In this document: positions 1-38,875 of the stretch, in pieces
Layout of the letters: each line of letters begins with the position of its first letter
Numbering within the stretch: the first letter of the stretch is position 1
Assembly: GCA_031276485.1 (NCBI GenBank)
Contig: JAISMY010000074.1
Coordinates: 1-38,875 of the forward strand
Source: Desulfovibrio sp.
GTDB lineage: Bacteria; Desulfobacterota; Desulfovibrionia; Desulfovibrionales; Desulfovibrionaceae
DNA length: 38,875 nt
Direction of reading: 5' to 3'
Program-made: the position numbers and the translations under genes
Notes under the pieces: generated by a model
Told to the model about the DNA's origin: nothing
What the model saw: the letters and a program-made list of their open reading frames with translations, nothing else
Databases searched by the model: none

Positions 1-1196
1 GCTGCCTATCTTTAGTGCAAAGGTCACTCTCTCAGGTATCCCCTGAGTCAGGGCTGAAGGATTCATCGTCAGGGTATACGTACCCGCCGTGACAGCAACG
101 GAAACCGTCACCGGCTGGGTATCCACCGTGGCCTGTATGGTCTGGGTGCCGGCGGTCTTGGCCGTCAGGCTGCTTATCGCGAACTGCCCGTCGACATTGG
201 TTGTTGCCGTTTCGGGCAAGCCGATGAAATTATCGTTGGCCGTGAAGCTCACGCTTTTGCCCGCTGTCGGCACGCTGCCTATCTTTAGTGCAAAGGTCAC
301 TCTCTCAGGTATCCCCTGAGTCAGGGTGGAAGGCGTCATCTCCAGCGTGTATGTGCCCGCCGTGACCGTGACCTCAACCGTTACGGCCTGCCCGCTCACC
401 GTGGCCTGTATGGTCTGGGTGCCGGCGGTCTTGGCCGTCAGGCCGGTTATCGTGAACGTGCCGGCGGCGGAGGTTGCCGTCGAACCCGCGGGCAAATTGC
501 CGAACTTGGCGTTGTCGCCGGACCCGGACGGGAAGGTCACGTTTATGCCGGAGCCCACTGCGGCCCCACCTTGCTTCACCGTAAAGGTCACGTTGGTCGG
601 GATGTTCTCAACCAGGGACGGAGGAGCCATCTCCAGCGTGTACGTGCCCGCAGTGACGGTGACGGCGATGTTCAATTTTTCGCTGTCAACCGCTACCTGT
701 ATGGTTTGACTGCCTGCTGCCTTTGCCGTCAGGCCGGTTATCGTGAACGTGCCGCCGGTACCGGTCGTTGCCGTTGCAGGCAGGTTTTTGAAATTGGGGT
801 TGGCCGTGAAGCTCACGATCTTATCAGGCACAACCGTGCCGTTCATCTTCAAGGTAAACGTCGGGTCGGCCGGAACGCCCTGAGTCATGGTCAGGGTATT
901 TGGTTCAAGCGTGTATGTGCCCGCCGCGACCGTAAAGCTGACGCTCACAGCCTGCCCTTCTACTGTGGCATGTATGGTCTGCGCGCCGGAGGCCAGGGCC
1001 GTAAGGCCGCTTACCGGGATCGTACCGTCGCTGCCGGTCTTTTGCTCGCTTGAAGGCAAGCCGGTGAACCTGTCGTTGGCCGTGAAGGTCACGCTTGTGC
1101 CCGCGGCTGCCGGCGTACCTCCCCGCAGCACTGTAAAGGTCACGGCGGTCTGGGTGTTCTCAACCAGGGTAGCGGGATTCATCTCCAGCTTGTAGG
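1..1196 (-). repeat. Tandem Ig-like domain repeats in the adhesin
   Basis: Five repeats of about 275-290 bp (about 92-96 residues) begin with a Y-K/T-L-E-M-x-P motif near 1193, 917, 640, 350 and 75. Each carries a TFTxxNG / SFTANxxF core and ends near TAGTYTL. The repeat near 640-350 is about 12 bp longer than the others. Positions 1-53 and 274-326 are identical over 53 bases, which indicates recent copying or gene conversion between repeats. The array continues beyond the edge. Confidence 0.85.
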
Positions 1197-3294
1197 GGTC
1201 CGATTTACCCCGCAGTTCAAATGAGGCCGACGAGTTGCCTATTGAAACCGTAACCGTTATTAGGCCGTCAGGCGGCAGATCAATGGAATCAAGCCGCAGC
1301 AGAAATTCACCCTGTCCGTCCGTGACGTATGATTTGGAAGAAACGCCCGCAGACGCGGAACGCACGGAAACAATTTCGTCGACGAAAGCGCCGAGCGCGG
1401 CGACAAAACGGGAGACAAATCCATCGGGCGGGCGGGGATTGTGTTGCGTCAGCCAGTTCCCGCCGGTATTCACAGTCACCGCTTGCCCGGCGGCGTATCC
1501 TCCAAATGTCTTCAAAACCCGGAAACGGAATCCGTTGTCGCCGTCCCCGCCGAGGTATTCTATCTGATAGTCCTGTTTGGCCCGGTACTCCAGAATGATG
1601 CGGTTTTCCCTGTCCACAAACTCATGCCGGGATCCCGATACCGACCTCATCTCGGCCACTTTGGAGTGCCTTGTCTGCTCATCCCACGGCATATCGAAGC
1701 GGTAGGTGAAGTGCAGGCCGTACTCTGTTTCCGTTTCCCCGCGTTGCGTAGTCCGTTGCGTCAGGAAGCCGGACACGAGAGGTATAGGCGTGTACTCCAG
1801 ACCGTAGGACCAGACTTTCGGATTTTTTTCGAGCCGGGAGGGCCCGAACATGCCGACATGCTCTCCGAACCATTGCGTAAAGGATCCCGTAAGCGCCATG
1901 TTGCGATAGAAGGGCAGGTAAGCCTTGAGGCGGGTGTCCCATCCCGCGGCGGGGCGCTCCTCGACAAAACGTCTGTCGAAGTCGTAGGAGCCTTTCCAGC
2001 CGGAGAGCGGGAAATAGGAGTTGGAGGACAGGCGCAACCAGTCGAACTGCGCTTCGACGCCTACGCCGCCGCGGCGATGCGCACGAGTGAAGTCGATGTC
2101 GTAGAACGCGTTGTAGCCGATCATCCAGTCCCCGGCGTCCATTTCATCCTTGGCGGCCGGAAACCAGCGCTCCCCCAGGCCGAAGTTGCCGATCCAGCGA
2201 TCCTGCCCGTCCGCGTTCCCTCCGGAGACATCCATGCTGCGCAACCCGGCCTGTGCAAAGATCGTGGTGTACCGTCCGTCATACAACGGCAGCAACACGT
2301 CGCCGTCGCCCCGGAGTTTCCCGTTATCGTCAAGGGTATAGTTCAACCGAGCGCGGGCGCCGCGTATAAAAGAAGAGACGGCAGCTTCGCCTGCCGAGTT
2401 CAACGCGCCCATGCCCCAGGACAACACGCGGTCCTGCGCAGCCTGTGATGAAGAAAAAATGTCGACCTGCCGCGTATCGCTGCTCCGGCCGTCGCGCGAC
2501 GGGTCATAGCGGCCGGTCAGGGGGTCGTAGCCGATGGCGGACAGAGGTATATACCCGCCGAGATAGCTGTTCCCCAAGCCGTGTTGCGCATAGGCCGCCG
2601 CCCTCCGGCCTCCGTCCGACGGCCCGTCGTTTTCCGCGCCGCCCGCTTTGCGCACTGTGCCGTCCTGATGAAAACCCGCCCCCTCATCCCTGTTCGGGAA
2701 CGTGGGGGCCGGAACCCCTAAAATCGACGCTCCCAGGTCCATCAGCGAGTACGACAGGGGCCGGGGGGCGCTGCCGTTTGAGCTTCCCGCCGGCAGGAAA
2801 GGAACCAGCGCTTTGAGCAACGACGAAGCGTCATGCTCTACATTGTGAGGCGAAGTCGGGGGAACGGCAGCGACCGCGTTTGTCCGCCCGGTAAGGCCGG
2901 CGGCAGGCGTTGCGTCCTCTGGAGAAAACGCGGAGGATGCGCCGCGTCCGGCTTTCGCTCCGTTTGCCGCAGATCCGCGCGTTGCGCGCGCCTCGGCGTC
3001 TTTATTGGCCGCTTCGTCGACGTCCGCCTTGCGTTCGGGGCTGTTCAGACGCCGTTGGACAAATTCGGCGCCAAGTCCCGCCGCATCGGCCAACACGAAA
3101 GATTTGGGCGGCAGCGCTGCATCTCGGCCGCGGGAGGGAAGCGGAGGAAGGGCGACGTTGCCGTAGGCGCTTGCTTCAGGCCGGGGAGACGCGATTGCGC
3201 CTGCCGCCTGCGGGGGCAGGACAAGGAGCAGGATCAAGAGGTATGATATACATGCCCGAAATCCTGGATGTGAATTGCCGCGCAACACGCTCAC
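1..3294 (-). CDS. Inverse autotransporter adhesin (intimin/invasin type), 3' end outside the window
   Basis: The reading frame is open from a GTG at 3294 to the left edge (1098 codons visible). The N-terminus is a signal peptide (hydrophobic ISYLLILLLVLPP, then QAAGA), so the protein should be exported and placed in the outer membrane. Residues about 335-575 match the inverse autotransporter beta-barrel: GYNAFYDIDFTRAHRRGGVG, LRLSSNSYFPLSGWK, AGWDTRLKAYLP, EKNPKVWSYGLEYTPIPL, VAEMRSVSGSRHEFVDREN and IILEYR. From about residue 700 come at least five bacterial Ig-like (Big_1 type) repeats that form the surface stalk; any terminal binding domain lies beyond the edge. Residues 45-330 are a low-complexity linker and no LysM motif was seen. 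GTG at 3288 or TTG at 3285 are alternative starts, and no good Shine-Dalgarno decides between them. Host-cell or surface adhesion is inferred from the family. Confidence 0.9.
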   Translation of the reverse strand, partial: MSVLRGNSHPGFRACISYLLILLLVLPPQAAGAIASPRPEASAYGNVALPPLPSRGRDAALPPKSFVLADAAGLGAEFVQRRLNSPERKADVDEAANKDAEARATRGSAANGAKAGRGASSAFSPEDATPAAGLTGRTNAVAAVPPTSPHNVEHDASSLLKALVPFLPAGSSNGSAPRPLSYSLMDLGASILGVPAPTFPNRDEGAGFHQDGTVRKAGGAENDGPSDGGRRAAAYAQHGLGNSYLGGYIPLSAIGYDPLTGRYDPSRDGRSSDTRQVDIFSSSQAAQDRVLSWGMGALNSAGEAAVSSFIRGARARLNYTLDDNGKLRGDGDVLLPLYDGRYTTIFAQAGLRSMDVSGGNADGQDRWIGNFGLGERWFPAAKDEMDAGDWMIGYNAFYDIDFTRAHRRGGVGVEAQFDWLRLSSNSYFPLSGWKGSYDFDRRFVEERPAAGWDTRLKAYLPFYRNMALTGSFTQWFGEHVGMFGPSRLEKNPKVWSYGLEYTPIPLVSGFLTQRTTQRGETETEYGLHFTYRFDMPWDEQTRHSKVAEMRSVSGSRHEFVDRENRIILEYRAKQDYQIEYLGGDGDNGFRFRVLKTFGGYAAGQAVTVNTGGNWLTQHNPRPPDGFVSRFVAALGAFVDEIVSVRSASAGVSSKSYVTDGQGEFLLRLDSIDLPPDGLITVTVSIGNSSASFELRGKSDPYKLEMNPATLVENTQTAVTFTVLRGGTPAAAGTSVTFTANDRFTGLPSSEQKTGSDGTIPVSGLTALASGAQTIHATVEGQAVSVSFTVAAGTYTLEPNTLTMTQGVPADPTFTLKMNGTVVPDKIVSFTANPNFKNLPATATTGTGGTFTITGLTAKAAGSQTIQVAVDSEKLNIAVTVTAGTYTLEMAPPSLVENIPTNVTFTVKQGGAAVGSGINVTFPSGSGDNAKFGNLPAGSTATSAAGTFTITGLTAKTAGTQTIQATVSGQAVTVEVTVTAGTYTLEMTPSTLTQGIPERVTFALKIGSVPTAGKSVSFTANDNFIGLPETATTNVDGQFAISSLTAKTAGTQTIQATVDTQPVTVSVAVTAGTYTLTMNPSALTQGIPERVTFALKIGS

Positions 3295-3750
3295 CGTACG
3301 TCGGCTCTTAGGGATTGTACATAAAGATCGGACATGAGGCGTTGCTTTCAGTCCGACCGCCTGTACATTTTTCGAAGGCAAAAAATTGCTTTGCCTGTAC
3401 CCTCATGTCGCACCCCCTTTAGAAGTCCGCCACGTTCTGCAACAGAGGCTTTAGACATGGTTATAGGCAATATTGATTACATGTTCAGTTGTCAGGTTAA
3501 CTACAAACGGCACGGAGTCAAGACCTTTTTCGGGTTGCGGCGTAAGCGGTTTTCCGGACATAAGGCTCCCGGAGGGTGAAGTCTTTTACTTCGGCAAAAG
3601 CCGAAAGTTTCGAGACTTGATCCAAACATCGCCCAGGCGCGATGCAATTCGACTGCCTGCCGGAGGGAACGGAATGATTCCGGCAGGGGACAGGCACACT
3701 TGCGCCGCAGCCGATCCCGCATTACCATGTCCCCATGTTGAGGAGGTTTC
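3295..3750. other. Divergent intergenic region with several hairpins
   Basis: This 456-bp spacer separates the adhesin (minus) from a small plus-strand gene. No gene was found in it. Inverted repeats are visible: GACATGAGG at 3331-3339 pairs with CCTCATGTC at 3401-3409 and encloses a smaller GGCAAA/TTTGCC hairpin near 3377-3395. ACTTCGGC/GCCGAAAGT lies near 3588-3608, and CTGCCGGA/TCCGGCAG near 3656-3686. A TACAAT hexamer (minus strand, 3314-3319) could be the adhesin -10 box, but no convincing -35 accompanies it. The hairpins may shape the leader of either gene; this is inference. Confidence 0.4.
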
Positions 3751-4176
3751 ATGGCGCGTCATGATGCAGAGATGTTCTGCCGTTTTGTGTACAGCCCGGA
3801 TTTGTCGTATGAAGCGCTTCTGACTTTGGAAGCGGCATTGAAAGTCGAACTGGCCGCCGTACTCGGCGAGGGAGGCGGGGAATTCATCCATTTTGAGGAA
3901 ACGGGCGATGCCCTGCGCGTGCAGTGCGTCTTTGCCGGATATGACGAGGATGTGTTTCACGCGTTATGCGAAAAAATCGCGCCGTTAACGGACGGCAGGG
4001 CGGAGACCTGCATGCTGTTCGTGGACAAGGATCTGCAATTGCTGCATGTGTACGCCCTGCACGACGGCGCGTGGCGCGAGTGTTGCGTGGGTCTGCCCGT
4101 TCCTGGACTGTTGACCGGGGCCGGGGCGGGCAAGGAACCGATGACGGGGACCACGCCTGCCGCGAAAGCCCGATAA
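3751..4176 (+). CDS. Hypothetical protein, 141 aa
   Basis: The gene has a strong Shine-Dalgarno (AGGAGG about 6 bases before the ATG) and coding-like composition. The product has no signal peptide or membrane segment. Its N-terminal 110 residues read as a compact acidic alpha/beta protein: a helix around SYEALLTLEAALKVELAAVL, then strands around FIHFEE, LRVQCVFAGY, CMLFVDK and LLHVYAL. The last 25 residues are a Gly/Ala/Thr-rich tail. I do not recognise a family. It stands alone: the upstream neighbour is divergent, and the next plus-strand gene begins 192 bp later behind its own candidate promoter. Function unknown. Confidence 0.7.
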   Translation: MARHDAEMFCRFVYSPDLSYEALLTLEAALKVELAAVLGEGGGEFIHFEETGDALRVQCVFAGYDEDVFHALCEKIAPLTDGRAETCMLFVDKDLQLLHVYALHDGAWRECCVGLPVPGLLTGAGAGKEPMTGTTPAAKAR

Positions 4177-4276
4177 ACGCCTTTACGAAGCCATTCACAC
4201 CTGCCGAACGGCAAAACTGCCGGAGGAAACGCCGCGCCGGCAACCCGGTAAAATTTTGTCAACCTCATTATTTTCC

Positions 4277-4305
4277 TTGCTTTTTATCAGCCGGTCGGCT
4301 AGACT
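4277..4305 (+). promoter_or_regulatory. Candidate sigma-70 promoter for the 587-aa gene and gcvT
   Basis: TTGCTT (4277-4282) is followed after exactly 17 bases by TAGACT (4300-4305), about 64 bases before the ATG at 4369. It lies in the only AT-rich patch of the spacer. Judged by eye against the consensus only. Confidence 0.35.
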
Positions 4306-4368
4306 GCATGTAGCTGGATACAAATCAAGCGTACCGGCCTGACTGCAAAAAAATACCATGAAACTTTA

Positions 4369-6132
4369 ATGGTTCAGGACTGGAACTGTATCTTCACCGC
4401 CGCCGAACCCGGCTTCAATGATGCCGGGACGTTTGCCGGCCCCCTGCGTCTGCCGACCATGGATGCGTTGCGGCACTTTCTGGATCTCGTCCACATCAAG
4501 TACTGTCTCGCCAAACCGTTCTTTGAGCTGCCCGACTACTATCCGGTGGTGGAACTGCGCGAACTGCTGCCCAGTTTCGAAGCGGATCCCTGGGAATACG
4601 CCAAGCTTCCGGCCTTCAGCATGGTGGCTTTTGACCGGCCCGTGCGCAGTTTTATGGAAATATTCCAGTTCGACAGGCTGATTCCCCCGGACGCCGGACT
4701 GCGCGCGGATCTCGCCGGGGAAAACATGGACGCGAATCTTTCCGTACTCCTGTCCCGCCTGCCGCGCACCATGCAGGAAATCCTGCGCCGGCGCTTCGCA
4801 AACGTCGATGTGGCCGACCCGGCAACCTATCCGGCCCTTATGCCCTACCTCGCCTCCATGGACCGCGGGCAGGTCATGGGACTGCACGGCCCGCATCCGC
4901 GGGAGATGAACTTTTACCTCGCCGGAGTGTACGCCTCCTTTCCTTCGGACCTGGATACGGAAGTCAAACGCTACGGCGTACGCATCGGCAAATTCCGCAT
5001 AGACGACCAGGACTCCTACGAGCAGAACCGCAATTTCGTCCTGCAACACCTTATGGAACTCTACGGGTTCCCTGTATCGTCGGAACGGCGCACCTCGGCC
5101 GCCGTCTTCGCCCGCCGCCTGCACCGCATGGGCGAGCGTTTCCTGATCCGCGTACTCGGCCAGTCCGACCGCACCATTACGACGATTTACGGCCCCGGCA
5201 CGTCCGTGCCTTACCCGTATATCGATAAAATCGCCCTGGTCAAGGCTGTCGACAATCCAGAAGACGACAGCCTGGAAAAACTGCGCGACGAAGGCTGGTT
5301 TCTGGACGCGGAAAAATGCGTGCTTATCCTCAAGGTACTGTACAGGCAACATAAATTCAGCACGGGCAATGTGCGCCAGGAACGCGCCCTGTCCGTGCTC
5401 AGGCAGGAAATCATTCACCCCCTGACCGGAAAAACTCTGCCCTATGAAGGGTTGATCCGCAGCACGGCCAATGTTCACCTGATGCTCAACGACATAGTCC
5501 AGGGTGAACATACAGGACGCACCGTCTATAAACGCGTGGAAGTCGTCGAAGATACGGATACCGAAGAAAAACGCCTGAAATTTCTCTATGCCTGGCTGTC
5601 CAAAAACCAGCGCCGCATCATCGGCTACAGTGACGACTTTTTTGCCAATATTGAAAAAATACTCAATAATTACCTCCAGCCCGCGGATGATGAACGCTTT
5701 TACAAGGTGCGCAACTACCACGCCGAAGTGCTGAACCGCTATACATACATACTTCAGGCCCGGAAAGTGCGCATGCTCGAAGACTTGCTGAACCGCAACA
5801 TCAGGAATAAACGCATCGGCTACGCGCAGATGCTCGCCGAAAGCACTGAACTCATGCTTTCTCTGAAATTTGAAATAGTCAATTATTTCGATTCATTGGT
5901 GTCTGCCGCCATTGCCATCGGCGAATCCATGCTCAATGACCGCTACCTGGTGCGCTCCTATATCGCCAAGCCGGAAAGCAGCCTGTCGCAAAAAGGTTTG
6001 GAGATCAAACGCAATTATGGTAAAATGGTTACCTTGATAGACGATTTCAAGTCCATACGCAAACTGCGCACGGCCGGCAACAAGCGGTGCGACGGCGAAG
6101 CCGACTTTGAAGAAACACAGGCCGCGTCCTGA
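4369..6132 (+). CDS. Conserved-looking hypothetical protein, 587 aa
   Basis: A long single-frame gene with strong coding character. The protein is soluble: no signal peptide, no membrane segment and no cysteine cluster. It is rich in Arg, Leu and Tyr; the first 250 residues are mixed, and residues about 380-560 are mostly helical with charged heptad-like stretches (KRLKFLYAWLSKNQRR, RFYKVRNYHAEVLNRY). I cannot assign a domain. No clear Shine-Dalgarno precedes ATG 4369 (the upstream context is CTTTA), so the start is uncertain. gcvT begins 46 bp after its stop, so the two are probably co-transcribed. A 451-codon antisense ORF over 4366-5721 is a GC-driven shadow. A structural or regulatory role is possible but unsupported. 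Confidence 0.75.
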   Translation: MVQDWNCIFTAAEPGFNDAGTFAGPLRLPTMDALRHFLDLVHIKYCLAKPFFELPDYYPVVELRELLPSFEADPWEYAKLPAFSMVAFDRPVRSFMEIFQFDRLIPPDAGLRADLAGENMDANLSVLLSRLPRTMQEILRRRFANVDVADPATYPALMPYLASMDRGQVMGLHGPHPREMNFYLAGVYASFPSDLDTEVKRYGVRIGKFRIDDQDSYEQNRNFVLQHLMELYGFPVSSERRTSAAVFARRLHRMGERFLIRVLGQSDRTITTIYGPGTSVPYPYIDKIALVKAVDNPEDDSLEKLRDEGWFLDAEKCVLILKVLYRQHKFSTGNVRQERALSVLRQEIIHPLTGKTLPYEGLIRSTANVHLMLNDIVQGEHTGRTVYKRVEVVEDTDTEEKRLKFLYAWLSKNQRRIIGYSDDFFANIEKILNNYLQPADDERFYKVRNYHAEVLNRYTYILQARKVRMLEDLLNRNIRNKRIGYAQMLAESTELMLSLKFEIVNYFDSLVSAAIAIGESMLNDRYLVRSYIAKPESSLSQKGLEIKRNYGKMVTLIDDFKSIRKLRTAGNKRCDGEADFEETQAAS

Positions 6133-6178
6133 TACGGCGCACGATTCTCTGCCTTCCCTCCAGCAAAGGAGCAGACGC

Positions 6179-7267
6179 ATGATTTCCCTTTTCACGACGC
6201 CGCTTACGCCGCGACACATGGAACTCGGCGCCAAATGCGGCCCCTTCGCCGGCTGGAACATGCCCATACACTACCCTGCGGGCATCGTCGCCGAACACCT
6301 CCATACGCGGACCAAGGCCGGCCTTTTCGACATCTGCCACATGGGCGAGTTTATCGTAGACGGTTCAGGAGCGGCGGAATCCCTGGCCCGTGCGGTTACC
6401 GTGAACATCGGCACCCTGAAACCAGGACGCTGTCGTTACGGATTCCTGCTCAACGATGAGGGCGGCATCCTCGACGACCTTATCGTCTACCGCCTGCGCG
6501 AAGACCGCTTCATGCTCGTCGTGAACGCCGCCTGCCGCGAATCGGATTTCGCCCGCCTCGGTGAGCGGCTCAACCCCTCGCTCACTCTTGAAGATCGTTC
6601 CGATGTCACGGGAAAACTGGACCTCCAGGGGCCTGAATCCTTTGCCGTGCTGGAACGCGTACTGCCCGGCCCGTGGCGCAGGCTGCCCTATTTCGGCTTT
6701 ACCGAGGACGCCTCCTTCGACAACGCCCCCCTGATCGTCAGCAGAACGGGATATACCGGCGAACTGGGCGTCGAATTGTACTGTCCCGCAGAAAAAGTCG
6801 AAAAACTCTGGGACCGCATCCTGGCCGACAAAGCGGCGCTTCCCGCCGGACTGGGTGCCCGCGACACCCTGCGTCTGGAAATCGGCCTGCCTCTCAACGG
6901 CCATGATCTGGACGAAAAGCACAGCCCCGCCGAGGCCGGGTACTCCGCCATGCTCACTTCACAGGCCGACTTTACAGGCCGCGAAGGCGCGCTTCGAATC
7001 AAAGAAAAACTCACCGCGCTGCGTCTGGCCGGGCGCAGGAGCGCGCGGCACGGCGATGCCGTGTTCAAGGAAGACAGACAGGTCGGGACCGTCACCAGCG
7101 CGTCCTTTGCCCCCTCCGTCGGCGCAGCCGTAGCCCTGGCCTATATCAACGCCGAAGACGCCGGTACAACGGACTATGTTATCCGCGCGGCCAGAACGGA
7201 CCTCCCGGCGCGCGCCTGCGCACTGCCTTTCTATACAAAAGGCACCGCCCGCATGACCCTGGTGTAG
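6179..7267 (+). CDS. gcvT: Aminomethyltransferase (glycine cleavage system T protein)
   Basis: The T protein transfers the methylene group of the H-protein-bound aminomethyl intermediate to tetrahydrofolate, giving 5,10-methylene-THF and ammonia in the cytoplasm. The 362 residues match the family length. Visible motifs are FAGWNMPIHY near the N-terminus, FDICHMGEF (usual form DVSHMGE), NDEGGILDDLIVYR with the conserved catalytic Asp region, SRTGYTGELGVEL, and GARDTLRLEIGLPLNGHDLDE. The C-terminal beta domain carries the less conserved VGTVTSASFAPSVG. The start at 6179 is set by an AAGGAG Shine-Dalgarno; the frame is open 24 codons further upstream, inside the previous gene. No gcvH, gcvP or lipoate genes are in the window, so partners must lie elsewhere. 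Confidence 0.93.
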   Translation: MISLFTTPLTPRHMELGAKCGPFAGWNMPIHYPAGIVAEHLHTRTKAGLFDICHMGEFIVDGSGAAESLARAVTVNIGTLKPGRCRYGFLLNDEGGILDDLIVYRLREDRFMLVVNAACRESDFARLGERLNPSLTLEDRSDVTGKLDLQGPESFAVLERVLPGPWRRLPYFGFTEDASFDNAPLIVSRTGYTGELGVELYCPAEKVEKLWDRILADKAALPAGLGARDTLRLEIGLPLNGHDLDEKHSPAEAGYSAMLTSQADFTGREGALRIKEKLTALRLAGRRSARHGDAVFKEDRQVGTVTSASFAPSVGAAVALAYINAEDAGTTDYVIRAARTDLPARACALPFYTKGTARMTLV

Positions 7268-7310
7268 CCGCACAGTAACCGCTCACAGCGGCAGCCCGTT
7301 TGAACTCGCC

Positions 7311-7350
7311 GGAACTTCCTTTATGGTTTGGAGCCTCTCCTTTGCGGGCG
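7311..7350 (-). repeat. Partial copy of the dispersed palindromic element (copy C)
   Basis: Read on the minus strand this contains CTCCAAACCATAAAGGAAGT, matching the same segment in front of xerC (near 34022-34046) almost base for base; the neighbouring GGGAG palindrome has decayed. It lies in the 94-bp gap between the convergent ends of gcvT and the radical-SAM gene. A small CCGCT/AGCGG hairpin stands beside it near 7278-7290. Confidence 0.55.
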
Positions 7351-7361
7351 GCATCGCCTGC

Positions 7362-8258
7362 TCACAGCCGATAGACCTTGAAAGGCCCGGAGCCGGAGTA
7401 GACAAACTTGAGTTTTTGCCCGGCAGCGGCCGTGAAGCGTTGCAGCAGACCGACGTCCGTGGGCGGAGCGGTGTAACGGTAACAGGGGCGGTAACGGGAA
7501 ATATGCAGAGGCACGTCACGCCCGCTTGCCGCGCACAGGTCGGCAAGCCAGTCCAGTTCGGCGGCGAATTCTTCCGCATCGTCGCTTATGCCGGGCACGA
7601 CCAGGGTGGTGCATTCCACATGTGTTCCGGCCTGGGCGAAGGCGCTCACGGTCCGCCTGACGATGTCCAGAGAACCTCCGAGCCGGGCATAAGTTCGGGG
7701 ATTAAAGGTTTTGACGTCGATATTGACGGCGTCGACGACCTCGATCAGCGCCGTCAGGAGTTCTTCCGAATACATGCCGTTGCTCACCATGACGGTGGCG
7801 ATGCCTGCCTCGCGCAGCAAGGGGGCGGCTTCCAGGATGTATTCCGCCTGCAGCGCGGGTTCGTTGTAGGTATAGGCCACGGCATGCAAACCCAATTCGC
7901 GGCATTTGTCGCGCAGTTGTCGGGGAGTGACGCTTTGCAGGGGAACCTTCGCCGCTCCGCCGCCCTCGGGTTGGGCGATGCCGTGATTCTGGCAGAAAGG
8001 GCAGTACATGGTGCAGCCCAGGCTGCCCAGGGAGAGGATGTACGAGCCTGGCCGCCAGCAACGGAGCGGTTTCTTTTCGACGGGATCGACGGCAATGGAA
8101 GAAAAGCGCCCGAGATGGGGCGAGAGCAGTTCGTTCCCGCCGTGCCGGCGGGCCGCGCAACGGCCCCATTGTCCATCGCGCAGGCGGCAGGCGCGCGGGC
8201 ACATTCCGCAGACGGCTTCTGCTCCTCGCGCCTCGGTCGTCCACCAGCGTGCTTTCAC
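7362..8258 (-). CDS. amrS: AmmeMemoRadiSam system radical SAM enzyme
   Basis: A 298-residue radical S-adenosylmethionine protein. The cluster motif is LGCTMYCPFCQNHGIAQP (CX3CX2C), preceded by an N-terminal cysteine set CGMCPRAC...GRC typical of this family. Later conserved segments include YTYNEPALQAEYILE, VMVSNGMYSEE, VDAVNIDVKTFNP, ECTTLVVPGISDD and PLHISRYRPCYRY. The GTG start at 8258 overlaps the stop of the upstream gene (GTGA), showing tight translational coupling with the Memo/AMMECR1 fusion. The family co-occurs with AMMECR1 and Memo domains across bacteria and archaea, and its substrate is, as far as I know, not established. An earlier in-frame start at 8417 lies inside the upstream gene and was rejected. 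Confidence 0.93.
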   Translation of the reverse strand: MKARWWTTEARGAEAVCGMCPRACRLRDGQWGRCAARRHGGNELLSPHLGRFSSIAVDPVEKKPLRCWRPGSYILSLGSLGCTMYCPFCQNHGIAQPEGGGAAKVPLQSVTPRQLRDKCRELGLHAVAYTYNEPALQAEYILEAAPLLREAGIATVMVSNGMYSEELLTALIEVVDAVNIDVKTFNPRTYARLGGSLDIVRRTVSAFAQAGTHVECTTLVVPGISDDAEEFAAELDWLADLCAASGRDVPLHISRYRPCYRYTAPPTDVGLLQRFTAAAGQKLKFVYSGSGPFKVYRL

Positions 8259-10054
8259 GCGTCCCCTTCGCGGTAGCGGTCGACGGTGAACCGGTAAATT
8301 TCCGCGCCCTCCGTATCGCGTATGCCGCCTTTCTGCGCGGCCACAGCCACTTGCCGTTCCACGCTGTCTATGCCGTCCAGGTCCGGCAGCAGAAGACCTC
8401 GTCTGCCGTCCTTGCATACGATGACGCCGTAGACTTCGGGGTCCAGGCGCATGCCGGGCCGCACGAGTTCCGGCTCGCTCAGGACGTCGACGGAGATGCG
8501 GACGCTGGAGAGTTCTTCGGGACGCATGGGAGGAAAACGCGGATCGCGGGTTGCGGCAGAGACCGCGTTGGCGGTGATTTCCTCGGCCAGACCACTGCGC
8601 GTGGGCAGAAAGGTGCCTATGCAGCCGCGCAGGGAGCCGTCCCTGCTTTTTATGGAAACGAAGCAGCCCTTGCGCGGGGTCCAGAGGGCGGACTGCGGGG
8701 CAATGGTCTCGGCGTCCGCCGGGGTCGGCGCCGGACGCCCTTTCAACAGCGCGGCTATGGCCGCGCGGGCCAGCCGGGGATAGGGGTGCCCATCCTGACG
8801 GGCTGAAGACGGGTTGGTACCGGGGTATTGTCCGGAACCGGCCGGAGAAAGCTGCGGGGGATGCGCTTTTTCGGACGGATGCGGCGCGTGGGCGCGGGTA
8901 AGGGAAGAGCCGGCCGCAGGAAGGGCGACGCCGGCCCCGGCCCCCGGATGCGCCGTGCGGGCGCGGGCAGAGGCCGGCAGTACCCTGACGCTGATTCGCG
9001 TTTTGGAGGCGGCCGGGCGGTCGCTCTGCGGAGCCTTCGCGCTTGACGCTTCCCCTTCCCGGTGTCGTTCAGGTACTCCGCGGGAGGCGGACTGAGGTTT
9101 TTCGGAGATTGACAGCTCCTCTTCCCGGCGTCGTCCGGCTGCACCGCCGGGGTCGGCCTGCATGTTTTCCGGGGTCGGCCCTTTTTCTTCCCCGGATTGT
9201 CCGTTTGCTCCGCGGGCGCCTGTCCGCGCGTTTTCCGAGGGAAACAGTTCGCTGTTTGTCCAAAGGGCGTTGCAGTAGCCCACCCCGAACGGGCCTTCGT
9301 AAGAAAAAATTTCCAGCGGGGCGCGCGTGAGCCTGAGCAGCGCGAGAACGGACCGCAGTCCGCATTCTCCGGCGCCTGCTGTAATAGCCGTTTTCAGGTT
9401 CAGCAGCGGCGCGGGGTCGCCGAGTTTCAGCGCCTCAAGGACGGCGGCGTCAAAAATGGGGCCGGCGGGATCGAAGCCGTAGGGGCCGTCGTTTTTCAGG
9501 CGATGGGAGAGGTCGCCGCTGGCCAGCAGCGCCCAGCGCCGTCCGCCGGGCAGACCGCGCAGAGCGTCGCCCAGGGCAAGAGCGTGTTCAAGGGACAGCC
9601 CGGAGGGGCCGGCAAGGATCGCGGACGGGATTTTGCCGTCCGGAAAAGTCGGGAGTATGAACTGCAGGGGGACTACCGCGCCGTGGTCCGGGGTGATGTC
9701 CGGCATGTCGCCGGCGGCGCACGGAATACCGGCTGCCTTGAACGCGGCCGCCATTTCGTCCAGGGCCGCCGGGGATCCCGTAAGGGATACATGCACTCCC
9801 GGCGCGCCGAAGCGCGCGAGACTGCCCCTGACCCGCGCGGCGCGGTTGATGAACAGCGCGTCCGAAACACCGGGCTGATGCGGCGAAAGCACCAGCAGCA
9901 CATCAGGCGCAAGAGCGGCATTGAGCCTGGTCAGCGCGGCGCGGAGCCGTTCCGTGCCGTCCAGGGTACGGAGAGCTTCGCGCTCCCGGCCTCTGCCCAC
10001 CGCATGCGCCAGAACGGGCGGATGCGGCATCAGCGCGGCCCAAGTGAAAGGCAT
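8255..10054 (-). CDS. Fused Memo (extradiol-dioxygenase-like) and AMMECR1 domain protein
   Basis: A 599-residue fusion. Residues about 1-270 are the LigB/Memo-like domain: WAALMPHPPVLAHAVGRGRE, LLVLSPHQP, DHGAVVPLQFI, ILAGPSGLS, LLASGDLSHRL and a late GECGLRSVLALL. The conserved His residues (HPP, SPH, DHG, LSH) fit the metal-site pattern. Residues about 415-595 are AMMECR1: YPRLARAAI, GCFVSIKSRDGSLRGCIGTF, ATRDPRFPPMRPEEL, ISVDVLSEPE, GVIVCKDGRRGLLLPDLDG. The linker (about 275-410) is Pro/Ala/Arg/Glu-rich and contains 22-residue repeats. The start is MPFTW at 10054, set by AAGGAGG 6 bases upstream. The radical-SAM partner overlaps its 3' end. Such fusions are known; the biochemical role is open. 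Confidence 0.92.
   Translation of the reverse strand: MPFTWAALMPHPPVLAHAVGRGREREALRTLDGTERLRAALTRLNAALAPDVLLVLSPHQPGVSDALFINRAARVRGSLARFGAPGVHVSLTGSPAALDEMAAAFKAAGIPCAAGDMPDITPDHGAVVPLQFILPTFPDGKIPSAILAGPSGLSLEHALALGDALRGLPGGRRWALLASGDLSHRLKNDGPYGFDPAGPIFDAAVLEALKLGDPAPLLNLKTAITAGAGECGLRSVLALLRLTRAPLEIFSYEGPFGVGYCNALWTNSELFPSENARTGARGANGQSGEEKGPTPENMQADPGGAAGRRREEELSISEKPQSASRGVPERHREGEASSAKAPQSDRPAASKTRISVRVLPASARARTAHPGAGAGVALPAAGSSLTRAHAPHPSEKAHPPQLSPAGSGQYPGTNPSSARQDGHPYPRLARAAIAALLKGRPAPTPADAETIAPQSALWTPRKGCFVSIKSRDGSLRGCIGTFLPTRSGLAEEITANAVSAATRDPRFPPMRPEELSSVRISVDVLSEPELVRPGMRLDPEVYGVIVCKDGRRGLLLPDLDGIDSVERQVAVAAQKGGIRDTEGAEIYRFTVDRYREGDA
8989..9252 (-). repeat. 66-bp (22-aa) tandem repeats in the Memo/AMMECR1 linker
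   Basis: CTTCCC-GG units begin at 9055, 9121 and 9187 (plus-strand reading), exactly 66 bp apart; a more diverged unit precedes them near 8989. In the protein this gives successive 22-residue units such as TPENMQADPGGAAGRRREEE and ISEKPQSASRGVPERHREGE. The period is a multiple of three, so copy changes keep the frame. Confidence 0.7.
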
Positions 10055-10252
10055 GACGTCCTCCTTGTACGGCACGGCCGGAAATGCCGGCAGGCAATCC
10101 GGAAATCGCCGCCGCGTCCTGTTGAGATGTCACGCCTGTACTGTGTCTTAACAGGCGTGAAGGCGGCAAGGCAAAAAAACGTGGTGTTGCTTTGCTCACG
10201 CCGCCCGCGGCGGCGCGCCGTATCATGACGTTCTGCGAATGACGCGGCGCGG
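10055..10252. other. Intergenic region with a 10-bp perfect hairpin
   Basis: This spacer lies between the HD-GYP stop and the Memo/AMMECR1 start, both minus strand. It holds a perfect inverted repeat, TCACGCCTGT at 10130-10139 and ACAGGCGTGA at 10151-10160, with an 11-base loop. No T-run follows on the minus strand, so it is not a classic terminator. An operator or mRNA stabiliser is possible. The ribosome-binding site AAGGAGG of the next gene is also here, near 10061-10067. Confidence 0.5.
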
Positions 10253-11509
10253 TTACGCTGTGACCGCGGGCGGGGCATCGGGCAAGCCGAGAACCGCCGC
10301 CGGGTCGATGCCCGCCGTTGCCTCCGGAACCGCCCGCACAATGCGCAACGTACTGTCCGGGCTTGCCAGATCGAGTGTGTCCCCGTGCATAGGTGCGCCT
10401 TCGGCGTCTTTCACCCGGATCACCACCGGCTTTATCGGGCTGTCCGGATTCCCGGCGCTTACAACACCCACGCTGCCGTCGGACAGTTCCACCACGCTGC
10501 CCACCGGATACACGCCGAGCATGCGGATGAAAACAGCCACCTTTTCCGGGTGCAGGGCCTTGCCGCGCATTTCGTACATAATGCCCAGCGCCCTTTGCGG
10601 CGGCATGCCGTCCTTATAGACCCGCCTGCTGGTCAGGGCATCGTATATATCCGCCAGCGCGACTATATATCCCACATCCGAGACGTCGTGTCCGGAAAGG
10701 CCGGCCGGATAGCCCGCGCCGTTGTAGCACTCATGGTGGTGCAGCATGCCCTGGGGCACTTCCGGTATGATGCTCGGCACATCTTTGATCTGCTCGTAAC
10801 CCAGCGTAGGGTGGGTATTCATCACCCGGCGCTCCGCTTCGCTCAACTTGCGCGGCGCGTTGAGTATCTGCGGCGGCACGAGAGCTTTGCCCAGATCGTG
10901 AAAAAGCCCGGCCAGTCCGACGGCGCGCGTCGCCTGCTCCCCCATGTGCGTATAGCGGGCGAACATACTGCTGAGGACGCTGACGTTGACACAGTGCATG
11001 TAGGTGTAACTGTCCGTACGCCGCAGACGGCAGAGGCTGTGCATGGCATCGGCGTTGTTGTCCAGACTGTGCATGATGCGCTCGACGATGTTGGATGCCG
11101 GGCTCATGTCCAGTTTGCCGAAACGGATGTCGCTCATGAAGGCGCGCGCATAGCCGACCGCGGCATCGTGCGCTTCGGCCGCTGCCTTGACCTCGGCGAC
11201 AAAAGGCACTTTCGGTCCGGCAGATGTTTTACCGCGTTCTTCCGCGCCGTCCGAATCCGCTTCAGGAAGCGCGCCGGCGGCATAGGCCGGCGATCGATCC
11301 GGGTCTATATAGACTTCAAGATAGCCTTCAGCCGTAATGTTGCGGACTGCATCGTCGGAGGCGAGCAGCCCTTCCCGCATGTACAGATAGGGACGCTCCC
11401 GCCAGTCGATGCCTGGGTCGGCCACATACATGCCTGCTTTGAGTTCCAGAATATGCAGAAGTTTCAGCGAGCCGGCGACGTCGGCTGTTTTTGCTTTATT
11501 ATGAGGCAT
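10253..11509 (-). CDS. HD-GYP domain phosphodiesterase (c-di-GMP)
   Basis: A 418-residue cytoplasmic protein. The N-terminus (about 15-140) resembles the DUF3391 domain common in front of HD-GYP (LELKAGMYVADPGIDW). The HD-GYP domain follows with GLFHDLGKALVPPQIL (HD at 204-205), NTHPTLGYEQI, LHHHECYNGAGYP (HHE 258-260, GAGYP 264-268) and ADIYDALTSRRVYKDG. All metal-binding signatures are present, so it is expected to hydrolyse c-di-GMP. The start at 11509 (MPHNKAK) is preferred; the frame stays open 120 codons upstream, but that part overlaps flgF. The Shine-Dalgarno is weak (AAAGAGG about 14 bases away). It is divergent from the flagellar operon, which fits control of the swimming/sessile switch (inference). 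Confidence 0.92.
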   Translation of the reverse strand: MPHNKAKTADVAGSLKLLHILELKAGMYVADPGIDWRERPYLYMREGLLASDDAVRNITAEGYLEVYIDPDRSPAYAAGALPEADSDGAEERGKTSAGPKVPFVAEVKAAAEAHDAAVGYARAFMSDIRFGKLDMSPASNIVERIMHSLDNNADAMHSLCRLRRTDSYTYMHCVNVSVLSSMFARYTHMGEQATRAVGLAGLFHDLGKALVPPQILNAPRKLSEAERRVMNTHPTLGYEQIKDVPSIIPEVPQGMLHHHECYNGAGYPAGLSGHDVSDVGYIVALADIYDALTSRRVYKDGMPPQRALGIMYEMRGKALHPEKVAVFIRMLGVYPVGSVVELSDGSVGVVSAGNPDSPIKPVVIRVKDAEGAPMHGDTLDLASPDSTLRIVRAVPEATAGIDPAAVLGLPDAPPAVTA

Positions 11510-11698
11510 GGTTTGATGATATGCCTCTTTCCGACAAAAAAGCAACCCGATGCAGACCCTTTCTCCGGAAAACTCTGCCGGTTCCGCCGTCGTCTTTTTG
11601 GCGTTCATCTCCGTATGGCAGCCGGCACATTTACCGATTTTCGCTGAAATCAGCAAACCACGGTCGCAGGGTCGACGCGCCGCCGCGGATTTCTCATA

Positions 11699-11714
11699 TG
11701 GCCCGGAAATTGCT
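11699..11714 (+). promoter_or_regulatory. Candidate sigma-54 (-24/-12) promoter of the flagellar operon
   Basis: TGGCCCGGAAATTGCT has GG (11700-11701) and GC (11712-11713) separated by exactly ten bases, the diagnostic spacing, against consensus TGGCAC-N5-TTGC. It lies about 60 bases before flgF. Hook-basal-body genes in many polar-flagellate proteobacteria are sigma-54 dependent. Confidence 0.55.
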
Positions 11715-11774
11715 TTTCCACCTGGGCCGCGTCGGATTCCCGTCCGGCCGGATCCGCAAACAGCCGGAGGAAGC

Positions 11775-12557
11775 ATGCAGAATTCCATGTACACCGCCCT
11801 GTTCGGCGCGCTCACCAACGAGCACCGCATGAACAACATCGCCGACAACCTGGCCAACGTGAACACCACCGGCTACAAGCGGGACATGCTTTCCTTCCGC
11901 GACACCTTTCTCATGTACGCCCATGACCAGATCATGGAAGCGCAAAGCCATCTGAAACAAGAAAAACTTTTTCCGGAACCCATGCATCTGGCGCGGGCGC
12001 GTTTGGCCTACGCCAAGACGGACTTTGAACAGGGGTCACTGAAAGCCACCAACGCGCCTTTTGACCTGGCCATAGCCGGGAACGGCTTTTTCAAGGTGCG
12101 TACCCCGCAGGGGGAATTTTACACGCGCAACGGGCATTTTCAGGTGACCAACGAAGGCGTGATCGTCACCGAACAGGGGTTCCCGGTACTCGGCGACGGC
12201 GGCGAACTCACCGTGCCCGCCGGCGTAAAAAATTTCACCATAGCCGAAAACGGGGCAATTTATGCCGACGGCGGGCTGGTAGGGCAGATCGGGCTGGTCG
12301 ATGTGGATAACCATCTGTTCCTGGAAAAACTCGGCGGCAACATGTACCGGCAACGTCCCGGCACGAATCTTGCTGAGACAGAGGCGGACGGATATATGGC
12401 GCAGGGCTTTCTGGAAGTGTCCAACGTCAATCCCGTCTATGAGATGGTCAACATGATTGAGGCGCAGCGCCAATACGAAGCCTACGCCAAAGTCATGCAG
12501 AGTACCGATGCCGTGGACAGGGAAACAATCTCCAAGGTGGGCAGAGGACGCGCGTAG
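11775..12557 (+). CDS. flgF: Flagellar basal-body rod protein FlgF
   Basis: Proximal-rod protein of 260 residues. The N-terminal rod signature is present (YTALFGALTNEHRMNNIADN, then [12 protein letters not shown]), with FDLAIAGNGFFKV, EFYTRNGHFQV and the C-terminal FLEVSNVNPVYEMVNMIEAQ with QYEAYAK. The shorter length and the Asn-rich NVNPVYEM tail distinguish it from FlgG. The start at 11775 follows GGAGG 6 bases upstream; the open frame further upstream is non-coding leader. It heads the operon flgF-flgG-flgA-flgH and is divergent from the HD-GYP gene. Unusually, 485 bp of repeat-rich DNA separates it from flgG, which normally follows directly. Confidence 0.94.
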   Translation: MQNSMYTALFGALTNEHRMNNIADNLANVNTTGYKRDMLSFRDTFLMYAHDQIMEAQSHLKQEKLFPEPMHLARARLAYAKTDFEQGSLKATNAPFDLAIAGNGFFKVRTPQGEFYTRNGHFQVTNEGVIVTEQGFPVLGDGGELTVPAGVKNFTIAENGAIYADGGLVGQIGLVDVDNHLFLEKLGGNMYRQRPGTNLAETEADGYMAQGFLEVSNVNPVYEMVNMIEAQRQYEAYAKVMQSTDAVDRETISKVGRGRA

Positions 12558-12559
12558 TG

Positions 12560-12650
12560 TTTCCGAAACGAAATATTCGGCGTTGCCCGGAGCAAATGGG
12601 GAAAGCTCCCGAAAGGGAGCGTTTGCAAACCGTAAAGGAACTTCTGATGA
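12560..12650 (+). repeat. Dispersed palindromic element between flgF and flgG (copy D)
   Basis: It begins with GTTTCCGAAA, carries the hairpin GCTCCC-gaaa-GGGAGC (about 12606-12621), and continues with TTTGCAAACCGTAAAGGAACT, matching the same segments on the minus strand in front of xerC (34017-34135). In both places an AAAGGAA Shine-Dalgarno-like string is followed by a start codon and GAACA. The element sits directly downstream of flgF. Confidence 0.6.
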
Positions 12651-12886
12651 ACAGCGCAACGCACAGTGTGGACACCGATTTTTTCATAGTTTCCGAACCG
12701 TTCACCCGCACCGCGGAAAGACGTTCTCTCTCTCCCCGTGCCGGGGCACGGCCGGGTCTGCCGGAGGCTCCGACAGCATCTGCCGGCAAACTGCTGGGGA
12801 CCTTGCTTGCGACTTGCGGCATCGGCAGCGCGCCGCGCATCACGAGTGCGGAATGCGTTTCGAACGCTGCCGGGGCGCGGGGATGA
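12647..12886 (+). CDS. Doubtful small ORF, 79 codons
   Basis: The ATG at 12647 follows AAAGGAA supplied by the dispersed repeat. It would encode a 79-residue Ala/Arg/Ser-rich peptide beginning MNSATHSVDTDFFIVSEPF with no recognisable domain. The region is non-conserved in appearance and lies inside a repeat-laden spacer, so this may be fortuitous. It is listed because it would be the only gene in the 485-bp gap and has a usable ribosome-binding site. Confidence 0.2.
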   Translation: MNSATHSVDTDFFIVSEPFTRTAERRSLSPRAGARPGLPEAPTASAGKLLGTLLATCGIGSAPRITSAECVSNAAGARG

Positions 12887-12913
12887 CGACGCGGCAGGCA
12901 TGCGCATGCAACG

Positions 12914-13011
12914 GCGCGGGATCTCGACGTCCGGCGCATACTTGTTGCGGTGCGGAATCTCAACGTCCGATGCGCGGTTGCTTCGGTAAGGCATTTCAAC
13001 GGTAATGCGCT
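12914..13011 (+). repeat. 36-bp tandem repeats upstream of flgG
   Basis: The core ATCTCRACGTCCG recurs at 12921 and 12957, and a decayed form ATTTCAACG at 12993, exactly 36 bases apart each time; a more diverged unit may begin near 12885. The last unit ends about 30 bases before the flgG ATG. Nothing indicates function; the array lengthens the flgG leader. Confidence 0.6.
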
Positions 13012-13042
13012 TAGGGACGCGCTTTGCAGGAGGATCGAACGT

Positions 13043-13834
13043 ATGATGCGTTCCCTTTGGACGGCGGCCACCGGCATGGTGGCGCAGCAACTGAATGTGG
13101 ATGTGATTTCGCACAACCTGGCCAACGTGAATACCACGGGCTTCAAAAAGAGCCGGGCCGAATTCGAGGATCTCATCTACCAGAACCTGCGCATAGCCGG
13201 CACCGTCACCGGCGCAGACGCCGCCCAGACCATTCCCACAGGCATACAGGTCGGCCTCGGTGTGCGCCCAACCACGGTACACAAATTCTTTTCGCAGGGC
13301 GATTATCAAAATACGAGCAACCCCCTGGATTTGGCCATTGAAGGCGACGGCTTTTTTCAGGTTATAGTCAACGGCGAAGAAGTCTATACCAGGGCCGGAG
13401 CTTTCAAACTGAACCAGGACGGCACCATGGTCACGGCCAACGGCTATGTCCTGCAGCCGGAGTTTGCCGTGCCTCAGGAAACCAAAAACATCGTGGTCAC
13501 GGAAAACGGCCATATTTCCGCCCTGGACGCCAACGGCGAAGAACTGGCCGCCGCCGATATCCCTCTGTACACCTTTATCAATCCGGCAGGACTGGAAGCC
13601 AGGGGGCGCAATCTCTACACCACGACCGAAGCTTCCGGCGATGCCGTTGAAGGCGTCCCCGGGGAAGACAACGTGGGCACCATAGCCCAGGGCTTTCTGG
13701 AAATGTCCAACGTGGAAGTCGTGGACGAAATGGTAAACATGATCGTGGCCCAAAGAGCCTATGAAATGAACTCCAAGGCCATCCAGACATCCGACTCCAT
13801 GCTCCAGATAGCCGTTCAGCTCAAGAGGTCCTGA
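13043..13834 (+). CDS. flgG: Flagellar distal rod protein FlgG
   Basis: A 263-residue distal-rod protein. Signatures are [67 protein letters not shown] and the C-terminal [37 protein letters not shown]. This is full length for the family. AGGAGG lies 9 bases before ATG 13043; ATG 13046 is an equally possible start. It is followed after 6 bp by flgA. Assembly into the rod requires export by the flagellar type III apparatus, and accordingly there is no Sec signal peptide. Confidence 0.95.
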
Positions 13835-13840
13835 GCCGTG

Positions 13841-14932
13841 ATGCCCGCCGCCGCGTTCTGTTTCTCTGCCGTGTTCCGCATCGCCGCAGCGGTGTGCGCC
13901 GCGGCCTCCGCCGTCTGCGGGCCGGATCCGGCCCGGCCGGCCGAAGCCCTGCGGATGCGGGCCGCCGGCGTATCGCTGCTCGTGTGCCTTGCCCTGTTTG
14001 CCGCTCCGGCGCGGGCAGAGGCGGGAGATGCGGTTCCTTTCATCCGTTTTCTGGACGCCGCGGTCGTGCGCGGCGACAAAGTGCTGCTCGGAGAGGTTGC
14101 CGTACCCGTCGGCAACGTGCCGCCCGGCCGCTGGGAAAAACTTGCCGCCCGCGAACTGTGGCCCTCTCCTCCGGAAAACGGCCGTCCCGTAAACATGACC
14201 CGCCCGAAACTGCAGGAAGCCGTGATGCTGACCATGCGCGACCTCGCGCCGTACTGCCTGTTTCCCGGTTCCATGGTCCTGCGGCGCGGCGGCGTGCTGA
14301 TCGGCAAAGAGGAAATCCGTTCCCTGGTGGAAAAAGAACTGTCGGCATTCCTGTCCGTCCTGCCGGGGGAAGTGTTGCTGAAAGATTTTCGTCTGCCGCA
14401 GCATGTTTTTCTTGAGCACGCCGGCCAGGAACTGGTTGTTGAAAAACCGCGCAAGGCCGAACCGGGACGCCTCGGCGTGCGCCTGTTCGTGCGCGAGGCC
14501 GACGGCGCGGTACGGCAGAAACTCAGCGGCACCGTAGCGGCCGAATGCTGGGCCGACGTGCCCTGCGCCGCCGTGGGCATGAACAGAGACGATCTGCTGG
14601 ACCACGGAAAAATAACCTACAAACGCATGAATCTCGCCGCCCTGCGCGGGGAACCCTGGGACGGACGCGGCGGTCCCTGGCGGCTTGCCCGGCCCCTCAG
14701 CATAGAGCAGGTTATCTGCCGCGGCGATCTCGCGCCGGTGCCCACTGTGCGCAAAGGCGACACCGTGACCATTCTTTACGAAGGCAACAACGTGCGCCTC
14801 ACCGCGCGGGCCGAAGCGCTGGCCGACGGCGCGGCGGGCGAAAACATCCCCGTGCGCAACACCCAGAGCCGCAAGGAAGTGTTCGCCCAGGTACGTGACG
14901 CGCAAACAGTCGGCATACGCGCGGTGCGTTGA
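13841..14932 (+). CDS. flgA: Flagellar P-ring assembly chaperone FlgA
   Basis: FlgA is a periplasmic chaperone for P-ring (FlgI) assembly. The C-terminal SAF-like region is visible: GKITYKRMNLAALRG, RLARPLSIEQVICRGDLAPV, VRKGDTVTILYEGNNVRLTA, GENIPVRNTQSRKEVFAQV. An export signal is present, but two starts compete. ATG 13841 gives an N-terminus with two hydrophobic stretches. ATG 13955 gives a clean signal peptide (MRAAGVSLLVCLALFAAPARA). Only AAGAGG about 12 bases away supports the first. The protein is longer than minimal FlgA because of a middle domain. Its partner FlgI is not encoded in the window. Confidence 0.9.
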   Translation: MPAAAFCFSAVFRIAAAVCAAASAVCGPDPARPAEALRMRAAGVSLLVCLALFAAPARAEAGDAVPFIRFLDAAVVRGDKVLLGEVAVPVGNVPPGRWEKLAARELWPSPPENGRPVNMTRPKLQEAVMLTMRDLAPYCLFPGSMVLRRGGVLIGKEEIRSLVEKELSAFLSVLPGEVLLKDFRLPQHVFLEHAGQELVVEKPRKAEPGRLGVRLFVREADGAVRQKLSGTVAAECWADVPCAAVGMNRDDLLDHGKITYKRMNLAALRGEPWDGRGGPWRLARPLSIEQVICRGDLAPVPTVRKGDTVTILYEGNNVRLTARAEALADGAAGENIPVRNTQSRKEVFAQVRDAQTVGIRAVR

Positions 14933-15036
14933 CGGGCATACGCGCGTCCCGACGAACCCGTGCTCAGGATCCGGCTCAGGACCTACAGCCGACATACACG
15001 CAATGCGTTGAGCGCATTGCAGTCAGAGAGGATACC

Positions 15037-15822
15037 ATGCTTTACTCCGCACAACCCCCCCGCCCCTCGCTTGCCGCCGATGCCGGACGCCGGAAAGCCC
15101 GCGCAACGGCGCGGCTCGCCGTTTTCTTCATCCTGCTGTCCGCCGCCGCGCTGCCCGGCTGCGCCGGGACCGGCTCATACGCCGTGCCCGCCATGCCAGC
15201 AACGCCGACCCAGACGTATACTGAACCCGAGCAGCGCTACGCCAATCCGGGGTCCATATACAGCGCCGCCGAAAGCTCCGACCTCTATGCCGACAACCGC
15301 GCCCGCCGCGTGGGCGATATCGTTCTGATCAAAGTGGTGGAAAACGCCAAGTCCAAAAGCAAGGCCGACACAACAGCGGAAAAGGAAACAGAACACAATC
15401 TCGGCGTTGCAGCATTCTTCGGGCGTGAGAAAACCGGCATCGTGCCGGGCAGGGGCGGCTATCTGAGCGGCAGGACAGGTCCCGATCCGCTGCTCAAAAC
15501 ATCGACCTTATCCGGACTGAGCGCAACCGGCGAGACGAAACGCGAAAACTACGTCACCGCGACCATCGGCGCGCGCGTGCTTCAGGTGCTGCCGGGCGGA
15601 GTTCTGCAGGTGGCGGGAGCGCGCGAAGTCCGCGTTAACGACGAAACGCAGTACATGGTGGTCAGCGGTCTGGTCCGCGCCCAGGATGTGGGACCGGATA
15701 ACTCCGTGGACTCCACGCAACTGGCGGACTCCAAGGTGGAATACTACGGCAAGGGAATCCTGGCCGACAAACAGCGCCAGGGTTGGCTCTCCAGACTTCT
15801 GGATAATATCTGGCCGTTCTGA
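15037..15822 (+). CDS. flgH: Flagellar L-ring lipoprotein FlgH
   Basis: A 261-residue outer-membrane lipoprotein forming the L-ring. The N-terminus has a signal peptide with lipobox LPGC. Family motifs are SLYADNRARRVGDIVLIKVV-like (here DLYADNRARRVGDIVLI), a KTSTLSGLSATGET stretch, VTATIGARVLQVLPGGVLQV, GAREVRVNDETQYMVVSGLV and RAQDVGPDNSVDSTQLADSK, ending GWLSRLLDNIWPF. The start at 15037 follows AGAGAGGA. It is the last flagellar gene here; flgI and flgJ, which often follow, are absent and the DNA beyond is a degenerate copy of its own 3' end. Confidence 0.95.
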   Translation: MLYSAQPPRPSLAADAGRRKARATARLAVFFILLSAAALPGCAGTGSYAVPAMPATPTQTYTEPEQRYANPGSIYSAAESSDLYADNRARRVGDIVLIKVVENAKSKSKADTTAEKETEHNLGVAAFFGREKTGIVPGRGGYLSGRTGPDPLLKTSTLSGLSATGETKRENYVTATIGARVLQVLPGGVLQVAGAREVRVNDETQYMVVSGLVRAQDVGPDNSVDSTQLADSKVEYYGKGILADKQRQGWLSRLLDNIWPF

Positions 15823-16080
15823 CGGACTCCAGGGTGGAATACCAGGGAAACGCCGATTAAATGCGGAAAAGGCAAAGGACATCAAGATGGATTCTTCGCC
15901 TTCGCTTCGTTGCGGCTCAGAATGACCACGCTTTTGTCATTCTGAGCGCAGCGAAGAATCCATCCCCATGCCTTTCAAAAGAATAAATCAGCGATTCCCT
16001 ACGGCAAGGGAATCCCGGCCGACAAACAGCGCCGGGGCCGGATTTCCGGACTTACGGATAACATCCGGCCGTTCTGACGG
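15823..16080 (+). pseudogene. Degenerate tandem copy of the flgH 3' end, interrupted by an insertion
   Basis: GACTCCAGGGTGGAATAC at 15826-15843 repeats flgH 15728-15745, and TACGGCAAGGGAATCC...CTGACGG at about 16002-16080 repeats flgH 15747-15825 with a handful of substitutions. Together they form one approximately 100-bp tandem copy. The copy is split after GGAATAC by about 155 bp of unrelated DNA containing a long palindrome. The copy has no start and is not expected to be translated. Confidence 0.8.
15886..15964. mobile_element. Long palindromic MITE-like element
   Basis: Outer arms GATGGATTCTTCGC (15886-15899) and GCGAAGAATCCATC (15951-15964) and inner arms GCTCAGAATGAC (15915-15926) and GTCATTCTGAGC (15936-15947) are perfect complements around a CACGCTTTT loop. 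TCATTCTGAGCG...GAAGAATC motifs are, to my knowledge, a widespread class of bacterial intergenic palindromes. It has inserted into the duplicated flgH tail. Confidence 0.75.
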
Positions 16081-16089
16081 CGAAAGAAT

Positions 16090-16596
16090 TCACGCACGCA
16101 ACATTGCTCTTGCGATGTCGCGTATCTCGTTCCTCATCAGAACCCGTTGATTGGCGCTTCCTTTGAAGGCGGCATCCGGCGAGCGCAGTTCCTGCATGTA
16201 CGGGCCGTCCACAAGAATATCCGTCAAATGAAGCAGGCGGCGGATATCCTTGTCCCGCACCGCCGACCGGACGAGATCCTCGCAAAGGTATCCGGTATAG
16301 ACGACAAGGCTCTTTCCTGCCCGTTTTACCTGTTCCGACAGCACACAGGCCGCACGCGCCTGCAAAAACGGCTCTCCTCCGGAGAGGGTTAGGCCGGCCG
16401 TCAAGGGATTCGCCCCGAACTGCACAAGGATGTCGTCTGTATCGGCGTTGTAGCCTCCGGCCGGGTCATGCGTACCGGGGTTGTGGCATCCCCTGCAACG
16501 ATGCGGACAACCCTGCATAAACACCACAAAGCGCAGCCCCGGCCCGTCGACTATGGATTCCTCCACAATGCCGTTAAGGCGAATGCTGTGACCCAT
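16090..16596 (-). CDS. nrdG: Anaerobic ribonucleotide reductase activating enzyme (radical SAM)
   Basis: A 168-residue radical-SAM activase that abstracts hydrogen from a glycine of the reductase to make the glycyl radical. Motifs are SIVDGPGLRFVVFMQGCPHR with CRGCHNP (CX3CX2C cluster ligands), GLTLSGGEPFLQ and VYTGYLCEDL, then DILVDGPYMQEL. Length is typical. The start at 16596 is ATG with weak AGGG 8 bases upstream. It lies 123 bp downstream of the small glycyl-radical ORF and about 560 bp downstream of nrdD, same strand, forming nrdD - tail ORF - nrdG. Because the glycyl domain here is a separate peptide, that 58-residue peptide is its predicted substrate. Confidence 0.95.
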   Translation of the reverse strand: MGHSIRLNGIVEESIVDGPGLRFVVFMQGCPHRCRGCHNPGTHDPAGGYNADTDDILVQFGANPLTAGLTLSGGEPFLQARAACVLSEQVKRAGKSLVVYTGYLCEDLVRSAVRDKDIRRLLHLTDILVDGPYMQELRSPDAAFKGSANQRVLMRNEIRDIARAMLRA

Positions 16597-16719
16597 GCGT
16601 TACCCTGCGTGACGTTTTGCGCTGTGCTTCAGTCCGCGGCGCTTTTTACTCTGCGCGATGGTTCACGCCGATGTATATTTCGCTCCGGGCGGGTTTCGCT
16701 CTGCGGAGTGCTTTATGCT

Positions 16720-16896
16720 TTACTCCGTCGTATGCTTCACTCTGTCCCGTTCCTCGGCTCGTTTGGCGTTGTTGAAGCGGTTGAGCGTACCGACAAGATA
16801 TCCGGTTATTCTGCGGGTGCGCTCAAAAGCGATATTTTCACCGACAGTTTTGTGAACTTTTTTGAGTTTCGCCTGTTTTTGCGTGTCAAGCAGCAC
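16720..16896 (-). CDS. Free-standing glycyl-radical domain of class III ribonucleotide reductase, 58 aa
   Basis: A small gene missing from nrdD. The peptide starts VLLDTQKQAKLKKVHKTV (Lys-rich, about 22 residues) and then carries the full canonical C-terminal glycyl-radical segment of NrdD: FERTRRITGYLVGTLNRF, followed by NNAKRAEERDRVKHTTE. The radical glycine is predicted to be Gly32 in RITGY. The GTG start at 16896 has an excellent Shine-Dalgarno, AAGGAG with 6-base spacing, so it is translated independently of nrdD. It lies 258 bp after the nrdD stop and 123 bp before nrdG. The companion NrdD lacks this region, so the two chains probably assemble into one active enzyme, as GrcA/YfiD does with pyruvate formate-lyase. 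Identification of the motif is firm; function in trans is inference. Confidence 0.9.
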   Translation of the reverse strand: MLLDTQKQAKLKKVHKTVGENIAFERTRRITGYLVGTLNRFNNAKRAEERDRVKHTTE

Positions 16897-16993
16897 AGTT
16901 GTCTCCTTATACGGGTTGAAGTGTTGCGGTTGCGGTGCGGAGTCCGGAGCGATTCAACTTTGGCAGACTGCCCGGAGTTAAAAAGTTTACTTT

Positions 16994-17146
16994 TTAGAGC
17001 ATTTCAACTTTTAGATTACCCGTCAAGTTTTCTTCAGACTATGCCCGCTTCGGCGCTTAACCGCGCAAATAAATTGCGCTTGCGCCATCGCGGCGGGCGT
17101 CCGCTCACGCGTCCGCCTGAGCAATTTCAATGCGAAATTGCTCTAA
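16994..17146. mobile_element. MITE-like element with terminal inverted repeats between nrdD and its tail ORF
   Basis: TTAGAGCA (16994-17001) and TGCTCTAA (17139-17146) are perfect terminal inverted repeats, and the similarity extends inward (CATTTC against GAAATTG) with one gap. The 153-bp interior holds a perfect 10-bp hairpin, GAGCAATTTC/GAAATTGCTC at 17119-17143, and GCGCAA/TTGCGC near 17056-17073. No transposase and no clear target duplication are visible. Confidence 0.55.
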
Positions 17147-17154
17147 CGCATATA

Positions 17155-19413
17155 TCAATAGTGTTTAGGCAAAGGAACATCGGGGTAGATCCTCCGCAAG
17201 GAGTTGAGAAAGTCTACGTCGACGCCTTCGCCGTCCTTTCTGCCGCAACGCGGGCAGACATCGCGGATGACGCCCGTGTAGCCGCAGACCGGGTCGCGGT
17301 CAAGGGGATGGTTGATGGAACCGTAGCCTACCCCCTGCTCGTGCATGTACCGTATTACGGCTTCAAATGCCTCAAGGTTCTTGCTTGTATCCCCGTCCAG
17401 TTCGACGTAGGTGATGTGGCCGGCGTTGGTCAGGGCATGGTACGGCGCCTCCAGTTGAATTTTACGGAAGGCCTTTATGGGAAAATAGACGGGAATATGA
17501 AAGGAGTTGGTGTAGTATTCCCTGTCGGTCACGCCGGGCAATACGCCGTATTTTTTTCTGTCGACGACGACGAAGCGTCCGCTGAGACCTTCGGCTGGCG
17601 TGGCGATCAGCGTGAAGTTCAGTCCTTTTTCCAGCGACGCCTCGTCCGCGCGCCTGCGCATGTGCCCGACAATCTTCAGGCCCAGTTCCTGCGCTTCGTC
17701 GTCTTCGCCGTGATGTTTGCCGATCAGCGCCTTGAGCGCTTCCGCCAACCCGATAAAGCCGATGGTCAGCGTTCCGTGCCGGATGACTTCATCAATGCTG
17801 TCGTCCGGCCCGAGCTTGTCCGAGTCCAGCCAGATGCCTTGTCCCATGAGAAAGGGATAGTTGCGGACCTTCTTTGCTCCCTGTATTTTAAACCTGTGCA
17901 TGAGCTGGCGGAAAACAAGATCAATGATCTCGTCCAGCCGGGAGAAAAAATTGTCGACATTGCCTCCTGCCTCAATGCCGAGGCGCGGCAGGTTCACCGA
18001 CGTGAAACTTAGATTGCCGCGCCCGCATGTGACCTCGCGGGATCCGTCGTACACGTTGCCGATGACGCGGGTCCGGCAACCCATGTAGGCGACTTCGCTG
18101 TTGTAGTCGCCGGGTTTGTAATAGCGCAGGTTGAACGGCGCGTCCAGAAAGCTGAAATTTGGGAAAAGCCGTTTGGCTGAAGTCTCCAGCGCCGCCCGGA
18201 ACAGGTCGTAATTCGGGTCGCCGGAGTTGTAATTGACCCCTTCCTTGACTTTGAAGATCTGCACGGGGAAAATCGGCGTTTCCCCGTTGCCGAGGCCGGC
18301 CTGCGTTGCCAGGAGCAGGTTCTTGACAACCATGCGCCCTTCGGGGGAGGTATCCGTACCGTAATTGATGGAACTGAAGGGCACCTGCGCGCCGGCCCTG
18401 GAATTCATGGTGTTCAGGTTGTGAATGAGGGCTTCCATGGCTTGGTAGGTGCGCCGTTCCGTTGCGGCCGATGCTTCGGAAGCAGCGTAAGCATGCGCTT
18501 TGTGCAGCGGATCGCGATGTTCGGAATCGGGCGGGGTGTGCTGAAGCGTTCCCGGCGCTTCGGCGCCGCGCATGCGCAAATCGTCACCGGACAACAGCAG
18601 CCGGGCGGCCCGCTCTTCCGCCTGTTCACGGCTGATCCCTTCGGTTATCTGCAGGAAAGCGCGGAACGCCTTTTCATACTCTTTCCGGTAGGTCTTGCGC
18701 ACACCAAGGGCCATGGCGAAATCAAAATTGGGCAGGCTCTGTCCGCCGTGCATTTCGTTCTGATTGGCCTGAATAGCAATGCAGGCCAGCGCCGAGCTGC
18801 TTTCAACGGAATTGGGTTCCCGCAGGTGACCGTGGCCTGTTGAAAAACCGTTTTTGAACAGCGGGATCAGGTCGATCTGGCAGCAGGTTTCCGTGAGCAT
18901 GTAGAAATCTTTGTCGTGAATGTGGATATCTCCGCCTATATGCGCCGCCGAGGCATCTTTGGGAAGGATATGGTTGTCGATGAAAAATTTTGACCCTTCC
19001 GAACCGTACCTGAGCATGGTTCCCATAGCCGTGTCGCCGTCAATATTGGCATTCTCCCGTTTTATGTCCTCCTCAAGCGCCGGCGACCAAGTCAATTTTT
19101 TATAAATATCCATCAGATATGATTCGGCATTGCGGATCTTGGCGTGTTCGGCGCGGTAGAGAATATAGGCCTTTGCGGTTTTCGCGTAGCCGTAGCGGAT
19201 CAGGGCTTCCTCGACCACATCCTGAATTTCTTCAACGTGGCGCAAGTTCCGGGCCTGCAGCGCCCTGCACACTTTCTCCGTGACGAACAGCAGATCCGTG
19301 GAGGTCATTTCCTCCTCGCCCACGGCCTTGTTGGCCTTGCTGACGGCATTGAGTATCTTGGTGGAGTCGAAGGGAACGGGCGTCCCGTTGCGTTTGATGA
19401 TGGTTTCGAGCAT
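17155..19413 (-). CDS. nrdD: Anaerobic (class III) ribonucleoside-triphosphate reductase, body lacking the glycyl-radical domain
   Basis: A 752-residue catalytic chain reducing ribonucleotides to deoxyribonucleotides without oxygen or B12. Residues 1-95 are the ATP cone (IIKRNGTPVPFDSTKILNAV). The catalytic barrel shows DIHIHDKDFYMLTETCCQID, NQNEMHGGQSLPNFDFAMA, NTMNSRAGAQVPFSSINYGT, YMGCRTRVIGNVYDGSREV, GRGNLSFTSVNLPRLGIEA, PFLMGQGIWLDSDKLGP and ITYVELDGDTSKNLEAFEA. The zinc region is DRDPVCGYTG...CPRCGR (Cys710, 720, 723). Family members then continue into RRITGYLVG; here the chain ends SLRRIYPDVPLPKHY, so the radical glycine is absent. Residues about 275-320 look like a small insertion. 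The start at 19413 follows GAGG. A cobalamin riboswitch precedes it. Confidence 0.93.
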   Translation of the reverse strand: MLETIIKRNGTPVPFDSTKILNAVSKANKAVGEEEMTSTDLLFVTEKVCRALQARNLRHVEEIQDVVEEALIRYGYAKTAKAYILYRAEHAKIRNAESYLMDIYKKLTWSPALEEDIKRENANIDGDTAMGTMLRYGSEGSKFFIDNHILPKDASAAHIGGDIHIHDKDFYMLTETCCQIDLIPLFKNGFSTGHGHLREPNSVESSSALACIAIQANQNEMHGGQSLPNFDFAMALGVRKTYRKEYEKAFRAFLQITEGISREQAEERAARLLLSGDDLRMRGAEAPGTLQHTPPDSEHRDPLHKAHAYAASEASAATERRTYQAMEALIHNLNTMNSRAGAQVPFSSINYGTDTSPEGRMVVKNLLLATQAGLGNGETPIFPVQIFKVKEGVNYNSGDPNYDLFRAALETSAKRLFPNFSFLDAPFNLRYYKPGDYNSEVAYMGCRTRVIGNVYDGSREVTCGRGNLSFTSVNLPRLGIEAGGNVDNFFSRLDEIIDLVFRQLMHRFKIQGAKKVRNYPFLMGQGIWLDSDKLGPDDSIDEVIRHGTLTIGFIGLAEALKALIGKHHGEDDEAQELGLKIVGHMRRRADEASLEKGLNFTLIATPAEGLSGRFVVVDRKKYGVLPGVTDREYYTNSFHIPVYFPIKAFRKIQLEAPYHALTNAGHITYVELDGDTSKNLEAFEAVIRYMHEQGVGYGSINHPLDRDPVCGYTGVIRDVCPRCGRKDGEGVDVDFLNSLRRIYPDVPLPKHY

Positions 19414-19499
19414 AGCATCCTCGGCGTTGCCGGCAGAAGAAATTCCCCATCCGCGCGGGATGCGGGGGGAAGCGCGTTTATCCTCATCATCTCGCCCGC

Positions 19500-19663
19500 C
19501 GGCAAAGTCCGGTTGCCGTGAGGTCGTCTCCCGCGCTGTAAAGAAAAAGCAGGTCTTCCGGCTTGCCTCTTCTTTTCAGCCTTCGCGGCCGTGAGGCCGG
19601 TGGTATTCGGGGAAAAGAGGCGTTTTATACGGCTTACGGCGCCATGACCGCCCTTGTGGGCGC
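19500..19663 (-). promoter_or_regulatory. Cobalamin riboswitch in the nrdD leader
   Basis: On the minus strand the B12 box AAGCCGGAAGACCTGCT (19548-19564) matches the consensus rAGYCMGgAgaCCkGCC at 14 of 17 positions. Before it come CCACCGGCC...GCGAAGGC, the counterpart of the conserved CCACTG...GGGAAGGC, and a long pairing GCCTCTTTTC with GAAAAGAAGAGGC. The 5' part of the core is harder to fit by eye. Downstream, a CCCCGCATCC/GGATGGGG hairpin (about 19444-19468) close to the nrdD start could be the expression platform. Expected effect: B12 lowers expression of this B12-independent reductase. Confidence 0.75.
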
Positions 19664-19669
19664 CTTTAA

Positions 19670-19698
19670 AAAATATCTAAAGTTCGGCTCGCCGTCAA
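19670..19698 (-). promoter_or_regulatory. Candidate promoter of the nrdD leader
   Basis: Minus-strand TTGACG (19693-19698), 17-base spacer, TATTTT (19670-19675). Transcription would start just before the riboswitch. Confidence 0.45.
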
Positions 19699-19938
19699 AT
19701 TTTCCATCTCCCCGCAAAGATTGAACCTCTTCTATAACAATGCATGATACCAAGATTTTTTAATGAAAATTTTTTCGTTCCTGCTTCATCCCCCGCTCTC
19801 GCGGCCGCGCCGGCTGCGGCGTCTCGGCCTTGATTTTTTGCTGCCGTTGCTCCAGTATTCAGGACGAGCAGGCCTCATCAGCCTGCGCGAAAAAAAGAGG
19901 TCCGGCGCTGAACCGCGCCGACCCGGCCAAGTCAAGCC

Positions 19939-20409
19939 ATGTCCGTCACAAGAGTCTTTCCCGTTGCGGGCGCGTTACCCGTTGAATCCGATTCCGGCAG
20001 GGCCACCTCTCCGCTTTTTTTGTCGCCCGCGCAGGCTGGCTTTCCATCCCCCGCCGATGATTATGTAGACCGCAAGCTTGATCTTCACGAACATTTGGTG
20101 CGCAACAGCGTTTCCACCTTTTTTCTGCGCGTCTCGGGCGATTCCATGATCCGGGCGGGCATCCGGGACGGCGATCTTCTCGTGGCCGATCGCGCGCTGC
20201 GGCCCGTCAACGGTTGCGTGGTGGTTGCCGCCGTCGGCGGCGAATTGACGATCAAGCACTTTGTGCAACGGCGCGGACGCGCCCTGCTTGTTCCGGCCAA
20301 CGAGGCGTATCCGGAACTCGACGTAACCGAACGCGAAGATGCCGTGATCTGGGGAGTCGTGACCTATGCCGTCCACAAACTCGCCCCGTGCCCTTTGGGC
20401 GCTGGTTGA
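19939..20409 (+). CDS. umuD: UmuD-type SOS mutagenesis protein (LexA-like self-cleaving peptidase)
   Basis: A 156-residue protein of the LexA/UmuD peptidase family. The cleavage site is an Ala-Gly in SPAQAGFPSPADDY; the catalytic Ser lies in FLRVSGDSMIRAGIRDGDLL and the Lys in GELTIKHFV. RecA-stimulated self-cleavage yields UmuD', which partners with UmuC in translesion synthesis. The N-terminus before the site is about 34 residues, with no HTH, excluding LexA. No strong Shine-Dalgarno precedes ATG 19939. A weak TTGATT-17-CAGTAT promoter lies at 19830-19858, and I could not identify a LexA box. umuC begins 44 bp before its stop, in another frame. Confidence 0.93.
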   Translation: MSVTRVFPVAGALPVESDSGRATSPLFLSPAQAGFPSPADDYVDRKLDLHEHLVRNSVSTFFLRVSGDSMIRAGIRDGDLLVADRALRPVNGCVVVAAVGGELTIKHFVQRRGRALLVPANEAYPELDVTEREDAVIWGVVTYAVHKLAPCPLGAG

Positions 20410-21661
20410 CTGCAACAACTTTTTTGCCTCGTGCGAGCGGCTTTTCCGCCCGGATCTGGCAGACAGGCCCGTTGTGGTGTTGTCCAACAACGACGGCTGT
20501 ATTGTGGCGCGTTCCAATGAAGCCAAGGCCTTGGGCATAGGCATGGGGGAACCGGAGTTCAAAGTCAGGGAACTTCTGCGGATGCACGATGTCGCCGTTT
20601 TTTCATCCAACTACGTCTTGTACGGCGACATTTCCGCCCGCGTCATGCGGACGTTGGAGAGCATAGTTCCGGAAGTGGAGCAGTATTCCATTGACGAAGC
20701 CTTCGTGCCGTTGCGCGGGGCGCTCGCCGCCAATGCCTGCGAGATCGCGGACGAGATGTGGCGGCGCGTGCGCCGGTGGACGGGCATAGGGGTAGCGGTC
20801 GGCCTCGGCGCAAGCCGCACCTTGGCGAAAATTGCCTCGGAGAAGGCGAAAAAAGAAAACGGCGTCTTCCGTCTCGACGCCGGGCCGGAAACGGACGCAA
20901 TATTGGAGACAACTCCGGTAGGCGAGATCTGGGGTATCGGCAGAAAATCGGATCTGAAGCTGCGCTCGTACGACATCTACACGGCGCGGCAACTGCGTGA
21001 TGCGGACGGGCCGCTGGTCAGGAAACTGCTCGGCATAGCCGGGACGCATACGGCGCTTGAACTGCGCGGCATACCCTGCCTGGATGCCGTGAACGCGCCG
21101 ATGCCCAGGCGGAGCATGGTGTCTTCCCGGTCTTTCGGCGAAAAAGTTCGCGATAAACAATATCTAGCCGAGGCGCTTGCCATGCACGCCTCCTTTGCCG
21201 GAGAACGGCTGCGCAAGGAGCATCTGGAAGCAGGCGGACTGACCGTGCATATCCGGACATCGCGGCACGGAGCAGGAGAGTTTTACGACGAAACGGCTTC
21301 GGTAACGCTTGCCCGTCCTACGTCAGACACGCGAGACCTTATTCACGCGACGGTGCGGGGCCTGGAGGTAATTTTTCGACCCGGATGCGCGTACGCCAAA
21401 GCAGGCATAATACTGTACGACCTTGCCGCACCCGGCAGTCGTCCCGGCAACCTGCTTGATTGGGTGAACGCGGAAGCCGTCGACAAAAAGAGCGATGCCA
21501 GGCTGATGCGCGCTTTGGATGTGGTCAATCGGCGCTTCGGGCGCGGCATGCTTCGGTTTGCGGCGGAAGGAACACTTGAGGCCCCGTGGCGCGTCAAGAG
21601 CGGCAGGCGCTCGCCGAGAGCCACAACGGCCTGGGACGACCTGCCGGTGGTGAAATGCTGA
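20366..21661 (+). CDS. umuC: Y-family DNA polymerase UmuC (Pol V catalytic subunit)
   Basis: A 431-residue translesion polymerase. Motifs are WALVDCNNFFASCERLFRP with the first catalytic Asp, VVVLSNNDGCIVARSNEAKA, YGDISARVMRTLE, EQYSIDEAFV with the catalytic Asp-Glu, GIGVAVGLGASRTLAKIASE, IWGIGRKSDLKL and a C-terminal DUF4113-like tail ending WDDLPVVKC. It overlaps umuD by 44 bp, typical of coupled umuDC translation. The start at 20366 gives a 12-residue extension over the usual beginning, and no alternative start lies closer. A hairpin follows immediately after the stop. Confidence 0.95.
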   Translation: MPSTNSPRALWALVDCNNFFASCERLFRPDLADRPVVVLSNNDGCIVARSNEAKALGIGMGEPEFKVRELLRMHDVAVFSSNYVLYGDISARVMRTLESIVPEVEQYSIDEAFVPLRGALAANACEIADEMWRRVRRWTGIGVAVGLGASRTLAKIASEKAKKENGVFRLDAGPETDAILETTPVGEIWGIGRKSDLKLRSYDIYTARQLRDADGPLVRKLLGIAGTHTALELRGIPCLDAVNAPMPRRSMVSSRSFGEKVRDKQYLAEALAMHASFAGERLRKEHLEAGGLTVHIRTSRHGAGEFYDETASVTLARPTSDTRDLIHATVRGLEVIFRPGCAYAKAGIILYDLAAPGSRPGNLLDWVNAEAVDKKSDARLMRALDVVNRRFGRGMLRFAAEGTLEAPWRVKSGRRSPRATTAWDDLPVVKC

Positions 21662-21663
21662 CT

Positions 21664-21701
21664 CATACCAGCTTGCTTTCAGCAGAAAGCAGGTTGGTGT
21701 G
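21664..21701. repeat. 3'-end hairpin, family GCTTTCAGCAGAAAGC (copy 1)
   Basis: CATACCAGCTTGCTTTC (21664-21680) pairs with GAAAGCAGGTTGGTGTG (21685-21701), counting G-U pairs; the loop is AGCA. It starts 2 bases after the umuC stop. The same core occurs at 24624-24659 downstream of the symporter gene. There is no T-run, but 3' processing or termination is plausible. Confidence 0.55.
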
Positions 21702-21769
21702 GCGGAGGCGAAAACTCCGCCCGCAACTTTTTGGAAAACCAGGCATTGCCTGTTTTTCAAAAACTTCGG
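21702..21769. repeat. Further hairpins in the umuC-ferredoxin spacer
   Basis: GCGGAG-gcgaaa-CTCCGC (21702-21719) and TTTTTGGAAAACCAGGC/GCCTGTTTTTCAAAAA (about 21729-21762) lie back to back with the hairpins on both sides. The second resembles a bidirectional terminator, with A and T tracts at its base. Confidence 0.5.
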
Positions 21770-21803
21770 CATGTTGCGTTCAAACGCGTTTGAACGCAAC
21801 ATG
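21770..21803. repeat. Perfect 34-bp palindrome
   Basis: CATGTTGCGTTCAAACG is immediately followed by its exact reverse complement, without a loop, 9 bases before ATG 21813. It may be a dimeric repressor operator or an element end; in the mRNA it would form a hairpin next to the start codon. Confidence 0.8.
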
Positions 21804-21812
21804 GTATAAGCG

Positions 21813-22313
21813 ATGATTACGCCCTTTCTGCGCCCGCCGGGCGTGTTTTCGGAAAAGGATTTCAAGGCACGCTGCATTTCCTGCGGCCGCTGCGCGCAGG
21901 TCTGCAATTATGCCTGCATAGAACTGACGCCGGATTATTTTCTCTTCGGCGGCGACACTCCGAAAATTTTTCAGAGCCGGAGTCCCTGCTTCCTGTGCAT
22001 GAAATGCAGCGCCGCCTGCCCCACTGCCGCTCTGCGCGACGTGACCGCGGAGGACGCGGGCATGGGCACCGCCGTGCTCGACCGCAAACGGTGCGTGGAT
22101 TACCAGACGGAAAGCGGCGTCATGTGCTGGACCTGCTATGAGCGTTGCCCTCTGAAGGGGACGGCGCTTTACCTGCGCAACGGGTACATCCCGGCTGTCC
22201 GGGCCGAGAGTTGCGCCGGTTGCGGCGTCTGCGAGTATGTATGCCCCATCGGCGCGATACGGGTGACGCCCTCGCGCCTGCTGCCGGCTGACAACGGGGA
22301 AAAACGGCGATGA
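21813..22313 (+). CDS. NapG/MauM-like polyferredoxin without export signal
   Basis: A 166-residue protein with four cysteine clusters: CISCGRCAQVCNYAC, CFLCMKCSAACPTAA, the modified CVDYQTESGVMCWTCYERCP, and CAGCGVCEYVCPIGAI, so up to four [4Fe-4S] clusters. This order is that of NapG/MauM-type ferredoxins. It lacks the Tat signal peptide of NapG, and begins directly with MITPFLRPPG, suggesting cytoplasmic location or a missing N-terminus. No Shine-Dalgarno is visible, because a 34-bp palindrome abuts the start. The next gene overlaps it (ATGA) and encodes a NapH-like membrane partner. No nitrate reductase or other catalytic subunit lies nearby. Confidence 0.85.
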   Translation: MITPFLRPPGVFSEKDFKARCISCGRCAQVCNYACIELTPDYFLFGGDTPKIFQSRSPCFLCMKCSAACPTAALRDVTAEDAGMGTAVLDRKRCVDYQTESGVMCWTCYERCPLKGTALYLRNGYIPAVRAESCAGCGVCEYVCPIGAIRVTPSRLLPADNGEKRR

Positions 22314-23191
22314 AGACGCCTACCCTGCGTTTCCGGCGTCGTCTTGTGCAGTGCGGCGTTGCGGGGGCCTTCATCCTCATCCCCTTTCTGAACAGGGAAG
22401 GCATACATCTGCTGTCCGGCAATTTTTTATCCTTTGATTTCGCCGGACTGCCTCTGGCCGACCCGTTAGCTGCCGCGCAGGTCTTTGCCGGCGCCTTTTC
22501 GCTCACACAGGCGCTGCTCATCGGGGCGATTCCGGCCTTGACGGCGGCCCTGCTGCTCGGCCCGGTCTTTTGCGCCTGGGTCTGTCCTTACGGGTTGCTT
22601 TCCGAACTCGTTCACCGAAACTTCCTTCATCAAGGATACGCATTTTCAAAGTTGAAACGCACAGACGCACGCCCGCTTGCCGTCAAGACGGCTGTGGTCT
22701 GCGCGGGGATCGGAGCGATCCTTGCCGGCGCTCCCGTGCCTCTGCTCAACCAGTTGTCCATGCCCGGATGGTATTCGCGGGCCGCACAGCATCTTGCTCT
22801 TTATGGAGAAATCCTGCCCGGCGCCGCGCTTATGCTGCTTGTCGTGCCGGCGCTGGAAGCCCGGTCGGGCAGACGTTTCTGGTGTCTGTATCTTTGCCCG
22901 CAGTCCGTGCTGCTTGCGCTTGCCGGAATGCTGTCGCGGAAGCGACTGCGTGTGCGTTTCAGGCGGCGTTCATGCACCTGCCGGGCGGACGACCGGGCCT
23001 GTCTGGGAGCGTGTTCACTGGGACTGAACCCGCGTACGGACGGGACGGAACCGGATCTCTTGTGCAGCAACTGCGGCGACTGCATCGACATCTGCAGGAC
23101 CAGGGGGCGTGCGCTCTTCTTTGCCGGTCACGTGCAGCGAAGACAAGGGAGCGACGAATCCTGCGGAGCGACGCCTCTTCAAAAAGAATAA
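22310..23191 (+). CDS. NapH-like membrane iron-sulfur protein
   Basis: A 293-residue membrane protein with about four to five transmembrane segments ([57 protein letters not shown]). The polytopic signature [14 protein letters not shown] and [15 protein letters not shown] gives the paired CX3CP motifs of the NapH/CcoG-like family. The C-terminus has CXC and a ferredoxin-like [16 protein letters not shown]. It overlaps the ferredoxin gene by 4 bp, so the pair is co-translated. In NapGH such pairs pass quinol electrons to a periplasmic enzyme. The partner here is unknown. Confidence 0.88.
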
Positions 23192-23215
23192 AGCGGGGCT
23201 TCTGCACGAAAAAAC

Positions 23216-23707
23216 TCACGCTCCGCAACATTTTTTATATTTTTTCCCGCTTCCGCACGGACACTGCTCATTGCGCCCCACACGCGGGCTTTCGCGGCGA
23301 TACGTCTCGTGCCCGTGCACCCTGCCGTCCACATAGTACCAACGTCCGTCCGTCCGGGTAAAACGCGCATCTTCCCGAAACTCGCGATCCTCGCCGTTCA
23401 CGTCGAAATGCGCGGCAAAAGACACTTCTCCCTCGTCGTCCGTTGCCCCCGGCGTTGCGGCAAATACCTCAAGACCGCTCCACTTCACCTTGCCGGACCA
23501 CGCTTCCGTCTCCTTCGCGTCGACGCCGGCGCGATGTCCGGGGTGTACGGTTTCCACAAGGAAGTCGTATTCTTTGAGGACATGCGCCGTGTACCGGGCG
23601 CGCATCAATGCTTCAGTCGTACAGGCCGAAGCCGCGTCTCTCAGCACGGGCCCGCAACAGGCCGACAGGCCTTTGCCCGATCCGCAGGGACATTGTCGAT
23701 CATCCAT
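23216..23707 (-). CDS. ychJ: YchJ family protein with two SEC-C motifs
   Basis: A 163-residue protein with a SEC-C zinc motif at each end: [16 protein letters not shown] at residue 5 and [18 protein letters not shown] at the C-terminus. Between them lies the NTF2-like YchJ domain ([55 protein letters not shown]). The architecture matches YchJ/UPF0225; the function is not known. It converges with the NapH-like gene 24 bp away and lies downstream of feoA on the same strand. Confidence 0.92.
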
Positions 23708-23784
23708 ACATGATATTTCAAAAAGTTACCGATGCGTGGGTCCGGGGAAAATAATTTCCCCACAGCAGGAGCAGGCCTGCGCGG

Positions 23785-24021
23785 TCATGCCGCCCGTACC
23801 CGGACAAAGCCCGCTTCATGGTTGCGCAGGGTAAGCGTGAATCCCATAAAACGCAAGGCCACCGGATCCATCAACGGCGCGCGCCCCACGCAGATTACCT
23901 TAACACCCGGAGTCAAGCCCATATCTCTAATGCGCCGCCCCATTTCACCCCCGACATCGACACCTGCGATAACGGCCTTCTGCCCTTTTTTCAGGTCGCG
24001 TAACGACATGATTTCACCCAT
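23785..24021 (-). CDS. feoA: FeoA-domain protein
   Basis: A 78-residue SH3-like FeoA domain: LRDLKKGQKAVIAGVDVGGE, RRIRDMGLTPGVKVICVGRA, DPVALRFMGFTLTLRNHEAG. FeoA assists the FeoB ferrous-iron transporter. No feoB is in the window, so it is an orphan copy here (several feoA copies per genome are common in Desulfovibrio relatives). The start at 24021 follows GGGAG; ATG 24009 is an alternative. A good sigma-70-type promoter lies upstream. I could not identify a Fur box. Confidence 0.92.
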   Translation of the reverse strand: MGEIMSLRDLKKGQKAVIAGVDVGGEMGRRIRDMGLTPGVKVICVGRAPLMDPVALRFMGFTLTLRNHEAGFVRVRAA

Positions 24022-24080
24022 GACGGCTTCTCCCGCCGGCTTGCTGTTCAGTCTGTTGTTTCACACGCGTTTGCGGGAGC

Positions 24081-24109
24081 AGTTTACTGAAATTGACATC
24101 GCTTTTCAA
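24081..24109 (-). promoter_or_regulatory. Candidate promoter of feoA
   Basis: Minus-strand TTGAAA (24104-24109), 17-base spacer, TAAACT (24081-24086), about 60 bases before the feoA ATG. Confidence 0.5.
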
Positions 24110-24146
24110 GCGGGAAAAATCAAAAAATGCCTTTTTTCCTTTTGCG

Positions 24147-24584
24147 TCAGCCTGCCGATACCGGTTCCGGCGCGTCTTCGAGGTTCAAAAAATCGGCCAA
24201 CAAGCGGCCCAGAGCTGCCTTATCACGCAGTTGACACTGCCAGACGACCAGGCAACGATAGCCGAGTTTTTCCAAGGCAGCGACGGACTGTTCGTCGCGC
24301 AGCCTGTTGCCGCGTATTTTTGCCGCCCAGAAGTCGGTACGGGTTGCGGGGATGCTTGCCCGCCGGCATCCCGGATGGCCGTGCCAGAAACAGCCGTGGA
24401 CAAAGATGACGCTTTTACGGCGCGGCAGAACGATATCCGGCTTGCCCGGCAGGTTTTTCACATGCAGGCGGAATCGGCAGCCCATGCTGTGCAGCAAGGA
24501 GCGCACCGTTTTTTCCGGTTGCGTATCCCGCCCCTTGATACGGGACATGTTGCGGCTGCGCGTTTCCGCGCTGACGGTGTCCAT
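24147..24584 (-). CDS. vsr: Very short patch repair endonuclease Vsr
   Basis: A 145-residue mismatch endonuclease that nicks at T:G mismatches produced by deamination of 5-methylcytosine. Motifs are SRNMSRIKGRDTQPEKTVRS, RFRLHVKNLPGKPDIVLPRR with the catalytic Asp, VIFVHGCFWHGHPGCRRA (zinc/active-site His-Cys), TDFWAAKIRGNRLRD and GYRCLVVWQCQL. Full length. Vsr normally sits beside a C5-cytosine methyltransferase; here the flanks are feoA and a symporter and no dcm-like gene is in the window, so it is an orphan. A hairpin of the GCTTTCAGCAGAAAGC family precedes the gene. Confidence 0.94.
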   Translation of the reverse strand: MDTVSAETRSRNMSRIKGRDTQPEKTVRSLLHSMGCRFRLHVKNLPGKPDIVLPRRKSVIFVHGCFWHGHPGCRRASIPATRTDFWAAKIRGNRLRDEQSVAALEKLGYRCLVVWQCQLRDKAALGRLLADFLNLEDAPEPVSAG

Positions 24585-24623
24585 GTTTCAATCTCCTGCC
24601 GGTGCCGGCCGCCCGCCTGACTG

Positions 24624-24659
24624 ATGCCGAGTTGCTTTCAGCAGAAAGCAACTTGGCAT
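24624..24659. repeat. 3'-end hairpin, family GCTTTCAGCAGAAAGC (copy 2)
   Basis: ATGCCGAGTTGCTTTC (24624-24639) pairs with GAAAGCAACTTGGCAT (24644-24659) over 16 bp with one G-U; the loop is AGCA. It lies 26 bases downstream of the symporter stop (minus strand). Confidence 0.6.
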
Positions 24660-24684
24660 GAAGGGGGCACATAAGAACACCCTC

Positions 24685-26100
24685 TTACTCCGATGTGGAG
24701 CCCCGGCGCAGGCGGGCACCCGCAAACCAGCCCGCAACGGACACGATTATGCCCGCAAAAAAAGGCGGAACCAGTGCCGGCCAAGCGTTGGGAGGCGTCA
24801 CCACGGCCGTCGGTTTGTAAAGAAACAGGTACCAGAACAGGCAGCACAAAAAACCGCAGGACGCGCTGCACCAGGCCGCCCGCCTGTCCCGACGCCCGAA
24901 AACAACCAACGCAAGGTACGGCACAAGCGCCACGGACCCGACTATGCTCCAGCTTGTCGTGTGAATCACGGCAATAAGCCTGCCCTCGGCCTGCGCGCAA
25001 AAGCCGCTCACCAGCACGCAGAGCAGTATGCCCGCGCTCCAGGTCTGCCATGTGCTCCGGCGCGCCGGCATATCCTCGGAAACAGCCATGGCGGCTATGT
25101 GATACAACGCCGTTGCCGTTGACAACGAGGCGGAAAGTATCGCCAGCACGAAAAGCTGCATGCCCCCGGCCGGCAACAGCATCTGCACCAGCCGCGGCAT
25201 GAGCGTGTCCGGATTGGCAAGCTCCGGCACGATAAGCCTGGACAAGGCGGCCGCGAAATACATCCCGCCCAGCAGCACCGTCAGCACCAGCATGGCCAGC
25301 GGCGTCGTGCGCCGAAGCTGTTCCCTGGAAGACGCCGCGAAATGACGCTGGATGATCTGCGGCTGCGCCCATACCGCCACCGACGTGACCGCGACAAGGG
25401 AAAGTACAAAAAGACCGGGACCGCCATCGGACAACGAAGTATAGCCGTTGTTCGCCAGACTGCCCGGCGGCAGGCCCGCAAGCGCGACGGCGCCGTCCAC
25501 GGGGCCGCCTACCCGGACAAAAATCGCAAAAATTATCACGGCAATGCCCACAAGCATGATCAGCCCCTGCAAGGCCTCCGTATACAACACACCGCGCAGG
25601 CCGCCGAGAACGACACAGGCGCCGACGGCCAAAGCCATCAGCCAGTTTAATACCCAAAGCGGCAAATCAATCACCTGGGCCAGCAGCAACCCCGCCCCCT
25701 TGATTACCGCCGAGGCGTACACGCCGAGGAAAACGGCGAAAATCAAGGCCAACACCCTGCCGAGCGACGCCGAATCATGGCCGAGCCCGATAAGCATGGC
25801 CGGACTGCGCGCCCCAAGCTTTTCCTGCCATTGCCTCGTCGGCCAGGCCAGAAAACGGTACACAACCCATGTGCCGAGTACAACGTTGCCCGCGGCCACC
25901 AGAAGCAGTTGCAGCCCGTAGGCGTGAGCCAGACCGGAAAAGCCCACCAGAGCCACTGCGGAAATATAGGTCGCGACATAGGCAAAGGCTTGAACGACAA
26001 AGCCGACGCGTCCGGGCAGAGCCGAATCCTGCCCCCTGCCCTTGCGGGCCAGGAAAATAAACAGGGCGAAATAGGCCGCGACAATCAGCGCACTGAACAT
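24685..26100 (-). CDS. Sodium:solute symporter (SSS family)
   Basis: About 471 residues with 12-13 transmembrane helices. SSS features include the N-terminal helix FSALIVAAYFALFIFLAR, FAYVATYISAVALVGFSGLA, GLQLLLVAAGNVVLGTW, the LGGLRGVLYTEALQGLIMLV region, AQPQIIQRHFAASSREQLRR and ILSASLSTATALYHIAAMAV (the usual A-x-L-S-T-A sodium-site segment). Related proteins take up pantothenate, proline or other organic acids; the substrate cannot be read here. AAGG overlaps ATG 26112, so the downstream ATG 26100 is the likely start. Upstream rsmB ends 39 bp away on the same strand. Confidence 0.9.
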   Translation of the reverse strand: MFSALIVAAYFALFIFLARKGRGQDSALPGRVGFVVQAFAYVATYISAVALVGFSGLAHAYGLQLLLVAAGNVVLGTWVVYRFLAWPTRQWQEKLGARSPAMLIGLGHDSASLGRVLALIFAVFLGVYASAVIKGAGLLLAQVIDLPLWVLNWLMALAVGACVVLGGLRGVLYTEALQGLIMLVGIAVIIFAIFVRVGGPVDGAVALAGLPPGSLANNGYTSLSDGGPGLFVLSLVAVTSVAVWAQPQIIQRHFAASSREQLRRTTPLAMLVLTVLLGGMYFAAALSRLIVPELANPDTLMPRLVQMLLPAGGMQLFVLAILSASLSTATALYHIAAMAVSEDMPARRSTWQTWSAGILLCVLVSGFCAQAEGRLIAVIHTTSWSIVGSVALVPYLALVVFGRRDRRAAWCSASCGFLCCLFWYLFLYKPTAVVTPPNAWPALVPPFFAGIIVSVAGWFAGARLRRGSTSE

Positions 26101-26139
26101 GAGATGTACCATCCTTGTTCGGATAGACCGCCGGGGTTG

Positions 26140-27588
26140 TCAGCTCTTGATCAGTTCTACGCCGTAGAAAAATTCCCCCAAAGGAGATGAAAACGGCGTG
26201 CGGAATTCCCGGCCGGACGACGCACCCGGATGCCGGGCAAGAAAGGCGGCGACCTGTCCCTCGTTCTCAGCGGGATTGACCGTGCATGTTATGTACGCAA
26301 TCCGCCCGCCGGGCTTGAGCAGCGGCCGAAGATTCTCCAGCAGGCGCGTCTGTCGCGCCGCCGCCGCGCCAAGGTCTTCCTGCCGCCGCCGCAACCGGAT
26401 TTCCGGCCTCCTTGCCAGTGTGCCGAGTCCCGAACAGGGCGCATCAAGCAGAATAGTGCCGAAACACTCCGGAAACGCCGCGCCGCCGCGCTGTCCGGCG
26501 GCCCCGGCGGAACTCTCCGCGTAAAGCCCGGATGCATTTTTGAGTATCTCGCAGATATGCACGGACAGCGCCGCGTCATCCGTCAGATCCAACGCCGCCG
26601 TCAAGGGGCGCAGGGCAGGGGGAATGCCCAGGCGCACGCATTCCGCGGCTAGAACCCGCAAACGCCAGGCAGAGCGGTCCGTCGCCAGGGCTACCGGGAT
26701 GCCCTGCTCAAGCAGAGCCGACGTTTTACCGCCGCGCCCCGCGCAGCAGTCCCAGATCGGCTGCGGCCAATTCTCCGGAGACAACGCCTGCAACACTTCA
26801 TAGGCAGCGGCGCTTTGGCGGCTTGCCCTGCCTTCCTCCACGGCCCTGCGCGCCGAATGGGGCAGCGGCCCGTCAAAGGCCGAAACACAGGGACCAACGG
26901 CAAACACTCGCCTGCCCTGCGCCGCGTACAGATCGGAAAAGTCGCGCAGGACGGTTTCCCGCAAGGCTTCCCAGCCGGGACGGGAGCGGTTCAGGCGCAG
27001 GCCGGAAGGCGCGGCGCGGCTCGAGGCGCGGAGCAGACCGGCAATCTCTTTGCTCCCGTACGCCTCCACCCATATTCCGACAATATGTTCCGGAAGATCA
27101 TAGGACGTCGCAAGCTCCGCCGGGCCGGCGTCCGCGTTTTCCCCGGCGGCGCGGGCGGCGTGATACGCATCGAGGTTGCGCAGCACGGCGCGCAGCACTG
27201 CGTTGCCCACCCCGGCCATGACCCGGCCGAAGCGGTTGCGGATGTGCCCGACCGCCCAACCGACGGCGGCATGATGCGGGCTGCGCAGAAAGGCTGCTTC
27301 GTATGCCGCCGCGATCAGGGCCAGACGCATTTCCGCCGGGATGCCTTCCGGATCGGACAGGAATCCGCATACCAGGGTATGCAGGCCGATATAGCGGCGC
27401 AAGGTTCCGTAGACCAACTCCGTACACAGTCGTTTATCTGTGGGCGCAAGGCGCGGCGAGCTTAGCGCTGCGTCCAGCGCGGCCCCGGAATCGGCATTTT
27501 CATGAATCACGCGGAAAAGCACGGCCAAAGCTGCGGCCCTCGGATCGTTGTCGGCTCCGCGCAGCCGGAAAGACGCTTTCTTTACCAT
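26140..27588 (-). CDS. rsmB: 16S rRNA (cytosine-967-C5)-methyltransferase RsmB
   Basis: A 482-residue Sun/RsmB-type enzyme. The N-terminal NusB-like domain (RAAALAVLFRVIHENADSGA ... TDKRLCTELVYGTLRRYIGL) is followed by the SAM-dependent domain: IWDCCAGRGGKTSALLEQG, LLDAPCSGLGTLARRPEIRL with the PC catalytic motif, and YITCTVNPAENEGQV with the TC catalytic motif. The second half has a Gly/Ala-rich loop (about residues 380-395). The start is MVKKASFRL at 27588; the frame is open 17 codons upstream without better signals. Neighbours are DUF116 upstream and the symporter downstream. Confidence 0.93.
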   Translation of the reverse strand: MVKKASFRLRGADNDPRAAALAVLFRVIHENADSGAALDAALSSPRLAPTDKRLCTELVYGTLRRYIGLHTLVCGFLSDPEGIPAEMRLALIAAAYEAAFLRSPHHAAVGWAVGHIRNRFGRVMAGVGNAVLRAVLRNLDAYHAARAAGENADAGPAELATSYDLPEHIVGIWVEAYGSKEIAGLLRASSRAAPSGLRLNRSRPGWEALRETVLRDFSDLYAAQGRRVFAVGPCVSAFDGPLPHSARRAVEEGRASRQSAAAYEVLQALSPENWPQPIWDCCAGRGGKTSALLEQGIPVALATDRSAWRLRVLAAECVRLGIPPALRPLTAALDLTDDAALSVHICEILKNASGLYAESSAGAAGQRGGAAFPECFGTILLDAPCSGLGTLARRPEIRLRRRQEDLGAAAARQTRLLENLRPLLKPGGRIAYITCTVNPAENEGQVAAFLARHPGASSGREFRTPFSSPLGEFFYGVELIKS

Positions 27589-27663
27589 ACTTGTCACCGG
27601 CGAGATGTCGCGGGTAATTGTCGAACGAGGCAGCCGCAAAGACGTTTTTTCCCCATGTCTGCC

Positions 27664-28653
27664 TCAGCTCGCCGTCCGCAGTTCGCTCGGGACAAAAGGC
27701 ACCGGGCACCGCGCGGGGTCGATAAAACGGCGCAAGGCGCTTTCAAGAATTTCATGTGAAATCATCGTGTTGCGGCACGGACCCGCAGGCCGGGCGTTGA
27801 GTATGCCGAAGACGGGCACGGGATGCGTGTCGCAAATGCCTGAGGTCAGGTCGCGTTCGCAGGCCACAGCGATAATCAGTGCCGGGCGCGTTTCCACCAC
27901 GATGCGCCGGGCTATGCTGCCGCCGGACGCCATGGCGAGCCTAACCCCGTAAGCGTCGCGCAGGGCGAGCAGGCCGGCGACGGGGCACAACCCGCAACGC
28001 CCGCAACGGTCGGCATCAAGCCCGAGACGCCTCGGGCAATCTTCTTTCTGCAGACAGTGCGGCAGCAGAATCAGAATGCGCTCGGGCGCAAAGACGCCGC
28101 ACTGTTTGAGCGTCAAGTCGTTGTTGACCCTTATGAAGCTGCGCCGCACGTCTTCTGCGGACAGGCCGAAGGGGCGGGCCAGCAGTTCCATGAGCGGCAG
28201 AAACAGTTTGGCCGTCACCCCTCTGACCGTGGACGACCCGCGAAAATTGCGCCCGAACGCTATCTGCAAGACCAGACTCAGCGAGGAAAAAGCGATAACC
28301 GCTATGCACGAGAAGAGCAGGAAACCTGTAACCCAAGGAACATAAGGGTGAATGTTGCCCAGACCCACGACCGGAATGATCCATCCGGTCAGCAGCACAA
28401 GACACAGAAGCACGGACGTGCCGGTCACCAAGCCGATAAACAGCCGTTTGCGCGGCCTGCGGGGAGGTGCGGCGCTCATGAACGCCAGGGACCGGGCCTC
28501 GTTTTTTTGCCGTTGTTCCTGCCGTACGGGCGCTGCGGGAGGGCTGTGCCCCGCGCGGACATCTCCGGGCCGTTCCGGGTCGCGCCCGGAGGCGCCGTTT
28601 TTGCCGCCCGGCCGCATATCCCGGAGCGCATCGGCTCTGCATGACATCGCCAT
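27664..28653 (-). CDS. DUF116 family membrane-anchored protein
   Basis: Up to 329 residues. Two N-terminal transmembrane segments (LFIGLVTGTSVLLCLVLLTG and WVTGFLLFSCIAVIAFSSLS) precede the DUF116 domain: SFIRVNNDLTLKQC, ILILLPHCLQKEDCPRRLGL, DADRCGRCGLCPVAGLLALR and IIAVACERDLTSGI, FGILNARPAGPCRNT. The cysteine pattern (HC-X4-DC ... CGRCGLC) suggests a metal cluster; no function is assigned to the family. The start is uncertain: ATG 28653 lies 6 bp after the TauE stop, ATG 28479 gives a shorter form beginning MSAAPPRRPRK. The open frame continues upstream only as antisense to the TauE gene. Likely operonic with TauE and rsmB. Confidence 0.88.
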   Translation of the reverse strand: MAMSCRADALRDMRPGGKNGASGRDPERPGDVRAGHSPPAAPVRQEQRQKNEARSLAFMSAAPPRRPRKRLFIGLVTGTSVLLCLVLLTGWIIPVVGLGNIHPYVPWVTGFLLFSCIAVIAFSSLSLVLQIAFGRNFRGSSTVRGVTAKLFLPLMELLARPFGLSAEDVRRSFIRVNNDLTLKQCGVFAPERILILLPHCLQKEDCPRRLGLDADRCGRCGLCPVAGLLALRDAYGVRLAMASGGSIARRIVVETRPALIIAVACERDLTSGICDTHPVPVFGILNARPAGPCRNTMISHEILESALRRFIDPARCPVPFVPSELRTAS

Positions 28654-28658
28654 GTATT

Positions 28659-29459
28659 TTACAACAGTATTTTGTACAGCATTTGACCGGCCATGGCGAA
28701 GAGCAGACAGGCGAAAACCTTTTTCAGGCTTGCCACAGGCAGCGTGTGCGACAGCCTGACGCCCAGCGGGGCGGTAAAAAAGCCGGCTGCGGATATGCCC
28801 AGCATGGCCGGCAGGTAAATAAAGCCCAGATGCGGCCCCGGCATGCCCTCTACGCCCAGGCCGTTGACCAGATAGCCGACCGCGCCGGCTACGGCTATGG
28901 GAAAACCGACGGCCGCCGAGGTCCCTATGGCGTTGTGTATTGATACGTTGCACCAAGTCAGATAAGGCACCGTAAGGCTCCCGCCGCCTATGCCCACAAA
29001 GCTGGATACCATGCCGATGATTGCTCCCGCCAGACTGTTGCCGGCAAAACCCGGAACAGGCCGCGAAGCCTTGGGCTTTACGTTGAGGAACATGTTCGTC
29101 CCGACATAGAGCAGAAAGGCAATGAAAAACAGCTTGAGCGCCCCTGCCGGAATGTGTGAGGCCAGCTTGCTGCCGAAAAAGGTGCCGAGCAGTATGCCGG
29201 GGGTTATGAGTTTGACAACGGGCCAGAGAACCGCTTTTTTGCGGTGGTGCGCCGCGAAGCTGGATATGGAGGTAAACATGATGCAGGCCAGGGATGTGCC
29301 TAGGGCCATGTAATACGTATGCTCGCCGCTCATGCCCCTGAGGTCGAAGGTGTAGGTGATCATGGGCACGATGACCAGACCTCCGCCGACGCCGAGAAGT
29401 CCGGCCAGCACACCGGCAAAACTGCCGAGAACAAGAAAAATAAGCAATGATGTCAGCAT
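28659..29459 (-). CDS. TauE/SafE family sulfite/anion exporter
   Basis: A 266-residue membrane protein with about 8 transmembrane helices. Family signatures are the two GxGGG repeats: FAGVLAGLLGVGGGLVIVPM and MVSSFVGIGGGSLTVPYLTW, plus YYMALGTSLACIMFTSISSF and NAIGTSAAVGFPIAVAG. Members export sulfite, sulfoacetate or other organosulfur anions; in a sulfidogen a sulfur-anion role is plausible but not shown. The start MLTSLLIF at 29459 has GGGGAG upstream; the longer form begins inside a Cys-rich non-membrane stretch and was rejected. Confidence 0.92.
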   Translation of the reverse strand: MLTSLLIFLVLGSFAGVLAGLLGVGGGLVIVPMITYTFDLRGMSGEHTYYMALGTSLACIMFTSISSFAAHHRKKAVLWPVVKLITPGILLGTFFGSKLASHIPAGALKLFFIAFLLYVGTNMFLNVKPKASRPVPGFAGNSLAGAIIGMVSSFVGIGGGSLTVPYLTWCNVSIHNAIGTSAAVGFPIAVAGAVGYLVNGLGVEGMPGPHLGFIYLPAMLGISAAGFFTAPLGVRLSHTLPVASLKKVFACLLFAMAGQMLYKILL

Positions 29460-29606
29460 AAACCGCTCCCCGGCCTGAGACCTGCGTATAACCGCAAACA
29501 AGCACACGGTCGTTGTACACCCGTCGCACGTTGTCCGCAACGCTGCGCGGGCGTTGCCGGTACGCGCGTCGCAGCCGCTTTCCGGGATGTATCAAGGCCT
29601 TCGGCG

Positions 29607-32435
29607 TCAGATGCCGGGCTCGGAGGCCCGCATTGTGATTGTCAGACCTACTCCGTAAAGCTGTTCCAGGTCCGTGAGCAGTTTGCGTTTGCGGTTCAGG
29701 AGATGCAGGGCGAGTTCGGGCTCGGTGTTGTATTCCGTTGCGTCGGAGTTTTTGCTCTGCGCGTTGCGCATCAGGTTGCGAATGTCGCGCAGGGCGTGCT
29801 GGCACCGCCATTCCATGTTGCGCCGCACACCTGTGCCTCGGCAGAAGGGACAGGGCTCGGTGCTGACGGAGATGGCCGAGGACCCGAGGCGCTGGCGCAC
29901 CATTTCCAGCAGTCCGAAGGCGCTGACTTTGCCGACGTCGTAGCGTGCGCGGTCCGCCTTCATTCCGTTGCGCAGGGTTTTTTCCACTTCGCGCCAGTGG
30001 CTCCTGTCACGCATCTCGATAAAGTCGGCAACGATCTGTCCGCCTATGTCCCGCAGCCGCAGTTGCAGGGGGATCATGGCCGCGGCCTCCATGTTGGTGC
30101 GGTAGGCAAGGTCTTCAAAATTGTTTTTGCCGCCGCTGCGCCCGGAGTTGATGTCGATGGCCGTCAGCGCCTCGGCGGCGTCTATGACCAACCGGCCGCC
30201 CGAAGGCAGGGTGACTTCACGCGAATGAATCTGGTCCAGTTGGCGCTGTATGTTGAAGCGCTCAAACAGGCCCATGCCTGGGTCCTTGTATACGCGCACC
30301 AGATTTTTTCTGCGCGGGAACAGGGCTTCGGCCACTTCCGTGACCGTAGCGGCCGTTTCTTCATCGTCGATGTGCACCTCCTCTATGCTCTCGTTGAGAT
30401 AGTCACGCACGGCGCGAGCCGTCAAATCCATCTCCTGGTAGACTATGCAGGGAGAAGTTTCGGACGTTCCGCGCGCACGGACTTCCTTCCAGGTGCGCTT
30501 CAGGAACTGCAGGTCGCGTTGCAGGTTGGTTTTGCCTGCGCCCATGCTCACGGTACGCACGATGACCCCTAGACCCGGCCCCGGATTCAGACCTTCCAAA
30601 AGCTCGCGCAGACGGGCGCGCTCGCCGTCGTCTTCCACCTTGCGTGAAACGCCGACCTGCTCGCGTCCCGGAGTCAGGACAAGAAAACGGCCGGGGATGG
30701 CCAGGTACGTGGTCAGAAAGGCGCCTTTGGATCCGGCCGGCTCCTTGACCACCTGCACCAGCACTTCCTGGCCGGGTTTCAAAATCTTCTGTATAAGAGG
30801 ATACTTGCGTCCGCGGCTCCCGTCATGGGGCGAAACGTAGTATTCGGGATGGATTTCGTCAATCTGCAGGAAACCGTTGCGCGCAGCCCCGTAGCCGATA
30901 AAAGCGGCCTGCAGGTTGGGGTCGATGTTGTGTACGACGCCCTTGTAGATGTTGCCCTTGGTTTTGGCTTGGTGCAGCATCTCCACATAGTATTCCTGCA
31001 CCTGACCTTCTTCGGTGATGACCACTTCGACCTGTTCGCCCGGAAGGACGCTGACGAACATTTTGCGACGCGCCTTGCCCTTGGCGCCTGCAGTCTGCGG
31101 CGCCTCCACATCGGCATCGTCGCGCGCGTCTTCCTCGTCTGCTTCCGCCCCGGTCTGCGCTGCAGGGGAGGTAGAGAGCGCCGGGCCGGCGTCCGTCCCG
31201 GCCGGTGTTGCCGGCGCTTCGCCGGGGAAGCTTTCCGCGCCGTTGACGGCACTTGCGGCACGGCTGCCTTTTCTGCGGCCTCTGCCGCCGCGGCGGGAGC
31301 GTCTGCGTTTGCGGCCGGCTTCTCCGGTTGTTTCCGTAGCCGTTTCGACAACGTCTTTGTTTTCTTCATCCACCGGTTCGGCAACCGTTGCGCCGCCGGA
31401 GAATAAGGCGGCATCAACGGAATCCTCGACAAGCGGGGCCGGATCAAGGGCACGGCTGATGGGGAGGTCCGTACCTGTGAGGCCGGTGCCAACGGCATCG
31501 CGTGCGGAGATTTCCCCGTCCGGTGCGCCGTCGGCGGACGGCTCCGCATCAGCGGCAATGCCGTCCGGATCCGGCCTGCCGGAGATGTCTGCCTCAGAAG
31601 ACGTTTCAGCGGCAATGCCGTCCGGATCCGGCCTGCCGGAGATGCCTGCCTCAGAAGACGTTTCAGCGGCGGACGGCAAAGAAGCGGGGGGGGCTGCGGC
31701 GAACGGAGGAGGAACCTGCCCATATGAAGTTGTTTCGGCAGCGACAGGGACGGCAAGCGGCTCTGCAGCGGCAGTAGGCGGCGGGGCAGACTCCTTTGCG
31801 GTTGTCCGTTTGACGCGTCCGGTGCTGCGTGTTTTCCTGCGCGGCGCGCTTGCACCGGCAAGGTTTGCTTCCGGCTGCCCCGGCGCGGAAGCGGCCGCAT
31901 CCGGAAGCGACGAGGCACCTGCTGCGTCCCGAGGCGGCGGCATTTCATCAACAGTTGCGAGTGGTGAAAGCTTTGCGGCCGCCGCAGGCAACCCGACGAC
32001 AGCGTCCGAGGATGCGTTGTCCGTGTCGGAAGCGGCGCTCTTTTTCAAGCGAGATGGAGATTTCGTCCCTGTGCCGCGCCCTTTCTTCTCAGTTGCCGAG
32101 GCGTTTTTGCCGGCGGCGGAGCGTTGCCTGCCGGGACGCGCGCTTTGAACAGGAGGTTCCCCTTCACCTGAGGACGCCTCCGCGACGACGACAATTGCCG
32201 CAGCATCGGTGGGGGGCGGCGCATCCGGCGCGTTTTCGTGTTCCGCGCCGCTTTGCGGTTCTGTATGTCCCGCCGTTTCCAACTGTTCCGAGGGTGCGGC
32301 CGGCGCAATGCTTTTTTTGCTTCCGCCGGTTTTTTTTACGGAAGCGCCGCGCGCTCTACCGCTTTTTTTGCGCTCCGTTTGAGCTGGAGTAAGCGATGCT
32401 TCTTCGACGATATTGTCATCAGTTACATAGGCCAT
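29607..32435 (-). CDS. rne: Ribonuclease E/G family endoribonuclease with long N-terminal disordered extension
   Basis: 942 residues. The first about 455 are low-complexity (Ala, Pro, Glu, Ser, Lys) and include RKRRRSRRGGRGRRKGSR basic patches and 19-residue tandem repeats. The catalytic half starts KMFVSVLPGEQVEVVITEEG: an S1 domain (GNIYKGVVHNIDPNLQAAFI, GYGAARNGFLQIDEIHPEYY), 5'-sensor region (GVSRKVEDDGERARLRELL, VRTVSMGAGKTNLQRDLQFL), DNase I-like subdomain with the magnesium Asp in LTAIDINSGRSGG and IVADFIEM, and the zinc-link Cys pair in STEPCPFCRGTG. RNase E of E. coli carries its unstructured half at the C-terminus; here it is N-terminal. The start at 32435 follows GAGGA. Roles are mRNA decay and rRNA/tRNA maturation. 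Confidence 0.95.
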   Translation of the reverse strand: MAYVTDDNIVEEASLTPAQTERKKSGRARGASVKKTGGSKKSIAPAAPSEQLETAGHTEPQSGAEHENAPDAPPPTDAAAIVVVAEASSGEGEPPVQSARPGRQRSAAGKNASATEKKGRGTGTKSPSRLKKSAASDTDNASSDAVVGLPAAAAKLSPLATVDEMPPPRDAAGASSLPDAAASAPGQPEANLAGASAPRRKTRSTGRVKRTTAKESAPPPTAAAEPLAVPVAAETTSYGQVPPPFAAAPPASLPSAAETSSEAGISGRPDPDGIAAETSSEADISGRPDPDGIAADAEPSADGAPDGEISARDAVGTGLTGTDLPISRALDPAPLVEDSVDAALFSGGATVAEPVDEENKDVVETATETTGEAGRKRRRSRRGGRGRRKGSRAASAVNGAESFPGEAPATPAGTDAGPALSTSPAAQTGAEADEEDARDDADVEAPQTAGAKGKARRKMFVSVLPGEQVEVVITEEGQVQEYYVEMLHQAKTKGNIYKGVVHNIDPNLQAAFIGYGAARNGFLQIDEIHPEYYVSPHDGSRGRKYPLIQKILKPGQEVLVQVVKEPAGSKGAFLTTYLAIPGRFLVLTPGREQVGVSRKVEDDGERARLRELLEGLNPGPGLGVIVRTVSMGAGKTNLQRDLQFLKRTWKEVRARGTSETSPCIVYQEMDLTARAVRDYLNESIEEVHIDDEETAATVTEVAEALFPRRKNLVRVYKDPGMGLFERFNIQRQLDQIHSREVTLPSGGRLVIDAAEALTAIDINSGRSGGKNNFEDLAYRTNMEAAAMIPLQLRLRDIGGQIVADFIEMRDRSHWREVEKTLRNGMKADRARYDVGKVSAFGLLEMVRQRLGSSAISVSTEPCPFCRGTGVRRNMEWRCQHALRDIRNLMRNAQSKNSDATEYNTEPELALHLLNRKRKLLTDLEQLYGVGLTITMRASEPGI
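31549..31672 (-). repeat. 57-bp tandem repeat in the RNase E/G extension
   Basis: TCAGCGGCAATGCCGTCCGG begins at 31549 and again at 31606, exactly 57 bp apart; the two units differ at one base (TGTCTG against TGCCTG), and a third partial unit follows. In protein: AAETSSEAGISGRPDPDGI then AAETSSEADISGRPDPDGI. The period preserves the frame. Confidence 0.85.
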
Positions 32436-32951
32436 AGATTCCTCAAAAAGGTACGATGCAGCTTGTCCGCCCCGGCGCAGGCGCGCAAACGAAGGGATGA
32501 AGGATTCCGCCGGGGCGCGCCCTCGCTCTGCCTGCGCAGGCTGAACGACAAAACCTGAAAGGTTTTGCGCCGCCGCGCACGGCGCGAATCGGAGGAAAAC
32601 GCGCCTTGCTGAGCCCGGTCGCCGGAAAGCCTCCGGAGCAGCCTGCAGTGAAAAATTTTCTTCGCTGCACAGACAAATACCTTTTTTTGAAAAAATGGCA
32701 AGATAATAGTGCGCTGTTCCCCATTTCGTGAGGCAAAGCGGAACAGCGTCACCTTCGCAACCGTCAGATAAAAATTTCAGGACGCAATGTTTATGACGGA
32801 ATCCGAATTATCGCTGTTTTAGGAGGGTATTAACAAAAGAATGTTGCGATGTCTTCCCTATTTCCATTGACATGAAAACGAGCAAAAAGGGACATTGGCA
32901 AATTGATGGTATTCTCATCTCCTTTGCCGTACACTCTACGAAAAAGCGCCG
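32436..32951. other. Long rne leader / spacer with two strong hairpins
   Basis: This 516-bp region separates the rne start from the xerC stop (both minus). No gene was recognised. Perfect hairpins are CAAAACCT-gaa-AGGTTTTG (32549-32567) and CGCTGTTCC/GGAACAGCG (32712-32720 with 32740-32748). AT-rich stretches around 32675-32710 and 32765-32900 could hold promoters. RNase E genes in other bacteria are feedback-controlled through a long structured 5' UTR, so a similar role is plausible here. Confidence 0.45.
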
Positions 32952-34016
32952 TCAGCTTTTCGGATGAGCTTTATCGTACACGGCAGTCAGATGGGCCAGA
33001 TTAAGATGGGTATAGCGCTGCGTGGTACTCAGGCGGCTGTGGCCCATGAGTTCCTGAACGCTGCGGAGGTCCGCGCCTGCTTCCAGCAGGTGTGTGGCGA
33101 AAGAGTGCCGCAGGGCGTGGGGCGACACGCTCTGCGGCAACCCTGCCCGCCGGCAGAGCCTGTCGAGGATGCGCAGGGCTTCACGGCGGTTCAGGCGGCG
33201 GCCGCGTTCACCGACAAACAGAGCGCGTTCGGCCGGGACCGCCAGGAGGGGACGCAACGCAAGCCACGCGTCAAGGGCGGCGCGGGCCGTGTCGGTAAGC
33301 GGGGCGAGACGTTCTTTGCCGCCTTTGCCGGGAATGCGCAAGGTGACGGATGCGCCGCTTATCCGTCCCTCGTTGAGAGCCAGGGCTTCGGACACGCGCA
33401 GACCCGAACCGTAAAGAATCTCGGCAAGACACAGATCACGGGCGTTGACGGCCGCGGTCTTTTCCCGGTCCGGCGCCGCGGGCGTGTCCATCGGCCCTCT
33501 GCCTGCGCGGTTCAACCCGCATCCGGCTGCGTCCGTCTGACGACTCCGCCCCGGCGGAGAGCCGGGCGGGTTGTCTCCCCTCCCAAGGACGGACAACGGC
33601 GCGGCCGGGGTGGCCGCGCGCGCGTCGAGCAGGGCGAAGGTCTGATCCACGTTCAGGAAAGCGGGATGATGCTTTTCGGTTTTGGGGTTGCTTACGCCTT
33701 CCGTGGGCAGAGCGGCGATCATGCGCATGCGCGCGCAAAAACGGAAGAAGGCGCGCAGAGACGACAACTTGCGGCCCATCGACGTTTTGCTTACGCCTTG
33801 CCGGTGCAGATCGGCCAACCAGGATTCCACCCGGCGGCGCGTAATCGTTTCCGGGGCGGCGAGAGAAAGCCCCTGCCGCGCCATAAGGCTCTCGAACTGC
33901 ATGACATCGTTGTCGTAGGCCGCGACAGTGGCGGGAGAACAGCCTTTTTCCATCTCCAGATGGGCCAGGAACATGGCGACCGTATCGGGGACAGTCTGCT
34001 CCGGCGGAGTGTTCAC
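32952..34016 (-). CDS. xerC: Tyrosine recombinase XerC with an inter-domain insertion
   Basis: 354 residues, about 50 more than usual. The N-terminal SAM-like domain is at residues 5-110 (FLAHLEMEKGCSPATVAAYD, MGRKLSSLRAFFRFC). The catalytic domain has YGSGLRVSEALAL (first Arg), HALRHSFATHLLEAGADLRS (His-x-x-Arg), LMGHSRLSTTQRYTHLN (His and the nucleophile Tyr). Between LLDARAATPAAPLS and ARDLCLAEI lies a Gly/Pro/Arg-rich insert absent from typical XerC. Expected role: chromosome dimer resolution. GTG 34016 (or TTG 34019) is placed 5 bases after AAAGGAAG, which belongs to the dispersed palindromic element. dprA lies 150 bp upstream. Confidence 0.92.
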   Translation of the reverse strand: MNTPPEQTVPDTVAMFLAHLEMEKGCSPATVAAYDNDVMQFESLMARQGLSLAAPETITRRRVESWLADLHRQGVSKTSMGRKLSSLRAFFRFCARMRMIAALPTEGVSNPKTEKHHPAFLNVDQTFALLDARAATPAAPLSVLGRGDNPPGSPPGRSRQTDAAGCGLNRAGRGPMDTPAAPDREKTAAVNARDLCLAEILYGSGLRVSEALALNEGRISGASVTLRIPGKGGKERLAPLTDTARAALDAWLALRPLLAVPAERALFVGERGRRLNRREALRILDRLCRRAGLPQSVSPHALRHSFATHLLEAGADLRSVQELMGHSRLSTTQRYTHLNLAHLTAVYDKAHPKS

Positions 34017-34135
34017 CAAAACTTCCTTTATGGTTTGAAGCTTCTCCCTTCAGGGAGAGTCCCGTTTGACGCCCGGCTTTGCCGGGCATACCATGGGGAG
34101 CGCAGCCCTTGGGTTCTCTTTCGGAAACGGCGGAT
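34017..34135 (-). repeat. Dispersed palindromic element at the xerC start (copy B)
   Basis: Reading on the minus strand: GTTTCCGAAAGAGAACCC, then GCCCGGCAAAGCCGGGCGTC (hairpin), CTCCCTGAAGGGAG (hairpin) and CTTCAAACCATAAAGGAAG, running into the xerC start codon. It shares this order and sequence with the copy inside dprA (34352-34460), and more weakly with copies near 12560-12650 and 7311-7350. Confidence 0.75.
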
Positions 34136-34166
34136 GCCGGACGGCGCGGAGTGCGGACGGCCGGCG

Positions 34167-35687
34167 TCAGGACTCGGGCAGGGAGTAAAGCATGCCCGGC
34201 AGCCGCCGGACCAGCCCGCGCATTTCCAGCACCGTCAACGCGGCGCTCAGACTGCCCGCATCCATAGCCAGCGCATGCGCGATTTCGTCAATATGCCGGG
34301 GGACGGTCCCGACGCCCGCCAGGATGCGGGCTTCTTCTCCTTGAACTTCATCAAATATTACTCTATGGCTGCAAACCTCCCCCTTCAGGGAGTTTCCGGC
34401 TTGACGCCCGGCCCGGCCGGGCACGGCTTTCCGGCAGCCCCTTCCTTCAGGGTAGAGGCAATCCACCCGGCTCCCGTCCGCCGGGACGGAGCCGGCCGAC
34501 GTACAGAGCCGGCTGGGGATTGAAACATCCGCATTATCGCTGTTCTCCGAACTCTTCGTTTTCAGAGGTCTGTCCGGCCGTCTCCCGGGAAAGCCGGAAT
34601 CGGCTTTCCCGCGCTCGCCGGCAGCGATGAAGGGAGAAGGTTCCGGGCTACCGGCCAAGCCGGGTTCAATCTGCCGGCGCTCCTGTTTTTTCTTCAGCGC
34701 AAGGACGGCGCGCGGGGGATGGGATGAGTCCGCGGACGGGACTGCGGGAGGCGCGGGGGCGCGGTTGCCGGCCTGCAACAGCGGCGCGAGTTCGATCAGA
34801 ATGTCCTCGGCGTTGAACACGGCCTTGGCCCCTTTGCGGATCAACTCCCTGCACCCCTCGGACATGGGGGACATGGCGCTGCCGGGAACGGCAAAGACCT
34901 CGCGGTTGTGTTCCAGGGCAAGGCGCGCGGTAATCAGGCTGCCGCTGCGCCCGGCCGCTTCCACCACCAGAATGCCCAGGGCCGTTGCACTGATCAGGCG
35001 GTTGCGTATCGGGAAATTTTTTCCGGCCGGCCCCGTACCGGGCGCGAATTCGGAAATAAGCAATCCTTCCTTTTCCATCCGCTCATAAAGGTCGATGTTG
35101 CGGGCCGGGTACATGACGTCGATGCCCGTGCCGAGTACGCCTATGGAGCGCCCCGGCCCTTCAAGACCGGCCAGGTGCGCCGCCCTGTCTATGCCCCGCG
35201 CCATGCCGGAAATGACCGTGACCCCGGCGCGGGCCAGATCGCGGGCAAAGAAGGCCGAGACGGCCAGACCCTCGCTCGTGCAGTTGCGCGCCCCGACAAT
35301 ACCGACGGCAGGCCCGCTCAACAGGGAAATATCGCCTTTGAAATACAGGAGCAGCGGCGCTCCTGCCGGCTCGCGCAGGAGCTGCGGGTAGGCAGGGTCG
35401 CTTTGGACTATGAAGGACAGTCCCATGCTTTTGATGCCGTTCCATTCTTCCCCGGCCTTGTCGCGCCATCCGCCGCCGGCAAAGGCGCGGGCAACGGGAA
35501 GACGGACGAGTCCTTTTTCCGCCCATTCCGCCGGACGGGACAGGCCGGCTCCTACGGCGGCGTATGCCCCTCCGTAGGCCGCGATGATGCGCGCGGCCCC
35601 GGTCGGCCCCAATCCCCAGGCATGGCGCAGAGCCAGAACAGCCCATAATTCGTTACGCTCCGCAGGCGGCAGTCCGGAAAAATTCAT
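34167..35687 (-). CDS. dprA: DNA-processing protein DprA with an element-containing linker
   Basis: 506 residues, against about 360-380 typical. Residues 1-310 hold the SAM-like N-terminus (LALRHAWGLGPTGAARIIAA) and the Rossmann fold: PAYPQLLREPAGAPLLLYFK, AVGIVGARNCTSEGL, VTVISGMARGIDRAAHLAGL, SIGVLGTGIDVMYPARN, GKNFPIRNRLISATALGILV, SLITARLALEHNREVFAVPG. A winged-helix DML1-like domain closes the protein (IDEIAHALAMDAGSLSAALT). Between them is a 120-residue linker whose residues about 409-445 are encoded by a copy of the dispersed palindromic element, in frame. DprA loads RecA on incoming single-stranded DNA. The start overlaps the upstream lipoprotein gene (ATGA). Confidence 0.94.
   Translation of the reverse strand: MNFSGLPPAERNELWAVLALRHAWGLGPTGAARIIAAYGGAYAAVGAGLSRPAEWAEKGLVRLPVARAFAGGGWRDKAGEEWNGIKSMGLSFIVQSDPAYPQLLREPAGAPLLLYFKGDISLLSGPAVGIVGARNCTSEGLAVSAFFARDLARAGVTVISGMARGIDRAAHLAGLEGPGRSIGVLGTGIDVMYPARNIDLYERMEKEGLLISEFAPGTGPAGKNFPIRNRLISATALGILVVEAAGRSGSLITARLALEHNREVFAVPGSAMSPMSEGCRELIRKGAKAVFNAEDILIELAPLLQAGNRAPAPPAVPSADSSHPPRAVLALKKKQERRQIEPGLAGSPEPSPFIAAGERGKADSGFPGRRPDRPLKTKSSENSDNADVSIPSRLCTSAGSVPADGSRVDCLYPEGRGCRKAVPGRAGRQAGNSLKGEVCSHRVIFDEVQGEEARILAGVGTVPRHIDEIAHALAMDAGSLSAALTVLEMRGLVRRLPGMLYSLPES
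34352..34460 (-). repeat. Dispersed palindromic element inside dprA (copy A)
   Basis: GCCCGGCCGGGCCGGGCGTC, CTCCCTGAAGGGGGAGG and TTTGCAGCCATAGAGTAAT (minus strand) match, in the same order, the element in front of xerC about 330 bp away. The translated stretch PGRAGRQAGNSLKGEVCSH resembles PGKAGRQTGLSLKGEASNH, read through the xerC copy. Its reading frame is open, so dprA is not interrupted. Confidence 0.75.
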
Positions 35688-36757
35688 CGGGCGCCCGTCC
35701 GTTTGCGGGCCAGCGCCGCCGGGCCGGAAGACGGATAATCGTCAAGAAGCAGTTGCCGGTAAAAGCGGGCATTGTCCGCATCCCCCATACGTTCATAGGC
35801 ATACGCGGCCTTGAGCAGGGCGGCGGCGGCCTTGGGATGGCCGGGATACTTGGCGGCCACGTCCTTGAAGGCAATGACGGCATCGCCGTAGTTCCCGGTG
35901 GAATAACGGCACTCCCCCAGCCAGTAACCGGCATTGGGAGCCAGAGGGCTCTGCGGAGCGGCGCGTAAAAAAGCCGAAAAAGCCTCGGCAGCCTGCGCGT
36001 ATCGATGTTTGTTGTACAGGGACAGGGAGGCGTCATAGGCTGCGCGGCCCGCGGCGTCCCGGCTTTGCCCGGCGCCCCTTGCGGGAGTTTGCGAAGGAGG
36101 CGTCTTTCCGGCAGTACTCGCCGCCGCCGCCGGGGAAGGCCCGGCCCTGCCGGCCGGATCGGGTGCGCGCGCCGCATCGGGGGGACGGGCCGCTGCAACA
36201 GGCGCGCTTCCTTGCGAAGCGCGGAGATCCAAGGGAACCAGAGAGGGACCGCCGCCCCGGTCGGCAGGATCGCTTCGGTCCACGGGACTTGCGGGAGAAG
36301 CGGGCGGCGCGGGCGCGGGCGCAGGCGCGGGAAGCGGTAATGCGCGGGCGGCCGGGGCAGGAGAAGGCGCCGTGGTTGCCGCCGGGACCGGAGGAGACGC
36401 GGGTGCGCGGGGCGGCGCGGAACGCGGGGCCGCCATGGCGGCTGCAAGGGCTGCGTAATCGAATTCGGCGCCCGGCCGGACCGGTGGCGCCGGGCGGGAC
36501 GCCGCCTGTTCGCGGGCGTCAGCGGCCGGAGAGCGCGTTTTGCGGGCGTCTTTCGGAGCCAGGGCGGAGCGGATCTCCCCTATGTTCTCCTCGACGCGCT
36601 CCAGGCGTTTTTCCATGCCGTCCAGACGCATCGACAGCAGTTTGCCGTCGCTCGCGCGGCCTTTTTCAAGGGCGGTGAGACGTTTGTCGGCGACCGACCC
36701 GGCGCAGGCAGGCAAGCACAATAGGACAATGCACGGCAGAAGGTATTTCGTGCGCAT
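35684..36757 (-). CDS. CpoB/YbgF-like TPR lipoprotein
   Basis: 357 residues. A lipoprotein signal (MRTKYLLPCIVLLCLPACAG, lipobox LPAC) is followed by a short coiled coil (RLTALEKGRASDGKLLSMRL, MEKRLERVEENIGEIRSAL), a 130-residue Pro/Ala-rich linker and a C-terminal TPR region (AAYDASLSLYNKHRYAQAAE, YWLGECRYSTGNYGDAVIAF, AAALLKAAYAYERMGDADNA). This is the architecture of CpoB/YbgF, a periplasmic partner of Tol-Pal and peptidoglycan synthesis at division. No tol genes lie in the window. The start at 36757 is chosen by the signal peptide; the longer frame to 36892 has no sense as protein. The stop overlaps dprA by 4 bp. Confidence 0.9.
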   Translation of the reverse strand: MRTKYLLPCIVLLCLPACAGSVADKRLTALEKGRASDGKLLSMRLDGMEKRLERVEENIGEIRSALAPKDARKTRSPAADAREQAASRPAPPVRPGAEFDYAALAAAMAAPRSAPPRAPASPPVPAATTAPSPAPAARALPLPAPAPAPAPPASPASPVDRSDPADRGGGPSLVPLDLRASQGSAPVAAARPPDAARAPDPAGRAGPSPAAAASTAGKTPPSQTPARGAGQSRDAAGRAAYDASLSLYNKHRYAQAAEAFSAFLRAAPQSPLAPNAGYWLGECRYSTGNYGDAVIAFKDVAAKYPGHPKAAAALLKAAYAYERMGDADNARFYRQLLLDDYPSSGPAALARKRTGAR

Positions 36758-37293
36758 GGTGTTCCCAAGCCGGGCGCCGCAAGCCTGTCCCAGCGGTATT
36801 CGGGCGCTTGCGGGCCTCGCGTTGTGCCTCTTGCGAAGATATCTAAACAAAATCTCGAAATTGCGCAAGAAGCGCGGGCATTCATAATCCATGTAGAAAC
36901 TAGGAGAGCGTACCGCAACGGATAGCTTTTCTGCGCAAAAATATTATAAAATAAGCATGTTGCCAGGATGTTTCTCAACAGATGTTCTCAACACCTCGAC
37001 ACAGCTCGGAAAAACTTGTAATTTTTGGATGTTACTATGATTGTACATATCTATAGGTAAAAACTCTCAGTTATAAAAAACTGTTGTGCCATACAAAAAT
37101 ACAACATGCTAAAATTATTAGTTTTTTCTTCAATTTTGTTAAACTCTGGTTAATGACAGGCTAACCGACTTGGTGAGCTACTTCAATTTCTGAATGTGCA
37201 AAAAATACCGTACGTTATCATTGTGTACATTTACTGCGACGAATATTCTTGGTCAATCCTTTGAAGGTTCGTCGGCCGACATGCACAAACAAA
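36758..37293. other. AT-rich intergenic region between porin and CpoB-like gene
   Basis: About 540 bp without a recognisable gene. From about 36900 to 37250 it is markedly more AT-rich than the rest of the window and contains many A/T tracts (TAAAATTATTAG, GGTAAAAACTCTCAG). It may hold promoters for the CpoB-like gene on the minus strand, a small RNA, or a foreign remnant. No repeat family seen elsewhere in the window recurs here. Confidence 0.4.
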
Positions 37294-37313
37294 CAGGGGC
37301 CTTGCGGCCCCTG
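37294..37313 (-). terminator. Rho-independent terminator of the porin gene
   Basis: On the minus strand CAGGGGCC-gcaa-GGCCCCTG is a perfect 8-bp GC stem followed by TTTGTTTGTG, 40 bases after the porin stop. Confidence 0.85.
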
Positions 37314-37352
37314 TCTTGTCTCGTCGTCAGAACAGCCGAAGCTGTCGTCGGG

Positions 37353-38875
37353 TTAGAAGGAGAAGGTGAGGTACACCTGCGCCTTCCAGGCGTTGGTGTT
37401 TTCGTGGCCATCGCCGCCAACTCGGCTACCTTCTCCCCATGTCTCCTCGTCGGAGTTAAGGCGCAACCAGCCGAGTTCCAGAGCGGCGGTCAGGTTTTCA
37501 TAAATCTTGTATGTGTGATCGAAGTTGACTTCGAACACGCTGTCGTTGGTCGTGAGGTACAGGTTGTCGTCTCTATACTTGATCAGTCGATCCCATGAGC
37601 CACTTTGCGGAATATCGCTGTCATTGGTACCACGATAGTAGGCAAAGCGCAGTGTGTGATCCAGATCCTTGATAAAGGTGGCTTTGGCGAGCTGTATGCC
37701 GACGCCCCAAGTGCCGAGTCCGGTACCAGTGACATCACCGCATTCACCCCATTGCCCGATACTGCTGCCGTAGCCGGCGGTACCGAAGCTGGTGGGCTTG
37801 AACGCACCGCCATTGGTACCTATGTTGGGCAAGCGGCCAAGTTGACCATTTTCCAGACCATTAAGGCTGTCACCTGATGCCCACCAACCAAAGATACCGG
37901 GTGTTACGCTGAAGTTGTTGCCGAAATTCAGCTTGTAATCCAAGGTGGCGGCAATAAACCAGCCGCGGGTGCCGACAAGACTGTCCTCATTATCGGTAGC
38001 CCTGGTTCTCAGGTTATTCTTGTGCAGGTTGCCGTACATGACATCCAAACCGAAAGTCAGCGGGTCAAGCAACCTGAAGTCGAAATTGATGCCGGTCCAA
38101 ATGCCGTGCGTACGGTCATCTCTATCCAAGGTTACGTTTGCTGCCTGCGCGGCGCTCGCTGAAGTAAATACACGCTCGTAAATGCCTGAACTGGCACCAA
38201 CATTGGCGAACACGAACCAAGGCTTGATTTCAAGACCGATGTTTTTGAAGCTCAGTGGCAGGATGAAACCAAAGGCATCGGTTTCGTCAAGGCGGTCACG
38301 CCTACCGGTACCATAGAAATCTCCGGGATAGGCATCATAAGGACGCAACCAGAAGGCGGTCACGCTCAACCAGTCCAGAGGCGTGGGGCTGCTGAGCACA
38401 ACGCCCGCTATGTCGGTACTCAAGACAGGAGTGCCGATGCGCGTGGAAGGTAATGCTACCGGCTGAATACCCATGCGTACTTGCACGGGGGTGTTGGGGA
38501 TCAGCCAGTCCAGATAGGCCCAGCGGGTCACGATGTTCGCGCCGTCGGCATCCATTGCGCCGCCGCTTTCGGCCCCGGAGCCGCCGACACCACGACCCCA
38601 TGTGTTTGTGGCTTCCAGACCCCAGACGCCCTGCAGGTACTCATTGATGATGAAATTGATCTGTACACGGATACGCTGGCGGGCTTCAAGGGGGTCGCGG
38701 ATATCTCCGCCGGCTTGACTGTTGTTGACACTGTCGCCTTGACTGTTGTTCCACACCCAGCCGAAGGCGAACTCATAGGTGCCTTTCACCTTGATGTCGA
38801 CTCCGTCCGCCTTGGCGGAGGCGACGCTCCCGAGGCACAAAGCCATGGCGAGAGCCAACGTTAAAAGTCTGCGTT
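37353..38875 (-). CDS. Outer-membrane homotrimeric porin, 5' end outside the window
   Basis: At least 507 residues to the right edge. The visible N-terminus is the end of a signal peptide (RRLLTLALAMALCLGSVASA), so the start codon lies just beyond the edge; ATG 38858 is internal to it. The mature protein is rich in aromatic beta-strands (VKVKGTYEFAFGWVWNNSQG-like, here VDIKVKGTYEFAFGWVWNN), has LEARQRIRVQINFIINEYLQ, GVWGLEATNTWG, TRWAYLDWLIPNTPVQVRMG, and ends in Phe (AWKAQVYLTFSF), the outer-membrane assembly signal. This is the Desulfovibrio-type homotrimeric porin, usually abundant and present in several copies. A perfect terminator follows. Confidence 0.92.
   Translation of the reverse strand, partial: RRLLTLALAMALCLGSVASAKADGVDIKVKGTYEFAFGWVWNNSQGDSVNNSQAGGDIRDPLEARQRIRVQINFIINEYLQGVWGLEATNTWGRGVGGSGAESGGAMDADGANIVTRWAYLDWLIPNTPVQVRMGIQPVALPSTRIGTPVLSTDIAGVVLSSPTPLDWLSVTAFWLRPYDAYPGDFYGTGRRDRLDETDAFGFILPLSFKNIGLEIKPWFVFANVGASSGIYERVFTSASAAQAANVTLDRDDRTHGIWTGINFDFRLLDPLTFGLDVMYGNLHKNNLRTRATDNEDSLVGTRGWFIAATLDYKLNFGNNFSVTPGIFGWWASGDSLNGLENGQLGRLPNIGTNGGAFKPTSFGTAGYGSSIGQWGECGDVTGTGLGTWGVGIQLAKATFIKDLDHTLRFAYYRGTNDSDIPQSGSWDRLIKYRDDNLYLTTNDSVFEVNFDHTYKIYENLTAALELGWLRLNSDEETWGEGSRVGGDGHENTNAWKAQVYLTFSF

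Follow-up and report, generated by a model that had tools for sequence, protein, structure and literature searches.

The window, the whole 38,875-nucleotide stretch of Desulfovibrio sp. DNA that was analysed, carries a class III ribonucleotide reductase (RNR) locus in which NrdD is encoded in two pieces. Textbook accounts of class III RNR give it one catalytic chain and an activase. As expected of this class, the activase NrdG is encoded near the NrdD body, while the glycyl-radical motif is absent from the body chain and lies in a separate 58-residue open reading frame (ORF), referred to here as the tail. The preliminary description had proposed this arrangement of body, tail ORF and nrdG, a body devoid of the motif, and an AAGGAG six bases before the GTG of the tail ORF; ORFs and profile matches bear out the first two, and the AAGGAG is present at 16908-16903. 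The features of the locus are as follows:

19531..19745, minus strand: degenerate stretch resembling a cobalamin riboswitch, 21.8 bits, upstream of nrdD
17155..19413, minus strand: nrdD body, 752 aa, with ATP-cone, catalytic barrel, finger-loop cysteine, Cys177 and zinc-site cysteines
17239..17286, minus strand: putative zinc-site segment (from sequence), body residues 710-725, CGYTGVIRDVCPRCGR
17158..17238, minus strand: extra body C-terminus past the zinc site, with a GEGV linker and a predicted helix (733-742)
16897..17154, minus strand: gap between body and tail, 258 nt, with six in-frame stops
16903..16908, minus strand: Shine-Dalgarno sequence AAGGAG of the tail gene, six bases ahead of the GTG start
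16720..16896, minus strand: tail gene, encoding the separate 58-residue glycyl-radical subunit, GTG start
16789..16815, minus strand: glycyl-radical motif RRITGYLVG in the tail; Gly32 codon at 16801-16803
16090..16596, minus strand: nrdG, radical-SAM activase (profile matches)

The body matches PF13597 over profile positions 1-533 and ends in SLRRIYPDVPLPKHY. It carries a catalytic barrel of the class III type and, at its N-terminus, an ATP-cone (PF03477, 71.3 bits), a domain that is common but not universal in class III RNRs. The finger-loop motif MGCR with the thiyl-radical cysteine, residues 444-447 in the window, is found in 97/97 distinct split bodies, and the catalytic Cys177 and Cys446 (window numbering) as well as the zinc-site Cys710, Cys720 and Cys723 do not vary across an alignment of 41 split and fused sequences; Cys177 aligns with Cys171 of Prevotella copri NrdD (position by count from the alignment). 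A cysteine pattern at the Cys211 position (61/98) was rejected as catalytic, since the catalytic cysteines lie elsewhere and are invariant; the position is occupied by alanine in 11 of the 41 aligned sequences.

The tail matches PF13597 at positions 533-562 (28.4 and 31.3 bits, cut-off 26.2) and, among PHROGs, best matches the NrdD large subunit at its end; it gives no match at E up to 0.1 to Pfam Gly_radical, the radical domain of pyruvate formate-lyase (PFL). There is an annotation gap, as NCBIfam models reach the tail only far below their cut-offs (e.g., 45.9 bits vs 736). Gly32 of the tail aligns, after a four-residue numbering offset counted by hand, with Gly711, which bears the radical in P. 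copri NrdD (PMC11226230), and the motif RR[IV]TGYLV, which was also used to find tails, is kept in all 96 distinct split tails. With an ORF of its own, the tail is a free-standing small protein with a glycyl-radical motif. The nrdG product scores above the cut-offs of both Fer4_12 and Radical_SAM and slightly below that of TIGR02491 (119.9 vs 126.1 bits).

The closest solved NrdD by sequence is that of P. copri (8p23), to which the body aligns over chain residues 5-245 and 283-704 and the tail profile over residues 708-738; the break therefore falls in the short linker between the zinc site and the radical loop. In a model of the fused Ruminococcus flavefaciens NrdD, the residues of the tail (730-772) have pLDDT < 50. 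A GExV-like linker occurs both at the body end and at the tail start in 85/97 distinct split bodies (98 of 111 split loci, some of them from one genome), an overlap that would fit either a partial duplication or a two-step history in which a stand-alone tail was acquired and the fused one then truncated.

According to the preliminary description, no frame joins the two parts. As a statement on frame this does not hold, since the tail lies in the frame of the body, 86 codons past its stop codon; the two remain separate in that six further in-frame stops lie between them. Gap length and the frame relation of body and tail differ among relatives. The gap in the window holds sequence that looks repeat-like by eye, and no intron family was found in 15800-19800.

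Recurrence, selection and evolution of the split

Split nrdD is present in 10/15 genomes of the genus and, in an even draw of 69 genomes of the family, in 17 genomes and 10/37 genera. When the split tail was used as the query, 62 of the 80 top-ranking named loci, out of 591, proved to be split, many of them in gut Firmicutes. The collection comprises 97 distinct split bodies, two of them viral, which share a conserved break and have isolates among their sources, and 96 distinct split tails; the viral locus L249, rejected as split nrdD because its neighbouring "body" is a 1961-residue protein other than NrdD, was left out of these counts and is absent from the tree. Two possibilities raised in the preliminary description, that this genome alone is split and that the split is a sequencing error, are answered by these data: the split recurs within the genus and the wider family and also in a second phylum, and the same split in many other genomes excludes a sequencing error. 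Its recurrence in 97 distinct body sequences also excludes a chance arrangement.

The distribution is patchy. Five members of the genus (G005 and G008-G011) carry intact NrdD only, of a different type (GYLRPV tail), the split was found in 0/16 same-order genomes outside the family, and in the class of Massiliimalia it occurs in 1, perhaps 2, of 74 genomes, one of which served as the centre of the search. In the class and order samples surveyed, the split form is in the minority. The tree, the rows of which were selected in part for similarity of the tail and through thinning, requires about nine changes between split and fused forms, 6 of them forced by starred branches. With 9 changes needed, a single origin is unsupported, and the split appears to have arisen or been reversed several times.

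Both parts bear the mark of purifying selection, as the preliminary description had envisaged, with pN/pS below 1 for tails (0.30-0.50, counting only codons not fixed by the search) and for body ends (0.24-0.29, search-fixed positions being retained). Shine-Dalgarno starts precede 93/96 split tails, against 35.4 in shuffles, and an NrdG-like frame lies downstream in 71/96 split loci; body, tail and NrdG form an operon. The signal is weaker for viral tails, with a Shine-Dalgarno sequence in 54/77 vs 26.5.

Stand-alone tails in phages and prophages

Tails also occur on their own. Among 40 viral records, which come from the best 80 of 370 confirmed viral loci and may be fragments, 34 carry only a tail, 5 a body and a tail, and 1 a fused gene; at least four loci with a seemingly solitary tail have a body elsewhere on the contig, namely L237, L278 and L284 (~2 kb from the tail) and L266 (~4 kb). 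Sixteen stand-alone tail loci were inspected for neighbours, taken as the longest frame and often on the wrong strand: phage neighbours are clear at five (L189, L190, L193, L195 and L211) and suggestive at three (L191, L200 and L204), and no phage gene was recognised among the neighbour frames tried at the other eight. As judged from these sequences, phages and prophages carrying stand-alone NrdD-type tails appear to be new here.

A stand-alone tail need not mean a split host, as G266, G271, G272 and G344 each hold one together with a fused NrdD. Within the family, extra tails were found in 3/17 split genomes vs 0/49 other genomes with NrdD (Fisher p 0.015, with G101 left out and the genomes not independent of one another). 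The FERx residue of the extra tail is that of the host tail in 21/23 cases vs 9.6 expected, a comparison that covers 13 genomes, does not count the identical copy L194 and omits G263 and G268, which have no tail adjoining the body in the locus; the match between tail and host type could also stem from common descent.

A probable two-chain enzyme and the alternatives

The possibility that a second complete nrdD carries the activity, raised in the preliminary description, found no support, as neither a second complete nrdD nor a class I or II RNR was found in the 87%-complete genome from which the window comes, although at that completeness another RNR may be missing. The assembly is a fragmented draft of 116 contigs. 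Split NrdD is the only RNR found in this genome, in G013, G161 (one contig), G020 (100% complete) and Massiliimalia timonensis (G267), and in others, an isolate being among such genomes.

We read the locus as a natural two-chain class III RNR whose radical subunit is assembled in trans, and put the probability of this reading at roughly 0.88. The several genomes in which split NrdD is the only RNR found strongly imply that body and tail together make up the active enzyme. The 58-residue tail would dock at the usual place of the C-terminal glycyl-radical loop, and NrdG would place the glycyl radical on the docked tail, restoring an active enzyme. Oxygen cleaves glycyl-radical enzymes at the radical glycine. 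Since this residue here lies in the small chain, the tail could be replaceable after damage, and we hypothesize that an oxygen-cleaved tail is exchanged while the body is not remade. Stand-alone tails of phages and prophages might likewise, in the course of infection, provide the host enzyme with fresh radical subunits, much as T4 Y06I serves PFL. To the wider proposal, that many gut anaerobes keep the oxygen-vulnerable radical loop on a disposable small protein and that phages carry host-matched copies to keep or take over the supply of DNA precursors, we give even odds.

The observations can be set against four other rationales: (i) the enzyme may have two chains while the split itself is neutral, a ratchet-like fission with no role in replacement or phage supply, which is possible though rather unlikely; the patchy distribution, with about nine changes on the tree, agrees with it and stable all-split clades require no benefit, but stand-alone tails have spread in viral contigs and match the host type, which suggests use; (ii) the tail may be only a repair part for other oxygen-cleaved enzymes (fused NrdD or other glycyl-radical enzymes), the truncated body being no RNR, as would suit the four genomes that hold both a stand-alone tail and a fused NrdD and the role of GrcA/YfiD towards PFL (PMC8683613); this we consider improbable, given that the body keeps its catalytic residues, that body, tail and NrdG share an operon, and that no other RNR was found in several genomes; (iii) the parts may be joined, through bypass or stop read-through in translation or by way of an intron or split intein, a very improbable course that we reject on the six in-frame stops in the window, the variable gap and frame relation, the lack of any intron family in 15800-19800, the ribosome sites that the tails have for themselves and the ~2 kb separating tail from body in some phages. 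An intein half would need more than the ~25 residues of the body extension. For such joining speak the body and tail frames that are in register in the window, G247 and G253, and the intron- or intein-interrupted nrdD genes known from phages (PMC3653736); (iv) decay or mis-assembly, i.e., a frameshift or insertion that broke nrdD in this genome only, might be suspected from the draft state of the assembly and the repeat-like look of the gap, but is refuted by the recurrence of 97 distinct split bodies with isolates among their sources, and by the purifying selection on both parts and the Shine-Dalgarno starts of the tails.

Returning to the two-chain reading, the glycyl-radical loop is part of the same chain in the NrdD of T4 (1h78) and of S. 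thermophilus (9d3x). In Pseudomonas aeruginosa, the class II RNR is divided between the genes NrdJa and NrdJb, with the break point elsewhere. That enzyme also has its catalytic chain in two polypeptides (PMC4520616), but it belongs to another class and has no glycyl radical. In the solved P. copri NrdD (8p23), too, the loop is in the same chain (PMC11226230), whereas here it is a separate gene product. GrcA/YfiD and T4 Y06I are glycyl-radical proteins that are likewise small and free-standing, and one of the two is carried by a phage, but they repair a complete, oxygen-cleaved PFL, whereas the tail described here is of NrdD type and its body never has one of its own. Only these two are validated as spare parts, and others are considered possible (PMC8683613). 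Phage nrdD genes in pieces (the T4 intron, the intein of phage c-st, and phiAS4) are also interrupted, but by introns, inteins or a cause unknown, and the available portion of that account describes no conserved gene fission that parts the radical loop from the zinc site (PMC3653736). The preliminary description knew of no natural split at this point, and the open-access literature searched yielded no description of this class III RNR split either.

If the two-chain form is stable and evolved repeatedly, the radical loop could be added, removed, isotope-labelled or swapped with the catalytic body untouched, and the open question of whether spare-part proteins exist beyond PFL (PMC8683613) could be tested directly. 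Should phages indeed provide the subunit, its gene, with ~55 codons, would be unusually small for a phage metabolic gene, and would act on an enzyme that the host cannot do without.

Cobalamin riboswitches upstream of split nrdD

A B12 riboswitch controls nrdDG in D. vulgaris and Desulfuromonas (PMC545781), which is the same regulatory logic upstream of a class III RNR as seen among relatives of the window, but the available text of that account does not mention a split nrdD, unlike here. The riboswitch-like stretch in the window scores below the gathering score (21.8 vs 31.5 bits), and a search of the genome itself gave no match at E <= 0.001 upstream of nrdD. A cobalamin riboswitch lies 23-158 nt upstream of split nrdD in 6/12 relatives. 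All six of these carry a PF02867 RNR, named as a B12-dependent enzyme in five and not named in the sixth; a second RNR is thus present in 6/6 relatives with the riboswitch vs 2/6 without it (Fisher p 0.06).

The split nrdD locus and its proposed assembly

The class III ribonucleotide reductase (RNR) of the window is distributed over two genes, a body and a tail carrying the glycyl radical motif, which lie with the activase gene on one strand:

17155-19413, minus strand: NrdD body, 752 aa, matching Pfam NRDD positions 1-533
16720-16896, minus strand: tail open reading frame, 58 codons with a GTG start, matching NRDD positions 533-562
16090-16596, minus strand: nrdG

As stated in the preliminary description, the tail is a separate frame with AAGGAG six bases 5' of its GTG start, and nrdG is present. 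The claim that no frame joins the parts stands only in so far as six in-frame stops, in addition to the body's own stop codon, intervene; body and tail do share one frame. When compared with the solved structure of Prevotella copri NrdD (8p23), the body can be aligned as far as chain residue 704, while the tail profile covers residues 708-738, with the tail Gly at residue 32 aligned to the glycine that bears the radical (numbered Gly711 in PMC11226230; four-residue offset counted by hand). When 41 split and fused forms are aligned, none departs from the two catalytic cysteines (body residues 177 and 446) or from three cysteines of the zinc site.

The most economical reading of these sequences is a class III RNR with a radical subunit that joins the body in trans and receives its radical from NrdG. 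From the genetic and evolutionary observations reported here, we infer that (i) the tail would assemble with the body in trans, (ii) NrdG would place the radical on the tail, (iii) the tail could be replaced after oxygen damage, and (iv) phages may supply it. Our search of the open-access literature found no description of an NrdD split or of NrdD-type stand-alone tails; a 2021 paper on the pyruvate formate-lyase spare part names only YfiD and Y06I as validated and considers spare parts of other glycyl radical enzymes possible (PMC8683613).

Several further features of the window were observed. Between tail and nrdG (16597-16719), degenerate short repeats are visible by eye (GAGCGAAA / GAGTAAA); in several relatives, unlike the window, the tail and nrdG frames overlap. 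The 3' end of a flgH-like gene (82 nt) has a second copy of 87% identity beside the nrdG end (15744-15825 and 15999-16080). A UmuD-like peptidase and a UmuC-type polymerase with DUF4113 (19939-21661) are divergent from nrdD, and long tandem direct repeats of ~275 bases lie in 1-1202, within a large frame running off the window.

Distribution and physiological context

The split proved to be conserved in related genomes. Among the nearest 40 genomes (own included), it occurs in 10/15 of the genus and 3/9 other family representatives, and is absent from all 16 genomes of other families of the order; the NrdD of the five genus members without it is of a different type, with a GYLRPV motif at its end. 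Of 69 genomes drawn evenly from the family (own included), 17, spanning 10/37 genera, have a tail frame separate from the body frame; G101, whose body lies at a contig end with no tail seen, is counted apart. When the tail alignment was run against named genomes, at least 591 stretches were confirmed. The best 80, a sample biased by its query towards split forms, comprise 62 split forms, 9 fused forms and 9 tails for which the retrieved stretch contains no body; judging by their titles, these loci include drafts of Desulfovibrio and Mailhella, many Bacilli, Oscillospiraceae and Lachnospiraceae, and isolates, Massiliimalia timonensis among them. Of 74 genomes drawn evenly from the class to which M. 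timonensis belongs (M. timonensis included), 68 had a match, nearly all of them intact, and the split was seen in the centre genome and perhaps also in G296.

The own genome (87% complete) yielded neither a class I or II RNR nor an intact NrdD, and hence not the second complete nrdD considered in the preliminary description. The same holds for genomes G013 (95%), G020 (100%), G161 (one contig, 97%), G267 (M. timonensis), G268 (with two split bodies) and G274, as well as for the less complete G003 and G007. That no other RNR was found there strongly implies that the split NrdD works in some organisms.

In 6/12 relatives the split nrdD is preceded, at a distance of 23-158 nt, by a cobalamin riboswitch scoring above the gathering threshold. 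All six carry a PF02867 RNR, a B12-dependent enzyme in the five named cases (that of G002 is not named), whereas 4/6 relatives without the riboswitch lack one; a 2004 proposal for the nrdDG genes of delta-proteobacteria follows the same logic (PMC545781). The window holds a degenerate cobalamin-riboswitch-like stretch (19531-19745, 21.8 bits), and the own-genome riboswitch search gave no match at E <= 0.001. This weak signal, together with no second RNR being seen in the own genome, is compatible with riboswitch loss.

Selection, signs of expression and origin of the split

The split tail is under selection and bears the marks of an expressed gene. Purifying selection on both parts, as raised in the preliminary description, is evident from pN/pS values of 0.30-0.50 for tails, calculated over codons not fixed by the search (0.35 Desulfovibrio-type, 0.30 Firmicutes; stand-alone tails 0.42 viral, 0.50 prophage), and of 0.24 and 0.29 for the C-terminal 100 residues of the bodies, with all codons counted. 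Shine-Dalgarno starts precede 93/96 split tails (35.4 in shuffles), 54/77 viral-contig tails (26.5) and 14/19 other stand-alone tails (6.5), and an NrdG-like frame lies within 1.5 kb downstream at 71/96 split loci versus 2/77 viral loci.

A carefully built tree with 62 split, 24 fused and 3 outgroup sequences (89 rows) requires nine changes between fused and split forms (9-10 in bootstraps), six of them forced by starred branches. The window belongs to a clade of 23 rows, all of them split (support 100/100), within which Desulfovibrionaceae are nested among Firmicutes, and this nesting suggests horizontal transfer. Of 97 distinct split forms, 85 have a GExV-like linker at both the body end and the tail start, while fused forms have one short linker at the break site; because the linker is present in both halves, these overlap. 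The overlap fits either (i) partial duplication with complementary loss or (ii) acquisition of a stand-alone tail, after which the fused copy was truncated. Genomes with both fused NrdD and a stand-alone tail (G266, G271, G272 and G344) could be an evolutionary intermediate. In related genomes, PF13597 matches from ~510 to 562 with one internal TAG (G161 C1:1224688-1224918, G274 C1:26607-26837, G195 C40:67-294) show a stand-alone tail after a zinc-site-like stretch, which could reflect a fused-form remnant or a read-through codon.

Stand-alone tails in prophages and phages

Some genomes have extra tails at a distance from the body; single-contig G161, for instance, has four. Of 16 such loci with tested neighbours, five have clear phage genes nearby, namely integrase, baseplate and tail fibre, replication initiation and terminase genes; another three have suggestive neighbours and eight none recognised. 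Some of these tails also occur on contigs called viral by IMG/VR (loci L195 = L238, L200 = L268, L201 = L245). Scanning viral contigs gave 370 confirmed tail stretches; the best 80 loci yielded 79 sorted tails, 75 of them alone within the fetched stretch, although at least four of these have a body elsewhere on the contig. Among 40 whole viral records, 34 have a tail-sized match only, five body and tail, and one a fused NrdD. The extra tails track the host type, their variable FERxRR residue being that of the host tail in 21/23 cases (9.6 expected; 13 genomes), or 17/19 (6.7 expected) with genus g53 reduced to one genome; common descent could give the same match. In the cultured Eggerthella phage EL753P1, NrdD ends at the zinc site and a tail-like stretch follows downstream (L308, about 5960-6130), its reading frame interrupted in the deposited record. 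Genomes G257 (98% complete) and G212 (76%) have tails with no NrdD body found, and such tails may persist after loss of the body or have a use elsewhere.

Six tails of ~90-100 residues (L066, L217, L218, L219, L220, L302) have an extra N-terminal domain of ~50 residues: three in fused-NrdD genomes (G266, G271, G272), two in G273, where an NrdD body was not found, and one on a viral contig. The extra domain of L217, L218, L219 and L302 passed no Pfam cut-off, that of L217 coming close to YEATS (20.4 versus a cut-off of 22 bits). Genome G028, which also carries an intact NrdD, encodes a free-standing 122-residue protein (L045, 2896-3264, plus strand) that contains cysteine pairs and an NrdD radical motif of the GYYRPV type, possibly a second kind of autonomous NrdD radical domain of another subtype.
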